NCBI RefSeq assembly: GCF_011762125.1
Contig: NZ_JAASQN010000001.1
Coordinates: 1,178,001 to 1,242,000, forward strand
Source of the DNA: Sphingopyxis panaciterrae
Lineage (GTDB): Bacteria; Pseudomonadota; Alphaproteobacteria; Sphingomonadales; Sphingomonadaceae
Length of the DNA stretch: 64,000 bases
Reading direction: 5' to 3'
The notes under the pieces were generated by a model. It was not told where the DNA came from. It saw nothing but the letters and a program-made list of their open reading frames with translations, and ran no database searches. The translations under genes and the position numbers were made by a program. This document shows, one piece after another, positions 1 to 64,000 of this stretch. Within the stretch, counting starts at the first letter, position 1; each line of letters opens with the position of its first letter.

Positions 1-1
1 C

Positions 2-2626
2 CTCGGTGGCAATGCGACGGCATCGAGCGATGTCCGCTATGGCACCGACGGTGTCATCCGCTTCGCCAATCTGCGAATGACAGCGCCGCGGCTGCGCGTC
101 ACCGGCGGGCAGGGCAGCTATGCGCCGAACGGCCAGATTCAGCTCGCGGCGCGGGCGCATTCGACCGACTATGGTCCGGTGGGCATCCAGCTCGCCGGAA
201 CGATCAGCGATCCGCGCGCGGTGGTCACCGCCGAACGGCCGGGGCTTGGCATCGGCCTCGCCAATCTGGTCGCGCGGATCACCGGCGCGCCGAACGGCTA
301 CCGCCTCGCGGCGACGGGCGACACCGACTATGGCCCGCTTTCGGCCGATGTCGTGCTGCTGCTGGCGTCGGGGCCGCTGACAATCGATATCGAGCGCGGC
401 GACCTGTCGGGGATCGGCTTTAACGGGCGCATCGTGCAGAGCGAGGCCGGGCCGTTCACCGGACAGCTCAACGCGTCGGGACAGGGGCTGGGCGGGCTCG
501 TCCGGCTGACCGCTGCGGGTAAATATCAGGCGGCGGCGATCAACGTGCGCGCGAACAATGTCGTGCTGCCCGGACCCGCGCAGCTCAACGTCGGGTCGGC
601 GATCGTCGATGCCGATGTTACCCTCTATGACCAGCCGCATATCGTCGCCGACGTCCAGATCGCCGACACGCGCATTCGCGATTATGACATTGCGGTCGGG
701 CGCGTGAAGATCGATTATCGCGACGGCAGCGGCAAGGCGCAGGCGTTGGTCGAAGGGACGAGCGGGGTGCCCTTCCGCATCGCCGCCAACGCCGACCTGC
801 AGCCGAAACTGTGGCGCGCGTCGGTGCAGGGCCGCGCCACGGGCATCAACTTCCGCACCGTCTCGCCCGCGCGGATCATCCCCGGCGCCGACGGATATGA
901 ACTGCTGCCGACCAACATCAACCTCGGGCGCGGCAGCAACGCGCGCGTCGCCGGGCGCTTCGGCGACGGCATCATGATCCAGAGCCGCCTCGACCGCGTC
1001 AACATGGCGATCCTCAACACCGTCTATCCCGACATGGGGCTGGGCGGGCGCGCGACCGGCAGCATCGATTTCGAACAGGCGAATTCGGATAGCTTCCCGC
1101 GCGCCGACGCGCGGCTGACGATCGACGATTTCACGCGCACCACCGCGGCGTCGGTCAGCCAGCCGGTCGACGTCAATTTCGCCGGCAAGCTGCTGACCGA
1201 CGGCGGCGAGGCGCGCGCGGTGATGCGCAAGCGCGGCAGCGTAATCGGTCGCATGCAGGCATCGCTGCGGCCGCTGGGACCCGGTGCAGGCAGCTGGATG
1301 GAGCGATTACAGGCGGCGCCACTCGGCGGCGGCATTCGTTACAATGGCCCGGCCGACACGCTTTATTCCTTCTTCGGACCCGCCGACCAGCATGTGTCGG
1401 GACCGATCGCGGTCGCCGCTGACTTTAGTTGCAGCGTCGCCGACCCTTGCCTGCAGGGTGTCGTGCGCGGCAAAGACATGATCTATGAAAACCAGACCTA
1501 TGGCACGCGGCTGACCAACATGGCCGTGAACGGCCGCTTCACCGGCAACCGGCTGGAGATCGAGCAGCTGACCGCGACCGCGGGCGACGGCAGCATCCAG
1601 GCGAAGGGCTATATCAGCCTCGCGTCGGCCGATGGTTATCCGATGAATATCTCGGCGACGCTCGACAATGCGCGGCTGGCGCGGAGCGAGAATATCGCGG
1701 CGCGTGCGACAGGAACACTGACCCTTGAAAAGGTCGCCGGGCAAACCGCGCTGCTTTCGGGCGACCTTCGGCTTCCCGAAACGCGCTACAAGATCGTGCT
1801 CGAGGGCGCGGCGAAGGTTCCTGTCCTCACCGGCATACGCCGCAAGCCGCCGACGGGGCGGCGGCGGATCACCGGCGATGGCCTCGCCGCGGTTGGCGGC
1901 AGCCTGTTCGACCTTATCCGCCTCAACATCCACCTGCGCGCGCCCGACGAAATCTATGTCAGCGGCATGGGGCTGGAATCCGAATGGCAGGCCGACGTCA
2001 CGCTGACCGGGACGACCGAAGCACCGCGCGTCGCGGGCGAGATCGAGCTGGTGCGCGGCACGCTGGGCTTTGCCGGACGGTCGTTCGAATTGCAGGAAGG
2101 CCGGGTGACCTTCCCGACCGGCGATGCCTTCGATCCGTCGATCCGGCTGGTCGCGAGCGAGACGATCGACACGGTGACGGTGAACGTCAATGTCTCGGGC
2201 CGCGCGATGAATCCGCAGATCACCTTCTCGAGCGTTCCGGGGCTGCCGCAGGACGAAATCGTCTCGCGCATCCTGTTCGGCGATTCGATCACGTCGCTGT
2301 CGCCGCTGCAGGCAGTGCAGCTTGCTTCGTCGCTGAATGCGCTGCGCGGCGGGGGCGGCGGTTTGAGCCCGCTCGGCGCGCTGCAGTCGGCGACCGGGAT
2401 CGACCGGCTCCGCGTCCTCGGCCCCGACGATGCGGTCGGGCGCGGTACCGCGCTCGCGGCCGGGCAATATATCTCGAAGGACATCTACCTCGAAGTCATC
2501 ACCGACGCGCGGGGCTATACTGCGACGCAGCTCGAAATCAGCCTGTCGAAAGCACTGTCGATCCTCAGCCAGGCCGGGGGATCGGGCCAGTCGAACCTCA
2601 GCATCCGTTATCGAAAGGATTATTGA
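2..2626 (+). CDS. tamB: TamB, translocation and assembly module subunit (5' end outside window)
   Basis: The reading frame is open from the first bases of the window, so the start lies upstream; about 874 C-terminal residues are visible. TamB is a long beta-helical inner-membrane-anchored protein that works with TamA, or alone, in outer-membrane protein insertion and phospholipid transport across the periplasm. The visible part is rich in repeated beta-strand segments. It ends in the DUF490 domain, recognisable by the stretch NPQITFSSVPGLPQDEIVSR, the following LFG, and a basic C-terminal IRYRKDY-type end. The stop codon overlaps the start of the next gene (TGATG). In many proteobacteria tamA lies directly upstream. 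The identification rests on family resemblance of the C-terminal domain; alternatives are unlikely. Confidence 0.9.
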   Translation, partial: LGGNATASSDVRYGTDGVIRFANLRMTAPRLRVTGGQGSYAPNGQIQLAARAHSTDYGPVGIQLAGTISDPRAVVTAERPGLGIGLANLVARITGAPNGYRLAATGDTDYGPLSADVVLLLASGPLTIDIERGDLSGIGFNGRIVQSEAGPFTGQLNASGQGLGGLVRLTAAGKYQAAAINVRANNVVLPGPAQLNVGSAIVDADVTLYDQPHIVADVQIADTRIRDYDIAVGRVKIDYRDGSGKAQALVEGTSGVPFRIAANADLQPKLWRASVQGRATGINFRTVSPARIIPGADGYELLPTNINLGRGSNARVAGRFGDGIMIQSRLDRVNMAILNTVYPDMGLGGRATGSIDFEQANSDSFPRADARLTIDDFTRTTAASVSQPVDVNFAGKLLTDGGEARAVMRKRGSVIGRMQASLRPLGPGAGSWMERLQAAPLGGGIRYNGPADTLYSFFGPADQHVSGPIAVAADFSCSVADPCLQGVVRGKDMIYENQTYGTRLTNMAVNGRFTGNRLEIEQLTATAGDGSIQAKGYISLASADGYPMNISATLDNARLARSENIAARATGTLTLEKVAGQTALLSGDLRLPETRYKIVLEGAAKVPVLTGIRRKPPTGRRRITGDGLAAVGGSLFDLIRLNIHLRAPDEIYVSGMGLESEWQADVTLTGTTEAPRVAGEIELVRGTLGFAGRSFELQEGRVTFPTGDAFDPSIRLVASETIDTVTVNVNVSGRAMNPQITFSSVPGLPQDEIVSRILFGDSITSLSPLQAVQLASSLNALRGGGGGLSPLGALQSATGIDRLRVLGPDDAVGRGTALAAGQYISKDIYLEVITDARGYTATQLEISLSKALSILSQAGGSGQSNLSIRYRKDY

Positions 2627-2820
2627 TGCGCCGTGTCCTGATCCTGCTGCCGTTCCTGCTCGCTGCATGCGAGCGTGAACCCGCCTTCAACGACCGCTAC
2701 GACGCGACCGCCAAGGATATCGAGGCGCGCGCCAAGGCGATGGATGCCGAAATCAGCGCCGCCGAGAAGGCGAATAGCGCGAACAAGGCGGCAGGCGAGG
2801 CCGAGCCCGCCTACGACTGA
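2626..2820 (+). CDS. Small lipoprotein downstream of tamB
   Basis: A 64-residue protein whose ATG overlaps the tamB stop codon, so it is translationally coupled to it. The N-terminus is MRRVLILLPFLLAAC, a short signal peptide with a lipobox (L-A-A-C) predicting lipidation at Cys15. The mature part is a short charged Ala/Glu/Lys-rich helix (about residues 30-60) with no recognised domain. I know of no function; position suggests a small envelope lipoprotein co-expressed with TamB. It could be a lineage-specific partner or simply a conserved passenger. Confidence 0.7.
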   Translation: MRRVLILLPFLLAACEREPAFNDRYDATAKDIEARAKAMDAEISAAEKANSANKAAGEAEPAYD

Positions 2821-2860
2821 CGGCTTGCCATGCGCGGCTGGCCGGTCTAACGAAGCCGCG

Positions 2861-2975
2861 TCATCTGGGGAGTAGCCAGCCGTCCACACGGACGGGCCAT
2901 CGCGTCAACATACTCGGTCGAGAGGCCGTGGTGCGGTGGAAGCGGGATCATCCGCTTGGGCGAGACCAATGGCAT
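2861..2975 (+). promoter_or_regulatory. yybP-ykoY family (manganese) riboswitch
   Basis: The leader of the following GDT1-type transporter gene carries the two conserved loops of the yybP-ykoY RNA: GGGGAGTAG at 2867-2875, and CAACATACTCGG around 2906-2917 together with GGCGAGACC at about 2959-2967. TCAT-c-TGG (2861-2868) can pair with CCAATGG (2966-2972) as P1. An internal hairpin CGTCC/GGACG (2881-2895) and AAGCGG/CCGCTT (2940-2957) fit the P2 and P4 stems. The class is known to bind Mn2+ and to control Mn exporters and UPF0016 genes. Identification is by eye; a covariance-model score is needed to fix the ends. Confidence 0.88.
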
Positions 2976-2989
2976 CGCACCTTTCGTCC

Positions 2990-3041
2990 GGGCCGGGCGG
3001 CGGGGAGCGATGACCGTTGGAATCTGCCTGCCGCCTGGCCC
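2990..3041 (+). promoter_or_regulatory. Hairpin between riboswitch and start codon (candidate expression platform)
   Basis: GGCCGGGCGGC (2991-3001) pairs with GCCGCCTGGCC (3030-3040) over 11 bp, extended by G2990-C3041. It sits directly upstream of the GGAG Shine-Dalgarno (3043-3046) and the ATG at 3053. No U-tract follows, so it would act on translation or ribosome access rather than as an intrinsic terminator. Its regulatory role is inferred from position only. Confidence 0.45.
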
Positions 3042-3052
3042 CGGAGAATCTC

Positions 3053-3625
3053 ATGGAAGCCATTTTGACGTCGACCGCGGTTGTCGCGCTTGCCGAAATC
3101 GGCGACAAGACGCAGTTGCTCGCGATCCTGCTCGCGACGCGGTTCAACCGGCCGGTGCCGATCATCCTCGGCATATTGGTCGCAACACTCGCCAATCACG
3201 CGCTCGCGGCGCTGCTGGGTTCGCAGGCGGCGGCGTTCCTCGACAGTCCCGTCTTTCGCTATGCGATCGGCCTGTCGTTCGTCGCGATGGCGGCGTGGAC
3301 GCTGATCCCCGACAAGTTCGACGACGACGAAGCACCGAAGCCGCGCTTCGGGGCGTTTTTGACGACACTGGTCGCCTTTTTCCTCGTCGAGATGGGCGAC
3401 AAGACGCAAGTCGCGACGATCGCGCTTGGCGCCCAATATCATGACGTCATCGCGGTCACGACGGGGACGACGCTGGGGATGATGATCGCCAATGTGCCGG
3501 CGATCTTCCTCGGGCATGAATTGCTGAAGCGCGTCGACCTCAAAAAGGTGCGGATGGTCGCGGCGGCGTTGTTCCTCGTCATCGGCCTCTGGGTGCTTGC
3601 CCAGACCGCGGGCTGGTTCGCCTAG
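3053..3625 (+). CDS. GDT1/TMEM165 (UPF0016) family transporter, probable Mn2+ exporter
   Basis: A 190-residue integral membrane protein with two copies of the family signature E-x-G-D-K-T: EIGDKTQ at residues 15-21 and EMGDKTQ at 113-119. They lie in a two-fold repeat of three transmembrane segments each, separated by an acidic loop (DKFDDDEAPKP, about 88-98). UPF0016 proteins move Mn2+/Ca2+, and bacterial members such as MneA export Mn2+. The start at 3053 was chosen for GGAGAATC just upstream and because the repeat begins immediately after it. The Mn riboswitch-like leader supports the substrate. The gene converges on galE with 8 bp between the stop codons. Confidence 0.88.
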   Translation: MEAILTSTAVVALAEIGDKTQLLAILLATRFNRPVPIILGILVATLANHALAALLGSQAAAFLDSPVFRYAIGLSFVAMAAWTLIPDKFDDDEAPKPRFGAFLTTLVAFFLVEMGDKTQVATIALGAQYHDVIAVTTGTTLGMMIANVPAIFLGHELLKRVDLKKVRMVAAALFLVIGLWVLAQTAGWFA

Positions 3626-3633
3626 GCGGCGTA

Positions 3634-4647
3634 TCAGGCGTTGCGCATGGCGGCGGTGCGTTCGAACCGCCATGTCGACGCACACATCGCATCGAGATCG
3701 CGCTTTGCTTCCCAGCCGAGCTCGTCGCGGGCGCGGTCGGGGCTGGCGTAGCAGCTTGCGACATCGCCCGGGCGGCGGGGCCCCACGCGATGCGGGACGC
3801 GGACATTGTTGATCCGCTCGAACGCCGAAATCATGTCGAGCACCGAATAGCCCTGGCCTGTGCCGAGATTCCAGACGGACAGCGCGTCGTCCTGCGCCCG
3901 GATGCGATCGAGCGCCGCGACATGGCCCTCGGCGAGGTCGTCGACGTGGATATAGTCGCGAACGCCGGTGCCGTCGGGGGTCGCATAATCATCCCCGAAC
4001 ACCGCGAGTTCGGGAAGGCGCCCCGCCGCGACGCGGCTGATAAAGGGCATCAGATTATTGGGAACCCCGTTCGGATCCTCGCCGATCAGGCCGCTGTCAT
4101 GCGCCCCGACCGGATTGAAATAACGCAGCACCGCGATCCGCCACGCGGGGTCGGCGGCGGCGATGTCGGACAGCATTTCCTCGATCATCAGCTTCGTGCG
4201 GCCATAGGGATTGGTCACCGCGGTCGGATGTGCTTCGTCGAGCGGCAGATATTGCGGCTCGCCATAGACGGTGGCGCTCGATGAAAAGACGAGGGTGCGA
4301 ACGTCGCAATCGACCATCGCCTCGATCAGCGACAGGGTACCGCGAACATTATTGTCGTAATATTTCATCGGGTCGGCGACCGATTCTCCGACCGCCTTCA
4401 ATCCGGCGAAGTGGATCACCGCATTAGCGCCGTGATCAGTAATGGCGCCCCGCACGGCGTCGCGGTCGCGAATGTCGCCGACGACCAGCGGAACCGGCTG
4501 GCCGGTGATCGCCTCGACGTGTTCGATCACCGCGGCGCGGCTGTTCGAAAGATTGTCGAAACAGACGATGTCGTGGCCCGCGGCGGCCAGCGATACCGCC
4601 ACATGGCTGCCGATATATCCCGCGCCGCCCGTCAGTAGAACTTTCAT
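3634..4647 (-). CDS. galE: UDP-glucose 4-epimerase
   Basis: A 337-residue extended short-chain dehydrogenase that interconverts UDP-glucose and UDP-galactose using tightly bound NAD, supplying sugars for polysaccharide and LPS. It starts MKVLLTGGAGYIGSH, the Rossmann nucleotide-binding loop. It has the active-site SSSATVYG segment and a Y-x3-K pair in NPYGRTKLM, and ends in the usual C-terminal substrate-binding region with YCYASPDRA-like sequence. A second ATG lies one codon upstream (4650); either could be used. Length is typical of GalE. The gene lies 82 bp downstream of a 92-residue unknown protein on the same strand. Confidence 0.93.
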   Translation of the reverse strand: MKVLLTGGAGYIGSHVAVSLAAAGHDIVCFDNLSNSRAAVIEHVEAITGQPVPLVVGDIRDRDAVRGAITDHGANAVIHFAGLKAVGESVADPMKYYDNNVRGTLSLIEAMVDCDVRTLVFSSSATVYGEPQYLPLDEAHPTAVTNPYGRTKLMIEEMLSDIAAADPAWRIAVLRYFNPVGAHDSGLIGEDPNGVPNNLMPFISRVAAGRLPELAVFGDDYATPDGTGVRDYIHVDDLAEGHVAALDRIRAQDDALSVWNLGTGQGYSVLDMISAFERINNVRVPHRVGPRRPGDVASCYASPDRARDELGWEAKRDLDAMCASTWRFERTAAMRNA

Positions 4648-4729
4648 CATGCCCGCCGTCATTGTGGTGCCGCGATCGCCCGCTGCCCAGCGCATAGCGT
4701 TCCTGTCCGCATTTTGCCAATTGCGAACG

Positions 4730-5008
4730 TCACACAGATATCGCGGGATCATCGCGCTGCGAACGATCGACCATATCCATGAAATCGCGCGCCGAATTGC
4801 GCTCCGCCTCGTCCTTGAAAGCGATATCGAGGTCGGGCGCGGCGCCGAGCATATACATGAATGTCCACAGCGCGAAACGGCGGCCGGCATTGGTTTCCAG
4901 TCCGAAATCGACGCGCATGCGTTCGGTGCCCGCATCAAAGGCCTCGGGGCGAAGCGAGGCGAGGTCGGCGGTGCCGAAGTAGCGGCGCAGTTGATCGTCG
5001 AAATCCAT
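4730..5008 (-). CDS. Conserved hypothetical protein, 92 aa
   Basis: A small acidic soluble protein starting MDFDDQLRRYFGTADL. A central FALWTFMYMLG segment looks like a buried helix rather than a membrane anchor, and the C-terminus is rich in Asp/Arg (DFMDMVDRSQRDDP). No signal peptide or catalytic motif is visible. It is divergent from the HerA-like ATPase gene (105 bp between starts) and upstream of galE on the same strand. I do not recognise the family beyond having the look of a sphingomonad conserved protein. Codon bias and clean start (GGAAG upstream of the ATG) support it being real. Confidence 0.7.
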   Translation of the reverse strand: MDFDDQLRRYFGTADLASLRPEAFDAGTERMRVDFGLETNAGRRFALWTFMYMLGAAPDLDIAFKDEAERNSARDFMDMVDRSQRDDPAISV

Positions 5009-5113
5009 GGCATCTTCCTTGGCGTTTGCGCGCCGCTTGGCAAGGCTGCAAAAATCGGATGGTGCGAAGCGCGCTCGGTTGTCATCGCGCGGGCGCACCG
5101 GTAGGGCGGCAGC

Positions 5114-6574
5114 GTGAGCAGCAGCATCGAAATCGGAACCGACGGCGCGGGCAGGGCGGTGCATGTCGACGTGCACGAACTGCTCGCGACGCGCCTGCTC
5201 GTTCAGGGCAATTCGGGGTCGGGGAAATCGCATCTCCTGCGCCGCCTGCTCGAAGAGAGCGCCGGGCTGGTGCAGCAGGTGATCATCGATCCCGAGGGCG
5301 ATTTCGTCACCCTCGCCGACGCCTATAATCATGTCGTGATCAACGCCGGCGATTATAATGAGCGCGAGATCGCGGCGATCGGTGCGCGCATCCGCGAACA
5401 TCGCGCCTCGGTGATCCTTGCGCTCGATACGCTGGAGATCGAGGCACAGATGACCTGCGCTGCCACCTTCCTCAACGCGATGTTCGATGCGCCGCGCGCG
5501 CATTGGTTTCCGGCGCTCGTCGTCGTCGATGAAGCGCAGATGTTTGCGCCGAGTGCTTCGGGGGATGTGGCTGACACTGTCCGTCGCGCCAGCCTCAGCG
5601 CGATGACCAATTTGATGTGCCGCGGGCGGAAACGCGGCCTTGCGGGCGCGATCGCGACGCAGCGGCTGGCCAAGCTGGCAAAGAATGTCGCCGCCGAGGC
5701 GAGCAATTTTTTGATGGGACGGACCTTCCTCGACATCGATATGGCGCGTGCTGCCGACCTGCTCGGCATGGAACGGCGGCAGGCCGAGCAGATCCGCGAT
5801 CTCGAGCGCGGCTGCTTCCTGGGGCTCGGCCCCGCGATCTCGCGGCGGCCGGTGTCGGTGCGGATCGGGTCGACGCGCACGACGACGCAATCGGGAACGC
5901 ACGACCTGCTGCCGCTGCCCGCCGCCGAAACCGCGGAGATGCGGACGATGCTGTTCGCCGAGATGGAAAGCGCCCCGGCGCCGGTGCCGGCGTTCGAACC
6001 GGCACCGGTCGAGGCGAGCGAAATGATCCGGCGTATCGCCGAACAGGAGGCGGCCTCCGAACCGCCGCCGCCCGGCGACCTGATCGAAGCGGTGCAGGAT
6101 GCGGTCGACGCCGAGGCGGTGGTCACGGCGGCGCTTGAGGATATGCTTGCCGACCCCGACTGCGCCTTTCATCCCGAGGCGTTTCTGTATCAGGATTTTT
6201 CGGTGCGCTGCCGGATGCAGAAGATCGGGCGCGTCCCGCTTGACCTGGCGGCGTTCCGCCGCCGCTTCGCGCTTGCCAAGGGCGGGATATTCGATCCCGC
6301 CGACCCGCAATGGCGCGCGATGCTCGACGCCGCGGCGCGGCTACCCGACGACATGCTCGCGCCCTTCCTGCAGATCGCGCGCGCGGCGCAGGATGGCAGC
6401 CCGTGCCCCGACGACGACGCGCTCGGCCGCGCTTATGGCACGCGCTCGCCCGGCCGCATCCGGCGGCTGGTCGAATATATGGAAAAGCAGGGCGCGATCG
6501 TCGTGCGATCGGACTTCGGCGGCCGGCGCTCAATCGGTATTCCCGAACTGGGGCTCAGCACCGAGGCCGAGTGA
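5114..6574 (+). CDS. HerA-like (DUF87) ATP-binding protein
   Basis: A 486-residue P-loop ATPase of the HerA/FtsK superfamily. It has Walker A GNSGSGKSH at residues 32-40, the family DPEGDF motif (59-64), Walker B ALVVVDEAQMFAP (134-146), and a downstream arginine/sensor region with GRKRGLAGAIATQR, typical of HerA. After about residue 260 a proline/alanine-rich linker leads to a C-terminal helical region of unknown role, rich in acidic residues. HerA proteins are hexameric DNA translocases, usually paired with the nuclease NurA; no nurA neighbour is seen here. The job is therefore unclear: DNA translocation or end processing is the family expectation. Confidence 0.8.
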   Translation: MSSSIEIGTDGAGRAVHVDVHELLATRLLVQGNSGSGKSHLLRRLLEESAGLVQQVIIDPEGDFVTLADAYNHVVINAGDYNEREIAAIGARIREHRASVILALDTLEIEAQMTCAATFLNAMFDAPRAHWFPALVVVDEAQMFAPSASGDVADTVRRASLSAMTNLMCRGRKRGLAGAIATQRLAKLAKNVAAEASNFLMGRTFLDIDMARAADLLGMERRQAEQIRDLERGCFLGLGPAISRRPVSVRIGSTRTTTQSGTHDLLPLPAAETAEMRTMLFAEMESAPAPVPAFEPAPVEASEMIRRIAEQEAASEPPPPGDLIEAVQDAVDAEAVVTAALEDMLADPDCAFHPEAFLYQDFSVRCRMQKIGRVPLDLAAFRRRFALAKGGIFDPADPQWRAMLDAAARLPDDMLAPFLQIARAAQDGSPCPDDDALGRAYGTRSPGRIRRLVEYMEKQGAIVVRSDFGGRRSIGIPELGLSTEAE

Positions 6575-6654
6575 AGTTTTTGCAACGGCGGGCTGACCTT
6601 GCGAAAAAAAAAGCCTCGTGCTCCCGCGCGTGCCATTTTGAGCCGACCGGAGAT

Positions 6655-6678
6655 GGATACCCGCCTTCGCGGGGATAC
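6655..6678. repeat. Short palindrome related to the CCCGCCTTCGCGGG repeat family
   Basis: GTATCCCCGCGAAGGCGGGTATCC on the minus strand is a near-perfect hairpin with a GAAG/CTTC loop. It shares its core with the larger repeats at 7622-7649 and 30788-30865. It lies in the 137-bp gap between the HerA-like gene and aguB, where nothing else is recognisable except a run of nine A at 6604-6612. Confidence 0.5.
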
Positions 6679-6711
6679 GGCCACTCTTGCAAGCGTTTAG
6701 TCGGAGATGCT

Positions 6712-7563
6712 CTAAATATCCTCGGCGAGGCGGCCGTAAAGCTGCGGCCGGCGGTCGCGGAAGAAACCCATGCCGGCGCGATGCTTCGCCGCGCGATCGA
6801 GGTCGATGGTTTCGACCAGCACCCCGGTTTCGCCCGCGCCGAATTCCTGGGTCAGGTCGCCCCATTCATCGCTGATGAAGCTGTGGCCATAGAAATTGGC
6901 GTCGCCTTCGGTCCCGATCCGGTTCGCGGCGATGACGGGCATGCAGTTCGACACCGCATGGCCCTGCATCGCGCGGCGCCACATGCGGCTGGTGTCGAGG
7001 CCGGCGTCATAGGGCTCGCTGCCGATCGCGGTCGGATAGAAGAGCAGTTCGGCGCCCATCAGCGCCATCGCGCGCGCGCATTCGGGATACCATTGGTCCC
7101 AGCAGACGCCGACGCCGATGCGGGCCCCGAAAACGTCCCAGACCTTGAACCCCGTGTTTCCGGGGCGGAAATAATATTTCTCTTCATAACCCGGGCCGTC
7201 GGGAATGTGGCTCTTGCGGTAGGTTCCCATGATGCCACCATCGGGGCCGATCATCGCGAGCGTGTTGTAATAATGCGGCCCGTCTTTCTCGAAATAGCTC
7301 GTCGGGATCGCGACCTTGAGCCTGGCGGCGAGCGCCTGCATCGCGATGACGCTGGGGTGCTCGGCGGTCGGGCGAGCGGAGGCGAAGAGTGCTTCGTCCT
7401 CGACCTGGCAGAAATAAGGCCCTTCGAAGAGTTCGGGCGGCAGGATGACTTGCGCGCCTTTCGCCGCCGCTTCCTCGACGAGCGCGGTGACAGCCTCGAT
7501 ATTCGGCCGGGCGGGGCCGGGCAGGGGAAGCTGCAGCGCGGCGACGGTGATGGTGCGGGTCAT
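6712..7563 (-). CDS. aguB: N-carbamoylputrescine amidase
   Basis: A 283-residue nitrilase-superfamily amidase hydrolysing N-carbamoylputrescine to putrescine, CO2 and ammonia. The Glu-Lys-Cys triad is visible: E44 in LPPELFEGPYF, K117 in TYRKSHIPDGPGY, and C154 in GVCWDQWYPE. The motif FRPGNTGFKVWD and the C-terminal FFRDRRPQLYG are typical of AguB and distinguish it from generic nitrilases. It lies 90 bp downstream of aguA on the same strand, giving the complete two-step agmatine-to-putrescine route. A palindromic repeat occupies the gap between the two genes. Confidence 0.93.
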   Translation of the reverse strand: MTRTITVAALQLPLPGPARPNIEAVTALVEEAAAKGAQVILPPELFEGPYFCQVEDEALFASARPTAEHPSVIAMQALAARLKVAIPTSYFEKDGPHYYNTLAMIGPDGGIMGTYRKSHIPDGPGYEEKYYFRPGNTGFKVWDVFGARIGVGVCWDQWYPECARAMALMGAELLFYPTAIGSEPYDAGLDTSRMWRRAMQGHAVSNCMPVIAANRIGTEGDANFYGHSFISDEWGDLTQEFGAGETGVLVETIDLDRAAKHRAGMGFFRDRRPQLYGRLAEDI

Positions 7564-7621
7564 GAGCGGGATATAGGCGAGGGATGGTATGATGCCAGGA
7601 TAAAGTCGCCGCTGGAAAATT

Positions 7622-7649
7622 CGTCGCCCCCGCCTTCGCGGGGGCGACG
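7622..7649. repeat. Perfect 12-bp-arm palindrome in the aguA-aguB gap
   Basis: CGTCGCCCCCGC, then cttc, then GCGGGGGCGACG: a perfect hairpin with a four-base loop, the same unit that forms the arms at 30788-30865. It has no T-tract on either strand, so it is better read as a REP-like intergenic repeat than as an intrinsic terminator. A transcript crossing it would still form a very stable stem. Confidence 0.75.
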
Positions 7650-7653
7650 ATGG

Positions 7654-8637
<984 letters not shown>

Positions 8638-8663
8638 ATGGTGCTCGTCCAACTATACACACT

Positions 8664-8790
8664 CGTCATTGCGAGACCCCCGGACTTGTTCTGGGGGACG
8701 CGGCAATCCAGGGTAGCGTACACCGCCCTGGATTGCTTCGCTCAGTTTATCCTTAGCGCCTGCAAGGCAGTCGAAGGGCTCGCAATGACG
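8664..8790. repeat. Dispersed inverted repeat, CGTCATTGCGAG family (copy 1)
   Basis: It begins CGTCATTGCGAG and ends CGCAATGACG, with inner pairing segments around AATCCAGGG / CCCTGGATT. The same family occurs at 36038-36114, 43458-43579 and 56792-56876. It fills the space between the aguA start and the M28 peptidase stop. No ORF inside it looks real. Confidence 0.8.
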
Positions 8791-8795
8791 AGGGG

Positions 8796-10493
8796 TTATT
8801 TCGCCGCCGGCCGCGATTTGTCGCGGGCGGCGCGGAATTCGTCGCCCTTGACCCAGTTCGGCCATGCATCGGTCATCGCCAGCATCCGTCCCGCGACATA
8901 ATAGAGGCGCAGGTCGGCGAGCATGCCGTCCCAGTTGGTGATCGCCGCATATTCGTCGGCGGGGGCGTGATAGCGGTTCTTTTCATAATCTTCCGACGCC
9001 TTCTTGCCGGCGTCGGTACCGCCGGTGACAAGGTCCTCGCCGCTGCCGAAATTGAACATCGGCACGCCGAGCTTGGCGAAGCTGAAATGGTCCGACCGGT
9101 AGTAGAAGCCCTTTTCGGGGGTCGGTTCGTCCTTGATCACCCGCTTGTCGAGCTTCGCGAGCTTTTCGACATAGGCGTCGAGTTCGGACTTGCCGCGGCC
9201 GACGACGACGATGTCCTTCGTCGGGCCGATCGCATTGAGGGCGTCCATATTCACGCCGCCGACCGTCTGTGCGAGCGGGAAGACGGGATTTTCGGCATAA
9301 TATTTCGACCCGAGCAGGCCCGATTCCTCGGCGGTGACGGCGAGGAAGACGATGCTGCGGTCGGCGGCGCCCGCCTTTTGATAGGCCTGCGCCAGCGTGA
9401 CGAGGCCGGCGGTGCCGCTCGCATTGTCGACGGCGCCGTTGCAGATGTCGTCGCCCGCCACCGGCGTGCAGCGGCCGAGATGGTCCCAATGCGCGGTGTA
9501 GAGGACATATTCGTCGGGGCGCTTGGTTCCCGGCAGCACGCCGATGACGTTGCGCGACAGCTTCTTCGAAATCTGGTTGTCGAAGCTGAACGAGGCCTTC
9601 ACGCCGGTCAGCGCGACGGGTTTGAAGCCCTTCACCTTGGCGGCGTCGCGCAGCTTGTCGAAATCCTGGCTGGCGCTGGCGAAGAGTTCCTTTGCCTTGG
9701 CAAGCTGGATCCAGCCGTTGGCGGCGGTTTCCTTGGCGCCGCCATCCTTGCTGTCGGCCAGATACTGGGTGCCGGTGTTGCTCGATTCGACGACATTCCA
9801 GCCATAGGCGGCGGGTTCGGTGTCGTGGACGATCAGTGCCGCGGCGGCGCCCTGCCGTGCCGCTTCCTCATATTTATACGTCCAGCGGCCGTAATAGGTC
9901 ATCGCGCGGCCGTTGAATTCGCCCTTGGCTTCCTTTGTCTGCCAGTCGGGATCGTTGATGAGGATGACGACGGTTTTGCCCTTCACGTCGAGCCCCGCAT
10001 AGTCGTTCCAGCCCTTTTCGGGGGCATTGATGCCATAGCCGACGAACACGACGTCGCTGTCCTTGATCGCGGTCTTCGGCTGGACGCGATAGCTGAAAGC
10101 GACAAAATCCTTGGCATATTGCGCCGTCACCGGGGTCTTGCCGCCGGTGAAGGTCAGCGGGGTCGCGTTCTTCGCCGTGATCTCGACCAGCGGCACGTCC
10201 TGTGTCCACTTGCCATTGTTGCCGGGCTTCAGCCCCGCTTCCTCATATTTCTTGATCAGATAGGCGACGGTCTTTTCCTCGCCCGCCGTCCCCGGAGCGC
10301 GGCCTTCGAAGGCGTCCGACGACAATTGCTTCGTCACCTCCTGCAATGTCGTGAGCGACAGTTCGGGGAGCGCGACATCGGGGATGGCGGACGCGGCGGC
10401 GGTCGCCGCCTTGTCGGCGGTGTCGGAACCGCTGCACGCGGCAACCGACAAAAGGACCGCGGCAGCCGCGGCGGCTTGGGGGAAGCGAAGCAT
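8796..10493 (-). CDS. M28 family zinc metallopeptidase, lipoprotein
   Basis: A 565-residue secreted aminopeptidase/carboxypeptidase-type protein. The chosen ATG gives MLRFPQAAAAAAVLLSVAAC, a signal peptide with lipobox ending at Cys20, and has AGGATATT upstream; in-frame codons further upstream would bury it. The two-zinc M28 site is clear: TAHWDHLG (His), DNASGTAG (bridging Asp), EESGLLGS (catalytic/ligand Glu), NMDALN (Asp) and SDHFSF (His). A protease-associated (PA) domain is inserted at about residues 130-260. It is probably anchored in the periplasm or outer membrane and degrades peptides. Substrate specificity cannot be read from sequence. It is divergent from an S9 peptidase gene. Confidence 0.88.
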   Translation of the reverse strand: MLRFPQAAAAAAVLLSVAACSGSDTADKAATAAASAIPDVALPELSLTTLQEVTKQLSSDAFEGRAPGTAGEEKTVAYLIKKYEEAGLKPGNNGKWTQDVPLVEITAKNATPLTFTGGKTPVTAQYAKDFVAFSYRVQPKTAIKDSDVVFVGYGINAPEKGWNDYAGLDVKGKTVVILINDPDWQTKEAKGEFNGRAMTYYGRWTYKYEEAARQGAAAALIVHDTEPAAYGWNVVESSNTGTQYLADSKDGGAKETAANGWIQLAKAKELFASASQDFDKLRDAAKVKGFKPVALTGVKASFSFDNQISKKLSRNVIGVLPGTKRPDEYVLYTAHWDHLGRCTPVAGDDICNGAVDNASGTAGLVTLAQAYQKAGAADRSIVFLAVTAEESGLLGSKYYAENPVFPLAQTVGGVNMDALNAIGPTKDIVVVGRGKSELDAYVEKLAKLDKRVIKDEPTPEKGFYYRSDHFSFAKLGVPMFNFGSGEDLVTGGTDAGKKASEDYEKNRYHAPADEYAAITNWDGMLADLRLYYVAGRMLAMTDAWPNWVKGDEFRAARDKSRPAAK

Positions 10494-10660
10494 GGAATAT
10501 CCTTGGGATTCAATTGCGACTGAAACCAATGTGCCAGCCCGGCGGCTACGATGCAAGGCGCGCGGCGATGGCAGAGGTCAACCGGTAAGCTTCTAAACTC
10601 ACTTGAAAGAACTTCGTTTATTGGCAATCTGGCGGCAAGAATTTGCAAATGGGGGCCAGG

Positions 10661-12646
10661 ATGATTTCAAGGCAGATGGGGGCGTGCAGCCTTTCGCTTG
10701 CGGCTCTGGCGGCCGCGCTGGTTCCGCTTTCGGGCGCGGCTGCACAGGAAAAGGACAATGCCGCGCGGTTCGGCGCGCTCGAAGCCATCGCCGACATCAG
10801 CTTGTCGCCCGACGGCAACCATCTTGCCTTCGTCGAGCAGCAGGTGAAGCAGAAGCGGCAACTCTATGTCGTCGATACGAGCGAAGGCGCGCAGCCGAAA
10901 CCGGTGCTGTCGAGCGATGGGGGTGCCGAGGGAAGCCTGAGCTGGTGCGGCTGGGTGACCAATACGCGCCTGACGTGCCAGGCCTTTTTTCGGGATTCGG
11001 TCGTGGGCGATGTCATCGGCGCGACCAACATCTTTGCGGTCGATGCCGATCGCGCCAATTTCCGCATGCTCAGCAACCGCCGCAGCGAGCGGTCGCTCTA
11101 TGCCGATTTCCGCGGCGGCAGCGTCATCGACTGGTCGGCGACCGACAATGGTTCGCTGTTGATGTCGCGCAGCTATGTCCCGGAAAGCGAATTGAACACG
11201 CGGATTGCGAGCCGCGCCGCAGGGCTGGGGGTCGACCGGGTCAATTCGATTACCGGCGCGGCGCGGCGGGTCGAAGGCGCCAATCGCGACGCGATCTATT
11301 ATCTGTCCGACGGTAACGGCAATCTGCGGATCATGGCGACGCAGAGCTTTTCGAGCGGCACCGGGCAATTCGAGCCCATAGTCCGTTATTTTTACCGGCC
11401 AAAGGAAGGCGGCGGCTGGCAGTCCCTGTCGCAGTTGGATGTTGTCACGAACGGGGGCTTCCAGCCCGCCGCGGTCGATGCCGCGACCAATCGCGCCTAT
11501 GGCTTTCAGACGCTCGACGGGCGCAAGGCGGTGGTGGCGATGGCGCTCGATGGCAGCGGGACAACCGACACGATCTATGCGCATCCAGAAGTCGACGTCG
11601 ACGACATCATGCGCGTCGGGCGCAATGGGCGGATCGTCGGGGTTTCCTTTGCCACCGACCAGCGCGAGGCGGTGATGACCGACAAGCCGCTGGCGAAATT
11701 GACCGCGTCGCTGTCGAAGGCGCTTGGGGGCAAGCAGGTGGTGATCGTCGACGCCTCGGCCGACGAAAGCCGTTATCTTGTCCGCGCCGAATCGGACACC
11801 GACCCCGGTTCCTATTATCTGTTCAACCCCGGCGCCAGGGAGGTGCGGCCGCTGCTCGCGGTGCGGCCGCAGCTTGCCGAGGTGACGCTGTCGCCGGTGA
11901 AGGCGGTAAGCTATGCTGCCGCTGACGGCGTGATGGTTCCCGGCTATCTGACGCTGCCGCCCGGGCGTAGCGACGCCAAGGGGCTGCCCGCGATCGTCAT
12001 GCCGCACGGCGGCCCGTCGGCGCGCGACGAATGGGGCTTCGACTGGATGGCGCAATTTTTCGCGCAGAGCGGCTATGCGGTGCTGCAGCCCAATTACCGC
12101 GGCTCGTCGGGCTATGGCGACCAATGGTATCAGAACAATGGTTTCCAGTCGTGGAAGACGGCGATGGGCGACATCGCCGACGGCGGCCGCTGGCTGGTCT
12201 CGGCGCAGGGTGCCGACGCCGCGAAGCTGTCGATCGTCGGCTGGTCCTATGGCGGCTACGCGGCCTTGCAGTCGGGCGTCGTCAACCCCGACCTGTTCAA
12301 GGCGATCGTCGCGATTGCGCCGGTGACCGACCTTGCACAGTTGAAGGCCGAGGCTTTGCGAGAGGGCACCGGGCGGATCAACGCCAAATTCATCGGGTCG
12401 GGGCCGCATGTTCGCGAAGGGTCGCCGGCGCAGAATGCCGAAGCGATCAAGGCGCCCGTACTGATGTTCCACGGGACGTTCGACCAGAATGTCGACGTCG
12501 CGCAGGCGCGGACCATGCGCCGCGCGCTGGAGGCGAAAAACAAGCGCGTCGAACTGATCGAATATCCGGAGCTTGCGCATTCGCTGAGCGACAGCGACGC
12601 GCGCACCGACATGCTGCGCAAGATCATGGCGTTCCTGCCGCACTGA
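10661..12646 (+). CDS. S9 family (prolyl oligopeptidase-like) peptidase, secreted
   Basis: About 661 residues. An N-terminal signal peptide (MISRQMGACSLSLAALAAAL, cleavage after a GAAAQ-like site) leads to a beta-propeller region of WD/PD40-type strands. The C-terminal alpha/beta-hydrolase domain has the nucleophile motif GWSYGGY (Ser at about 529), the acid in HGTFDQNVDV and the catalytic His in PELAHSL. The oxyanion region HGGPSARDEWGF matches S9C acylaminoacyl-peptidase-like enzymes. The ATG at 10661 was preferred because GGGGGCCAGG precedes it; TTG 10643 and ATG 10649 are in-frame alternatives. It likely trims peptides in the periplasm. A shared terminator separates it from rpsD. Confidence 0.87.
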   Translation: MISRQMGACSLSLAALAAALVPLSGAAAQEKDNAARFGALEAIADISLSPDGNHLAFVEQQVKQKRQLYVVDTSEGAQPKPVLSSDGGAEGSLSWCGWVTNTRLTCQAFFRDSVVGDVIGATNIFAVDADRANFRMLSNRRSERSLYADFRGGSVIDWSATDNGSLLMSRSYVPESELNTRIASRAAGLGVDRVNSITGAARRVEGANRDAIYYLSDGNGNLRIMATQSFSSGTGQFEPIVRYFYRPKEGGGWQSLSQLDVVTNGGFQPAAVDAATNRAYGFQTLDGRKAVVAMALDGSGTTDTIYAHPEVDVDDIMRVGRNGRIVGVSFATDQREAVMTDKPLAKLTASLSKALGGKQVVIVDASADESRYLVRAESDTDPGSYYLFNPGAREVRPLLAVRPQLAEVTLSPVKAVSYAAADGVMVPGYLTLPPGRSDAKGLPAIVMPHGGPSARDEWGFDWMAQFFAQSGYAVLQPNYRGSSGYGDQWYQNNGFQSWKTAMGDIADGGRWLVSAQGADAAKLSIVGWSYGGYAALQSGVVNPDLFKAIVAIAPVTDLAQLKAEALREGTGRINAKFIGSGPHVREGSPAQNAEAIKAPVLMFHGTFDQNVDVAQARTMRRALEAKNKRVELIEYPELAHSLSDSDARTDMLRKIMAFLPH

Positions 12647-12649
12647 ACG

Positions 12650-12685
12650 AAAAAGGGCGGCCCGTTGCCGGACCGCCCCTTTTTC
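12650..12685. terminator. Bidirectional intrinsic terminator between S9 peptidase and rpsD
   Basis: AAAAAGGGCGG-C-CCG, loop ttgc, CGG-A-CCGCCCC, then TTTTT. The stem is flanked by A-runs on one side and T-runs on the other, so it can stop both converging transcripts. It starts just after the S9 stop and ends about 19 bp before the rpsD stop. Confidence 0.85.
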
Positions 12686-12703
12686 TTGCGATGAACCGCC
12701 GGA

Positions 12704-13315
12704 TCAGCGCGAATAGAATTCGACGACCAGGTTCGGTTCCATCTTCACCGGATAGGGGACTTCGTCGAGCGTCGGAACGCGGACGTAGGTCGACTTGGTG
12801 CCGTCGACGGCCAGATATTCGGGCAGGTCGCGCTCGGGCAGGCTCTGTGCTTCGGCGACCAGCGCCATTTCCTGTGCCTTCTTGCCGAGGGTGACTTCGT
12901 CGCCCGGCTTCACGAGGCGGCTCGCGACGTTGCACTTCACGCCGTTCACATAGACGTGGCCGTGGCTGACGAGCTGGCGGGCCGAGAAGATCGTCGGGGT
13001 GAACTTCGAACGGTAGACGACCGCGTCGAGGCGGCGCTCGAGCAGGCCGATCAGGTTCTGGCCGGTGTCGCCCTTCATGCGCGACGCTTCGAAATAATTC
13101 TTCTTGAACTGCTTCTCGGTGATGTCGCCGTAATAACCCTTCAGCTTCTGCTTCGCGCGGAGCTGGATGCCGAAGTCCGACATCTTGCCCTTGCGGCGCT
13201 GGCCGTGCTGGCCGGGGCCATATTCGCGGCGGTTGACCGGGCTCTTCGGGCGGCCCCAGATGTTCTCGCCCATCCGGCGGTCGAGTTTATACTTGGCGCT
13301 CTGGCGCTTCGACAT
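12704..13315 (-). CDS. rpsD: 30S ribosomal protein S4
   Basis: A 203-residue primary 16S rRNA-binding protein of the small subunit, starting [21 protein letters not shown]. The N-terminal basic part is of the zinc-free type (no CxxC cluster). An S4 RNA-binding domain follows at about residues 95-155 ([29 protein letters not shown]). It stands alone rather than in the alpha operon, as in other alphaproteobacteria. The 201-bp upstream gap to the divergent chorismate mutase gene must hold its promoter; only two CATATG palindromes are notable there. Confidence 0.97.
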
Positions 13316-13516
13316 ATGTCGTCTCCAATATGCTGTGTGCCGAAGGATTTCGGCGGTTCCCGGGTTGCACCATATGGGCTGATGCCATATGCGACCGCCG
13401 CTTCACCGGGGTGCGGGGTCCATTGCGAAGGCGCGCGGTTAGACGGCGACCGGCGTAAAGTCAAGCTTTACAGCCGCTGCTCGACACGGCGGAAAAAGCC
13501 GTTAAAGGCAGCGACC

Positions 13517-13855
13517 ATGACGTCCGCCAAACTTCCCGAACCCAGAAATCCCGAAGCCAGAAATCCCGAAGAGTGCGAAACGATGACCGAGGTCCGCGCC
13601 GGGGTCGACCAGGTCGACCGCGAACTGGTCGCGCTGCTCGTCCGCCGCTTCGGCTATATGGATGCCGCGGCCCGGATCAAGCCCGACCGCGCGGCGGTGC
13701 GCGACGAGGTGCGCAAGGCCGAGGTGCTGCGCAATGTCGCGCAAGAAGCCGAAGCGTCGGGGCTCGACCCCGATCGGCTGCGCGCGGTGTGGAACGAGCT
13801 GGTCGAACAGTCGATCGCCTATGAATTCGACCGCTGGGACCGCACGCGCGCCTAA
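13517..13855 (+). CDS. Chorismate mutase family protein, PchB-like
   Basis: A 112-residue all-helical AroQ-class protein. The segment NPEECETMTEVRAGVDQVDR aligns with the N-terminus of isochorismate pyruvate lyase PchB (family PEDC...IREAIDRID pattern). It is followed by LVRRFGYMDAAARIK, matching the PchB active-site helix, and ends YEFDRWDRTRA. It could therefore be a chorismate mutase or a PchB-like lyase; no siderophore genes are nearby, which favours chorismate mutase. AAAGG at 13505-13509 supports this start. A second, distinct chorismate mutase gene lies at 31606-31893. A short tandem duplication (13546-13574) gives RNPEARNPE near the N-terminus. Confidence 0.78.
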   Translation: MTSAKLPEPRNPEARNPEECETMTEVRAGVDQVDRELVALLVRRFGYMDAAARIKPDRAAVRDEVRKAEVLRNVAQEAEASGLDPDRLRAVWNELVEQSIAYEFDRWDRTRA

Positions 13856-15033
13856 TCCTTATCGCTATCGCTTCGTTCCGGTCGGCGCCCTTTGCCCAGT
13901 GCTGTAATGATGCCGTGCATCATCCTGATATCATTGTAAGACCAGCCGGTCTTGGTCAGCGTCGTGCGGAGCGTGCGCAGCGTCGCTTCGGTGCGGTCGG
14001 GCACGAAGAAATAGCCCGCGGCGTCGAGGTCGCGGACAAAATGCTGGATCAGCCGTTCCATCTCGCCATGATCCGCCGGCGGATCGAGCGGGGCTTCGGG
14101 CGGGCTCGCGAGCGCGATACCCTTCGACCATTCATAGGCGAGCAGGATCACCGCCTGCGCGAGGTTCAGCGATCCGAATTCGGGGTTGATCGGCACCGTG
14201 ACGATGCTGTGGGCAAGCGCGACATCGTCGGTTTCGAGCCCCGAGCGTTCGGGGCCGAAGATATAGGCCGAGCGCCCGGCGCTGGCGTGAACCGCCTTTG
14301 CGGCGGCTTCGGGCGTGAGCACGGGTTTGGTGACGCCGCGCTTGCGCACCGTGGTCGCGTAGATATGCGCGCAATCGGCGACCGCTTCGGCAAGGCTGTC
14401 GAAGACCCGGGCTTCGGCGAGGACGCGATCGGCGCCCGACGCGGCCGGCCCGGCATCGGGGTTCGGCCAGCCGTCGCGCGGCGCGACGAGGCGCAGTTCG
14501 GTCAGCCCGAAATTGAGCATTGCGCGCGCCGCCTTGCCGATATTCTCGCCAAGTTGCGGACGGACAAGAACGATGACGGGAGGCGGGGCGGTTTCAATCT
14601 CCGTATCCCTCTCTTCCCATATCCCCGAGCGAGAGCGAGGGGCTTTGCCGGGGCTTAGCCCCTCCTCAGGACGAACGGATGGTGAAACATCCCGTTCGTC
14701 CTGAGGAGGGGCAGAGACTGAGCTTGTCGAAGGCTCTGTCCCGTCTCGAAGGATCTCGGCCCGGGATGCGAGCCGGCGGATCGCAGGCCAATCTTCCCGG
14801 ATCAATGCTTCCTTCTTGACCCGGGACCAGCCCTTGATTTGCCGTTCGGTTTCCAGTGCTTCAACCCGGGTGGGAAACTCGCTGCTCCACACCAGCTCGA
14901 CGGGACGCCTCGTCGCCGTATAGCCTGGAATTTCGCCGATCTGATGCTGGCCGACCCGATAGTCCAGTTTATCCGTATGCCCGACGTAATAGCTGCCGTC
15001 GCGACAGCGCAGCATGTAGGTCCAGAACGTCAT
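13852..15033 (-). CDS. trmJ: GIY-YIG domain fused to TrmJ-type tRNA 2'-O-methyltransferase
   Basis: One uninterrupted 393-codon frame. Residues 1 to about 92 are a YhbQ/UPF0213-type GIY-YIG nuclease domain: YMLRCRDGSYYVGHT, then YRVGQH and the catalytic-Glu helix ALETERQIKGWSR. Residues about 95-140 are a low-complexity linker. The rest is a SPOUT methyltransferase of the TrmJ family, which 2'-O-methylates tRNA position 32: NIGKAARAMLNFG, IFGPERSGLETDD and the knot SLNLAQAVILLAYEW. Between the nuclease domain and the SPOUT domain I find no ATG, GTG or TTG in frame, so trmJ has no obvious separate start. The linker is encoded by a palindromic repeat (14659-14711 and flank). It is the last gene of the rpiB-glyA-nrdR-direction series. 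Whether one fused protein is made is inference. Confidence 0.85.
   Translation of the reverse strand: MTFWTYMLRCRDGSYYVGHTDKLDYRVGQHQIGEIPGYTATRRPVELVWSSEFPTRVEALETERQIKGWSRVKKEALIREDWPAIRRLASRAEILRDGTEPSTSSVSAPPQDERDVSPSVRPEEGLSPGKAPRSRSGIWEERDTEIETAPPPVIVLVRPQLGENIGKAARAMLNFGLTELRLVAPRDGWPNPDAGPAASGADRVLAEARVFDSLAEAVADCAHIYATTVRKRGVTKPVLTPEAAAKAVHASAGRSAYIFGPERSGLETDDVALAHSIVTVPINPEFGSLNLAQAVILLAYEWSKGIALASPPEAPLDPPADHGEMERLIQHFVRDLDAAGYFFVPDRTEATLRTLRTTLTKTGWSYNDIRMMHGIITALGKGRRPERSDSDKD
14659..14711. repeat. Perfect 20-bp inverted repeat inside the fused GIY-YIG/TrmJ gene
   Basis: The left arm CCCCTCCTCAGGACGAACGG (14659-14678) is exactly complementary to the right arm at 14692-14711, with a 13-base loop. 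The neighbouring sequence to about 14760 (AGCTTGTCGAAGG, TCTCGAAGG) belongs to the same unit and reappears in the copy at 15075-15188. It encodes the proline/serine-rich linker between the two protein domains. Confidence 0.9.
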
Positions 15034-15074
15034 GATGTGTGGGTGCCTGTCACTGATAATGCCGATCAGATCAT

Positions 15075-15188
15075 TCGTTCGTCTTGAGGAGCCATTGAGC
15101 TTGTCGAAATGGCGTCTCGAAGGGCTGTGACGTTGCTATCCTTCGAGACGAGGCTTCGACAGGCTCAGCCTCTCCTCAGGACGAACGG
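15075..15188. repeat. Second copy of the GTTCGTCCTGAGGAG / CTTGTCGAAGG repeat family
   Basis: The left half (TTCGTCTTGAGGAG, AGCTTGTCGAAAT, GTCTCGAAGG) pairs imperfectly with the right half (CCTTCGAGACGAGG, TTCGACAGGCTCAGCC, CTCCTCAGGACGAACGG). It lies between the start of the GIY-YIG/trmJ frame and the nrdR stop, so the GIY-YIG segment is bracketed by two copies. Confidence 0.85.
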
Positions 15189-15208
15189 TGGTAAAGTCAG
15201 AGCATGGC

Positions 15209-15673
15209 TCAACTCTTCTTCGCCGCTTCGGCGACGCTCGAGGCGAATTCCTCGAAATCCTTTGCTTCGGTGAAGTCGCGATAGACGCTGGCGAAGCGGA
15301 TATAGGCGACATTGTCGAAGCCTTTCAGTGCTTCCATCACCATCGCGCCGATCTGTGCGGCCTGCACCTCGCTTTCGCCCGATGTTTCGAGCTGGCGCTG
15401 GATGCCCGACACGAGGCGCTCGATGCGGGCGCCGTCGATCGGGCGCTTGCGGCACGCGATCTGGACGCTGCGCATCAGTTTTTCGCGATCGAAGGGCTCG
15501 CGGCTGCCACCGGCCTTGAGCACCGCGACTTCACGCAGCTGGATACGCTCGAAAGTCGTGAAGCGCGCGCCGCAATCCTCGCACTGGCGGCGGCGGCGAA
15601 TCGCGGCGCCGTCCTCGGTCGGACGGCTGTCCTTCACCTGGCTGTCTTCATGGCCGCAATAGGGACAGCGCAT
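15209..15673 (-). CDS. nrdR: Transcriptional repressor NrdR
   Basis: A 154-residue ATP/dATP-sensing repressor of ribonucleotide reductase genes. The N-terminal zinc ribbon has Cys3, Cys6, Cys31 and Cys34 (MRCPYCG and QCEDCGARF). It is followed by the ATP-cone domain from about residue 48 ([16 protein letters not shown], and [13 protein letters not shown] near the end). Length is typical. It lies 3 bp after a small membrane protein gene and downstream of glyA, so is probably cotranscribed with rpiB-glyA. This glyA-nrdR linkage is common in alphaproteobacteria. Confidence 0.95.
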
Positions 15674-15676
15674 CGG

Positions 15677-15895
15677 TCAGCGCTTCACCCGGCTGTAAAG
15701 CGCAATGGCGGCGCCGGCGAACAGGCCGACCGGCCAGGTGACGACGGGCAGCACCAGCCCCGCGACCGCACCGATGGCGCCGCCGGTCAGGACGGGGCGC
15801 GTCGAGGGATGGTTGATCCCCTGCTTGCCCATCGCCTTGACCTCTTCGATCGTCAGTTCGACCAGCGTCGGTTCTTCGGGGTGCTGGCGCGCCAT
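15677..15895 (-). CDS. Small membrane protein between glyA and nrdR
   Basis: 72 residues. A soluble N-terminal part (MARQHPEEPTLVELTIEEVK) is followed by two hydrophobic segments rich in Gly/Ala/Val (about residues 38-53 and 54-66) and a basic end YSRVKR. No family is recognised. It is packed between glyA (4 bp away) and nrdR (3 bp), so it is translated as part of that operon. The tight spacing and conserved-looking codon use support a real gene; function unknown. Confidence 0.7.
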   Translation of the reverse strand: MARQHPEEPTLVELTIEEVKAMGKQGINHPSTRPVLTGGAIGAVAGLVLPVVTWPVGLFAGAAIALYSRVKR

Positions 15896-15899
15896 GGCC

Positions 15900-17207
15900 C
15901 TATCCCTGATAGATGGGGAAGCGTTCGCACAGCGCGCGAACGCGGCCGCGGACATTGGCTTCGACATCGGCATCGCCATGTTCGCCCTTGTCGCGCAGCG
16001 CTTCGAGTACGTCGGCGACCATATCGCCGATTTCTTCGAATTCGGCGACCCCGAAGCCGCGGGTCGTGCCGGCGGGCGAACCGACGCGGATGCCGCTGGT
16101 CTTGATCGGCGGCAGCGGATCGAAGGGGATGCCGTTCTTGTTGCAGGTGATGGCGCTGCGTTCGAGCGCCTCGTCGGCGTCGCGGCCGGTGACGCCGAGC
16201 GGGCGGAGGTCGATGAGCGCGAGATGCGTGTCGGTGCCGCCCGCGACGACGTCGGCGCCACGTGCCTTGAGGCGGCCGGCGAGCGCCTGCGCGTTGGCGA
16301 CGGTCGCCTTGGCATAATCCTTGAACTCCGGGCGCAACGCTTCACCGAACGCCACGGCTTTCGCGGCGATGACGTGCATCAGCGGGCCGCCCTGCAGGCC
16401 CGGGAAGACCGCCGAGTTGATGCGCTTGGCGATCGCTTCGTCATTGGTCAGCACCATGCCGCCGCGCGGGCCGCGCAGCGTCTTGTGCGTCGTCGTGGTG
16501 ACGACATGCGCATGTTCCATCGGCGAAGGGTGCGCGCCGCCGGCGACGAGGCCCGCGAAATGCGCCATGTCGACCATCAGCAGCGCGCCGACGTCATCGG
16601 CGATGGCGCGGAAGCGCGCGAAGTCGAGGATGCGCGGATAGGCCGAGCCGCCCGCGATGATCAGCGCGGGGCGATGTTCCTTCGCCAGGCGCTCGACCTG
16701 GTCGAAATCGACGAGATGATCCTCGGGGCGTACGCCATATTGTACCGCGTTGAACCATTTGCCCGACATCGCGGGCGCCGCGCCGTGGGTCAGGTGACCG
16801 CCGGCGTCGAGGCTCATGCCCAGGATCGTCGCGCCCGGCTTGGTCAGCGCGAGCATCACCGCGCCGTTCGCCTGCGCGCCCGAATGCGGCTGGACGTTGA
16901 CATAGCCGCAGTCGAAAAGCTGCTTCGCGCGATCGATCGCCAGCTGTTCGACCTCATCCGACGGGGCGCAGCCCTGATAATAGCGGCGGCCCGGATAGCC
17001 TTCGGCATATTTGTTGGTGAAGACGCTGCCCTGCGCTTCGAGCACCGCCTTCGAGACGATGTTTTCGCTCGCGATCAGTTCGATCTGATACTGCTCGCGC
17101 TCCATCTCATGCTTCATCGCTGCGGCGACCGCAGGATCGACCGTATCGACGCCATCGGTGAAATAGCCAGCCGATTTGATGGGCTTGGCGAGCGTATCTG
17201 TGGTCAT
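15900..17207 (-). CDS. glyA: Serine hydroxymethyltransferase
   Basis: A 435-residue PLP enzyme converting serine and tetrahydrofolate to glycine and 5,10-methylene-THF, the main one-carbon source for purine and thymidylate synthesis. Hallmarks are [48 protein letters not shown], and the PLP-lysine motif [16 protein letters not shown]. Length and sequence are typical. Its ATG overlaps the rpiB stop (17204-17207), showing coupling. Confidence 0.97.
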
Positions 17208-17656
17208 CGGCTGGTCTCCAGTAGCGGCGGATTGGAAAGCTTGTCGACGCGGCGCGCGTGGCGATCGCCGGCGAATTCGGTGGTGAGGAAGGCGTCGAGG
17301 CAGGCCTTTGCCATGTCGATGCCGGTCAGGCGCGCGCCCATCGCGATGACGTTCGCGTCATTATGCTCGCGCGACAGCTTCGCCGACAGCGGTTCGGACA
17401 CCAGCGCGCAGCGCGCGGCGGGATTGCGGTTGACCGAGATCGAGATGCCGATGCCCGAACCGCAGAGCGCGACGCCGCGGTCCGCGCGGCCGTCGGCGAT
17501 CGCCTCGCCGAGCTTGTAGCCATAATCCGGATAATCGACGCTTTCGGGGCCGTTGGTGCCGAGGTCTTCGACCTCATGCCCCTGTTCGCGGAGCCAGTCG
17601 GCGAGCAGGGCTTTGAGTTCCCAGGCGGCGTGGTCAGAGGCTATGGCAAGGCGCAT
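17204..17656 (-). CDS. rpiB: Ribose 5-phosphate isomerase B
   Basis: A 150-residue RpiB/LacAB-family sugar-phosphate isomerase interconverting ribose 5-phosphate and ribulose 5-phosphate. It starts [15 protein letters not shown]. The active-site loop [17 protein letters not shown] carries the catalytic-base Cys, and [14 protein letters not shown] is typical of the family. It is first in the minus-strand series leading to glyA and nrdR. Together these genes supply ribose phosphate, one-carbon units and control of dNTP synthesis. Confidence 0.95.
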
Positions 17657-17803
17657 CGGCGCGGCTCCTGCAAATCGTTAGGGAATCGATGAGGGCGCTT
17701 TAGGCGAAGCGTCGCGCCTTGGCCATAAGCGGCGACGCCTTTTTGACTGTATTTTGTCACAAAGCCGGTTTGACCGTCCCGGGGCGCTCGCATAGACGGG
17801 GGC

Positions 17804-17998
17804 ATGGGCGATCTTCTGCTTTCCATCGTGATGCTGACCGGGCTGGCACTGCTCGGCGGTGCGGTAATGGTGTTCCGGCACGGCGACCGGCGCCGCGCGC
17901 TGCTGATGGTCATCGCGGCGCTCGTCATGTTCGCCAATGTGGCGATCTGGGTGATCCCGGTGAAGGACGCGCCCGCCACGGCCAAAGGGGCCGAATGA
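17804..17998 (+). CDS. Small two-TM membrane protein
   Basis: 64 residues with two hydrophobic helices (about residues 3-21 and 33-52) separated by a basic loop FRHGDRRRAL. No motif is recognised. The stop overlaps the start of the next gene (ATGA at 17995-17998), so the two are coupled. Function unknown; likely a membrane companion of the DUF3667-like protein. Confidence 0.7.
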   Translation: MGDLLLSIVMLTGLALLGGAVMVFRHGDRRRALLMVIAALVMFANVAIWVIPVKDAPATAKGAE

Positions 17999-18696
17999 CC
18001 GCCGACTGCGCGCACCGGCTTTCCGGGCGCTTCTGTCCCGATTGCGGAAAGGATCTGCAGCCGCAGCCGATCGACCGCCGCGCGGTGCTCGGCGAACTTG
18101 CCGAAAACTGGTGGGAAAAGGGCGTGCTGCACACGCTGGTCGGCCTGTTCCGCCGGCCGGGAGTGCTGATCCGCCGCTATATCGAGGAAGACCGCGACCT
18201 GCTGGTCAAGCCGGTGCCCTATATCGCGGTGATCCTGGCGCTTAACTATGCGGTGCGGGCGCGCGTCCGTCCCGCAAGCGACACGACCGACCTGTCGCTG
18301 ATCGAGATGATGCGCAACGAGCCGGTCGCGTTGCCGCTGATCGCGGCGCTGATCTCGGCACTCGTGCTGCATTTCGTCTTTTATCGCGGGTCGCCGGCGG
18401 GGCTGTTCGGAACGATGGTCATGCGGCTGTACGTGCTGGCGCAGGCAACGCTGCTCGTTCTCGGCGCCGATTTGCTCATGGAACTGGCGACGAGCGAGCG
18501 CGGGCTGGGGCGCAACCTGACGCGGCTCGCCTTCGGCCTTGGCTTCACCATGTTCGCGGTGCGGCAATATTATGCCGGTGAAGGGCGCGGCGGGTGGATT
18601 CGCGCGGTCGCCGCGGCGATTTGCGGCGAACTCGCGCTGATCCTGCTCGTCTATATGCCCGCGGCGATGATCGAGCAGGCGAGCCTGCTCGATTAG
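17995..18696 (+). CDS. DUF3667-like membrane protein with N-terminal zinc-ribbon Cys pair
   Basis: 233 residues. The N-terminal segment RFCPDCGKDLQPQPID resembles half of a zinc ribbon, with an additional upstream Cys5. It is followed by LFRRPGVLIRRYIEEDRDLLVKPVPYI, the typical DUF3667 entry into the membrane, and four hydrophobic helices. DUF3667 proteins are of unknown function. It overlaps the preceding small membrane protein gene by 4 bp. Assignment rests on the CPDCG plus RRYI...VKPVPY pattern. Confidence 0.72.
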   Translation: MTADCAHRLSGRFCPDCGKDLQPQPIDRRAVLGELAENWWEKGVLHTLVGLFRRPGVLIRRYIEEDRDLLVKPVPYIAVILALNYAVRARVRPASDTTDLSLIEMMRNEPVALPLIAALISALVLHFVFYRGSPAGLFGTMVMRLYVLAQATLLVLGADLLMELATSERGLGRNLTRLAFGLGFTMFAVRQYYAGEGRGGWIRAVAAAICGELALILLVYMPAAMIEQASLLD

Positions 18697-18702
18697 ATGC
18701 CG

Positions 18703-19359
18703 TCAGCGGATCGGCGAATCGGGGGCGAGCCGCATATCCAGATAGTTATCGAGCGACTTCATCAACTGGTCGAGCTCATGCTCGAAGAAGTGATTGGCGC
18801 GCGGGATCTCGTCGTGATGGATCGTGATGCCCTTTTGGGTGCGCAGCTTGTCGACCAGCTTCTGCACCGCGCCCGGCGGGACGATTTCGTCCTGGCCGCC
18901 CGCGACGATGATGCCCGACGAAGGGCAGGGGGCGAGAAAGCTGAAGTCGTACATGTTCGCCGGCGGCGCGACCGACAGGAAACCGCGGATTTCGGGGCGG
19001 CGCATCAGAAGCTGCATGCCGATCCACGCACCGAAGCTGAAGCCCGCGATCCAGGTCGTCTGCGCCTCGGGATGGATCGACTGGACCCAGTCGAGCGCCG
19101 ATGCGGCATCGCTCAGCTCGCCAATGCCGTTGTCGAACGTACCCTGGCTGCGGCCGACGCCGCGGAAGTTGAAGCGCAGAACCGCAAAACCGCGCGCGAC
19201 GAAGCTTTTGTACATCGCCTGCGTGATGCGGTCGTTCATCGTGCCGCCGCCCTGCGGATGCGGGTGCAGGATCAGCGCGACGGGCGCGCGCGGACGCGGC
19301 GGGGGCGAGAAACGGCCTTCGATGCGGCCCTCGGGGCCGGGGAAAATAACGTCGGGCAT
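18703..19359 (-). CDS. Alpha/beta hydrolase (COG2945-like)
   Basis: 218 residues with a compact alpha/beta-hydrolase core: HPHPQGGGTMND (oxyanion region), FNFRGVGRSQG, nucleophile elbow GFSFGAW with Ser, acid in GGQDEIVPP, and catalytic His in RANHFFEHEL. This pattern fits the small COG2945 hydrolases, whose substrates are unknown. It converges on the DUF3667-like gene with 6 bp between them and is divergent from the cysteine desulfurase operon. Confidence 0.85.
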   Translation of the reverse strand: MPDVIFPGPEGRIEGRFSPPPRPRAPVALILHPHPQGGGTMNDRITQAMYKSFVARGFAVLRFNFRGVGRSQGTFDNGIGELSDAASALDWVQSIHPEAQTTWIAGFSFGAWIGMQLLMRRPEIRGFLSVAPPANMYDFSFLAPCPSSGIIVAGGQDEIVPPGAVQKLVDKLRTQKGITIHHDEIPRANHFFEHELDQLMKSLDNYLDMRLAPDSPIR

Positions 19360-19463
19360 GCGCGCACCTTTATGTTTCTGAGGCTTGCCAGTGATTCGCC
19401 GAGGGGCGGGGTGGCGGAGCGAGAATGGCGCCTATATAGAAAAAAGGTCGCAACTTGCAACTT

Positions 19464-19480
19464 TTGCGAATTGTTCGCAA
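19464..19480. promoter_or_regulatory. Candidate operator palindrome upstream of the Fe-S/beta-lactamase operon
   Basis: TTGCGAA-ttg-TTCGCAA is a perfect 7-bp inverted repeat in an AT-rich stretch 154 bp before the cysteine desulfurase start, between divergent genes. Related half-sites (TCGCAA, TTGCAA) lie just upstream at 19448-19460. It has the geometry of a dimeric regulator site; which regulator is unknown. Confidence 0.4.
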
Positions 19481-19505
19481 TAAGGGCTTTGCTGCCTTGC
19501 ATTTC

Positions 19506-19581
19506 CGTCACCCCGGACTTGATCCGGGGTCCCGCTCAGCAACGCCGGAAAGCGGGACGCCGGATCAAGTCCGGGGCGACG
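19506..19581. repeat. Dispersed hairpin repeat, GTCACCCCGGACTTGATCCG family (copy 1)
   Basis: A 31-base left arm (19506-19536) pairs with the right arm at 19551-19581 around a short loop. Copies are at 22148-22223, 36477-36561 (degenerate) and 49365-49460 (interrupted). All are intergenic. Confidence 0.9.
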
Positions 19582-19633
19582 ATGATGGTGAGCGTGGCTC
19601 GACATATGACATATTAGAGGGCAGACGCAGCGC

Positions 19634-20737
19634 ATGATCTACCTCGACTATCAGGCCACGACGCCGCTCGCTCCCGAAGCGCGTGAGGCGATGCTGCGCT
19701 GGCTGGAAGGGGCGGGCGCCGGCGAATTTGGGGGCGACGGCTATGCCAATCCGGCAAGCACCCACAAGGCCGGGCGCGCCGCCGCGGCGGCGGTCGAGGT
19801 CGCGCGCGACCAGGTTGCGGTGCTGCTGCCGAAAGGCGGGCGGGTCTTCTTTACCTCGGGCGCGACCGAGGCGCTCAATTGGGCGCTGCTGCGCGGCGCA
19901 CAGGCCAAGCCGGGCGGGGTCGCGGGGCTGAGCATCGAACATGCCGCGTCGCTGCAATGCCTCGAGGCGCTCGACGCGGTGATCCTGCCGGTCGACGGCG
20001 ATGGGCTGGCGCTGCCGCCCGCCGACGCGCTGATCCCCGAAAACGGCATTGTCGCGGCGATGCTGGTGAATAACGAGGTCGGGACGATCCAGCCCGTCGC
20101 CGATTTCGCCGCCGCGGCGCATGCGAAGAACAGCCTGCTGCTCTGCGACGCGGTGCAGGGTTATGGCCGCGTCGCCATTCCCGAAGGCGCCGACCTGATC
20201 GCCATTTCAGCCCACAAGATCCACGGACCCAAGGGCATCGGCGCGCTGTGGGTGAAGGATGGCGTCGACCTGCCGCCGCTGATGCTCGGCGGGGCGCAGG
20301 AACAGGGGATGCGCTCGGGCACCGTCTCGCCGGCACTATGCGCGGGTTTCGGCGCCGCAGCGGCGCTCGCGGCGGAGCGCTTCGACGCCGACGCAGCGCA
20401 TGCCGAGCGGCTCTGGTCGCTCGCGCTGGAGATGCTGCCCGAATGGACGGTGAATGGCGACGCGAACCGCCGCTACCACGGCAACCTCAATGTCCGGCGC
20501 GCGGGCGTCAACGGCCTGCGCCTGATGTCCGATGCCCGTAATGTCGCCTTTTCGCTCGGCAGCGCCTGCGGCAGCGGGTCGGGCAAGGTCAGCCATGTGC
20601 TGCGCGCGATGGGCGTCAGCGAAGCCGACGCGCGCGCCTCGATCCGCCTCGGCTGGGGGCGCTATACCAGCGAACAGCAATTGCGCGACGGGCTGGCCGC
20701 GATCAAGGATGCGGCGCGGCTGCAGGGGGTGAATTGA
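19634..20737 (+). CDS. Cysteine desulfurase (NifS/IscS family)
   Basis: A 367-residue PLP enzyme removing sulfur from cysteine for Fe-S clusters or thio-modification. It starts MIYLDYQATTPLAPEAR and has the PLP-lysine motif AISAHKIHGPKG (Lys195) and the persulfide Cys312 in GSACGSGSGKVSHVL. The active-site loop is group I-like. It overlaps the 2Fe-2S ferredoxin gene, which fits a role in cluster supply. It lies in a three-gene operon with ferredoxin and a beta-lactamase. Whether it is the housekeeping IscS/SufS partner or a dedicated enzyme cannot be decided here. Confidence 0.9.
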   Translation: MIYLDYQATTPLAPEAREAMLRWLEGAGAGEFGGDGYANPASTHKAGRAAAAAVEVARDQVAVLLPKGGRVFFTSGATEALNWALLRGAQAKPGGVAGLSIEHAASLQCLEALDAVILPVDGDGLALPPADALIPENGIVAAMLVNNEVGTIQPVADFAAAAHAKNSLLLCDAVQGYGRVAIPEGADLIAISAHKIHGPKGIGALWVKDGVDLPPLMLGGAQEQGMRSGTVSPALCAGFGAAAALAAERFDADAAHAERLWSLALEMLPEWTVNGDANRRYHGNLNVRRAGVNGLRLMSDARNVAFSLGSACGSGSGKVSHVLRAMGVSEADARASIRLGWGRYTSEQQLRDGLAAIKDAARLQGVN

Positions 20738-21072
20738 TGCGCGTCACCTTTGTCCACGCCGACGGCAAGGGGCGCACCGAGGCCGATGCCCATGCGGGCG
20801 ACGTCCTGCTCGACGTCGCGCAGGCGCATATGATGCCGCTCGAGGGGACGTGCGAAGGCCAGATGGCGTGCTCGACGTGCCACGTCATCGTCGCCAAGGA
20901 GGATTTCGACCGGCTGCCCGAAGCCAGCGAAATGGAGGAAGACATGCTCGACCTTGCCGCCGGGGTGCGCCGCACGAGCCGGCTGTCGTGCCAGATCGTG
21001 CTGACCGACGATCTCAACGGGCTCACCGTGCATATCCCCGCCGAAAGCCGCAACATGCAGGGGCCGCGCTGA
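20737..21072 (+). CDS. 2Fe-2S ferredoxin (adrenodoxin type)
   Basis: A 111-residue electron carrier of the Fdx/adrenodoxin class. The ligands are CEGQMACSTC (C-x5-C-x2-C) and a distal Cys in RLSCQIVL. The segment EMEEDMLDLAAGVRRTSRLSC is the characteristic acidic interaction helix. The ATG at 20737 overlaps the desulfurase stop (TGATG). In many alphaproteobacteria such a ferredoxin serves Fe-S assembly or cytochrome P450s; adjacency to the desulfurase favours Fe-S assembly. Confidence 0.93.
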   Translation: MRVTFVHADGKGRTEADAHAGDVLLDVAQAHMMPLEGTCEGQMACSTCHVIVAKEDFDRLPEASEMEEDMLDLAAGVRRTSRLSCQIVLTDDLNGLTVHIPAESRNMQGPR

Positions 21073-21953
21073 TGCGGATCCTGCTCGCCGGTCTCCTGCT
21101 TACGACCTCCGCTTGCGCGAGCGTACCGACGGAAACGATCGGCGATTCGGTGATCCAGGCGAAGGCGCTGAGCGATCTTGAAAAACGCAGCGGCGGCCGG
21201 CTCGGCATCGCGGTGGTCGATGCGCGCGGCAAGCTGGTGATGGCCGATCGCGGGCATGAACGCTTCGCCATGTGTTCGACCTTCAAGCTGCTGCTGGCGG
21301 GACAGATGTTCGAGCGCGCGGCGAAAGGGAGCTCGCTGGGAACGCGGCTGGCCTTCACGCGCGCCGACCTGATTTCCTATTCGCCCGGCACCGAAAAACT
21401 GATCGGACCGGACGGGAAGGGCGAACAGCGGCTGGAGCTTGCGGCGCGCGATGCCGTGGTGCTCAGCGACAACACGGCGGCGAACCTGATCCTGAAGCAG
21501 GCCGGCGGTCCGGCCGCCTTCACCGCTGCGCTGCGGCGCGCGGGCGATAAGGTGACGCGGCTCGACCGGATCGAGCCCGAACTCAACGAAAACGCGCTGG
21601 GCGACGAACGCGATACGACGAGCCCGATCGCGATGGCGACGAGCGCCGCATCCTACGTCTTCGGCAACCGGCTGCGCCCCGCTTATCGGGAGCAACTGCG
21701 CGGTTGGATGATCGAAAGCCGGACCGGCCTCAACCGCATCCGTGCGGGTTTGCCGCAAGGCTGGATGGCGGGCGACAAGACGGGGACATGCGGAAACGCC
21801 TATAACGACGTGGCCTTTGCCGAGGCGCCGGATGGCCGCAAATATGTGATCGCGGTCTACCTTGACCGGCCCACGGTCGCCGGGGATGCCGCGAATGCCG
21901 TGATCGCGGAGGCCACAAGATTGACGGTAGAGACGATCGAAATCCCCGAATGA
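21072..21953 (+). CDS. Class A beta-lactamase, probable lipoprotein
   Basis: 293 residues. It has all class A motifs: S69-T-F-K72 (Ambler 70-73), S132-D-N (130-132), omega-loop EPELN with E170 and N172 (Ambler E166, N170), and K236-T-G (234-236). Cys68 directly precedes the active serine and Cys240 lies in KTGTCG, the positions of the C69-C238 disulfide of class A carbapenemases (KPC, NMC-A, SME types). The N-terminus MRILLAGLLLTTSAC suggests a lipobox with Cys14, although Thr at -3 is not ideal. The start overlaps the ferredoxin stop. Carbapenem hydrolysis is possible but not shown by sequence. Confidence 0.9.
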   Translation: MRILLAGLLLTTSACASVPTETIGDSVIQAKALSDLEKRSGGRLGIAVVDARGKLVMADRGHERFAMCSTFKLLLAGQMFERAAKGSSLGTRLAFTRADLISYSPGTEKLIGPDGKGEQRLELAARDAVVLSDNTAANLILKQAGGPAAFTAALRRAGDKVTRLDRIEPELNENALGDERDTTSPIAMATSAASYVFGNRLRPAYREQLRGWMIESRTGLNRIRAGLPQGWMAGDKTGTCGNAYNDVAFAEAPDGRKYVIAVYLDRPTVAGDAANAVIAEATRLTVETIEIPE

Positions 21954-22027
21954 TGATCTTTCGCAGACGCGAACCGGCGTCTTGCAGGCGCGCCTTGCAT
22001 TTCGGCGCCGTCCCCGCCATATGCGTC

Positions 22028-22120
22028 GCGGAAGTCGGGCGGACGTGGTCTTCGCCAACCCGGTCAGGTCCGGAAGGAAGCAGCCGCAACGAATTCGCCG
22101 CGGGTCGTTCCGGCTTCCAC
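22028..22120 (+). ncRNA. ffs: Signal recognition particle RNA (small bacterial 4.5S type)
   Basis: The universally conserved apical core of SRP RNA is present at 22061-22085: GGTCAGGTCC followed by GGAAGGAAGCAGCC. The flanks close into a long helix: GGAAGTCGG (22030-22038) pairs perfectly with CCGGCTTCC (22110-22118). The ~93-nt hairpin binds Ffh and directs membrane proteins to the translocon. It sits upstream of dnaX, a common place for ffs. End positions are estimated from the pairing. Confidence 0.93.
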
Positions 22121-22147
22121 CCTCATCACATCGGCGGTTAAATCCAT

Positions 22148-22223
22148 CGTCACCCCGGACTTGATCCGGGGTCCCGCTAAACGACGTCGAAAAGCGGGAC
22201 CCCGGATCAAGTCCGGGGTGACG
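22148..22223. repeat. Dispersed hairpin repeat, GTCACCCCGGACTTGATCCG family (copy 2)
   Basis: A nearly perfect palindrome (arms about 31 bp) in the 170-bp gap between the SRP RNA and dnaX. It is the best preserved copy in the window. A rho-independent stop for the SRP RNA is not otherwise visible, so the hairpin may also limit transcription. Confidence 0.9.
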
Positions 22224-22289
22224 GGGTGTTGGATTACATCGCCGCTATTCTCCTTCGACAACCGCGTGCACGCCCCCTAAGACAGGCGC

Positions 22290-24056
22290 ATGGACGATTC
22301 CGCCGACGATGAACTCCCGATGCTGGGAATGGACCTGCCCGAAACGACGCCGCAGCCGTCGGCGGGCCCGTACCGCGTGCTGGCCCGCAAATATCGCCCG
22401 CAAACCTTTGCCGAGCTGATCGGACAGGATGCGATGGTCCGCACGCTGGGCAACGCGATCGCGCGCGACCGGCTGGCGCACGCGTTCCTGATGACCGGGG
22501 TGCGCGGGGTCGGCAAGACGTCGACCGCGCGCCTGATCGCGAAAGCGCTCAATTGCATCGGTCCCGACGGGCAGGGCGGGCCGACGATCGATCCGTGCGG
22601 CGTGTGCGAACCGTGCCGCGCGATCACCGAGGGCCGCCATATCGACGTCATCGAAATGGACGCCGCGTCGAACACCGGCGTCGACGATGTGCGCGAGATT
22701 ATCGAGGCGGTACGCTATGCCGCGGTGTCGGCGCGCTACAAGATCTACATCATCGACGAAGTGCACATGTTGTCGCGTAACGCCTTCAACGCGCTGCTGA
22801 AAACACTCGAAGAACCGCCCCCGCACGTCAAATTCCTGTTCGCGACGACCGAGGTCAACAAGGTGCCGGTGACGGTGCTGTCGCGCTGCCAGCGCTTCGA
22901 CCTGCGCCGCATCACCCCCGACATGCTGTTCGCGCATTTCAGCGCGATCCTGCAGAAGGAAGGCGTCGAGGCCGAGGCGCCGGCGATCTGGCTGATCGCG
23001 GGCGCCGCCGAAGGGTCGGTGCGCGACGGATTGTCGATCCTCGACCAGGCCATTGCACATGCCGACCTTGATGGCGGCGGCAAGATCAGCGCCGACCAGG
23101 TGCGCGCGATGCTGGGCCTCTCGGACCGGTCGTCGATCGCGCAGCTGATGGCGACGATATTGGATGGCGACGCGGGCGCCGCGATCGATCTGGCGCGCGC
23201 GCAATATGCGCTGGGGATCGAACCCGTGGCGATGGTGCGCGGGCTGATGGACCTGACGCATGCCGTAACGCTCGCCAAGGTTTCGCGCCATGACGATCCG
23301 GCGCTGGCCGAGGTCGACCGCGAACGCATCGGCGACTGGGTACAAAAGCTGGGTTTTGCGCCATTGAACCGGCTGTGGCAGCTGCTCCTCAAGGGGCATG
23401 ACGAGGTGCTGCGCGCGAACAATCCGCTCGAACATCTCGAAATGCTGCTGCTGCGCGTGATCTATGCGGCGTCGCTGCCCGACCCCGGCGAGCTTGCGAA
23501 GCGGCTCGAAGCGGGGGGCGTGCCGACGATGCCGTTGGCGGCGCCGGTTCCGCCATCCGGGCAGGACGCGCCGGCCGCGGTGGCCGCGCCAGCCGCTGAA
23601 CCCGCGGCAAATCCCGCGCCGCCGCCTTCGGCAAGTGCGGAGTCACCCGTCGCGGCAAGTCCCGGGTCGCGGGCCTCGGCACTGACCGTCGCGCAAATTC
23701 ATCAGCTTCTGGAAAGTACCGGAAATCATCGGCTTGCGGTGCAAGTTTACGATTATATGCGAATCATCGAGCTGGAGCCGGGGAGCATCGTCTTTGCCGC
23801 CGTTCCGGCGCTCGATGCATCGTTTTCGCGCGAGCTTGGCGAGGCGTTGCTCGCGCAGACGGGAAGCCGCTGGCAGGTGCGTGCGGGCGAAGATGGGGGC
23901 GCGGCGCGTCCGAGCCTCGGCGAAATCCGCGCCGCGCGGATCGCCGACAATGGCGAGCGTATCCGCGAACTGCCGGTCGTCAAGGCCGTTTTGGCGGCTT
24001 TTCCCGACGCAAAGCTTGTCGAAGACGACGACAATCGCCATAGGTCCAACCCATGA
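22290..24056 (+). CDS. dnaX: DNA polymerase III subunit gamma/tau
   Basis: A 588-residue clamp-loader ATPase. Walker A is GVRGVGKTSTA (residues 70-80). A zinc-binding Cys set includes C89, C103, C106 and C109 (PCGVCEPC). EMDAASNTGVDD and the DEVHMLS box are typical. Domain III follows to about residue 390, then a proline/alanine-rich linker and a C-terminal tau-like domain (about 460-585). I found no obvious AAAAAAG slippery site, so a separate gamma form by frameshifting is not evident. It overlaps ybaB by 4 bp. Confidence 0.95.
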   Translation: MDDSADDELPMLGMDLPETTPQPSAGPYRVLARKYRPQTFAELIGQDAMVRTLGNAIARDRLAHAFLMTGVRGVGKTSTARLIAKALNCIGPDGQGGPTIDPCGVCEPCRAITEGRHIDVIEMDAASNTGVDDVREIIEAVRYAAVSARYKIYIIDEVHMLSRNAFNALLKTLEEPPPHVKFLFATTEVNKVPVTVLSRCQRFDLRRITPDMLFAHFSAILQKEGVEAEAPAIWLIAGAAEGSVRDGLSILDQAIAHADLDGGGKISADQVRAMLGLSDRSSIAQLMATILDGDAGAAIDLARAQYALGIEPVAMVRGLMDLTHAVTLAKVSRHDDPALAEVDRERIGDWVQKLGFAPLNRLWQLLLKGHDEVLRANNPLEHLEMLLLRVIYAASLPDPGELAKRLEAGGVPTMPLAAPVPPSGQDAPAAVAAPAAEPAANPAPPPSASAESPVAASPGSRASALTVAQIHQLLESTGNHRLAVQVYDYMRIIELEPGSIVFAAVPALDASFSRELGEALLAQTGSRWQVRAGEDGGAARPSLGEIRAARIADNGERIRELPVVKAVLAAFPDAKLVEDDDNRHRSNP

Positions 24057-24388
24057 AATCGATCGAAGACATGATGAAGGCGGCGCAGGAAGCCGCCGCC
24101 ACCGTTCAGGCCCAGATGCAGGAGGCGCAGGCGAAACTCGACTCGGTCGAGGTCGAAGGCGTCTCGGGCGGCGGACTGGTGCGGATTCGCGCGAGCGCCA
24201 AGGGCCGGATCAAGGCGATCAGCATCGACGACAGCCTGATCGTGCCTGCCGACAAGCAGATGCTCGAGGATCTCCTTGCCGCCGCATTCAACGATGCGCG
24301 CGAAAAGGCCGACCAGGTGAGCAACGAGGAAATGGGCAAGATGACGAGCGGCCTGCCGCTGCCGCCCGGGTTCAAGCTGCCGTTTTGA
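24053..24388 (+). CDS. YbaB/EbfC family nucleoid-associated protein
   Basis: A 111-residue small DNA-binding protein: helical N-terminus MKSIEDMMKAAQEAAATVQAQMQ, then a beta core GVSGGGLVRIRASAKGRIKAISID and a C-terminal helix LEDLLAAAFNDA. It forms tweezer-like dimers on DNA. dnaX-ybaB is a widely conserved pair; recR, often third, is not here. Confidence 0.94.
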   Translation: MKSIEDMMKAAQEAAATVQAQMQEAQAKLDSVEVEGVSGGGLVRIRASAKGRIKAISIDDSLIVPADKQMLEDLLAAAFNDAREKADQVSNEEMGKMTSGLPLPPGFKLPF

Positions 24389-24397
24389 CATAATGTT

Positions 24398-24530
24398 CCT
24401 CCCTGTGCCGCAGGCATGGGAGAGGGGGACCGCTCGCGAAGCGAGTGGTGGAGGGGCCGGACGGGAGCGCCAAAGCCCCTCCGTCAGCGCTTCGCGCTGC
24501 CACCTCCCCATGCCTGCGGCACAGGGAGGA
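24398..24530. repeat. Long inverted repeat with CCTCCCTGTGCCGCAGGCAT ends
   Basis: The 5' arm at 24398-24424 is complementary to the 3' arm at 24504-24530. Inner palindromes around CGCTCGCGAAGCGAG and CAGCGCTTCGCGCTG make a branched structure. It lies between ybaB and lon and ends 26 bp before the lon promoter. No coding content. Confidence 0.8.
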
Positions 24531-24556
24531 TCGATTACCCATTCACCGCAGCGACA

Positions 24557-24585
24557 TTGAATGCGCGGGAAATTACGCCATATTA
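24557..24585 (+). promoter_or_regulatory. Candidate lon promoter, overlapping sigma-70 and heat-shock-like elements
   Basis: TTGAAT (24557-24562), 17 bp, ATATTA (24580-24585) reads as a sigma-70 promoter. The same bases read as a heat-shock-like promoter: ATTGAA, then 13 bp after the hexamer, CGCCATAT (24576-24583), near the CCCCATnT type. lon is heat-inducible in many proteobacteria, so a dual promoter is plausible but unproven. Confidence 0.4.
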
Positions 24586-24645
24586 GCGAAGAACACCCTA
24601 TAAAAGGGCGGGGCTGCCGAAGTCGGCGCCCGCCCAGGAGCCGTA

Positions 24646-27042
24646 ATGACGCAATCTTTTCCCCTTCTTCCGCTGCGCGACATCGTCGTTTTCCCGCACA
24701 TGATCGTGCCGCTGTTCGTCGGCCGCGACCGCTCGGTCGCGGCGCTCGAAACCGCGATGGAAAGCGACAAGGAAATCTTCCTCGTCGCCCAGCTCGATCC
24801 GGGCGAGGACGACCCGCAGCGTGACGACCTCTACGATGTCGGCGTCATCGCCACCGTACTCCAGCTGCTCAAGCTTCCCGACGGCACCGTGCGCGTGCTG
24901 GTCGAAGGCAAGGAGCGCGCCAGGCTGCTTGCCCTGACGACCGAAGAGAAAACCGTGATGGCGAGCGTGAAGCCGGTTGCCGATACCGTCGACGACAGCG
25001 TCGACACCGCGGCGCTGATGCGCTCGGTCGTCGACCAGTTCGAAAATTACGCCAAGCTCAACAAGAAGATGCCCGCCGAAACCGCGGTGCAGCTGTCGCA
25101 GATCGAGGAGGCATCGCGCCTCGCCGATTCGGTTGCGGGCAATCTCAACATCAAGGTATCCGACAAGCAGGCTTTGCTCGTCGAGGATGCGCCGTCGAAG
25201 CGGCTCGAAATGGTCTTCGCCTTCATGGAGGGCGAACTGGGCGTGCTGCAGGTCGAAAAGAAAATCCGCGGCCGCGTGAAGCGCCAGATGGAGAAGAGCC
25301 AGCGCGAATATTATCTCAACGAACAGTTGAAGGCTATCCAGCGCGAACTCGGCAACGACAATGGCGAAGGCGGCGACGACCTGGCCGAGCTCCAGCTCAA
25401 GATCGACAGCCTCAAAATGTCGAAGGAAGCCAAGGCCAAGGCGCAGGCCGAAATGAAAAAGCTACGCGCGATGGCGCCGATGTCGGCAGAGGCGACGGTC
25501 GTCCGCAACTATCTCGACACGCTGATCGGCCTGCCGTGGGGCAAGAAGTCGAAGCTGAAGAAGGACATCGCCAAGGCGCAGGAGGTCCTCGATGACGATC
25601 ATTATGCGCTGGAGAAGGTCAAGGACCGGATCGTCGAATATCTGGCGGTGCAGGCGCGCACCAACAAGCTGAAGGGGCCGATCCTCTGCCTCGTCGGCCC
25701 GCCGGGCGTCGGCAAGACCAGCCTCGGCAAGTCCATCGCAAAGGCCACGGGCCGGGAATTCATCCGCCAGTCACTCGGCGGCGTGCGCGACGAGGCCGAA
25801 ATCCGCGGCCACCGCCGCACCTACATCGGCTCGCTGCCGGGCAAGATCGTGACGAACCTCAAAAAGGCCGGCACGATGAACCCGCTGTTCCTGCTCGACG
25901 AGATCGACAAGCTGGGCCAGGATTTCCGGGGAGATCCGGCGTCGGCGTTGCTCGAAGTGCTCGACCCCGAACAGAATGGCAAGTTCCAGGACCATTATCT
26001 GGAGGTCGACGTCGACCTCAGCGACATCATGTTCGTCACCACCGCCAACTCGCTCAATCTGCCGCAGGCGCTGCTCGACCGCATGGAGATCATCCGCCTC
26101 GAAGGCTATACCGAGGACGAGAAGGTCGAGATCGCTAAGCTGCACCTGATCGCGAAGCAGGTCGAGGCGCATGGGCTGAAGGCCGGCGAATTCGAGCTGA
26201 CCGACGAGGGCCTGCGCGACCTGATCCGTTATTACACGCGCGAAGCGGGCGTTCGCACGCTCGAACGCGAGATTGCGCGGCTGGCGCGCAAGGCGCTGCG
26301 CCGGATTCTCGAAGGCAAGGCGACGAGCGTCACGGTCACGCCGGACAACCTCTCCGAATTTGCGGGCGTGCGCAAATTTCGCCACGGCATGGGCGATCTG
26401 GAGGACCAGATCGGCGCGGTCACCGGGCTCGCGTGGACCGAGGTCGGCGGCGAATTGCTGACGATCGAGGCGGTCACCGCGTCGGGCAAGGGCCAGGTCC
26501 GCACCACCGGCAAGCTCGGCGAGGTAATGACCGAGTCGGTGCAGGCGGCCCTGTCGTTCGTAAAGGCGCGCGCGCCCTCCTATGGTATCAAGCCGAGCCT
26601 GTTTGCGCGCAAGGACATCCATATCCACCTGCCCGAAGGCGCGGTGCCGAAGGACGGCCCGTCGGCCGGCGTCGGCATGGTCACCGCGATGATTTCGACG
26701 CTGACCGGCATCGCGGTCCGCCGCGACGTTGCGATGACCGGCGAAGTCACGCTGCGCGGGCGTGTGCTGGCGATCGGCGGGCTCAAGGAAAAGCTGCTCG
26801 CGGCTCTTCGCGGCGGGATCAAGACGGTGCTGATCCCCGAGGAGAATGAAAAGGATCTGGTCGAGATTCCGGCGAATATTACCAATGGACTCAAGATCAT
26901 CCCGGTCAGTCACGTCGACCAGGTATTGGCCGAGGCGCTGGTGTCGCCGATCGTGCCGATCGAATGGACCGAGGCCGACGAACTCGCCGCTTCGCCTCCG
27001 ATTGCGCCGGGTGCGGACCCCGAAACGGCGATTCGGCACTAG
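24646..27042 (+). CDS. lon: ATP-dependent Lon protease
   Basis: A 798-residue cytoplasmic AAA+ serine protease degrading misfolded and regulatory proteins. Domains in order: N-terminal LON substrate-binding domain (about 8-200), AAA+ domain with Walker [12 protein letters not shown] and Walker [11 protein letters not shown], then the protease domain with catalytic Ser673 in [11 protein letters not shown] and Lys716 in [10 protein letters not shown]. Full family length. AGGAG lies upstream of the ATG. It is followed by a terminator-like hairpin and hup, the order found in many alphaproteobacteria. Confidence 0.98.
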
Positions 27043-27081
27043 CCGGATCGCCGCCGGTCTCAACTGGGGGGTCTTTTCGTC

Positions 27082-27122
27082 GCAAAAACGTCATTTTGGG
27101 GCGTTTTGCGTCCCTTTTTGCT
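27082..27122 (+). terminator. Candidate terminator downstream of lon
   Basis: CGCAAAAACG pairs with CGTTTTGCG (one bulged A) and is followed by TCCCTTTTTG. The stem is AT-rich for this genome and the T-run is short, so efficiency is uncertain. It overlaps the region just before the hup -35 element. Confidence 0.5.
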
Positions 27123-27151
27123 TTGACAAGGCAGGGCGAAACAGCGTTAGT
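27123..27151 (+). promoter_or_regulatory. hup promoter, sigma-70 type
   Basis: TTGACA (27123-27128) is a perfect -35. After a 17-bp spacer comes GTTAGT (27146-27151). The HU start codon is 63 bp further on. The strong -35 suits a highly expressed nucleoid protein. Confidence 0.6.
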
Positions 27152-27213
27152 GGCGCGCCATGGCTTCGGGCCATGAATCATTCAACCAACCATATTGCAG
27201 GGGTTCCTTAGGC

Positions 27214-27486
27214 ATGAACAAACAAGACCTGATCGCCACCGTCGCGGACTCGAGCGGCCTGACCAAAGGCGACGCGAGCAAGGCGGTTGAAGCCGTATTC
27301 GACGCGGTCACCGCGGCGCTGAAGAAGGGCGGCGAAGTCCGTCTGGTCGGTTTCGGGACGTTCTCGGTCAGCAAGCGCAAGGCGTCGACCGGTCGTAACC
27401 CGCGCACCGGCGAAACGATGACCATCGCGGCATCGAACCAGCCGAAGTTCAAGGCCGGCAAGGCCCTCAAGGACGCCTGCAACTGA
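27214..27486 (+). CDS. hup: HU family DNA-binding protein
   Basis: A 90-residue histone-like protein starting MNKQDLIATVADSSGLTKGD. The beta-arm core GEVRLVGFGTFSVSKRKASTGRNPRTG contains the intercalating Pro in RNPRTGE, and the C-terminus is FKAGKALKDA. It compacts and bends DNA as a dimer. A stem TCGGGCCG / CGGCCCGA lies 28 bp after the stop and may end the transcript. Confidence 0.97.
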   Translation: MNKQDLIATVADSSGLTKGDASKAVEAVFDAVTAALKKGGEVRLVGFGTFSVSKRKASTGRNPRTGETMTIAASNQPKFKAGKALKDACN

Positions 27487-27514
27487 TTGCTGGCGCCTTC
27501 TGGTGAAAAACATC

Positions 27515-27545
27515 TCGGGCCGTGGCGCAAGCTGCGGCCCGATTT
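27515..27545 (+). terminator. Candidate terminator downstream of hup
   Basis: TCGGGCCG (27515-27522) pairs with CGGCCCGA (27535-27542), followed by only a short TTTG. A G/C-rich stem with a weak U-tract. Confidence 0.45.
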
Positions 27546-27577
27546 GCGTTGCGGGCGAAATTTCAGGCAAATCGACG

Positions 27578-27605
27578 TTGCATTCACCGCGCCAGCGGCT
27601 ATGGA
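27578..27605 (+). promoter_or_regulatory. Candidate promoter of tRNA-Val
   Basis: TTGCAT (27578-27583), a 16-bp spacer, then TATGGA (27600-27605), 42 bp before the tRNA. Positioned as expected for a solitary tRNA gene, but the spacing is slightly short. Confidence 0.35.
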
Positions 27606-27647
27606 CGACCGGCTTTCGGAGGCGGGACCTGGGTTCCGCAACCGGAC

Positions 27648-27722
27648 GGGCGCGTAGCTCAGCGGTAGAGCACACCCTTCACACGGGTGGGGTCACAGGT
27701 TCAATCCCTGTCGCGCCCACCA
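27648..27722 (+). tRNA. tRNA-Val, anticodon CAC
   Basis: It folds as a full cloverleaf. The acceptor GGGCGCG pairs with CGCGCCC, and the D-stem is GCTC/GAGC. The anticodon arm CACCC-TTCACAC-GGGTG places CAC at positions 34-36. The T-arm ACAGG-TTCAATC-CCTGT is intact. CCA is encoded. It decodes the valine codon GTG. Confidence 0.97.
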
Positions 27723-27804
27723 TGGCCCTTACGGCCATGTCTGGAACCGAAACCGGGGCTGACCCGGTCATTCATCGCCTATTCAATGCCTTCGCATTAA
27801 AGAC

Positions 27805-28125
27805 ATGGCCATGATCCGCACTCTGACCTTTTCACTCGTCTCCGGGCTGCTGCTGTCCGCCGCTACGCCCGCGCTCGCGCGCGGTGATCGCGACCGCGAC
27901 CAGGATAATATGCGCGACGCCGCGGCGCAGGGGCAGGTGATCCCGCTGGGCAAACTGATCGCCGAAGTCCGTTCGCGCCCGCCCTATAACGACATGACCT
28001 ATCTTGGCGGGCCGCAGTTCGATTCCGGCCGCATGATCTATGCCTTGAAATTCATGGACGGCAGCCAGGTGGTGGTCGTCTATGTCGATGCCCGTTCCGG
28101 CCGGATCGTCGGACGCAAACCCTGA
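27805..28125 (+). CDS. PepSY-domain secreted protein upstream of a two-component system
   Basis: 106 residues. A signal peptide (IRTLTFSLVSGLLLSAATPALA, cut near ALA-RG) is followed by a single PepSY-like fold: GQVIPLGKLIAEVRS...YLGGPQFDSGRMIYALKFMDGSQVVVVYVDARSGRIVGRKP. PepSY proteins are periplasmic and often modulate partners. It lies 116 bp before a response regulator/histidine kinase pair in the same direction, and could sense or restrain the kinase. An alternative start is ATG 27811. Confidence 0.8.
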   Translation: MAMIRTLTFSLVSGLLLSAATPALARGDRDRDQDNMRDAAAQGQVIPLGKLIAEVRSRPPYNDMTYLGGPQFDSGRMIYALKFMDGSQVVVVYVDARSGRIVGRKP

Positions 28126-28241
28126 CATTCCTCCTTGCCGGACAATCGTTGCAACGAGATTTTGCGATGATCGTCCGGACTTGATACACAGTCGAAACAA
28201 GGCGGCCGGCCCGTGCCGGCCCGCACACGAAAGGCGCCTGA

Positions 28242-28907
28242 ATGCGGATTTTGATTGTCGAAGACGAACCCACGCTGGGTCCGCAGCTCAAGGCAACGCT
28301 CGAAGGCGCGGGGTATGCCGTCGACCTTGCGACCGATGGCGAGGATGGCCACTTCCTCGGCTCGACCGAAAATTACGACGCCGCGATCCTCGATCTCGGC
28401 CTGCCCGAGATCGACGGGCTGACCGTGCTCGACCGCTGGCGCCGCGAGAAGCGCAATTTCCCGGTGCTTGTGCTGACTGCGCGCGACAGCTGGTCGGACA
28501 AGGTCGCCGGGCTCGATGCCGGCGCCGACGACTATCTCGCCAAGCCGTTCCAGACCGAAGAGCTGATCGCGCGGCTGCGCGCGCTGATCCGCCGTGCGGC
28601 GGGCAATGCGTCGAGCGAGCTGATCGCGGGCGACGTCCGCCTCGACACGCGCTCGGGCCGCGTCACGCTGGCCGGCGAGCCGGTGAAGCTGACCGCGCAG
28701 GAATATAAGCTGCTGTCGTACCTGCTCCACCACAAGGGCAAGGTCGTGTCGCGCACCGAGCTGATCGAACATATTTACGATCAGGATTTCGATCGCGATT
28801 CGAACACGATCGAGGTGTTCGTGACGCGGATCCGTAAAAAATTGGGCGCCGACATCATCACGACGATCCGCGGCCTGGGCTACCAGCTCGACGACCCGCA
28901 GGGCTGA
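28242..28907 (+). CDS. OmpR/PhoB-family response regulator
   Basis: 221 residues. The receiver domain has the acidic pocket E7/D8, phosphoacceptor D51 (AILDLGLPEIDG), T79 and K101 (DYLAKPF). A linker leads to a winged-helix DNA-binding domain (about 125-218) with LTAQEYKLLSYLLHHKGKVVSR and the recognition helix SNTIEVFVTRIRKKLG. It is followed after 10 bp by its likely cognate kinase. The targets are unknown. Confidence 0.94.
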   Translation: MRILIVEDEPTLGPQLKATLEGAGYAVDLATDGEDGHFLGSTENYDAAILDLGLPEIDGLTVLDRWRREKRNFPVLVLTARDSWSDKVAGLDAGADDYLAKPFQTEELIARLRALIRRAAGNASSELIAGDVRLDTRSGRVTLAGEPVKLTAQEYKLLSYLLHHKGKVVSRTELIEHIYDQDFDRDSNTIEVFVTRIRKKLGADIITTIRGLGYQLDDPQG

Positions 28908-28917
28908 CCCGATCGGC

Positions 28918-30336
28918 ATGGCCGAAGCGGCAGCCGAAGACGACGCCGTCGCGGCGATCCCGGCGGACCCGGACAGCGCGGCGAAACAGGCCGCGCTGAC
29001 CAGCCGCATCACCGGCTCGCTCGCGCGGCGCATGATCGCGATTGCGGCGCTGTGGATTTCGGTGCTGCTGATCGGCGGCGGCTTCGCGCTCGACCGGGTG
29101 CTGACCGGGGCGATCACCCGCAATTTCGATTCCAGCCTCGAATATGTGCTGATCGCGATGATCCGTTCGTCCGAAATCGGTCCCGACGGCGAGGTGCGGC
29201 TGATCGAGCCGCTCGGCGACCAGCGCTTTCTTGAGCCCTATAGCGGCCTTTACTGGCAGATCAGCGGCGGCAGCCAGGAGCCCTATCGCTCGCGTTCCTT
29301 GTGGGAGCGTTCGCTGAAGGCGCCGACGCCGCATATCGACGACGAAATCCACACCTATGACAGCACGCAATTCCCCGACGAGGAATTGCGTGTGCTCGAA
29401 CGCAATGTCCTGCTGCCCGGCAGCAAGGTGAGCTGGCGGTACCAGATCGCCCAGTCGCGCGAGGCGCTGGACCTTCAGGTCGGCGCGGTGCGCGCGACCC
29501 TGATCCCCAGCCTGGCCTTGCTCGGCATCGGCCTGATCATCCTTGCGGCGCTCCAGACCTTCTATGGCCTGTGGCCGCTGCGCCATATCCGCCGCGCGAT
29601 CGCGGCGATGCGCGGCGGGCACCACCGGCGCGTCATCGCGCCGCTGCCGCTCGAGGTCCAGCCGATGGTCGAAGAATTGAACGCGTTGCTCGCGCATAAT
29701 GAAAAACAGGCCGAAGAGGCGCGGCTGCACGCCGGCAATCTGGCGCATGCGCTGAAGACGCCGCTCACCGTGCTCGTCAACAGCGCAACCAGTTCGAACT
29801 CGGAACTGGCCGAAACGGTGCGCCGCGAGGCCGCGACGATGCAGCGGCAGGTCGACCATCATCTGGCCCGCGCGCGCGCGGTCGGTCGGCGCGGTGCGGC
29901 GCAGGCGCGCGCGGTCGTCTGGGACAGCGCGAACAGCGTCGCGCGCGCGGTCGCGGCGCTCTACCCCGACGCGCGGCTCGATGCGTCGGGCGACAAGAGC
30001 CTGATCGCGCGGGTCGAACGGCAGGATCTGGACGAGCTGATCGGCAATCTGCTGGAAAATGCCGCCAAATATGGCGGCGGCAGCGTTTTCGTCACGATCC
30101 AGCGCGACGGCGACATGGCGGAGATATTGGTCGAAGACGATGGTACCGGCATCTCGCCCGCCGACCGCGACCGCGTCATCGATCGCGGCGTGCGGCTCGA
30201 CAGCGGCAAGCCCGGTACCGGCCTCGGCCTCGCGATCGTTCGCGACGTCGCCGAAATCTATGGTGGCAGTATCGCGCTCGAAGAGAGCGAGGATCTGGGC
30301 GGGCTGCTCGTGCGGCTCAGGCTGCCGGCGGGCTAG
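28918..30336 (+). CDS. Membrane sensor histidine kinase
   Basis: 472 residues. Cytoplasmic acidic start, TM1 at about 38-57, a ~135-residue periplasmic sensor (61-195), TM2 at about 196-219, HAMP region, H-box NLAHALKTPLTVL with H277, N-box NLLENAAKYG, G1 DDGTGI and G2 GTGLGLAI (433-440). The architecture and H-box resemble PhoQ/FeuQ-like alphaproteobacterial kinases. It is paired with the preceding regulator, and its sensor domain may contact the PepSY protein (inference). Its last 20 bp overlap a convergent membrane protein gene. Confidence 0.92.
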   Translation: MAEAAAEDDAVAAIPADPDSAAKQAALTSRITGSLARRMIAIAALWISVLLIGGGFALDRVLTGAITRNFDSSLEYVLIAMIRSSEIGPDGEVRLIEPLGDQRFLEPYSGLYWQISGGSQEPYRSRSLWERSLKAPTPHIDDEIHTYDSTQFPDEELRVLERNVLLPGSKVSWRYQIAQSREALDLQVGAVRATLIPSLALLGIGLIILAALQTFYGLWPLRHIRRAIAAMRGGHHRRVIAPLPLEVQPMVEELNALLAHNEKQAEEARLHAGNLAHALKTPLTVLVNSATSSNSELAETVRREAATMQRQVDHHLARARAVGRRGAAQARAVVWDSANSVARAVAALYPDARLDASGDKSLIARVERQDLDELIGNLLENAAKYGGGSVFVTIQRDGDMAEILVEDDGTGISPADRDRVIDRGVRLDSGKPGTGLGLAIVRDVAEIYGGSIALEESEDLGGLLVRLRLPAG

Positions 30337-30652
30337 GCGCATCGGGGTGGGCACGGCGCCAACGCAGCCCGATCATCAGGATGAACGGCCAGAATATCGT
30401 GTTGAGCGCGTCGAAGGCGCTGTCCGGCATCCGCCATGCGCCGTGCGCGATGCGGTCGGCGACCTCCTTTGCGATCGCCGCCGCGAGGACGAACAGGAAC
30501 GGCGTCCAGGTCGCCAGCGAGCGCCGCGTCACGATGCGTGCCAGGAACAGGACGACCATGCCGCCGTGGACATGCAGCAGGCTGTCCGAGGCGCCGGTGC
30601 TCGTGCTGAGATTTCCGCTCAGCGGGCGATAGAATTCGATCAGGCTTTCCAT
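30317..30652 (-). CDS. Membrane protein, VanZ-like
   Basis: 111 residues with three hydrophobic helices (about 27-42, 47-62, 80-97). The pattern SDSLLHVHGGMVVLFLARIVTRR...AAAIAKEVADRI resembles VanZ-type small membrane proteins (conserved H...K-E). No role can be assigned. It converges on and overlaps the histidine kinase gene by 20 bp. The 264-bp gap upstream carries a heptad tandem repeat and a large palindrome rather than an obvious promoter. Confidence 0.65.
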   Translation of the reverse strand: MESLIEFYRPLSGNLSTSTGASDSLLHVHGGMVVLFLARIVTRRSLATWTPFLFVLAAAIAKEVADRIAHGAWRMPDSAFDALNTIFWPFILMIGLRWRRAHPDAPSPPAA

Positions 30653-30735
30653 AGGTGTCCGCTAGTGCATCGGGCGAATGAACCTGTCGTTACCGGGCGA
30701 TGATGTTTGCGACGGGGAGAAGGGGTATTGGCGGC

Positions 30736-30777
30736 GGGTGGAGGGTGGAGGGTGGAGGGTGGAGGGTGGAGGGTGGA
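30736..30777 (+). repeat. Six tandem copies of a 7-bp unit GGGTGGA (G-quadruplex-type sequence)
   Basis: Six perfect GGGTGGA heptamers in a row, 42 bp. The regularly spaced GGG runs with 4-nt loops meet the classic intramolecular G-quadruplex pattern on the plus strand. It lies in the intergenic region between the VanZ-like gene start and the GST stop. Confidence 0.95.
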
Positions 30778-30787
30778 GAAGATCTTG

Positions 30788-30865
30788 CGTCGCCCCCGCG
30801 AAGGCGGGGGCCGCTGGCAGCCTTACGCTACACCGACTACGGCCCCCGCCTTCGCGGGGGCGACG
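30788..30865. repeat. Large palindrome with 26-bp perfect arms (GTCGCCCCCGC family)
   Basis: The left arm at 30788-30813 is exactly complementary to the right arm at 30840-30865. Each arm is itself a small hairpin with a GAAG/CTTC turn, so the DNA or RNA could form a cruciform or branched stem. It shares its unit with 7622-7649. Confidence 0.9.
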
Positions 30866-30916
30866 GCTTTTAGATCACGTCCGCAACCTGGCGAAAGCCG
30901 ACGCGCCCCAACGCGT

Positions 30917-31609
30917 TCAGGCCGCCGTCACTTCCAGCCCGCGCTGCACCGCCGGCCGCGCAAGGCCGGTGTCGAGCCAGCGCTGGACGTTCGCAAAGCG
31001 ATCGAAGCCGACGATCTCGCGCGCTTCGTAAAAGCCGATGAGGTTGCGGACCCAGCCGAGCAGCGAAATGTCGGCGATGCTATAGTCGCCGCCCATCACC
31101 CATTCGCGTTCGGCCAGCCGCGCGTCGAGCACGCCCAGCAGGCGCGCCGATTCGGCCGCGTAACGATCGCGCGGGCGCTTGTCCTCATAATCCTTGCCGG
31201 CGAATTTGTTGAAGAAGCCGAGCTGGCCGAACATCGGCCCGACGCCGCCCATCTGCCACATCAGCCACTGGATCGTCTCGTAACGCGTGTTGGGATCGGC
31301 GGACAGAAACTGCCCGCTCTTGTCGGCGAGATAGATCAGGATCACCCCCGATTCGAACAGCGCCAGCGGCTTGCCGCTCGGTCCGTCGGGGTCGTAGATC
31401 GCGGGGATCTTGCCATTGGGGTTGAGCGCGAGGAAGGCCGGGTCGTGGCTTTCGTTCGCCATGATGTCGATGCGGTGCGCTTCGTAGGGAAGGCCGGTTT
31501 CTTCGAGCATGATGCCCGCCTTCACGCCGTTGGGCGTCGGCGCCGAAAAAAGCTGGAGCCGATCAGGGTAGCTGGCCGGCCAGCGGCTGAAAATCGGATG
31601 TTCGCTCAT
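30917..31609 (-). CDS. Glutathione S-transferase family protein
   Basis: 230 residues. An N-terminal thioredoxin-fold domain (about 15-100) has LFSAPTPNGVKAGIMLEE at the glutathione site, NPNGKIPAIYDPDGP and the ESGVILIYLADK helix. It is followed by an all-helical C-terminal domain with GGDYSIADISLLGW, the conserved N-capping box. It resembles YfcG/YghU (Nu-class) disulfide-bond oxidoreductase GSTs. The start codon overlaps the stop of the chorismate mutase gene (ATGA), so the two are cotranscribed; the pairing has no obvious metabolic reason. Confidence 0.9.
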   Translation of the reverse strand: MSEHPIFSRWPASYPDRLQLFSAPTPNGVKAGIMLEETGLPYEAHRIDIMANESHDPAFLALNPNGKIPAIYDPDGPSGKPLALFESGVILIYLADKSGQFLSADPNTRYETIQWLMWQMGGVGPMFGQLGFFNKFAGKDYEDKRPRDRYAAESARLLGVLDARLAEREWVMGGDYSIADISLLGWVRNLIGFYEAREIVGFDRFANVQRWLDTGLARPAVQRGLEVTAA

Positions 31610-31893
31610 GCGCCATTCTCCCGTTTGGCCTGCTCGTGATGCCGGATCACCTCGTCGATGATGAAGCGCAGGAATTTCTCGCTGAATTCGGGGTCGAAAT
31701 CGGCGTCGCGCGCCAGGGTCCGCAGCCGTTCGATCTGCCGCTCCTCGCGCGCCGGGTCGGCGGGAGGCAGGCCGCCCTTGGCCTTCAGTTCGCCGACGGC
31801 CTTGGTCACCTTGAAGCGTTCGGCGAGCATATAGACGAGCGCCGCGTCGATATTGTCGATGCTCTGGCGGTAACGGCTTAGCTGATCGTCCAT
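31606..31893 (-). CDS. Chorismate mutase (AroQ class)
   Basis: A 95-residue helical protein, MDDQLSRYRQSIDNIDAALVYMLAERF...KVTKAVGELKA. It has the AroQ active-site pattern (Arg in helix 1, Lys in the VTKAVGELKA helix) and a C-terminal FLRFIIDEVIRHHEQ helix. It converts chorismate to prephenate for Phe/Tyr synthesis. This is the more canonical of the two chorismate mutase-like genes in the window and is likely the biosynthetic one. Confidence 0.88.
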   Translation of the reverse strand: MDDQLSRYRQSIDNIDAALVYMLAERFKVTKAVGELKAKGGLPPADPAREERQIERLRTLARDADFDPEFSEKFLRFIIDEVIRHHEQAKRENGA

Positions 31894-31997
31894 GCACGGC
31901 TCCTCTTATGCCCGGCACGCTTGGCACCGGGCGGGGGCGTCATGCAAGCCGAAAGTCGTTGCAAAATGATGGCCCCCCGGCCAATGCGGCGCTTGTC

Positions 31998-33011
31998 ATG
32001 ACTGCCGAAATTCATCAGCTCCACGGCCAAAAGCCGCCCTCGCTCGACCCGATGATGGCGCTTGTCGCCGCCGATATGAACGAGGTGAATGCGGTCATTC
32101 TCGACCGGATGCAGTCCGAAGTGCCGCTGATCCCCGAATTGGCCGGCCATCTGATCGCCGGCGGCGGCAAGCGGATGCGGCCGATGCTGACGCTCGCGTG
32201 CGGCAAGCTGCTCGACTATCCCGGCCGGCGCCACTGCAAGCTCGCCGCGGCGGTCGAGTTCATCCATACCGCGACCCTGCTTCACGACGATGTCGTCGAC
32301 AAATCGGACCTGCGCCGCGGCCGCAAGACAGCGAACCTGATCTGGGGCAACAGCGCGCCGGTGCTCGTCGGCGACTTCCTGTTCAGCCGCGCTTTCGAGG
32401 TGATGGTCGAGGACGGCTCGCTGAAGGTGCTCAAGATCCTGTCGCGCGCCTCGGCGGTGATCGCGGAGGGCGAGGTCAACCAGCTTTCGGCGCAGCGGCG
32501 GATCGAAACGAGCGAGGACCAGTATCTGGCGATCATCAACGCCAAGACCGCCGAACTGTTCGCGGCGGCGTGCAAGATCGCCGCGGTGGTCGCCGAGCGC
32601 GACGATGCGGCAGAGGCCGCGCTCGACGCCTATGGCCGCAATCTCGGCATCGCGTTCCAGCTCGTCGACGATGCGATCGACTATGTTTCCGATGAGGCGA
32701 CGATGGGGAAGGGGGTCGGCGACGATTTTCGCGACGGCAAGGTCACGCTTCCCGTCATCCTCGCCTATGCGCGCGGCACCGCCGAGGAACGCGAGTTCTG
32801 GAAACAGGCGATCGTCGGCCACAAGACGTCGGACGAAGATCTGGCCTATGCGACCGGCCTGCTGCGCAAGCATGACACGATCAACGACACGCTCGCCCGT
32901 GCGCGCCATTATGGCCAGCGCGCGGTCGACGCGATCGGCGGCTTCCGCGCCAGCCAGGCGAAATCGGCGCTGACCGAGGCGGTCGCCTTCGCGGTCGCGC
33001 GCGCTTATTGA
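31998..33011 (+). CDS. ispB: Polyprenyl (octa/decaprenyl) diphosphate synthase
   Basis: A 337-residue trans-isoprenyl chain elongase making the ubiquinone side chain. First aspartate-rich motif HDDVVDKSDLRRG (97-101), second motif QLVDDAIDY, and GGGKRMRPML near residue 57. No bulky residue pair immediately upstream of the first DDxxD that would limit the product to short chains. The start at 31998 gives MTAEIHQLHG; an upstream in-frame codon at 31908 is less likely. Sphingomonads mainly use ubiquinone-10, so decaprenyl is the expected product (inference). Confidence 0.9.
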   Translation: MTAEIHQLHGQKPPSLDPMMALVAADMNEVNAVILDRMQSEVPLIPELAGHLIAGGGKRMRPMLTLACGKLLDYPGRRHCKLAAAVEFIHTATLLHDDVVDKSDLRRGRKTANLIWGNSAPVLVGDFLFSRAFEVMVEDGSLKVLKILSRASAVIAEGEVNQLSAQRRIETSEDQYLAIINAKTAELFAAACKIAAVVAERDDAAEAALDAYGRNLGIAFQLVDDAIDYVSDEATMGKGVGDDFRDGKVTLPVILAYARGTAEEREFWKQAIVGHKTSDEDLAYATGLLRKHDTINDTLARARHYGQRAVDAIGGFRASQAKSALTEAVAFAVARAY

Positions 33012-33036
33012 GGTTGGCATCTGCCGTCCAGAGCAT

Positions 33037-33139
33037 GTGCCCCTGCGCAGGCAGGGGCCCATCTCCGGTCGTAGCGGTTTGCGATACGCGGATGGAAAAG
33101 GCGAGGGCGGGAGATGGGCCCCTGCCTGCGCAGGGGCAC
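33037..33139. repeat. Inverted repeat with 30-bp perfect arms (GTGCCCCTGC family, copy 1)
   Basis: The left arm at 33037-33066 and right arm at 33110-33139 are exact reverse complements; each arm carries an inner CTGCGCAG palindrome. A related copy is at 60035-60138. It lies between ispB and hrpB. Confidence 0.92.
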
Positions 33140-33200
33140 GGAGTTTCATGACGCTGATGTACCTCGCCAGTCTTGCGGTGCTCCCTATATGGGTGCGGCA

Positions 33201-35678
33201 ATGAACTCTCACGGAATCGCGGCGCTCCCGATCGACATCGTCCTGCCCGACATCATGGCGGCGCTGGTGCTGAAGCCCAACGCCGTCGTCGTCGCGCCGC
33301 CGGGCGCGGGCAAGACGACGCGGGTCGCCCCCGCGCTGCTGGGCCAGCCATGGTGCAAGGGGCAGGTATGGCTGCTGTCGCCGCGGCGGCTCGCGGCGCG
33401 CGCGGCGGCTGAGCGCATCGCCGAGGAGATGGGCGTCGCGATCGGCGGCGCGGTCGGTTATGCGACGCGCCTCGACAGCAAGCAGTCGGCGTCGACGCGG
33501 CTGCTGGTGATGACACCGGGCCTGTTCCGCAACCGCATCCTCGCCGACCCGGAGCTTCTCGGCGTATCGGCGGTGCTGTTCGACGAAGTGCACGAACGCA
33601 GCCTCGATGGCGATTTCGCGCTCGCGCTCGCGATCGATGCGCAGCAGGGATTGCGTGACGATCTGCGCCTCGTCGCGATGTCGGCGACGCTCGACGGGGC
33701 GCGTTTCGGCGCGCTGCTCGGCGATGCGCCGGTGGTGCGGAGCGAGGGCAAGATCTGGCCGCTTGACCTGCGCCATATCGGCCGCCGCGCCGAGGACCGG
33801 CTCGAGGCGAGCGTCGTCGCGGCGGTGCGGCAGGCGCTGGTCGACGAGGCGGACGGCGATATGCTCGCCTTCCTGCCCGGCGCCGCCGATATCGAGCGTG
33901 CGGCGACGGCGGTGGAGGATGCGCGGCTGCCGCTTGTCGTCCACCGCTTGCATGGCCAGATCGACCCGGCAGTGCAGCGCAAGGCGCTCGTCCGCGATCC
34001 CGGCGGCGGGCGCAAGCTGATCCTTGCGACGAGCATCGCCGAAACCAGCCTGACGATCGAAGGCGTGCGCATCGTGATCGATGCCGGCCTGTCGCGGCGT
34101 CCGCGTTTCGACAAGGCAGCGGGCATCGCGCGCCTCGTCACCGAACGCGCCAGCCAGGCGTCGGCGACGCAGCGCGCCGGGCGTGCGGCGCGACAGGGGC
34201 CCGGCGTCGCCTATCGCTTGTGGGAAGCGGCGGCGACTGCGGGCATGCCGCCGTTCGACCCGCCCGAAATCCACGAAAACGACCTGATGCCCGTCGTGCT
34301 CGACTGCGCAAGCTGGGGCATCGTCGATCCGCGCCAGCTTGGCTGGCTCGATCCGCCGTCGCCCGCCGCGATCAGCGAGGCGAAATCGCGGCTGCAGGCG
34401 ATCGGCGCGCTGACCGTCGACGGGCGCATCACCGCGCATGGCAAGGCACTCGCCGCCATCCCGTTGCCGGTGCCGCTCGCGCATATGTTGCTCGACGCGG
34501 CGCGCGCAAACGAGGCAGAGCTTGCCGCGCGGCTGGCGGTGCTGCTCACCGAGCCGGGGCTCGGCGGGCGCGGGGTCGATGTCGAGGCGCGGCTGGCGCG
34601 CTGGAAGGGGGCGAAGGGCGACCGTGCCGAGGGCGCATGGCGTCTGGCGCGGCGGCTCGCCGGGATTGGCGAGAAGCTTGCCACGGGCTCGGGATCGATC
34701 GGCGGGCGCTCGGTCGGCGGCTGGATCGCCACCGCCTGGCCCGACCGGGTTGCTCGCCAGCGCGCCGGACAGCGCGGCGACTATCTGAGCGTCGGCGGGC
34801 GCGCCTATCGCATCGACCCGCTCGATCCGCTCGCGGGCAGCGAATGGCTCGCGATTGCCGATGCGCAGGGTCACGCCGCCGGGGTGCGCATCCTCGCCGC
34901 CGCCGCGATCGACCGCGCCGAGGTCGAGGCGATTTACGCCGATCAGATCGTCGCGCATCAGGCAAGCAGCTATGACGCCGCGAGCGACCGCGTCGACCAT
35001 CGCCGCGAACGCCGCCTTGGCGCGATCGCGCTGGCAAGCGGGCAGGCGGGCCGCGGCGAAGGCGCCGAGGAGGATGTCGCGGTGCGGCTGGCCGCGGTCC
35101 GCGACAAGGGGCTGGGATTGATCGGCTGGGGACCGGTGTCGCACGCGCTGCGCCAGCGCGCGTCCTTCGCGGCGCTTGATACGCTGTCGGCGCCGGCGCT
35201 CGCCGACAGCCTTGACATCTGGCTGGCGCCGCTGCTCGAAAAATCGCGCGGGCTGCGCGATATCGGTGACCAGCGGCTCGCCGATGCGCTGACCGGGCTG
35301 CTCGACTGGCCGGCGCGGCAGTTGCTCGAAAAACGCGCGCCCGCGGACTATGCCACCCCGGCGGGCAGCCGCCACGCGATCGATTATGGCGCCGACGGTG
35401 GGCCGACGGTGGCGGTGCGGGCGCAGGAGATGTTCGGGCTGGCGCGCCACCCGTTGATCGGCGAGCCGCCGGTGCCGCTGATCCTCGCGCTGACCTCGCC
35501 CGCGCATCGCCCGATCCAGACGACGCGCGACATCGGAAGCTTCTGGAGCGGAAGCTGGGCGGAGGTCGCGAAAGAGATGCGCGGGCGCTATCCCAAGCAT
35601 AGCTGGCCCGACGATCCCGCAAACGCGCGCCCGACGTTGATGACCAAAGCGGCACAGGCACGGCGCGACGCGCAATAG
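33201..35678 (+). CDS. hrpB: ATP-dependent helicase HrpB (DEAH family)
   Basis: An 825-residue DExH-box RNA helicase. Motif I APPGAGKTTRVAP, motif II LFDEVHERSLDGDF (DEVH), motif III VAMSATLDG, motif V ATSIAETSLTIEGV and motif VI QRAGRAARQGPG are all intact. The long C-terminal HrpB-specific region ends AWPDDPANARPTLMTKA-like. HrpB's role in bacteria is poorly known. The start MNSHGIAALPIDIVLP matches the family's N-terminus; ATG 33189 is four codons upstream. Confidence 0.93.
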   Translation: MNSHGIAALPIDIVLPDIMAALVLKPNAVVVAPPGAGKTTRVAPALLGQPWCKGQVWLLSPRRLAARAAAERIAEEMGVAIGGAVGYATRLDSKQSASTRLLVMTPGLFRNRILADPELLGVSAVLFDEVHERSLDGDFALALAIDAQQGLRDDLRLVAMSATLDGARFGALLGDAPVVRSEGKIWPLDLRHIGRRAEDRLEASVVAAVRQALVDEADGDMLAFLPGAADIERAATAVEDARLPLVVHRLHGQIDPAVQRKALVRDPGGGRKLILATSIAETSLTIEGVRIVIDAGLSRRPRFDKAAGIARLVTERASQASATQRAGRAARQGPGVAYRLWEAAATAGMPPFDPPEIHENDLMPVVLDCASWGIVDPRQLGWLDPPSPAAISEAKSRLQAIGALTVDGRITAHGKALAAIPLPVPLAHMLLDAARANEAELAARLAVLLTEPGLGGRGVDVEARLARWKGAKGDRAEGAWRLARRLAGIGEKLATGSGSIGGRSVGGWIATAWPDRVARQRAGQRGDYLSVGGRAYRIDPLDPLAGSEWLAIADAQGHAAGVRILAAAAIDRAEVEAIYADQIVAHQASSYDAASDRVDHRRERRLGAIALASGQAGRGEGAEEDVAVRLAAVRDKGLGLIGWGPVSHALRQRASFAALDTLSAPALADSLDIWLAPLLEKSRGLRDIGDQRLADALTGLLDWPARQLLEKRAPADYATPAGSRHAIDYGADGGPTVAVRAQEMFGLARHPLIGEPPVPLILALTSPAHRPIQTTRDIGSFWSGSWAEVAKEMRGRYPKHSWPDDPANARPTLMTKAAQARRDAQ

Positions 35679-35745
35679 ACCTCTTTTCGCGGCGCGCCCT
35701 TGGCGCTAAGGCGGCGATACAGGCCCCAGTTACAGGACGACCCCG

Positions 35746-36024
35746 ATGAAAGCGCGTATTTTCCAGAAGCCCAAGAATGCCATGCAGTCGGGGCGCGCCG
35801 GGACGCAGCGCTGGATGCTGGAATTCGCCCCCGCCGAAGCGCGCAAGGCCGACCCGCTGATGGGCTGGGCGGGCAGCGGCGATACGCGGCGCCAGTTGCG
35901 GCTGGGCTTTGCGAGCCGCGAGGAAGCGATTGCTTATGCGGAGAAGAACGGGATCGAGGTCGAAGTGACCGCGACCCCGGTGCGGACGCTGAAGATCCAA
36001 GCCTATGCGGATAATTTCCGCTAA
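35746..36024 (+). CDS. NDUFS4-like ETC complex I accessory subunit
   Basis: A 92-residue protein starting MKARIFQKPKNAMQSGRAGTQRW, with the conserved PLMGWAGSGDTRRQLRLGFASREEAIAYAEKNG block, the signature of the mitochondrial NDUFS4 (18 kDa) family. Alphaproteobacterial complex I contains this subunit, which stabilises the NADH-oxidising arm. It is encoded away from the nuo operon, as is usual. Confidence 0.92.
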   Translation: MKARIFQKPKNAMQSGRAGTQRWMLEFAPAEARKADPLMGWAGSGDTRRQLRLGFASREEAIAYAEKNGIEVEVTATPVRTLKIQAYADNFR

Positions 36025-36037
36025 ATATCCAGCAGTC

Positions 36038-36114
36038 CGTCATTGCGAGCGTAGCGAAGCAATCCAGAGCGGTTCAGGCCTGCTCGGGATTGCTTCGCTA
36101 CGCTTGCAATAACG
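36038..36114. repeat. Dispersed inverted repeat, CGTCATTGCGAG family (copy 2)
   Basis: CGTCATTGCGAGCGTAGCGAAGCAATCC pairs imperfectly with the other half ending TTGCAATAACG. It occupies the convergent gap between the NDUFS4-like and DUF4170 genes. Confidence 0.8.
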
Positions 36115-36119
36115 AAATA

Positions 36120-36335
36120 TTATCCCGCGTCCGGCTGCAGCAGCTTGTGCAGGTGGACGACGACATATTTCATTTCGGCATCGTCGACGGTGCGCTGCGC
36201 GGCGGCGCGCCAGGCCTTTTCAGCGGACTTATAATCGGGGAATAGCCCGACGACGTCGAGATTGGTCAGATCGACGAAATCGAGCGTCTGCGGATCGCTG
36301 ACGCGGCCGCCGAAAACCAGGTGCAATTTGCTCAT
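36120..36335 (-). CDS. DUF4170 domain protein
   Basis: A 71-residue protein MSKLHLVFGGRVSDPQTLDFVDLTNLDVVGLFPDYKSAEKAWRAAAQRTVDDAEMKYVVVHLHKLL, covering the whole DUF4170 family typical of alphaproteobacteria. Function unknown; no signal peptide, likely cytoplasmic. The 330-bp upstream gap contains only a degenerate hairpin repeat. Confidence 0.88.
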   Translation of the reverse strand: MSKLHLVFGGRVSDPQTLDFVDLTNLDVVGLFPDYKSAEKAWRAAAQRTVDDAEMKYVVVHLHKLLQPDAG

Positions 36336-36476
36336 CGTTGCTTTCCTTGCCGGTAAGCGCTGTGGTGGGGAGGAGGCGCGCCCCTACCAGCGCCGCGCCT
36401 TTCCGGCAAGTCCGCCCTAGGCAGCGTGGACGAATTCGGATGTCCGTTATTGGTCGGAAGCTGCCGTCCCGTCCAT

Positions 36477-36561
36477 CGTCACCCCGGACTTGATCCGGGG
36501 TCCCGCTTGACCTCGAAAACCGTCGGCGCCCTCAAAAAAGCGGGATCCCGGGTCAAGGCGG
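36477..36561. repeat. Degenerate GTCACCCCGGACTTGATCCG-family repeat (copy 3)
   Basis: The left arm is intact but the right arm (AGCGGGATCCCGGGTCAAG) has diverged and lost its end. It lies in the 330-bp space between DUF4170 and the membrane-protein cluster, where no gene is supported. Confidence 0.75.
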
Positions 36562-36665
36562 AAGAGCCACGGGTCTCCTCCGCGGATGACGAAGCTGTAG
36601 AAAGCGATGCCCGCTCCCCACCCCAAAGCCGCCGTTTCGCCAAGTCACAAATGTGACCACGCGAC

Positions 36666-37022
36666 CTAGTCTTCGTCCTTGCGCCCCTTGGGGATCAGCG
36701 AGCCGAGCAGCGCGCCGACCGCGACCGCACCGGCGAGCAACGCCAGCGGCTGTTCCTCGGCGACGGTCTTGAGCTTGCTGCCCGCGCGCTTGGCCTGCAC
36801 CTTGCCCTTTGCGAGCGCCTGACCGGCGGCTTCGCGGGCGACTTCGGCCTGTTCGCCGGCGCGTGCGGCCAGATCGCCGGTCGCGGCGCGGGCGCGGCCG
36901 TAGCCATCCTGAATGCGCGCCTTCGCCGCCTCGGCGGTCGCGCGCGCATTTTCGGCGGTTTTCTCGGCAAGTTCATTCGCTTTTGCGCGCGTATCGCGGG
37001 CGGTTTCACTGAACGGCTTCAT
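36666..37022 (-). CDS. Alanine-rich helical protein with C-terminal membrane anchor
   Basis: 118 residues. Residues 1-90 form a long amphipathic helix rich in Ala, Glu, Lys and Arg (apolipoprotein/YqjD-like). A C-terminal hydrophobic glycine-rich segment follows (PLALLAGAVAVGALLGSLI, about 92-110) with a basic tail. This is the DUF883/ElaB layout, in which the tail inserts in the inner membrane. The start was set by GGAGGAAG upstream; a second ATG is one codon earlier. It overlaps the preceding gene by 17 bp and is last in a four-gene cluster. Confidence 0.75.
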   Translation of the reverse strand: MKPFSETARDTRAKANELAEKTAENARATAEAAKARIQDGYGRARAATGDLAARAGEQAEVAREAAGQALAKGKVQAKRAGSKLKTVAEEQPLALLAGAVAVGALLGSLIPKGRKDED

Positions 37023-37401
37023 CATCTTCCTCCAGATATCCGATATCATCGTCGTCGGCCGGTTCGGCTTCGCCGGGGCGCAGCCGCTCGGCAACCGATG
37101 CGGCCAGTTCCTGAATCTTGCGCCCGACCTTCGGCACATGTTCCTTGATCGGTTCGCGGAACAGCCACGCGACGCCGGCGGCCGCGGCGAGCGCGATCGG
37201 CAGCCGGTTGCTGCGGAATTGTTCGCGGACCGCATGCGCCGCATCGTCGACCTTTTCGTCGACGCGATATTTGCCGCGGCTGAGCAGGGCGCCGGGCTTG
37301 AACGCATCGCGCGCGGCGCCCAGCTTGCGCTGCAATTCGGCGCGCTGGATCATCGAGCGGCGCGCGGCGTTGATCAGACGGGTGCGCGACGGGCGCATCA
37401 T
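37006..37401 (-). CDS. DUF3618/YqjK-like cluster protein
   Basis: 131 residues. A basic N-terminus rich in Arg (MMRPSRTRLINAARRSMIQRAE) is followed by a helical middle, one weak hydrophobic segment LPIALAAAAGVAWLF (about 69-83) and a strongly acidic C-terminus. It overlaps the holin-like gene before it by 4 bp and the following gene by 17 bp, so all are translated together. Family assignment is tentative. Confidence 0.65.
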   Translation of the reverse strand: MMRPSRTRLINAARRSMIQRAELQRKLGAARDAFKPGALLSRGKYRVDEKVDDAAHAVREQFRSNRLPIALAAAAGVAWLFREPIKEHVPKVGRKIQELAASVAERLRPGEAEPADDDDIGYLEEDDEAVQ

Positions 37402-37847
37402 TCGTCTCCCTTGGCGAGCAGGTCGTCGCGGAAGGCCGCTTTGACGTCGCCATAGCTCAGCCGCGCGCGCCAGCCGGCGAAGGCGGCAAGCGCGAGCAAG
37501 GTCGCAAAGACGATCAGCGTCGCGAGCAAGGGTCCGAGATGCTGCGCGAGCACGAGGATCGCGCCGAACGCCAGCGCCAGCATCGCGACGAGCAGCGCGC
37601 AGGCGGCAACGAACCCCCAGGCCGAGGTCCAGCCGACGCCATGATAGGCGAGCGCACCGCGTGCCTTGAGCAGCGTCAGTTCGGCTTCGGCCGTCGCCTG
37701 CAGATTGTCGACGACGTCGCCGACGATCTTTTCAAGCGGCACCGGCGGCGGTGTCACCGGGCGGCCGCCCGGCGCATAGCCATGGCTTACGCCGTCGAAG
37801 CTGCGCTGCTCAGGGGCGGGCGGGGTATCGGTTTCGGGAGACGACAA
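37398..37847 (-). CDS. Phage-holin-family / YqjE-like membrane protein
   Basis: 149 residues. A soluble proline-rich N-terminus, then helix VGDVVDNLQATAEAELTLLKARGA, then two strong transmembrane helices (about 77-99 and 103-122), matching the Holin-X/YqjE family (PF07332). In E. coli YqjE is encoded with YqjD and YqjK. It lies 6 bp downstream of the YqjD-like gene. These are chromosomal membrane proteins, not phage lysis genes. Confidence 0.82.
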   Translation of the reverse strand: MSSPETDTPPAPEQRSFDGVSHGYAPGGRPVTPPPVPLEKIVGDVVDNLQATAEAELTLLKARGALAYHGVGWTSAWGFVAACALLVAMLALAFGAILVLAQHLGPLLATLIVFATLLALAAFAGWRARLSYGDVKAAFRDDLLAKGDE

Positions 37848-37853
37848 CTCGGA

Positions 37854-38399
37854 TCAACCGTTGTTCGAGCCCTTCAGCATCCGGGCGAGGACAAAGCCGA
37901 TCACTGCCGCGGCGCCCGCGGCGACCGCCGGGTTCTTCTTCACCATGTCCTTGGTCGATTTGGCGAGTTCGTCGAGGTCCTTCTTGTCGAGCGTCGTCGC
38001 GAGCCCGGCAACGGTCGACGCGGCCGAACGTGCATAATCGCCATATTGCTTGCCGAACTTCGTGTCGACGGTGCCGGCGCTGTCCTCGAGCAGCTTGGCG
38101 AGGCTGCCGACGGCTTCGGCCGCCTTGTCCTTGCCCTTGGTCGCGGCATCGCGGGCTTTCGCCGATGCCTGGTTGGCGAGCGTCGTCGCATCGGTCTTCA
38201 GCGAAGCGGCCTTTTTCGACGCTTCCGACTTGATGGTGTCGCGCGTCGCGGCGATCTGGTCGCGGATCGGGTGATCCTTCGCGCTTTTCACCGCCACCGG
38301 CTTGCGCGCGGGCGCAGCCTTGGTCGCACCGGCCTTGGCGGGCGCTTTGGGGCGGGGGGCGGCAACCTTCTTTGTCGCGGGAGTAGCAGCTTTGGCCAT
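37854..38399 (-). CDS. YqjD/ElaB-like (DUF883-type) membrane-anchored protein
   Basis: 181 residues. A Lys/Ala/Pro-rich N-terminus (about 1-40) resembles a histone H1-like tail. A long helix follows, and then the C-terminal anchor KNPAVAAGAAAVIGFVLARML, close to the DUF883 consensus NPW...GVLLSRR. E. coli YqjD tethers ribosomes to the inner membrane; the basic tail here might bind RNA or DNA (inference). The start was chosen for GAGGA upstream. It is first gene of the four-gene cluster; the 226-bp gap to eno holds its promoter. Confidence 0.78.
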   Translation of the reverse strand: MAKAATPATKKVAAPRPKAPAKAGATKAAPARKPVAVKSAKDHPIRDQIAATRDTIKSEASKKAASLKTDATTLANQASAKARDAATKGKDKAAEAVGSLAKLLEDSAGTVDTKFGKQYGDYARSAASTVAGLATTLDKKDLDELAKSTKDMVKKNPAVAAGAAAVIGFVLARMLKGSNNG

Positions 38400-38568
38400 C
38401 GGCGTTGTCCTCTTCTTTATCAGAACCGGGCGCCGGCGGTCGATGCCGGTCGCGCAAGTCCCTCTGGGTCCTGCCTTAATATAGCAAGACACGCCCAATG
38501 GTTCCATAGCCACGCAAAATTCCTGTGCCGCATGCTTGACGGTTGCACTAGCGGCAAGCCGCCGATAA

Positions 38569-39900
<1,332 letters not shown>

Positions 39901-40105
39901 GCCTCTCTTCGGGGGCGAAACTATAAATTAGGCCCGATGGTGGAAGACTGCTATACTGTCACGCGACGGTTGCGGTTTTCCCACTAGATCGGCTTTTCGT
40001 GGTCCCGGCTTCAATGCCCGCAGTCCCTCCGTTTCATATGGTCAGCCGATCGAAACTTGTCGAAAGCCGAGTCCGCACCAGCTTCCGTCATGCAAGGTAT
40101 TTGAC

Positions 40106-40303
40106 ATGCGGTCTTTTTATCTGTTGCTCAAGGATGATTCCTCGGGCGAGCCGAAGCGCATCGATTTCGAGGCGGAAAGCCCCGATTTCGCGTTGCAGAT
40201 CGCACAGGGACAAGCGTCCGGACGCGATATGGAGTTGTGGGAAGGCGCGATGCGGCTCGGTACGCTCAGCAAGGCGGCACCGCAGCTTTGGCGGCTTTCC
40301 TGA
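40106..40303 (+). CDS. Small hypothetical protein between eno and ftsB
   Basis: 65 residues, MRSFYLLLKDDSSGEPKRIDFEAESPDFALQIAQGQASGRDMELWEGAMRLGTLS. Soluble, no signal or motif recognised. The mix of Asp/Glu and an aromatic core suggests a small folded protein. The 205-bp upstream gap contains a TATACT element near 39950 that could serve as a -10 without a good -35. Confidence 0.6.
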   Translation: MRSFYLLLKDDSSGEPKRIDFEAESPDFALQIAQGQASGRDMELWEGAMRLGTLSKAAPQLWRLS

Positions 40304-40347
40304 TCGGATGAGTTGTTGAAAAGCGGCATCTGACGCCTTGACGCCAC

Positions 40348-40363
40348 GAATCAACTCTGATTC
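40348..40363. promoter_or_regulatory. Palindrome of two GANTC sites upstream of ftsB
   Basis: GAATCA-actc-TGATTC is a perfect inverted repeat containing two GANTC motifs, the target of the cell-cycle methylase CcrM. It lies 10 bp before the ftsB start codon. GANTC sites near promoters of division genes are known to mediate CcrM/GcrA control in Caulobacter; operation here is inference. Confidence 0.4.
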
Positions 40364-40373
40364 AAGGGCCGGA

Positions 40374-40700
40374 ATGACGCAGCGCCACAAATTCCGCAAA
40401 TCGATGAACCGGGCAGTCGGTCCCGCGATCGCGGTAATCGCGGTGCTGGCGATGATCGGCTATATCATCTTCGGGCCGACCGGCCTCTATGCGTGGGGCG
40501 ATTATGGCCAGTCGGTCGAGAAGAAGCGCGTCGTGCTGACCGAGCTCACCAAGAAGCAGAACGAACTGCAGAATCGCGTCAACCTGCTCGACCGGCGGCG
40601 TGTCGATCCCGACCTGGCCGAGGAATATGTCCGCGAAAAGCTGGGCGCCTATCACCCTGATGAGGTGATCATTCCGATGGAACCCGGCGCGAAGCCGTAA
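40374..40700 (+). CDS. ftsB: Septum formation initiator, FtsB/DivIC family
   Basis: 108 residues. A short cytoplasmic N-terminus, one transmembrane helix (AIAVIAVLAMIGYIIFG, about 19-35), then a periplasmic coiled coil (EKKRVVLTELTKKQNELQNRVNLLDRR) and the tail DLAEEYVREKLGAYHPDEVII typical of FtsB. It links early and late divisome proteins with FtsL and FtsQ. The ATG with GGCCGGA upstream was preferred to TTG 40338. Location between eno and pdhA is the usual alphaproteobacterial one. Confidence 0.9.
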   Translation: MTQRHKFRKSMNRAVGPAIAVIAVLAMIGYIIFGPTGLYAWGDYGQSVEKKRVVLTELTKKQNELQNRVNLLDRRRVDPDLAEEYVREKLGAYHPDEVIIPMEPGAKP

Positions 40701-40708
40701 GCGAGTTT

Positions 40709-40840
40709 AGCCCCTCTCCTTCAGGGGAGGGGCAGCGAGACTTGTCAGCTTGCTGGCTTAGTCGCAGCGGGGTGGGGGCTATCGGCCTTACGCCACCCAG
40801 GCAGCCCCCACCCCAACCCCTCCCCTGAAGGGGAGGGGCT
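40709..40840. repeat. Inverted repeat with AGCCCCTC...CCTTCAGGGGAGGGG arms
   Basis: A left arm at 40709-40733 (itself a hairpin CCCCTctCCTTCAGGGGAGGGG) and a matching right arm at 40815-40840 flank CCCCCACCCC-type sequence. It fills the gap between ftsB and pdhA; no gene inside. Confidence 0.8.
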
Positions 40841-40965
40841 TAATATCGCGCCATTGCTGGATACGTAAATCGCTCGCGCGCTCCTCCATGGTGGGCGTTG
40901 CCAAGCACGACATGGCGGTCCTATAGGGGGCCTTGCCGTAACGGCTAAATCAAAGGAAACCTCCC

Positions 40966-42036
40966 TTGGCCAAAGCACCCGCGCGCCAGACTGCCGCGCC
41001 AAAAAAAGTCGCTTCCACCCCAGCTCCCGCGACCAATCGCGAATCCCCGCGCGATCCCGCACCCTATGACGCCACGCCCGAAGAACTCGAGAAGTTCTAC
41101 CGCGAGATGCTGCTCATCCGCCGCTTCGAAGAGAAGGCGGGCCAGCTTTACGGGCTCGGCCTGATCGGCGGTTTCTGTCACCTCTACATCGGCCAGGAAG
41201 CCGTTGCGGTCGGCCTGCAATCGGCGCTCGACGGCGACAAGGACAGCGTGATCACCGGCTACCGCGACCATGGGCACATGCTCGCTTACGGCATCGACCC
41301 CAAGGTCATCATGGCCGAACTGACGGGACGCCAGGCCGGCATCTCGAAGGGCAAGGGCGGCTCGATGCACATGTTCAGCGTCGAGCATAAATTCTATGGC
41401 GGCCACGGCATCGTCGGCGCGCAGGTATCGCTCGGCACCGGGCTGGCCTTTGCGCACAAATATCGCGGCGACGGCGGTGTCGCCATGGCCTATTTCGGCG
41501 ACGGCGCGTCGAACCAGGGCCAGGTATACGAAAGCTTCAACATGGCCGAGCTGTGGAAGCTGCCGATCATCTTCGTGATCGAGAATAATCAATATGCGAT
41601 GGGCACGTCGGTCAATCGCTCGTCGGCCGAGGATCAGCTCTACCGCCGCGGCGAAAGCTTCCGCATCCCCGGCATGCAGGTCGACGGCATGGACGTGCTC
41701 GAAGTGCGCGGCGCCGCCGAGGCAGCGCTCGAATGGGTGCGCGCGGGCAAGGGGCCGGTGCTGATGGAACTCAAGACCTATCGCTATCGCGGCCATTCGA
41801 TGTCCGATCCCGCCAAATATCGCAGCCGCGAGGAAGTGCAGGCGGTGCGCGACAAATCTGACGCGATCGAACATCTAAAAAAGCTGATGCTCGACGCCGG
41901 CATTCCCGAGGAAAAGTTCAAGGATATCGACAAGGAAATCCGTGCAATCGTCGCGGAATCGGCCGACTTTGCCGAAAGCGCGCCCGAACCCGAACCTTCC
42001 GAACTTTATACCGACGTGCTGGTGGAGCAATATTGA
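40966..42036 (+). CDS. pdhA: Pyruvate dehydrogenase E1 component, alpha subunit (TTG start)
   Basis: A 356-residue thiamin-diphosphate enzyme subunit that decarboxylates pyruvate. It has the ThDP-binding motif [31 protein letters not shown] and the phosphorylation-loop-like [16 protein letters not shown] proline/alanine-rich N-terminal extension precedes the domain. The only start consistent with the N-terminus is TTG at 40966, preceded by AAAGGA; the next ATG would cut into the folded domain. It is followed after 1 bp by pdhB. Confidence 0.95.
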
Positions 42037-42037
42037 G

Positions 42038-43450
42038 ATGGCCATCGAATTGAAGATGCCGGCGCTGTCGCCGACGATGGAAGAAGGCACGCTCGCCAAG
42101 TGGCTCGTCAAGGAAGGCGACGCGGTGAAGTCGGGCGACATCCTTGCCGAGATCGAAACCGACAAGGCGACGATGGAATTTGAAGCGATCGACGAAGGCA
42201 CGATCGGCCAGATCCTGGTCGCCGAGGGCACCGACAATGTGAAGGTCGGCACCGTGATCGCGACGATTACGGGCGAGGGAGAAGAGACGGCAGCGCCGGC
42301 GCCTGCCGCCGCCGCACCGGATCCCGCCCCCGCTCAGGCTGAGCCCGTCGAGGCGCCCGCGGCGGAGGATGCCCCCGCGACAAGCGCAGGGCAAACGGCA
42401 GAAAAGGCAGAAAAACCCGCCGCGACCGAACGCGCATCGGATCCCGCGATCCCCGAAGGGACTGCGATGGTCAAGCTGACCGTCCGCGAGGCGCTGCGCG
42501 ATGCGATGGCCGAGGAAATGCGCGCCGACGACCGCATCTTCGTGATGGGCGAGGAAGTCGCCGAATATCAGGGCGCGTACAAGGTGACGCAGGGTCTGCT
42601 CGACGAATTCGGGTCGAAGCGCGTCGTCGATACCCCGATCACCGAATACGGCTTCGCGGGGCTTGGCACCGGCGCGGCGATGGGCGGGCTGCGGCCGATC
42701 ATCGAGTTCATGACGTTCAACTTCGCGATGCAGGCGATCGACCACATCATCAACTCGGCGGCGAAGACCAACTATATGTCGGGCGGCCAGATGCGCTGTC
42801 CGATCGTGTTCCGCGGCCCGAACGGCGCCGCGGCGCGCGTCGGCGCGCAGCACAGCCAGAATTACGCGCCCTGGTACGCCAGCGTTCCCGGCCTGATCGT
42901 GATCGCGCCCTATGACGCCGCCGATGCCAAGGGGCTGCTGAAAGCGGCGATCCGCACCGAAGACCCGGTCGTCTTCCTCGAAAACGAACTGCTCTACGGC
43001 CGCAGCTTCGAGGTGCCCGAGGTCGATGATTTCGTCCTGCCGATCGGCAAGGCGCGGATCATGCGCAAGGGCAGCGACGTCACCATCGTCAGCTATTCGA
43101 TCGGCGTCGGGCTTGCGCTCGAAGCCGCCGACACGCTCGCTGGCGAGGGGATCGACGCCGAGGTCATCGACCTGCGCACGCTGCGTCCGCTCGACACCGC
43201 GACCGTGCTCGCCAGCCTCAAGAAGACGAACCGGCTGGTCGTCGTCGAGGAAGGCTGGCCGACCTGTTCGATCGCCAGCGAAATCGCGATGGTCGCGATG
43301 GAACATGGCTTCGACGATCTCGACGCACCCGTGATGCGCGTGTGCAACGAGGACGTGCCGCTGCCTTATGCGCATAATCTCGAAAAGGCGGCGCTCGTCG
43401 ACACGCCGCGGGTGATCGCGGCGGTGAAGGCGATCTGCAATCGCGCGTAA
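42038..43450 (+). CDS. pdhB: Pyruvate dehydrogenase E1 component, beta subunit with N-terminal lipoyl domain
   Basis: 470 residues. Residues 1-80 are a lipoyl domain with the modified lysine K43 in [14 protein letters not shown] long Ala/Pro/Glu linker (about 82-140) follows, then the E1-beta fold with [30 protein letters not shown] and the C-terminal transketolase domain. Alphaproteobacterial PDH E1-beta often carries its own lipoyl domain. It forms an alpha2-beta2 heterotetramer with PdhA. The E2 gene is not seen in the window. Confidence 0.96.
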
Positions 43451-43457
43451 ATCAGCT

Positions 43458-43579
43458 CGTCATTGCGAGCCCTTCGACTGCCTTGCAGGCGCTCAGGATA
43501 AACTCGCGCCTTGCGCGAGCGAAGCAATCCAGGGACGGCGTAAACCGCCCTGGATTGCTTCGCTGCGCTCGCAATGACG
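43458..43579. repeat. Dispersed inverted repeat, CGTCATTGCGAG family (copy 3)
   Basis: Begins CGTCATTGCGAGCCCTTCGACTG and ends CGCTCGCAATGACG, with the inner pairing AATCCAGGG/CCCTGGATT. It directly follows pdhB. Confidence 0.85.
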
Positions 43580-43606
43580 GCGATGTGGTGATAGCGCCGC
43601 TGGCGC

Positions 43607-44248
43607 ATGGACTCTGAAACCGTTTCCGAGGCGGACACCTACCCCGACATCCGCGATCCGCGCGTGATGGTCGCGGTGCCGCACGCCCGGCGCCCGGCGA
43701 TCGCGGCGCTGTGGGCGCTGGCCGAGCGGCTGACCAGGCTGCTCCGCGAAGCGCGCGAGCCGCTGATCGGGCAGATCAAGCTCGCCTGGTGGCGCGACAT
43801 GATGGCGATGCTCGCGAGCGATCCTGCGGCGCTGCCGAAAGGCGAGCCGCTGCTCGCCGAATTGCAGGCAAGCTGGGGCGGCGAGGGTGGTCTCGATGCG
43901 CTCGTCGACGCGGCAGAGGCCATGCTGCTCGCCGAGGACGACGCGGCACGGCACGCAGCCGCTGCCGCCTTTGGCGAGGCGCTGTTTACGCTGTCGGGCG
44001 GGCCCGGCAGCGGCGGGCGACGCTGGGGGCTGCTCTGGGGCGCCGGGTTGCAGGAAGGCGCGCAGGAAGGGCGCGACCTGTTCGCCGCGGCCCGCGATAC
44101 GGCGCCGCCGCCGCGCCGTTTGTTCAAGCGGCATCGCGGCTTGCTGATCCTCGATCGTTGGGCTGCTGCCATCGCGAAACGGGGCGGCGAACGGCATTGG
44201 CGCAGCGAGGGATTGCTGCTGTTTCGCGTCGGCCTTCTCGGACGCTAA
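43607..44248 (+). CDS. Squalene/phytoene synthase family-like protein
   Basis: 213 residues, shorter than true squalene/phytoene synthases (~280). It keeps the first-helix pattern RRPAIAALWALAERLTRLLREAREPLIGQIKLAWWRDMM, but I see no DxxxD prenyl-diphosphate motif pair. This matches the NDUFAF6-like branch, whose members assist complex I assembly. The catalytic function is therefore doubtful. It follows a repeat element and precedes cysE on the same strand. Confidence 0.68.
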   Translation: MDSETVSEADTYPDIRDPRVMVAVPHARRPAIAALWALAERLTRLLREAREPLIGQIKLAWWRDMMAMLASDPAALPKGEPLLAELQASWGGEGGLDALVDAAEAMLLAEDDAARHAAAAAFGEALFTLSGGPGSGGRRWGLLWGAGLQEGAQEGRDLFAAARDTAPPPRRLFKRHRGLLILDRWAAAIAKRGGERHWRSEGLLLFRVGLLGR

Positions 44249-44334
44249 CGATTAATTGCCGCCTCGGGGGTAGAAATGCCGCGGGCGAACATCTATCTTG
44301 CCCGGTACAAAATAGGGTCGCAGGGGACACACGG

Positions 44335-45045
44335 ATGTTCAACGGGCTGATCGCCTATCTCGATTCGATCAAGGCGCGCGATCCCGCGCCGCGGTCGCGC
44401 TGGGAAATCCTTCTTTATCCGGGCCTGCTCGCGGTGGGCATGCATCGCGTCGCGCACTGGCTGTTCGAGGCGGAGCTGTTCTTCCTCGCGCGCTTCGTCA
44501 ACCATTTCTCGCGCTGGCTGACCGCGATCGATATCCATCCGGGCGCCAAGATCGGTCGCCACCTGTTCATCGACCATGGTTTTACCGTGATCGGCGAGAC
44601 TGCGGAAATCGGCGACAATGTCACCATCTATCAATGCGTGACGCTGGGCGGCACCGATCCAGCCAACGGCATCGCGGGCAAGCGCCACCCGACCCTGGCC
44701 AATGACGTCATCGTCGGATCGGGCGCGCAGATATTGGGCCCGGTGATCGTCAACCCGCGCGCGCGCGTCGGCGCCAATGCCGTGGTGACCAAGGACGTGC
44801 CCGAAGGCGCGGTGATGGTCGGCATTCCGGCGCGCTCGACCTTGCTCGACGCCACCGAATATGCGCGCGAGTTCGTCCCCTATGGCACCCCGTGCAGCGA
44901 GACCTTCGACCCCGCGACGCAGAAGGTCGAATTGCTGCAATGCCAGCTCGACCAGATGCAGAAACAGCTCGCGGCATTGCTCGCCGAACGCGAGCTTGCC
45001 GAAGAGGAAGCGCCGCGGCGCAAGGGGAGCCGGAATAGCGTCTAG
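44335..45045 (+). CDS. cysE: Serine O-acetyltransferase
   Basis: 236 residues, the short EpsC-like form of the enzyme that acetylates serine for cysteine synthesis. After an N-terminal helical region, the left-handed beta-helix carries the hexapeptide repeats IDIHPGAKIGRHLFIDHG (catalytic His region), GDNVTIYQCVTLGG and GSGAQILGPVIVNPRARVGANAVVTKDVP. A C-terminal helix LLQCQLDQMQKQLAALLAER may form a coiled coil. Its stop codon abuts the 266-bp inverted-repeat element. Confidence 0.93.
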   Translation: MFNGLIAYLDSIKARDPAPRSRWEILLYPGLLAVGMHRVAHWLFEAELFFLARFVNHFSRWLTAIDIHPGAKIGRHLFIDHGFTVIGETAEIGDNVTIYQCVTLGGTDPANGIAGKRHPTLANDVIVGSGAQILGPVIVNPRARVGANAVVTKDVPEGAVMVGIPARSTLLDATEYAREFVPYGTPCSETFDPATQKVELLQCQLDQMQKQLAALLAERELAEEEAPRRKGSRNSV

Positions 45046-45310
45046 GGATCAGAACCCGCCCATTGCGCGTTCGAGGTTTGAAGCGATTTTGTTCAGGGCG
45101 AGGAAGCAAGGCGCAGGCATATGTCGATATTCCAAGACTTGCTGACGCGGCCATGGACAAAATCGGTCAAATCCCGAAGGGACGCAGAAATGGCTTCGAT
45201 CTCGGGCGCGCGCGCCCTTGCGAATGGAACCACCATCCGCGGCGGCCGCCCGCACCCGATATCTTCGCCATTTCTGCGCCTCGAACGCGTAATGGGCGGG
45301 TTCTGATCCC
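45045..45310. mobile_element. MITE-like 266-bp element with 32-bp terminal inverted repeats
   Basis: The left end at 45045-45076 (GGGATCAGAACCCGCCCATT...) and the right end at 45279-45310 are reverse complements in 31 of 32 positions. The interior also has an inverted pair around CGCAGAAATGGC (45184-45195) and GCCATTTCTGCG (45267-45278). It contains no supported gene. The left end begins on the last base of the cysE stop and the right end finishes immediately before the ATG of the DUF2794 gene. No clear target-site duplication is visible. It could be a non-autonomous transposon or a structured regulatory RNA. Confidence 0.75.
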
Positions 45311-45658
45311 ATGGGGACGGTGACGCCTCTGCCGTTCGCGAATAGAACGGTGCCGCAGCAGACCGGTTTCGAGCGCCCCGAATTGATGCGCATCCTCGAC
45401 CTATATGGCCGGATGGTCGCCGCCGGACATTGGCGCGACTATGCGATGGATTTCCACCGCGATGCCGCCATTTTCTCCGCCTTTCGCCGTGCCGCCGAGC
45501 GTCCCGAGTATCGGATAGAAAAACGCCCCGCCTTGCGGAGCCGGCAGGGCATGTGGGCCCTTGTCTCCGAAGCCGGGGCGATCTTGAAACGCGGGGACGA
45601 GCTGTCGAATGTGCTCGCCCCCGTCGAACGCAAGCTTATGAAGCTGGTAGGGGACTGA
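45311..45658 (+). CDS. DUF2794 domain protein
   Basis: 115 residues with the family core ELMRILDLYGRMVAAGHWRDYAMDFHRDAAIFSAFRRAAERPEYRIEKRPALRSRQGMWALVSEAGAILKRG, an alphaproteobacterial domain of unknown function. No signal peptide. The ATG directly follows the inverted-repeat element, so its whole leader is repeat DNA. The 3' end overlaps the convergent membrane protein gene by 23 bp. Confidence 0.88.
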   Translation: MGTVTPLPFANRTVPQQTGFERPELMRILDLYGRMVAAGHWRDYAMDFHRDAAIFSAFRRAAERPEYRIEKRPALRSRQGMWALVSEAGAILKRGDELSNVLAPVERKLMKLVGD

Positions 45659-46709
45659 CCGCCCGCACCGTCGCCGGCAACTGGTTGGCGAGGTTTTCGG
45701 GCAGCAGGCCGACCACGACCGCGCGGGCATTCTGCCAGAAGGCCGAGAGCAGCAGCAGCGCCGATCCGATCACGAACGCCGTCAGCGCGACGTTGAGCTC
45801 GACCGCGCCGAAGCTGTTGAACAGCTGCGTCATCGCGAACAGCACATAAGCGAGCGCCGAGACGAGCAAGGCGCGGCGGTCGATCGCCAGCGCGATCAGC
45901 CCGAACGCGATGTAGATGCCGACGACGAGGATCGCGGCGCCGCTGCCGATATCGTCGCCGCGCGTCACGCCGAGCAGGTGAAAGATCGGGTGCACGATCA
46001 TCGGCGCGGCGAGCAGGTGGAGCCAGAAGGCGACGTCGCTGCGCCGCGTCTGGCGCACGCGGTCGCTGCGGTCCCACCACATCGCGAGCGTGAAGACGCC
46101 GAGACCGGCGATCAGGACGAGGATCATCGGCAGGGTGCCGTCGGGGCTGGGGAGGCCGGTGACCGCAAGCACCAGCGCCACCGCGGTCGCGGCGAGCGCG
46201 GCGGTCCCGGCGGCGACGGTGATCGGCACCATGAACCGCTTCCAGTGCAGCCAGGTCGCCGCGGCAGTTACCAGCGCGATGCCGCCGATGACCAATGCGC
46301 CGACGCTATTGCCCGGATCATTGCCGAAAATCGCCTCACCATGTTTGACGAGGAAGCCGACCATTGTCCCGAACACCCCGCCCGAAAAGGCAAGCACGAG
46401 GACAATGCTGGGCAAGGCCATGCGGCGCTGACGGGTGAAATATTCGGCGAGGAACCACGCCGACGCGGCGACGAACGCACCGCCGAGCGCGGGATGGATC
46501 GAGGCGCCGATCCAGCCGACCGCGACGAGCAGGATGACTGCTGCAATGCTGACGAAAATATCGTTGAAACCGGTGATGAGGCGGAATGATTCCTCGTCCG
46601 CTCCGGGAGCGGCGCGGACCGATGCGATATGTGACCGGAATGCCGCGGCGGCCTCCGGCGTCAGAACATGCGCATCGACCGCGGTTTGCAGGTCGCTTTC
46701 ACTATACAT
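45636..46709 (-). CDS. Multi-pass membrane protein, DUF2157-like
   Basis: 357 residues. A soluble helical N-terminus (MYSESDLQTAVDAHVLTPEAAAAFRSHI, about 1-45) resembles DUF2157. It is followed by roughly ten hydrophobic helices. No catalytic motif is visible. A good sigma-70 promoter lies upstream (46749-46777). Function unknown; the fold suggests an integral inner-membrane protein. Confidence 0.72.
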   Translation of the reverse strand: MYSESDLQTAVDAHVLTPEAAAAFRSHIASVRAAPGADEESFRLITGFNDIFVSIAAVILLVAVGWIGASIHPALGGAFVAASAWFLAEYFTRQRRMALPSIVLVLAFSGGVFGTMVGFLVKHGEAIFGNDPGNSVGALVIGGIALVTAAATWLHWKRFMVPITVAAGTAALAATAVALVLAVTGLPSPDGTLPMILVLIAGLGVFTLAMWWDRSDRVRQTRRSDVAFWLHLLAAPMIVHPIFHLLGVTRGDDIGSGAAILVVGIYIAFGLIALAIDRRALLVSALAYVLFAMTQLFNSFGAVELNVALTAFVIGSALLLLSAFWQNARAVVVGLLPENLANQLPATVRAVSPLPAS

Positions 46710-46748
46710 CGGGGTCGTCCTTCTGTCCGATCCCCTTGTCCCGCAGGC

Positions 46749-46777
46749 GTTATGCCATCAGCGTATTGGTGTGTCAA
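46749..46777 (-). promoter_or_regulatory. Sigma-70 promoter of the DUF2157-like gene
   Basis: On the minus strand TTGACA (46777-46772), a 17-bp spacer, then CATAAC (46754-46749), 40 bp before the start codon. Consensus -35 and ideal spacing. Confidence 0.65.
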
Positions 46778-46795
46778 TACAGTCATGCACCACAT

Positions 46796-46825
46796 CCTCC
46801 CCATCGCTCCGCGACGGGGAGGGCC
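46796..46825. repeat. Short palindrome CCTCCCC-ATCGC / GCGA-GGGGAGG
   Basis: An imperfect hairpin with a tcc loop in the 126-bp gap between an SDR gene end and the DUF2157-like promoter. A short relative of the intergenic repeats. Confidence 0.5.
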
Positions 46826-46835
46826 AACCAAAGCT

Positions 46836-47738
46836 TCAGCCCAGCGCCTGTAACGCCTTCATGACCGCCATCGATTGCTCGCTGCCCGACTGGGGGACCG
46901 TTTCGCCATTGCGGTCGATGATCTTCTCCCACGCCGCGGCGACGCCCTCGGGGGTGCGCTCGCCTTCGGGAAGGGCAACGCCGGGAGTCATCGTGACGTA
47001 GGCGGCGTGGAACGCGCCGGCGCCGGCGCCGACGATCATGTTGGTCGGCGCATCTTCACTGACGAGGTACAGCGCGGCGGGGACGACATTTTCAGGCGTG
47101 AATTTCTCGAACAGCTCGGCGGGGAAAATGTCCTCGGTCATGCGCGTGCCGGCGACCGGGGCGATCGTGTTGCAGCGGATATTATATTTCGCGCCTTCGA
47201 GGTGGAGCGTCTTGGTCAGCCCGGCAAGGCCGAGCTTCGCGGCGCCGTAATTGGCCTGGCCGAAATTGCCGTACAGGCCGGTCGACGATGCGGTCATCAG
47301 AATGCGGCCATAGGCCTGTTCGCGCATCAGGTCCCAGCACGCCTTGGTGACGTTGGCGCTGCCGCTGACATGCACCTTCAGCACCAGGTCGAAATCGGCG
47401 GGCTCCATTTTGGCAAAGCTTTTGTCGCGCAGGATGCCGGCGTTGTTGATCAGGACATGCACACCGCCCCATTCTTCTTTCGCCTTGGCGACCATTTCGA
47501 CCATCTGGTCATATTCGGTGACGCTGCCGCCGTTCGACATCGCGGTGCCGCCGGCGGCACGGATTTCCTCGACCACGGCCAGCGCGGCGTCCGAATGGCC
47601 GGTGCCGTCGCGCGATCCGCCGAGGTCGTTGACGACCACCTTGGCGCCGCGGCGCGCGAGTTCAAGCGCATAGGCGCGGCCAAGTCCGCCGCCGGCGCCG
47701 GTGACAATAGCAACGCGCCCGTCAAATTTGATCGTCAT
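46836..47738 (-). CDS. Short-chain dehydrogenase/reductase
   Basis: 300 residues. NAD(P)-binding TGAGGGLGRAYALELARRGAKVVVNDLGG, NNAGILRDKSF, catalytic Ser in SSTGLYGNFGQANYGAAKLG with Y-x3-K. It resembles the dehydrogenase domain of multifunctional enzyme type 2 (HSD17B4), suggesting 3-hydroxyacyl-CoA or steroid-type oxidation. The ATG at 47738 (MTIKFDG) has CGGGAG upstream. Substrate cannot be set from sequence. Confidence 0.9.
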   Translation of the reverse strand: MTIKFDGRVAIVTGAGGGLGRAYALELARRGAKVVVNDLGGSRDGTGHSDAALAVVEEIRAAGGTAMSNGGSVTEYDQMVEMVAKAKEEWGGVHVLINNAGILRDKSFAKMEPADFDLVLKVHVSGSANVTKACWDLMREQAYGRILMTASSTGLYGNFGQANYGAAKLGLAGLTKTLHLEGAKYNIRCNTIAPVAGTRMTEDIFPAELFEKFTPENVVPAALYLVSEDAPTNMIVGAGAGAFHAAYVTMTPGVALPEGERTPEGVAAAWEKIIDRNGETVPQSGSEQSMAVMKALQALG

Positions 47739-47865
47739 GATGATCTCCCGGAAGAGGCCGCCCGGTAAAAGGTTGCCGGAAAAAACTGGCCTTGAAAGCT
47801 TGGACGTCCTTAGCCGTTCGCTTGCCTCAGACAAGGGCTGAATGAAATTCTATGCTGAAACAAAA

Positions 47866-47905
47866 ATGTCATTCAATTGACGTGCAACTGTCACTTATCG
47901 GTCAT
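47866..47905 (+). promoter_or_regulatory. Tandem Pho box upstream of the porin gene
   Basis: Four 7-bp units at exact 11-bp spacing: ATGTCAT (47866), TTGACGT (47877), CTGTCAC (47888) and CGGTCAT (47899). The PhoB consensus is CTGTCAT repeated every 11 bp; the last two units are the best. The position upstream of a phosphate-selective-porin-like gene fits phosphate-starvation control. Confidence 0.72.
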
Positions 47906-47961
47906 AACAGCGCCGCGGGGCCAAAGCCCAAGATTGTCACCTTACGCAACGGAGCAACATC

Positions 47962-49329
<1,368 letters not shown>

Positions 49330-49364
49330 CGGTCGTTATCGGCTGATTGCTGCCGTTCCATCAT

Positions 49365-49460
49365 CGTCACCCTCGAACGAGACACGTGGCTCGTTCGACT
49401 TGATCCGGGGTCTGCCTTCTTGAAGGGACAGGCGGATCCCGGGTCAAGCCCGGGATGACG
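49365..49460. repeat. GTCACCCCGGACTTGATCCG-family repeat interrupted by a nested hairpin (copy 4)
   Basis: The family arms are recognisable (GACTTGATCCGGGGTC and its partner ending in GATGACG). The left arm is interrupted by TCGAACGAG-acacgtgg-CTCGTTCGA, a separate 9-bp palindrome. It lies between the porin and rsmA ends. Confidence 0.7.
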
Positions 49461-49519
49461 AAGGTGGATGAAGCTACGGCAGCTCCCCACCCCAAATCCG
49501 CGCTGCGCCGCGAAACCGC

Positions 49520-50353
49520 TCAGCTCAGCACCCGCGCCAGCGCCACCCATTCGCCGACGCTGACCGTTTCGGCGCGCCGGGTCGGGTCGATGCCCAGCGT
49601 ATCGAGCGCCTCGACTGCGCCCGCCATGCCCTTCAGGCTCTGGCGCAGCATCTTGCGACGCTGGCCGAAGCCTTTTTCGGTCAGTTTCGACAGGATTTTC
49701 GGGTCGACGCCCGCGGGCTGGCCGGCCGGGACGACATGGACGATCGCCGACATCACCTTGGGCGGCGGCGTGAAGGCCGACCGGTGTACCTTCATCGCGA
49801 TTTTCGCGGACGATCGCCACTGGGCGAGGACGCTGAGGCGGCCATAGGCATTGGTCCCGACGGACGCGACGATGCGTTCGGCGACCTCGAGCTGGAACAT
49901 CAGGGTCAGCGACAGCCATTGCGGCGGCCAGTTCGCGGGCTCGAGCCAGCGGGTGAAGAGCGCGGTGCCGACATTATAGGGCAGGTTGGCGACGATATGA
50001 TAGGGTCCGCCCGCGAGCGCGTTGGCATCGATCGCCATCGCATCGTCGGCGACGACCTGTAACTGGCCGGGAAACGCCGCGCCCAGTTCTTCGAGCAAAG
50101 GCAGGCAGCGATCGTCGCGTTCGACCGCGATCACGCGTGCCCCGGCGCGCAGCAGCGCGCGCGTCAGTCCGCCCGGTCCCGGGCCTACTTCGAACACCGT
50201 GGCGTCCTCAAGATCGCCCGGCAGCGCCGCGACGCGATCGAGCAATTGTTCGTCGAACAGGAAATTCTGCCCCAGCGCCTTGCTCGCCGACAGGCCGTGC
50301 GCGCGCACCGTTTCGCGCAGCGGCGGCAGGATGTGCGTCGGCTGGCGCGTCAC
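49520..50353 (-). CDS. rsmA: 16S rRNA (adenine1518/1519-N6)-dimethyltransferase
   Basis: 277 residues; methylates two adjacent adenines near the 3' end of 16S rRNA late in 30S assembly. Motif I FEVGPGPGGLTRALL binds SAM and the catalytic motif IV is NLPYNVGTALFTRWL. Also typical: SKALGQNFLFDEQLLD near the N-terminus. It overlaps pdxA by 4 bp and ends the lptD-surA-pdxA-rsmA operon. Confidence 0.96.
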   Translation of the reverse strand: MTRQPTHILPPLRETVRAHGLSASKALGQNFLFDEQLLDRVAALPGDLEDATVFEVGPGPGGLTRALLRAGARVIAVERDDRCLPLLEELGAAFPGQLQVVADDAMAIDANALAGGPYHIVANLPYNVGTALFTRWLEPANWPPQWLSLTLMFQLEVAERIVASVGTNAYGRLSVLAQWRSSAKIAMKVHRSAFTPPPKVMSAIVHVVPAGQPAGVDPKILSKLTEKGFGQRRKMLRQSLKGMAGAVEALDTLGIDPTRRAETVSVGEWVALARVLS

Positions 50354-51369
50354 TTCGCGGGGGCGCTGCTGCGCTCGCGTGCCGCCGCCATCCGCGCCGC
50401 CATCGCGATCGCGGCGATCGTCGGCCCCGGATCGGCCTTGCCCTGTCCGGCGATGTTGAAGGCGGTGCCATGGTCGGGCGAGGTGCGGATGATCGGCAAT
50501 CCCAGTGTCAGGTTGACCCCGTCGTGGAAATGCAGCGCCTTGAACGGCGCGAGCGCCTGGTCATGATAGCAGCAGAGCAGCGCATCATATTGGTCGCGGA
50601 TGCCGGGCGCGAACAGCGCATCGGCGGCGAGCGGGCCGTCGATGACGATCCCGTCGGCGGCAAGCTGTTCGACCGCAGGCGCGATGATCCGGATTTCCTC
50701 GTCGCCGAGCTGGCCGCTTTCGCCGGCATGGGGGTTGAGCCCCGCGACGCCGAGGCGCGGCTGCGCGATGCCGAAATCGCGCTGCAGCCCGCGCGCGACC
50801 ATGCGCGCCTTGGCGACGATGAGCTCGCTGGTCAGCCGGTCGGGGACTTCGGACAACGGGATATGGACGGTCAGCGGGACGACGCGCAGGCTGGGGCCCG
50901 CCAGCATCATCACCGCATTGGTCGCGGTCACGCCGCAGCGTTCGGCGATGAACTCGGTCTGGCCGGGGTGCGTATAGCCGATGCCGTGCAGTGCATGTTT
51001 CGACACCGGACCGGTGACGAGCGCGGCGCTCGCCTGGTTGCGCGTCAGCCCGATCCCGGTTTCGAGCGCGTGGAGCGCGCAGGTCGCACCGGCCGGCGTC
51101 GGGCTGCCGGGGCTCAGCGGCCCGCTGTCTTCGAGGTGCCAGACGGGCAGCCCGTTATCGAACGCCTTGACCGCCTCGTCCATGTCACTGATGCGCGCGA
51201 CGGGGCCGTCCCACACCGCCTCGATCGCGGCGATATCGCCGATCGCGACGAAGGCGGGCAAATCATGCTCGCGGCGCGCCGCCCAGGCGCGCGCCGCGAC
51301 TTCGGGGCCCACGCCCGCCGGGTCACCCATGGTGACCGCGATCGGGCGCGGGTTGGATCGGTCAGACAT
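50350..51369 (-). CDS. pdxA: 4-hydroxythreonine-4-phosphate dehydrogenase
   Basis: A 339-residue enzyme of pyridoxal phosphate synthesis, oxidising 4-phosphohydroxy-L-threonine. Hallmarks are TMGDPAGVGPEVAARAW, the metal-binding His set (YTHPGQTEFIAE, CCYHDQALAPFK) and GLPIIRTSPDHGTAFNIAGQG. The start shares one base with the surA stop. Confidence 0.96.
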   Translation of the reverse strand: MSDRSNPRPIAVTMGDPAGVGPEVAARAWAARREHDLPAFVAIGDIAAIEAVWDGPVARISDMDEAVKAFDNGLPVWHLEDSGPLSPGSPTPAGATCALHALETGIGLTRNQASAALVTGPVSKHALHGIGYTHPGQTEFIAERCGVTATNAVMMLAGPSLRVVPLTVHIPLSEVPDRLTSELIVAKARMVARGLQRDFGIAQPRLGVAGLNPHAGESGQLGDEEIRIIAPAVEQLAADGIVIDGPLAADALFAPGIRDQYDALLCCYHDQALAPFKALHFHDGVNLTLGLPIIRTSPDHGTAFNIAGQGKADPGPTIAAIAMAARMAAARERSSAPAK

Positions 51370-52709
51370 CAGCTATATTCGATCACGGCGTCCCGGCGCA
51401 GATCGCGAAGATAGCGCTGCGCCCGCTTGTTGACCTTTTCCTCCAGCAGCCGGTTTTCGATCTGCTGGACGTCGGGCGCGGTCGCGGTGTTCGGCACGTC
51501 GCGGCCGCACAGGACGAGGACGCTGATCCCTTCGTTCGCGGCGCCGAAGGGCTGTGTCGTCTGCCCGATCTGCAAGGTTGCGAGCGTCTGTTGCAACGGT
51601 CCGGGCAGCGAACGCATTTCGATATTGTCGCGCGAGACCACGGTGGCGCCCAGCTGCCGCGCGACATCGTCGGCGGCGCCGCAGCCCGCGATCGTCCGCG
51701 TCGTTTCGGCAAACTGGCCGGCCAGCTCGGTGGCGCGCGCCTGCGACGTGCCGGCAGGGAATTCCAGCGACAGCTGCTTCAGGCTGAGCACCGCATCGCG
51801 CGGATCGGCGGTCAGCACCTGGCGCCGGTCGATCATCAGCATGATCGACACGCCGCCCGGCACCTCGATCGGGCCGACGAGCTGGCCGGGCTGCATCTGC
51901 GTCGCCGCTTCGGACATCGATGCCGGCAGCTGGCCGGCCTTCACCCAGCCAAGGTCGCCGCCGACGACCGCGGTCGACGCTTCGGAAAACTGGCGGGCAT
52001 AAGCCGCGAAGCTGCCGCCGGCCTGAAGCGCCTGAATGATCTTCTGTGCGTTTTCGGCGACCGCCGCCGCATTTTCGGGGGTCGCCGAAAGATAGATTTC
52101 ACCGAGGTGGAACTCGTCCTGCCCCTTGGCCTCGTTCATCCGCTTGACGACCGATTCCACTTCCTCGGTCGACACATTGGTCGTCGATTGGATGTTGCGC
52201 GACAGCAGGCGATCCCATGCGAATTCGCCGCGAATCTGTTGCTTCACTGCGGCCGAAGACGATCCCTTCGACGTCAGATAGGTCGCAAACTGATCGGGCG
52301 TCTGCTTGAAACGCGTCGCGAGCCGCGCGAATTGTTCGTTCACCAGATTCTCGTCGATCGAGATGTCGGCGGCCCGGGCTTCCTGGATCTGCAGCTTTTC
52401 ATCGATCAGATTGCTGAAAACCTGCTGGCGCAGCCGCTGCACTTCCTCGGGCGGCAATTCCAGATTGTTGTTCGCGATCCGGATCAGCGCCATGCGCTGC
52501 TCGATATCGGTCGATGTGATGATCTCGCCGTTCACCGTCGCCGACGGGCGATAGACGTTGGGCTTTGCATCGCCGAAAATCTGGACGTTGCCCGGAATGT
52601 TGAGGCTGGTCGTCGGGACTTCTTCGTCGGCGACGGTTTGCGCCAGCACCGGCGCCGCACCCACGGACGCTACGGCGATCAGTCCGATCATGGTCGAAAA
52701 TCTGGTCAT
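51369..52709 (-). CDS. surA: Peptidyl-prolyl isomerase / periplasmic chaperone SurA
   Basis: 446 residues. The signal peptide is MTRFSTMIGLIAVASVGAAP, cut near VLA-QT. A SurA N-terminal chaperone domain (about 40-190) contains VNGEIITSTDIEQRMALI. A parvulin domain follows with EFHLGEIYLSATPE, FSEASTAVVGGDLGWVKAGQLP and a C-terminal region with a second, degenerate parvulin. It escorts outer-membrane proteins to BAM. The start at 52709 gives a clean signal peptide. It is downstream of lptD, one of its main clients. Confidence 0.9.
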   Translation of the reverse strand: MTRFSTMIGLIAVASVGAAPVLAQTVADEEVPTTSLNIPGNVQIFGDAKPNVYRPSATVNGEIITSTDIEQRMALIRIANNNLELPPEEVQRLRQQVFSNLIDEKLQIQEARAADISIDENLVNEQFARLATRFKQTPDQFATYLTSKGSSSAAVKQQIRGEFAWDRLLSRNIQSTTNVSTEEVESVVKRMNEAKGQDEFHLGEIYLSATPENAAAVAENAQKIIQALQAGGSFAAYARQFSEASTAVVGGDLGWVKAGQLPASMSEAATQMQPGQLVGPIEVPGGVSIMLMIDRRQVLTADPRDAVLSLKQLSLEFPAGTSQARATELAGQFAETTRTIAGCGAADDVARQLGATVVSRDNIEMRSLPGPLQQTLATLQIGQTTQPFGAANEGISVLVLCGRDVPNTATAPDVQQIENRLLEEKVNKRAQRYLRDLRRDAVIEYS

Positions 52710-52874
52710 TGCTACCCTATTCGAGAAATGAGGCATGCTCCGTATCAGCGGACACGCCCGATGGTCCAGCGCAATCCGCCTTCGGGGCCATTTGATGGTC
52801 GCGGATACCCCGCCGACGCTGAACCTAGGCTGAGCGAACGGGGGCACCGGCTTCCTCCCGCCGCTCTCCGGCCG

Positions 52875-55142
52875 TCAGAACCCCAGGTTGCGGAAGGCGA
52901 TGCGGAACGAGAAGCTGTTGCCGCGCTTCGCATCGCCGGTATCGATATAGTCGCGGCGCCAGGTCAACGCGATCGACAGGCAATCATCGTCATAAGCGAC
53001 GCCCAGCCGGTGACGAATCGGGTCGAAACCGTCGGCGATGCCCAGGGGATCGTCGACCTTCCGCGTCAGGTCGACGATCGCCGAGCCAAAGACCGACCAG
53101 TGGTTGGCCACCGCGACGCGCCCGCCGACGCGCGCTTCCTCGCGATCCTGCAAATCCTCGCCGAGCAGCAGGATATCGCGATTGAGCCGCGAATAGCCGA
53201 GCACGGCATAGGTCGACTGGCTGCCGATCGTCGCATCGATCTCGTTGCGGCGGACCGCCAGATTATCCTTGTCGAGGCGATAGCGGTGGGTGAGGCGCAG
53301 GAAATCCTTATACGCGATCGTCGTGCGCCCGACGATGTCCGACGTGCGGTCGGTCAGCCCGGTGCCGTCGGGAAACAGGCTCGGCTTGTCGGACAGGCGA
53401 TAGCTTTGTCCGACGATGCTGTTGATGTTGAAGCCGGGGCGGCTGAAATTCCATTCGACGCCGTAAGTGATGCGCGCGCCATCCTCGAACCGGTCGTGGC
53501 CGTTGAAACGGTTGATCGCGAAGAGGTTGCTGTCCTCCAGGTCGAAGGCGCGCGAATCCTCGTTCGGAATGTCGAGATTCTTGATCGGCGGCGTCGCGAC
53601 GACCTGGATGCGCGGGGTCAGCGTCTGCGTGCCACCCATGAATTCGCCGACGAACGGCCAGCGTACGTCGGCAGCAACCGCCGCGATCCCGCGCGCCTGC
53701 CACCCCGACTTGCCGCGATAGCCGGGGATGCCGGTCAGCAGATTCTCGTCGCTGTGATACACGTCGCCGCGGACGAGTGCGGTCAGGGTGATTTCCTGCC
53801 CCATCGTCGTCAGCCGCCTGAGGTCCCAGCGGACGCCGGCAAAGGCGCGCTGCGTATCCTGTCCGGCGGTGCGCGCGATCGCCAGCGTGTTGAGCTGCAC
53901 CTCGAACTGGCCGCCGAACAGCGGGTCAGCAAGCCGCTGGCGATAGTCGATGATCGGCAGCGCGATCGGCTGCTGGCCTTGCGCGTCGTTGCGGCGCAGC
54001 GTCTGCGTCGCCCAGCCGGCGATCGACAAATAGCTGTTGCCGCCGATCCGCTCGATCTCGAACATCGAACGCAGCCGGTCGTCGCGGCTGATGTCGTAAC
54101 GCCGCATGAAGGTACGGTCGGTCGCGATGCGGCCCGAATAGGTCAGGCTCCAGCGCGGATCGAACTGGAATTTGCCCGCGCTCTCCAGATAGCCGCGGAA
54201 GCGCTTGCGGCTGTTCGGATCCTCGCCGGTCAGCGGGACGAGCGAGCCATAGGTCGCATAGCCGTTGATCCGGAACGATCCGATGTCGGTCAGCGCGCGC
54301 GCTTCACCCTCGATCATCGGCGCCGCGCCGGTGTAGATATGCGGCGTGATCGTCACGTCGCGGTCGGGCGCGATGCGCAGATAATAGGGGACCGCGATCT
54401 CGAACCCGTTCGACCGGTCGAGGCGGATTTCGGGAACGAGCAGCCCGCTGCTCGGTTCGTTGTTGAGCGGGTGGCTCAAACCCGGCAGCGGGATCAGCGG
54501 CAGGCCGAAAATCTCGATCCGCGCGCCCTTGTACCGGACCTTGTTCTTCGCCTTGTCGTACAGCACCTTGACGGCGCGGACCTGCCAGCTCGGATTTTTG
54601 GGACAGCCTTCGTTATCTTCGACCGGGCAGGGGGTATAGGCGGCGTTTTCCAGCTCGATATTGCCGTTGTCGAAGCGCGTGCCGCGGATCGCCGCGAGGC
54701 GCGATCCATTGTCGAGCACGACGAGCAGGTCTTCGACAACCCCGTCGCGCAGCGTGTCGGTCAGCTCGATCTTGTCGCCATAGGCAACATCGCCCTCGGG
54801 ATTCTTGATCGCGACATTGCCCTCGGCAAAAACCTGGCCGGTCTTGCGGTTCCACGTCACCTTGTCGGCGCGCATCGAAATCGTGTCGCGGTTCATCGCG
54901 ACATTGCCCTCGGCGACGACGATATCGGTGTCGCTGTCGTAATTCAGATTGTCGGCGGCGAAGCCGATCTGGTCCTCGGCCTTGGAATCGGGCGCATCGG
55001 TGACGAGCGGCGCGACATCGGGGGTTTGCAGGTCGGGGGTGCCGGGCGCTGCGGGGGGCGGCGATTCGCCGCCATCCTGCGCCGAAGCCGGCGCCGCGAG
55101 CAAGGCGCATGCGCTGGCCGTGGCGAGCCAGAACGGCCGCAT
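52875..55142 (-). CDS. lptD: LPS-assembly protein LptD
   Basis: 755 residues. Signal peptide (MRPFWLATASACALLAAPASA), an N-terminal OstA/LptA-like beta-jellyroll (about 60-180: AEGNVAMNRDTISMRADKVTWNRKTGQVFAEGNV), then a large beta-barrel ending RIAFRNLGF with the terminal aromatic. It inserts LPS or lipooligosaccharide into the outer leaflet with LptE. An upstream ATG (55175) is possible; the one chosen has GGAAAAG upstream and gives the shorter signal peptide. It heads the operon with surA, pdxA and rsmA, and is divergent from pepA. Confidence 0.93.
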   Translation of the reverse strand: MRPFWLATASACALLAAPASAQDGGESPPPAAPGTPDLQTPDVAPLVTDAPDSKAEDQIGFAADNLNYDSDTDIVVAEGNVAMNRDTISMRADKVTWNRKTGQVFAEGNVAIKNPEGDVAYGDKIELTDTLRDGVVEDLLVVLDNGSRLAAIRGTRFDNGNIELENAAYTPCPVEDNEGCPKNPSWQVRAVKVLYDKAKNKVRYKGARIEIFGLPLIPLPGLSHPLNNEPSSGLLVPEIRLDRSNGFEIAVPYYLRIAPDRDVTITPHIYTGAAPMIEGEARALTDIGSFRINGYATYGSLVPLTGEDPNSRKRFRGYLESAGKFQFDPRWSLTYSGRIATDRTFMRRYDISRDDRLRSMFEIERIGGNSYLSIAGWATQTLRRNDAQGQQPIALPIIDYRQRLADPLFGGQFEVQLNTLAIARTAGQDTQRAFAGVRWDLRRLTTMGQEITLTALVRGDVYHSDENLLTGIPGYRGKSGWQARGIAAVAADVRWPFVGEFMGGTQTLTPRIQVVATPPIKNLDIPNEDSRAFDLEDSNLFAINRFNGHDRFEDGARITYGVEWNFSRPGFNINSIVGQSYRLSDKPSLFPDGTGLTDRTSDIVGRTTIAYKDFLRLTHRYRLDKDNLAVRRNEIDATIGSQSTYAVLGYSRLNRDILLLGEDLQDREEARVGGRVAVANHWSVFGSAIVDLTRKVDDPLGIADGFDPIRHRLGVAYDDDCLSIALTWRRDYIDTGDAKRGNSFSFRIAFRNLGF

Positions 55143-55306
55143 CGGCGCTTTTCCGTGGAACAAAGCCAAGGTCATTTAGTCACTTTGTCCCATACCCTTT
55201 GAAAGTCCACCCGGACCGGACCGGCTGCTTTGTTTTTGCAACTCGCAAGCGAAACCCCTATCGGTCCGCCACGTTGCAATCAATCTTCACATAAGAAAGT
55301 CATCGC

Positions 55307-56776
55307 ATGGACATTCAGTTTGTCGCGCAAATCGATGCGTCTGCCGACGTCGTCGCTTTCCCGGTCCGCAAGGGCGGTCTCGCCGCGCTGGTCCAGGCGC
55401 TCGGCGATCCGCACGGCGCGTTGCTCGGCGGCGCCGCGGCACAGGCGCGGTTCGAGGGCGCGGCGGGCTCGGTGGCCGAAACCGCCGCGGTCGACGGCAG
55501 CCGCGTGCTGCGCCTCCTGCTCGTCGGCATCGGGGAGGGCGATGTCCACGATCTCGAACGCGGCGGCGCGGCGCTTGTCGCGCGGCTTCAGACGAGCGGC
55601 GCCGCCGCGGTCCATGTCGATTTCGCCAGCGCGGGCGCCAGCGATGCCGACGATGTGCTGGCCTTCGCGATGGGCGCGCGGCTGCGCAACTGGCGCCTCG
55701 ACACCTATCGCACCCGCCTCGCCGACAAGGCGAAACCCAGCCTTAAATCGGTGACCATCGCCTCGGCGCACGGCGACCTCGCGGACCGCTGGGCCGAAAA
55801 TGAAGCGATTGCCGACGGCGTCGCGCTGACCCAGACGCTGGTCGCCGAGCCGCCGAACATCCTCTATCCCGAAAGCTTCGTCGAACGCTGCCGGCATCTC
55901 GCCGACCTTGGCGTCGAACTCGAAATCCTCGACGAACAGCAGATGAAGGCGCTCGGCATGGGGGCGCTGCTCGGCGTTGCGCAGGGCTCGACCCGCCCGC
56001 CGCGGCTGCTTGCGATGCGCTGGAATGGCGGTAAGGCGGGCGAGGCACCGGTCGTGTTCATCGGCAAGGGCGTCACCTTCGACACCGGCGGCATCAGCCT
56101 GAAGCCCGGGGCGGGCATGGACATGATGAAGTGGGACATGGGCGGCGCGGGCGCCGTCGCGGGCGCGATCAAGGCGATCGCGGGGCGCAAGGCAAAGGCG
56201 AATGTTGTCGGCATCGTCGGCCTCGTCGAAAATATGCCCGACGGCAATGCGATGCGCCCCGGCGACATCGTTACCACCATGTCGGGGCAGACGGTCGAGG
56301 TGCTCAACACCGACGCCGAGGGCCGTCTCGTGCTGTGCGACGCGATCAGCTGGGCGCAGAAATCCTATGATCCCAAGGTGATCGTCGATCTCGCGACGCT
56401 GACCGGGGCGATGGTGATTTCGCTCGGTCACGAATTTGCCGGCATGTTCGCCAACGAAGACGGCCTCGCTGCCGACCTGCTCGCGGCGGGCGAGACGTCG
56501 AACAACAAATTGTGGCGCTTCCCGTTGTCGCCCGCCTACGACAAGCTGATCGACAGCCCGATCGCCGACATGAAGAATATCGGCCCGCGCGAAGCCGGTT
56601 CGATCACCGCGGCGCAGTTTCTGAAGCGCTTCGTCAATGACGGCGTCGCCTGGGCGCATCTCGACATCGCGGGCATGGCGTGGGCGGACAAGGACGGTCC
56701 GGTCTATGCCAAGGGCGCGACGGGCTATGGCGTGCGCCTGCTCGACCGCTTCATCGCCGAGAATTTCGAGGGGTAG
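55307..56776 (+). CDS. pepA: Leucyl aminopeptidase (M17)
   Basis: 489 residues, a hexameric two-metal aminopeptidase. The N-terminal macro-like domain (1-170) is followed by the catalytic domain with VFIGKGVTFDTGGISLKPG, MKWDMGGAGAV, and the signature NTDAEGRLVLCD. NKLWRFPL and GATGYGVRLLDRFI end the protein. It recycles peptides; in E. coli it also binds DNA. It is followed by holC, the usual pairing. Confidence 0.96.
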   Translation: MDIQFVAQIDASADVVAFPVRKGGLAALVQALGDPHGALLGGAAAQARFEGAAGSVAETAAVDGSRVLRLLLVGIGEGDVHDLERGGAALVARLQTSGAAAVHVDFASAGASDADDVLAFAMGARLRNWRLDTYRTRLADKAKPSLKSVTIASAHGDLADRWAENEAIADGVALTQTLVAEPPNILYPESFVERCRHLADLGVELEILDEQQMKALGMGALLGVAQGSTRPPRLLAMRWNGGKAGEAPVVFIGKGVTFDTGGISLKPGAGMDMMKWDMGGAGAVAGAIKAIAGRKAKANVVGIVGLVENMPDGNAMRPGDIVTTMSGQTVEVLNTDAEGRLVLCDAISWAQKSYDPKVIVDLATLTGAMVISLGHEFAGMFANEDGLAADLLAAGETSNNKLWRFPLSPAYDKLIDSPIADMKNIGPREAGSITAAQFLKRFVNDGVAWAHLDIAGMAWADKDGPVYAKGATGYGVRLLDRFIAENFEG

Positions 56777-56791
56777 GTTGAATTTCATGGT

Positions 56792-56876
56792 CGTCATTGC
56801 GAGCGGAGCGAAGCAATCCAGGGCGGTCTTGCGCTGCTCTGGATTGCCGCGTCGCCTTCGGCTCATCGCAATGACG
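56792..56876. repeat. Dispersed inverted repeat, CGTCATTGCGAG family (copy 4)
   Basis: Begins CGTCATTGCGAGCGG and ends ATCGCAATGACG. The inner half-sites AATCCAGGGC and GCTCTGGATT are complementary with mismatches. It lies in the pepA-holC gap. Confidence 0.82.
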
Positions 56877-56895
56877 GTCATTGGATAGGGATCAG

Positions 56896-57345
56896 ATGCC
56901 CCGCGTCGACTTTTACCGGCTGACCCGCGACCCCGTCGAGCGGGTGCTCCCCGCGATCGCGGCGCGCATATTGGCGGCGGGCGACCGTCTGCTGGTTGTG
57001 GCGGCCTCGGCGCTCCAGCGGCAGGCGATCGACGAGGCGCTGTGGACCGTGCAGCCCGCCAGTTTCCTGCCGCACGGCGCCGCGGGGTCGCCCGACGAGG
57101 AAATCGAACCGATCCTGCTCTCGGGAACGCTGGACCCCGCGCCCGCCAACCGCGCGCGTCTCGTCGCGCTCGCCGACGGCGAATGGCGCGACGAGGCGCT
57201 GCGCTTCGAGCGCACCTTCCTGCTCTTCGACAACAGCCGCATCGACGACGCGCGCGCGACATGGCGCAAGCTCAGCGCCGCCGAGGACACCGAAATCCAT
57301 TTCTGGAAACAGGATGATCGCGGCCGCTGGGCCGAGGGGCCGTAG
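56896..57345 (+). CDS. holC: DNA polymerase III subunit chi
   Basis: A 149-residue clamp-loader accessory subunit linking the replisome to SSB. MPRVDFYRLTRDPVERVLPAIAARIL, the LLVVAASALQRQAIDEALWT helix, FLPHGAAG and the C-terminal ATWRKLSAAEDTEIHFWKQDDRGRW are typical. The ATG was chosen over TTG 56881. It follows pepA after a repeat. Confidence 0.92.
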   Translation: MPRVDFYRLTRDPVERVLPAIAARILAAGDRLLVVAASALQRQAIDEALWTVQPASFLPHGAAGSPDEEIEPILLSGTLDPAPANRARLVALADGEWRDEALRFERTFLLFDNSRIDDARATWRKLSAAEDTEIHFWKQDDRGRWAEGP

Positions 57346-57436
57346 CGGCGGCAAGAAGCTGTGACAGCCGTCACCGACGGGCGGGCGGTGATCGCGCAAG
57401 GGGGGCGGACTTTACGTCGCAACAGGAGCTTCCCAG

Positions 57437-57967
57437 ATGACCATCCGCAACCGATCCACCCTCTGCTCCGCGCTCGCCGCCGCGACCCTGCTGCTCGCCG
57501 GCTGCGGTTCCAAATCGGACAGCGAAGTCGCGAGCGGCACCTACATCGACCCCGAAACGGGCAAGTCCGCCGACTATAGCGTGCGCAGCGGCAAGGACGG
57601 CGAAAACGACCAGGTGACGATCAAGACCGACGACGGCGAAGTCCGCTTCGGCGGCGAGGCCAAGCTGCCCGCGGGGCTTACCCCCTTTCCGGGATCGAAG
57701 ATGACCGGCGGGTTCGCGGGCGCGTCGGAAGGCAAGCAGGGCGGAATGGCGAGCTTCGAAGTCAAAGGAAAGGCGGCCGATGTCGTCGCCCATTACCGGC
57801 GCCAGATCGAGGCAGCGGGGCTGAAGGTGAAATCGGAGATGACGGCCGAGGACACGATCATCATCAGCGCCGAAAAACCGGAAGATACAAAGACCTCGAT
57901 CCAGGTCACCGCGACGCAGACCGGCGATATGGTCGAGGGCGTGGTAACCTATGGCTCGGGCGGCTGA
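57437..57967 (+). CDS. Lipoprotein of unknown function
   Basis: 176 residues. Signal peptide with lipobox LLLAGC (Cys23) and a short linker [11 protein letters not shown]. Then a soluble domain in which [51 protein letters not shown] resembles the two-helix/beta layout of BON- or DUF4426-like proteins, without a firm match. AGGAG-like sequence lies upstream of the ATG. Envelope location is well supported, function is not. Confidence 0.75.
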
Positions 57968-58056
57968 GCGGGGCGTACGCGCTCTGTCCTTGCGATGCGG
58001 CAAAAGCGCGGCTAGAGGCGCGCGCATCGCAAATCATAACAACCAGGAGCTTTCCC

Positions 58057-58479
58057 ATGGCGGTCACCCGCACCTTTTCGATCATCAAGCCCGACGCGAC
58101 GCGCCGCAACCTGACCGGCGCCGTCACCAAGATGCTCGAAGACGCCGGCCTGCGCGTCGTCGCATCGAAGCGCATCCACATGAGCCGCGAACAGGCCGAA
58201 GGCTTTTACGCGGTCCACAAGGAACGCCCCTTCTTCGGTGAACTCGTCGATTTCATGATCAGCGGCCCCGTCGTCGTCCAGGTTCTGGAAGGCGAAAACG
58301 CCATGCAGGCGAACCGCGACATCATGGGCGCGACCAACCCCAAGGACGCGGCGCCCGGCACGATCCGCAAGGAACTCGCCGAAAGCATCGAGGCGAACAG
58401 CGTTCACGGCAGCGACAGCGACGAAAATGCGGCGATCGAAATCGCCTATTTCTTCAAGCCCGAAGAAATCGTCGGCTAA
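58057..58479 (+). CDS. ndk: Nucleoside diphosphate kinase
   Basis: 140 residues; transfers the gamma phosphate between nucleotides through phospho-His in [20 protein letters not shown]. The N-terminus [20 protein letters not shown] and the [14 protein letters not shown] loop are typical. A strong terminator follows. Single-gene transcription is likely. Confidence 0.97.
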
Positions 58480-58505
58480 ACGATATCGGCCGCAAGGCAG
58501 GACAA

Positions 58506-58533
58506 GGCCGCCGGAGCGATCCGGCGGCCTTTT
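58506..58533. terminator. Intrinsic terminator between ndk and cls
   Basis: A perfect 9-bp stem GGCCGCCGG / CCGGCGGCC with loop agcgat is followed by TTTT on the plus strand. It lies 27 bp after the ndk stop and 5 bp before the cls stop. It is best for ndk; on the minus strand the A/T run is weaker. Confidence 0.75.
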
Positions 58534-58537
58534 CCGT

Positions 58538-59983
58538 TCACAACAGCGGGCTCAAGGTCGCGAGCAGGTTCTGCCACAGGCGGCGCAGCACGCCGTCGCG
58601 GGCGACATCCTCGGCGGCGACCCGATCCGATACCGCGAGATACTCATCCTGCCGGGCGCGGATTTCGCCGACGAACCCGTCGTCGGCGAACAGGATATTA
58701 TTCTCGAAATTCAGCTCGAAGCTCCGCCGGTCGAGATTGGCCGACCCGATCAGCGCCGCCGCGCCGTCGACGACCATCGTCTTGGCGTGGAGCAGCCCGG
58801 GGCGATATTCGAACAATCGTATCCCGGCGGCGAGCATATCGTCATAATAGCTGCGGCTGGTGCCCGCGACGATGCGGCTGTCGTTGCGCTGCGGCAGGAT
58901 CATCGTCACCGCCACCCCGCGCCGCGCGGCGTCGAGCAGCGCGCAGATCAGCTGCTCGTCGGGAACGAAATAGGGCGTCGTCACCACCAGTTCGCGCCGC
59001 GCCGAATGGATGAGCGAGGTGAAGCAGGCGGTCATCGCGGGGTAGGGCAGGTTCGGGCCGGTGCCGATGACCTGCGCGATGATCCCCGGGTCGGCGACCG
59101 GCGGCTGCTCGGCATCGTCGCCCAAAAGGCCGCTGATATCGTCGCCATGTTCCGATTCCCAATCGGCGGCGAAGATGAACTGGCAATCCTGGACGACCGG
59201 CCCCTCCCAGCGCGTCATGATGTCAACCCACGGCGCATAGCGCGATTTGACGCGAAATTCGGGGTCGGCGAGATTCTGGCTGCCGCACCAGGCGATGCGA
59301 TTGTCGACGATCAGCTGTTTCCGGTGGTTGCGCAGGTCGAAACGGCCGCGGATCAGTGTCCAGATCAGCCCGCCGATCGGCAGCGCGATGCGCGCGTCGA
59401 CCCCGGCATTTTCCAGCTCGATCCAGTAAGCCGACCGGATGAAACCGCGCGAGCCGAGCGCGTCGGCGAGCACGCGCACCCTGACTCCGCGCCGCGCTGC
59501 GCGGATCAGCGCGTCCTTGATACGAAACCCGTTGTTATCGGCCAACCAGATATAGAAGCAGAGGTGGACGGTCGTCTGTGCAGCGTCGATATCCTCCACC
59601 ATCTCGCGGATAGCGCTGTTGCTGTCGGCCGACAGCCGCGCCCGGTTGCCGCGCGTCGGGGGCAGGGCATTTGCGGTCTCGGCGAGCGCAAAGGGCGCTG
59701 CATAGGGCGTCCCGGCGAGCGTCTGCCGCACCGCCTCATTCTGCGCCGGATGCGGCAAATGCGCCTCGATCGCGCGATATCGTGCGCGGCGCTTCGAACT
59801 GATCCGCGCTTCGCCGAGCAAAAGATAGGCGACCACGCCAACGACCGGCACCATGATCGTCGCAATCAGCCACGCGATGCGCGACGCCGGCTCGCGCTGC
59901 GGCCGCAGGATGATCCGCCCGATCACCACGATATGAACCGCAAGGAAGGATAGCGAGAGGGCGAAGGTGGCGTCGAACTTCAT
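58538..59983 (-). CDS. cls: Cardiolipin synthase (phospholipase D family)
   Basis: 481 residues. Two N-terminal transmembrane helices (about 3-24 and 36-58, IVVIGRIILR / IAWLIATIMVPVVGVVAYLLLGEA) are followed by two HKD motifs: first NHRKQLIVDNRIAWCGSQN, second LHAKTMVVDGAAALIGSANLDRRSF. It condenses two phosphatidylglycerols into cardiolipin at the inner membrane. Length and layout match ClsA. Confidence 0.94.
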   Translation of the reverse strand: MKFDATFALSLSFLAVHIVVIGRIILRPQREPASRIAWLIATIMVPVVGVVAYLLLGEARISSKRRARYRAIEAHLPHPAQNEAVRQTLAGTPYAAPFALAETANALPPTRGNRARLSADSNSAIREMVEDIDAAQTTVHLCFYIWLADNNGFRIKDALIRAARRGVRVRVLADALGSRGFIRSAYWIELENAGVDARIALPIGGLIWTLIRGRFDLRNHRKQLIVDNRIAWCGSQNLADPEFRVKSRYAPWVDIMTRWEGPVVQDCQFIFAADWESEHGDDISGLLGDDAEQPPVADPGIIAQVIGTGPNLPYPAMTACFTSLIHSARRELVVTTPYFVPDEQLICALLDAARRGVAVTMILPQRNDSRIVAGTSRSYYDDMLAAGIRLFEYRPGLLHAKTMVVDGAAALIGSANLDRRSFELNFENNILFADDGFVGEIRARQDEYLAVSDRVAAEDVARDGVLRRLWQNLLATLSPLL

Positions 59984-60034
59984 CGCCGCAGTTCAACCGG
60001 CTTTCACGAAAAAGGCCAGCGCCAATTCATTGCT

Positions 60035-60138
60035 GTGCCCCTGCGAAGGCAGGGGCCCATCTCCTATGGCATGAATATCAGCGCCCACTGCTGGAGGACG
60101 GAACGGCACGAGATGGGTCCCTGCCTTCGCAGGGGCAC
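60035..60138. repeat. Inverted repeat GTGCCCCTGC family (copy 2)
   Basis: The left arm at 60035-60063 is complementary to the right arm at 60110-60138 with one mismatch. It has the same layout as 33037-33139. It lies between the cls start and the purN stop. Confidence 0.85.
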
Positions 60139-60190
60139 CGGCCCGTCTGAAATATGGGGTGAAAGCGAGTCACATCAAACGCATGTGGCT

Positions 60191-61141
60191 CTAGAATTCG
60201 TCCGCGACGCCCATCAGCCCGGCGAGCTTTTTCGGCGCGATCGCCAGCCAGCTCTTGCGCAGCCATTCGCCGATCGCATCCCAGTCGGTGTCGCCCAGGT
60301 CGAGGCGGATGCCGACCCAGCCGTCACCGAAATAGGCGGGACGGTAATATCGGTCCTCGTCGAGCTCGATCAGCATCGCCTGCTCCTCGGCGCCGCTGAT
60401 CTTGACCAGCAGCGCGGTTTTGCCGTCTCCGTGGTGATCCTGCGTGAAATAGGCGAATTTCTTGCCCTTAACGATGCCGAAGCAGGGCATGCCGTGCGAG
60501 CTGACCTCGTCGGCCTCGGGCAGCGCCATCGCGAGCGCGCGCACGCGGTCGAGCAGCCAGGCGGGATCGCGTTCGCGCGTCACGAAGGCGGCGAGCGTTT
60601 TGGGGTAAAGCTGATGCTCGGCGAACTGGACCCGGCGCGCGAGGCTTTCGACCGTATCGCCGGGGACGATCGCGACCCGGGTTTGTGCGAGCACCGGGCC
60701 GTCGTCGAGCGTCGGCGTCACGACATGAATGCTGCACCCGCCATGGCCGTCGCGCGCGTCGATCGCCTGCTGGTGCGTGTTCAGTCCCTTGTATTTCGGT
60801 AGCAGGCTGGGATGGATGTTGAGCATCCGGCCTTCCCAGCGGGCTACGAATTCGTCGCTGAGAATACGCATATAGCCCGCGAGCGCGACATATTCGGCGC
60901 TCACCTCGCGAAGCCGTTCATCGATCAGCGCATCGAAGGCGTCGCGGTTCAGGCCCTTGTGCGACAGGCCCCATGTCGCGATTCCCTCGGCCTCGGCGAT
61001 CGCAAGGCCCGGTGCGTCGGAATTGTTGCTGGCGACGAGCACCAGCTCATAAGGGCAATCGGCCGCCTTCGCGGCATAGAGCAGCGCCGCCATATTGGTT
61101 CCGGCGCCCGAGATAAGGACGGCGACACGCGCCTTAGCCAT
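60191..61141 (-). CDS. purN: Phosphoribosylglycinamide formyltransferase fused to a YjbR/MmcQ domain
   Basis: 316 residues. Residues 1 to about 190 are PurN, using 10-formyl-THF in step 3 of purine synthesis: [35 protein letters not shown] (catalytic Asn/His), and [15 protein letters not shown]. Residues about 200-316 are a separate MmcQ/YjbR (PF04237)-type domain ([43 protein letters not shown]). The frame is continuous, so the two are fused. The C-terminal domain's role is unknown. Its start overlaps purM by 8 bp. Confidence 0.9.
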
Positions 61142-62252
61142 TATGCGTTGCCGACCACGCGCTCATCGCGCTCCATGTTTCCGAACCACCCGTCACGGTG
61201 CAGCCCTTTTCGCCCTCGGCGATATGTCCGATGCGATGCACCGTTTCGCCAGCGGCTTCGAGCGCGGCGGTCACCTCGGCGACGTCGGCTTCGGCAACGA
61301 CGACCGCCATGCCGATCCCGCAGTTGAAGGTGCGCGCCATTTCCTCGGGCTCGATATTGCCCTGCGCCTGCAGATACGCCATCAACCGCGGCTGCGCCCA
61401 CGCATCCGCGTCGACATGGGCATGGAGAGTTTTCGGCAGGATGCGCGGGATATTTTCGAGCAGCCCGCCGCCGGTGATATGCGCCAGCGCGTGGATCTTT
61501 CCGGTCTTCACCAGCGGCAACAGGCTCTTCACATAGATGCGCGTCGGCGCCATCAGCGCGTCGATCAGCAGGATATTCTGGTCGAACAGGGCAGGGCGGT
61601 CGAGTTTCCAGCCCTTGTCGGCGGCGAGCCGGCGGACGAGCGAAAAGCCGTTCGAATGCACCCCCGACGAGGCGAGGCCCAGGATGACGTCGCCCGCCGC
61701 GACCTTGTCGGCGGTCAGCACCTGGTCGCGCTCGACCGCGCCGACGCAGAATCCGGCCAAATCATAATCGCCTTCGCTGTACATGCCCGGCATTTCGGCG
61801 GTTTCGCCGCCGATCAGCGCGCAGCCGGCCTGTTTGCAGCCCTCGGCAATGCTCGCGACGACCTCGGTCGCCACATCGTTGTCGAGTTTGCCCGTCGCAT
61901 AATAATCGAGAAAAAACAGCGGCTCGGCACCCTGCACGATCAGGTCGTTCGCGCACATCGCGACCAGGTCGATGCCGACCCCGTCATGCTTGCCCGATTC
62001 GATCGCGAGTTTCAGCTTGGTGCCGACGCCATCGTTCGCGGCGACGAGCAGCGGATCGCTGAAGCCCGCGGCCCGAAGATCGAAAAAGCCGCCGAAGCCG
62101 CCCAGGTCGGCGTCGGCGCCGGGACGGCGCGTCGCACGGGCGAGCGGAGCGATGGCACGGACCAGCGCGTTGCCGGTCTCGATCGATACGCCGGCCTCGG
62201 CATAAGTGTAGGAGGCGGGTTGCCCGTCTCGTTTGTTCTGCTTGGAATCCAT
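61134..62252 (-). CDS. purM: Phosphoribosylformylglycinamidine cyclo-ligase (AIR synthetase)
   Basis: 372 residues; ATP-dependent ring closure to AIR in purine synthesis. Features are [72 protein letters not shown], and [16 protein letters not shown]. The start MDSKQNK (62252) was preferred; a longer N-terminal extension would run into the promoter area. It is cotranscribed with purN. Confidence 0.96.
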
Positions 62253-62350
62253 GGCCAGCGCGACTAACGAGTTCAGCCGAGAAATGCCATGATTTCCTTG
62301 TCCGGTACCTTGCGTTTCGCCTAGGTTCGGGGGCAGAGCATAGAGAAGAT

Positions 62351-63622
62351 ATGATTTCGGTCGCTTTCCCCCGCTTCGCACCCCGTTTTTCGTTCGACGC
62401 CGTGCGCCCGCGCGATTGGCGCTGGGCCGCGCTTTTCGGCCTTCTGCTGGCGATTCTGGTCGTCGGCGTGGTCGAGGGGCAGATCAGCCGCGGCGATCGC
62501 GGGATCACTCCGATCAACAGCAGCGGCGATTTCCTCGCGAGCGGTATCCTCGTCGACGTCATCGGCGACAATGCCGAGGATGCGCGGGAAAAGGGCTGGC
62601 GCGAAGCGCAGCGCCTGGGCTGGACCCAGCTCTATCGCAAGCTGAACGGCAGCGATGGCCCGAAACTCGGCGATTCGGTGCTCGACGGCATCGTCACCGC
62701 GATCGTCGTCGAGGACGAACAGATCGGCCCGCGCCGCTATGTCGCACGCCTCGGCGTCCAGTTCGACCGCGTCCGGGCGGGGCAGATTTTGGGCGTCAGC
62801 GGCCGCACATTGCGCTCGCCGCCCTTGCTCGTCATCCCCGTCTATTCGGTCGACGGCATCCCGCAGGTGTTCGAACAACGGAGTGCGTGGCAGCGCGCCT
62901 GGGCTGAATATAACACCGGGCAGAGCGCGATCGACTATGTCCGCACCGCGGGCACCGGCGCCGACACGCTGCTGATCAACGCCGGCCAGACCGGCCGCCG
63001 CGGCCGCGTCTGGTGGCGCGTCATCCTCGACCAATATGGCGCCGCCGACGTGCTCGTGCCGATCGCGCGGGTCGAATATTCCTATCCCGGCGGGCCGATC
63101 AAAGGCTATTTTACGGCGCGTTTCGGCCCCGATAACAAGCTGATCTCCAGTTTCACCATGACCGGTCCCAATCCCACCGCCTTGCCCGACATGATGGAAA
63201 AGGCGGTCGCGCGGATGGACCGCATCTATATCGACGCGCTTGCCGCTGGCGTGCTCAAGACCGATACCTATCTCGTCCTCGAAAAGCCGGTCGAAAAGAA
63301 GGACCTGCCCGAAGAGGTGGCGACCGACGACGATGTGCTGCCCAGCGAGACCGACGCCAGCGTTCCCGCCGCTCCGGCGGTCGGCATGTCGACCTTCACC
63401 GTCCAGTACAGCTCGCCCGACGTCGAATCGGTTTCGGCGACCGAACGGGCGATCGCGGGCATCGCGGGCGTCCAGTCGGCCTCGACGACCAGCCTCGCGC
63501 TGGGCGGCACGTCGGTGATGCGCGTCGCCTTCCGCGGCGACATCGCCGCGCTCAAGGCGGCGCTCGCCGCGCGCGGCTACAAGGTGCAGGAAGGCGGCAG
63601 CACGCTCAGGATCAGTCGCTGA
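62351..63622 (+). CDS. DUF2066-like periplasmic or membrane protein between purM and hdaA
   Basis: 423 residues. An N-terminal hydrophobic helix ([21 protein letters not shown], about 24-44) acts as signal anchor. The following [32 protein letters not shown] fits DUF2066, and the C-terminal [38 protein letters not shown] resembles a heavy-metal-associated-like fold without a CxxC motif. DUF2066 genes often sit between purM and hda. Function unknown. It overlaps hdaA by one base. Confidence 0.72.
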
Positions 63623-64000
63623 TGGCGCGCGCATCGGGACAGATCGCGCTCCCGCTCGACTGGAGCGCCGGGGGCAGTAACGACGGCCCGCTGATCGTCG
63701 GCACCAGCAACGCCGATGCGGTGCGCTACCTCCGCCATGTGTCGACCTGGCCCGTGCGGACGGCGGTGCTGGTGGGGCCGCGCGGATCGGGCCGCAGCCT
63801 GATCGGCCGGCTCTTTGCACGCGACACCGGCGGCCGCGTCATCGACGGTCATGACAGCGTGTCCGAAGAAGACCTTTTCCACGCATGGAACGCGGCGCAG
63901 GCTTCGGGCAAGCCGCTGCTGATCATCGCCGATGCGCCGCCGGCGACGTGGGATATCGCGCTGCCCGACCTCGCGTCTCGGCTCGCCGCGGTGCCGGTGC
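63622..64000 (+). CDS. hdaA: HdaA, DnaA-related regulatory inactivator (3' end outside window)
   Basis: 126 residues visible. The N-terminus has the clamp-binding motif QIALPLDW, typical of Hda proteins that stimulate DnaA-ATP hydrolysis on the sliding clamp. The P-loop reads GPRGSGRSL (about 52-60), with Arg in place of the usual Walker A Lys. The Walker B region reads LLIIADAPP without the double acid. It starts inside the stop of the DUF2066-like gene (TGATG) and runs off the window. Confidence 0.85.
   Translation, partial: MARASGQIALPLDWSAGGSNDGPLIVGTSNADAVRYLRHVSTWPVRTAVLVGPRGSGRSLIGRLFARDTGGRVIDGHDSVSEEDLFHAWNAAQASGKPLLIIADAPPATWDIALPDLASRLAAVPV

Follow-up and report, generated by a model that had tools for sequence, protein, structure and literature searches.

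The window, by which we mean the whole 64,000-nucleotide stretch of the Sphingopyxis panaciterrae genome that was analysed, carries on its minus strand an uninterrupted reading frame of 393 amino acids (13852-15033), in which the open frame and the Pfam and NCBIfam matches place a GIY-YIG nuclease domain, a linker derived from REP sequences and the tRNA methyltransferase TrmJ in succession. The nuclease domain comprises residues 1-90 (14764-15033, minus strand), with the Pfam GIY-YIG model PF01541 matching residues 3-73 (1.5e-15). It is of the Slx1-like/UPF0213 type, UPF0213 also going by the names COG2827/YhbQ/YazA, and its catalytic motifs are intact, with the GIY and YIG motifs, the central Arg and the C-terminal Glu all present (Tyr6, Tyr16, Gly18, Arg26 and Glu63); the closest solved structures are 1ZG2 and 1YWL (E 1.1e-20). 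The TrmJ part, residues 153-393 (13852-14577, minus strand), has a SpoU methylase domain (PF00588, residues 153-300, 2.9e-23) with a C-terminal extension, and matches the TrmJ/YjtD model TIGR00050 over residues 154-378 with 160.4 bits, just below the cut-off of 167.15. It aligns over its full length as a SpoU/SPOUT tRNA 2'-O-methyltransferase, is 85-90% identical to the TrmJ proteins of unfused loci (L013-L031), and is a predicted COG0565 tRNA Cm32/Um32 methyltransferase. Between the two lies the linker, residues 91-152 (14578-14763, minus strand) by the Pfam boundaries, and hence of about 62 residues and not the 45 or so first estimated. In the AlphaFold model the GIY-YIG domain is confident (pLDDT blocks of 83-97), residues 91-147 of the linker are below 50, and the TrmJ part is modelled poorly, with a shallow alignment. 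Upstream is nrdR (15209-15673, minus strand), which abuts trmJ in most Sphingopyxis genomes that lack the nuclease cassette discussed below.

The preliminary description of this locus had recognised the in-frame fusion, and had found no ATG, GTG or TTG in frame between the late part of the nuclease domain and the SPOUT domain; both observations hold. Such codons occur in frame at residues 1, 7, 48 and 77 of the fusion only, the stretch from residue 78 to where the SPOUT domain begins being free of them, and a search with the whole protein found no second TrmJ in the genome, so that TrmJ would here seem to be made obligatorily as a fusion, as had been proposed. A whole-protein search found one remote GIY-YIG gene elsewhere in the genome, and by profile there are four GIY-YIG matches, with the fusion alone in the range of the nuclease subgroup defined below. 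There is also a purine-rich stretch just ahead of the TrmJ part.

Within the linker is a REP block (14652-14754) made up of a gamma-type REP unit (14692-14754) and an inverted partial copy (14652-14678). The perfect inverted repeat in this block (14658-14712) had been given as 20 bp; it is real and perfect, but its arms (14658-14678 and 14692-14712) are of 21 nt, 100% complementary, with a 13-nt loop. A second repeat block, missed in the preliminary description, lies upstream of the fusion gene (15076-15188) and consists of two inverted gamma-type REPs with a 16-nt spacer, arranged like the solo pairs that occur at other places in this genome. When up to one mismatch is allowed, the window has eight sites that fit the two repeat cores, of which seven fall in the two blocks and the eighth is at 30376; the exact matches number four, all within the two blocks, and the further matches of the scan have two mismatches. 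Genome-wide the CTCAGGACGAACG core has 12 exact copies, three of them at the fusion locus, with none for the backward control. Nine other sites that were read comprise five inverted pairs of the same kind (L089, L094, L096, L097 and L099), one alpha-like pair (L095) and three singles. A domain search found no Y1_Tnp (PF01797, the RAYT domain) in this genome.

REPs of the alpha and beta types are about 30 nt long and those of the gamma type about 60. DNA folding is weak for the alpha, beta and window gamma REPs (z of -1.7, -0.7 and -1.7) and strong for the ATTCCCGC type and a Rhizobiales-like type (z about -5.5). Rfam gave sub-threshold matches only, mostly of miRNA models to the hairpin, and we took these to be due to chance.

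Thirty-seven further copies of the nuclease subgroup adjoin trmJ in 80 Sphingopyxis genomes, a named collection and draws from the family and the phylum, and, counting that of the window, all 38 read in frame into TrmJ without an intervening stop, through linkers of 75-303 nt that are all multiples of three. Sequencing error, a frameshift or an assembly fault can be ruled out, given that other genomes have the same in-frame fusion, and it is as good as certain that the fusion is real and maintained. In the family draw of 199 genomes it is present in at least 26 of the 194 genomes with trmJ, and in 20 of 96 genera. Comparison of the trmJ 5' ends of relatives had been suggested as a check, and a stop codon is found in none of the 37 other subgroup fusions but only at L017, in one species, where the nuclease copy is degraded and out of frame and trmJ has its own ATG. 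This copy scores under 90 bits and is outside the 38; it is likely to be an intermediate in loss.

With regard to start codons, L211 was left out of the count, as it could not be scored, and of the comparison of TrmJ with GIY-YIG below, as the motif was not found in it. Of the 37 scorable fusions, 16 have no in-frame ATG, GTG or TTG past residue 90 and ahead of the QLG motif, 21 have one or other of these codons there, and 28 lack an in-frame ATG. The fused nuclease is under purifying selection, pN/pS being 0.13 in one clade of 6 sequences and 0.08 in another of 5. Tyr6 is kept in all 38 fused nucleases and Glu63 in 36, leaving two without the catalytic Glu (the residue table has 119 rows, those not 89 residues long being omitted).

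It had been supposed that insertion of a repeat joined two neighbouring genes, but most relatives without the fusion have no GIY-YIG gene here, nrdR lying directly against trmJ or running into it, so a mere repeat insertion will not account for the fusion: the nuclease gene and its flanking repeats probably came together, and the linker is best read as the downstream repeat of the cassette read through. The distance from the nrdR stop to the conserved Val of trmJ is 17-35 nt in 15 of the 18 rows of L013-L031 without an intact fusion, often with an NTGA overlap and with no GIY-YIG between; the other three are L017 (227 nt), L021 (one frame) and L023 (61 nt). It is 396 nt in L045, a further unfused Sphingopyxis bin, and 350-633 nt in the fused rows. 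A second gene also has empty and occupied sites: the junction is of 34 nt in 21 of the 22 empty loci fetched and 49 nt in the remaining one, while five distinct occupied loci hold 421-442 nt and a sixth (L076) 1322 nt, five loci of this comparison being matched on one flank only; in one of the five (G065) the nuclease gene seems to have a broken frame. In L077 the insert runs from one repeat through the nuclease gene to another repeat, together with a new start that directly adjoins the nuclease stop. The clearest empty site shows replacement of 34 nt and no clean split.

Our main argument for exchange is the contrast between TrmJ and GIY-YIG in two fused Sphingopyxis clades. For TrmJ identity is 87% between the clades and 86-88% within them, whereas for GIY-YIG it is 58% between and 84-90% within, and the REPs are gamma in one clade and beta in the other. 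These comparisons indicate that the nuclease module was replaced, or entered twice, at one trmJ site. GIY-YIG and TrmJ distances hardly correlate over 37 fused proteins (rho 0.11), and the nuclease tree requires 8-10 changes of the trmJ label. However a single clade of trmJ-linked nucleases is not rejected by the AU test (p 0.54, on 114 of 134 rows, 20 distant or stop-bearing rows being left out), and we therefore make no claim from the tree of many independent insertions.

The subgroup to which these nucleases belong was delimited with a profile, A1, built from 20 of its domains. Subgroup members mostly score over 90 bits and generic UPF0213-like members about 50-80 bits, a gap that is in part by construction as A1 was built from the subgroup, and the cut-offs of 90 bits, or E under 1e-24 for the set of 62 genomes, are of our own choosing. 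Among plasmids there are 28 matching records, the best with 59.6% identity.

To score bracketing by repeats we compared the 150 nt ahead of each gene with the 260 nt after it for inverted similarity, and took as threshold the 99.9% point of the scores at 3950 displaced positions from these loci; 18 loci were dropped beforehand as duplicates, the window locus among them, being either one place retrieved two times or a named record equated with a contig without a name. The score is above this point for 107 of 133 subgroup loci (the window's own locus being outside the 133), or 106 of 132 on removal of one more duplicate (L104, the same as L061), and for only 1 of 375 control ORFs of 200 aa or more in the same loci. 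Split by context, 84 of the 95 loci away from trmJ are bracketed by this measure, and 22 of the 37 that adjoin trmJ, a match between upstream and downstream repeats being undetectable in 15 of the 37 fused copies. Generic members in sphingomonads are bracketed in 11 of 13 cases (L017 left out), the palindromes being rich in C and G and in many cases similar to ATTCCCGC...GCGGGAAT, and those outside sphingomonads in 2 of 11. In the 51 alpha copies away from trmJ the outer edges of the repeats have a median position of -51 nt relative to the start on the upstream side, with quartiles of -58 and -49.5, and of +49 nt relative to residue 89 on the downstream side, where the quartiles are 41.5 and 63.5.

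We named the repeat types by motif, a choice of our own that gives 59 alpha, 38 beta and 21 gamma loci, with 15 untyped loci that were left out of the tests of type matching. For 104 of 118 nucleases the REP type is shared with the most similar nuclease of another genus (shuffled mean 45); when this partner had also to lie in a different genomic context, the types agreed for 76 of 118 (shuffled mean 45, maximum 64). The words "another genus" are unsure for a few named loci, for which genus codes and names cannot be paired. That the nucleases are bracketed by REPs, with nuclease types matched to repeat types, we hold with high confidence.

Turning to comparisons between genomes, all of which ignore shared ancestry, repeats located elsewhere than at the nuclease agree with it in type (p=9e-5 for 28 alpha-only against 9 beta-only genomes, counting nucleases away from trmJ and with the repeats at the nuclease itself subtracted). 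The exceptions are G226, G169 and G206, in which the other repeat type outnumbers that of the nuclease. In the 199 family genomes the median number of alpha repeats is 4 in the 62 with a subgroup nuclease and 0 in the 137 without (p 5e-7), and five or more alpha and beta repeats together are found in 42 of the 62 and 29 of the 137 (p 4e-10). Y1_Tnp is present in 31 of the 199, and five or more such repeats are found in 16 of these 31 and 55 of the other 168 (p 0.065; rank test p 0.007), and ten or more REPs in 13 of 31 and 40 of 168 (p 0.046). REP load across the 199 genomes thus tracks the subgroup nuclease more than Y1_Tnp. There are however 13 genomes with ten or more alpha REPs and no subgroup nuclease, and 15 with ten or more alpha and beta REPs and neither subgroup nuclease nor Y1_Tnp.

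In the case of gamma repeats, the six of the 80 Sphingopyxis genomes with a window-type fusion have 5, 0, 14, 8, 23 and 6 inverted pairs, the 5 of the window genome including one at the fusion locus itself and the 0 being that of G076. Seven of the other 74 have 1 to 3 pairs, and only G036, which has 17 with a beta-type fusion, has five or more. The association with the window-type fusion has a rank test p of 2.6e-7, with or without the window's own pair. As the window genome has no other subgroup nuclease and no Y1_Tnp, the TrmJ fusion is the candidate handler of its gamma repeats, if nucleases of this group do handle them.

Subgroup loci elsewhere than trmJ make up 95 of the 132. In 20 of 27 dnaG rows, among which is one duplicate pair, the start of dnaG and the stop of the nuclease gene share 4 nt (ATGA or similar). 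This type of cassette is also ahead of a gene for a protein of about 190 aa with no domain name; by our grouping there are 12 such loci, of which 4 have the nuclease stop directly against the start and 4 have a long frame that reads through. A DOMON-like identity was considered for this protein and rejected, as Pfam and NCBIfam match GIY-YIG only (one fused example). The domain search also found nuclease fusions to PseudoU_synth_2/S4 (rluD-like), Prok-JAB, MeaB and alanine racemase (alr), with one example each and two for JAB, and DnaG and Era downstream of other subgroup nucleases (one example each). With such varied partners the joined gene is not specifically one for a tRNA enzyme, and the recurring feature across the captures is position at a translation start. 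In 49 of the 95 loci away from trmJ the context was found only once, and many are without such coupling.

Several known systems bear comparison with this one. In REP/RAYT systems (REPtrons, REPINs) a small enzyme gene is bracketed by palindromic repeats, the dispersed solo repeats are often inverted pairs, and enzyme type is matched to repeat type; classical RAYT-associated REPs bear a 5' GTAG-type tetranucleotide. The window-type enzyme gene is likewise bracketed by REPs that match dispersed copies, but the enzyme is a GIY-YIG nuclease and not a Y1 tyrosine transposase, and as the defining enzyme was looked for and is absent we regard the system as REPtron-like but not as a RAYT member. Free-standing and intron-borne GIY-YIG homing endonucleases persist selfishly beside or inside host genes and cut the allele that lacks them at the site of insertion. 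They share with our nuclease the fold and this kind of location, but here there is a minimal Slx1-like domain with no DNA-binding extension, which has its own flanking palindromes and dispersed repeat copies. The UPF0213 proteins 1ZG2 and 1YWL are of the same sequence family as the nuclease domain, from whose generic members the REP-associated subgroup is set apart by higher scores with A1, itself a subgroup-built profile. Rickettsia palindromic elements are also palindromic repeats translated in frame inside a protein, but in our case the translated repeat, which is the end of a nuclease cassette, links two domains.

The preliminary description had thought the fusion unusual, which is half right: publications of 2006 and 2007 had already described the pair from Erythrobacter litoralis, and it is frequent in the family. 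The protein concerned, ELI_05635, appears as a GIY-YIG/SPOUT fusion in the relevant passages of Dunin-Horkawicz 2006 (PMC1564403) and Tkaczuk 2007 (PMC1829167), where it is given as a single instance of doubtful relevance. It resembles ours in having an N-terminal Slx1-like GIY-YIG domain joined to a COG0565 (TrmJ-family) methyltransferase; the differences are the in-frame recurrence in many genera, the REP-derived linker and the REP bracketing, which those passages do not mention. The passages of the 2006 survey on such GIY-YIG domains suspected their mobility and asked whether further standalone members are molecular parasites (PMC1564403). What is new is the repeat surroundings of the nuclease, one GIY-YIG/TrmJ fusion having been known since 2006-2007. 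We found no paper joining GIY-YIG to REP in a search that did not extend to preprints and most subscription journals, so an earlier description is possible.

We think it rather likely that the fusion gene was formed by entry of a REP-bracketed GIY-YIG cassette into the nrdR-trmJ junction and subsequent read-through, with a nuclease that spreads REPs and persists by gene capture. The cassette, a GIY-YIG gene with inverted REP-like palindromes on both sides, would on entering the junction have displaced trmJ's own start codon, and read-through of the downstream REP would have made it a protein linker. In the cassette family nuclease types would tend to keep their own REP type, each nuclease recognising or processing, perhaps cleaving, its own REPs and so spreading them, and the solo inverted REP pairs would be gene-less derivatives of the cassette. 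Persistence would be by capture of the downstream gene, which would then be translated only as a fusion (trmJ, rluD-like, JAB, meaB and alr) or by stop-start coupling (dnaG and the gene for the protein of about 190 aa); since the captured gene depends on the nuclease frame, loss of the frame would cost the host that gene. That the nuclease acts on and spreads its REPs, for which we draw on the RAYT analogy and on co-occurrence, we judge to be evenly balanced, and persistence by start capture is put forward tentatively, at a little below that level.

There are other ways to read these data. That all 38 fusions are in frame, with purifying selection on both domains, would also be expected if the fusion were functional as such, GIY-YIG and TrmJ sharing a task on tRNA or nicked RNA and selection keeping them joined, and an RNA role was suggested from one fusion in the discussion of it by Dunin-Horkawicz 2006 (PMC1564403). 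However nucleases of the same group are joined to RluD-like, JAB, MeaB and alanine racemase proteins and by stop-start to DnaG, 95 of the 132 loci are away from trmJ, nuclease type has been exchanged while TrmJ has not, and two fusions have lost the catalytic Glu, and we consider a shared task unlikely. We give still less credence to TrmJ being made separately from a non-standard linker start (such as ATA or ATT), as the frame is kept in all 38, which a separate TrmJ would not need; the purine-rich stretch ahead of the TrmJ part and the ATG, GTG or TTG codons of 21 of the 37 scorable fusions are in its favour, but the window has no such codon and 28 of the 37 have no in-frame ATG.

The repeats themselves might be moved by RAYT or another enzyme, the GIY-YIG genes being passengers or preferred neighbours, and the REP-rich genomes without a subgroup nuclease and the somewhat higher REP numbers of Y1_Tnp carriers (rank test p 0.007) fit with this. 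But the window genome has no Y1_Tnp, the number of REPs in the 199 genomes is tied more closely to the nuclease (p 4e-10) than to Y1_Tnp (p 0.065), and neither repeats positioned on both sides nor type matching would be expected of a passenger, so this too is improbable. The type matching and the fairly constant distance of the brackets in the 51 alpha copies away from trmJ could instead indicate a regulatory or self-targeting site of the nuclease (an operator or mRNA hairpin), with dispersed copies that are regulated and not mobile; the scattered solo inverted pairs with varied spacers and the patchy occupancy of orthologous sites look like insertions, however, and make this very unlikely. 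Entry of a REP-bracketed cassette and read-through is thus the explanation that we prefer.

To our knowledge no enzyme is known for REP families in genomes without RAYT. Taken together, and as a tentative proposal that we rate slightly under evens, Slx1-like GIY-YIG proteins may be a second class of enzymes that mobilise REPs independently of RAYT, with each nuclease devoted to its own palindromes (alpha, beta, gamma and probably the ATTCCCGC...GCGGGAAT palindromes of generic members) and held in place by being welded to the translation starts of host genes, with the TrmJ fusion as the working enzyme in this genome. A tRNA methylase would then be the partner through start-site capture by a mobile cassette, and not through a shared RNA pathway. 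The association makes the questions of nuclease function and of the REP enzyme testable, with a protein of about 90 residues and short REP substrates, and so too the question raised in that part of the 2006 survey (PMC1564403) of whether bacterial standalone Slx1-like GIY-YIG proteins are parasites. Our analysis points to a little-noticed kind of selfish DNA, using a GIY-YIG nuclease, across many related bacteria.

Two of the fused copies (L056 and L214) have Gly or Asp in place of the catalytic Glu of the GIY-YIG domain, and in L214 Arg26 has apparently been lost too. The GIY-YIG parts of both are probably dead nucleases that have been retained as N-terminal domains. With regard to other nucleases joined to TrmJ, one paper describes TrmJ-family proteins of Bradyrhizobium relatives with a fused C-terminal DUF559 nuclease (PMC1829167).

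One genome (G036) has 17 pairs of the gamma repeat, the palindrome type of the window fusion, without having a gamma-type fusion, and one of these pairs (contig C108, 12683-12724) lies directly past a GIY-YIG-TrmJ fusion of the beta type. A joined frame of another sort is found at L021/L039 in one metagenome-assembled genome, where a single stop-free frame spans nrdR and trmJ, and this may be an assembly error.

The profile search gave four GIY-YIG matches in all in the window's own genome. These include a further gene, L002 (contig C7, about 24092-24331), which is a generic member and is bracketed by a palindrome, GTGCCCCTGCGAAGGCAGGGGCCCATC, unlike that at the window fusion. In other families of the same class, palindromes of the CCTCATCCTGAGG...CCTCGAAGG kind bracket the GIY-YIG genes L140, L141, L143, L148, L150 and L155. 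Repeats resembling CGTCATTCCCGCGAAAGCGGGAATCCA, which are of a widespread kind, are present on both sides of the generic UPF0213-like GIY-YIG genes L178, L180, L182, L186 and L187, and are thus a hint that the rule of repeat bracketing for GIY-YIG genes extends beyond the REP-associated subgroup.
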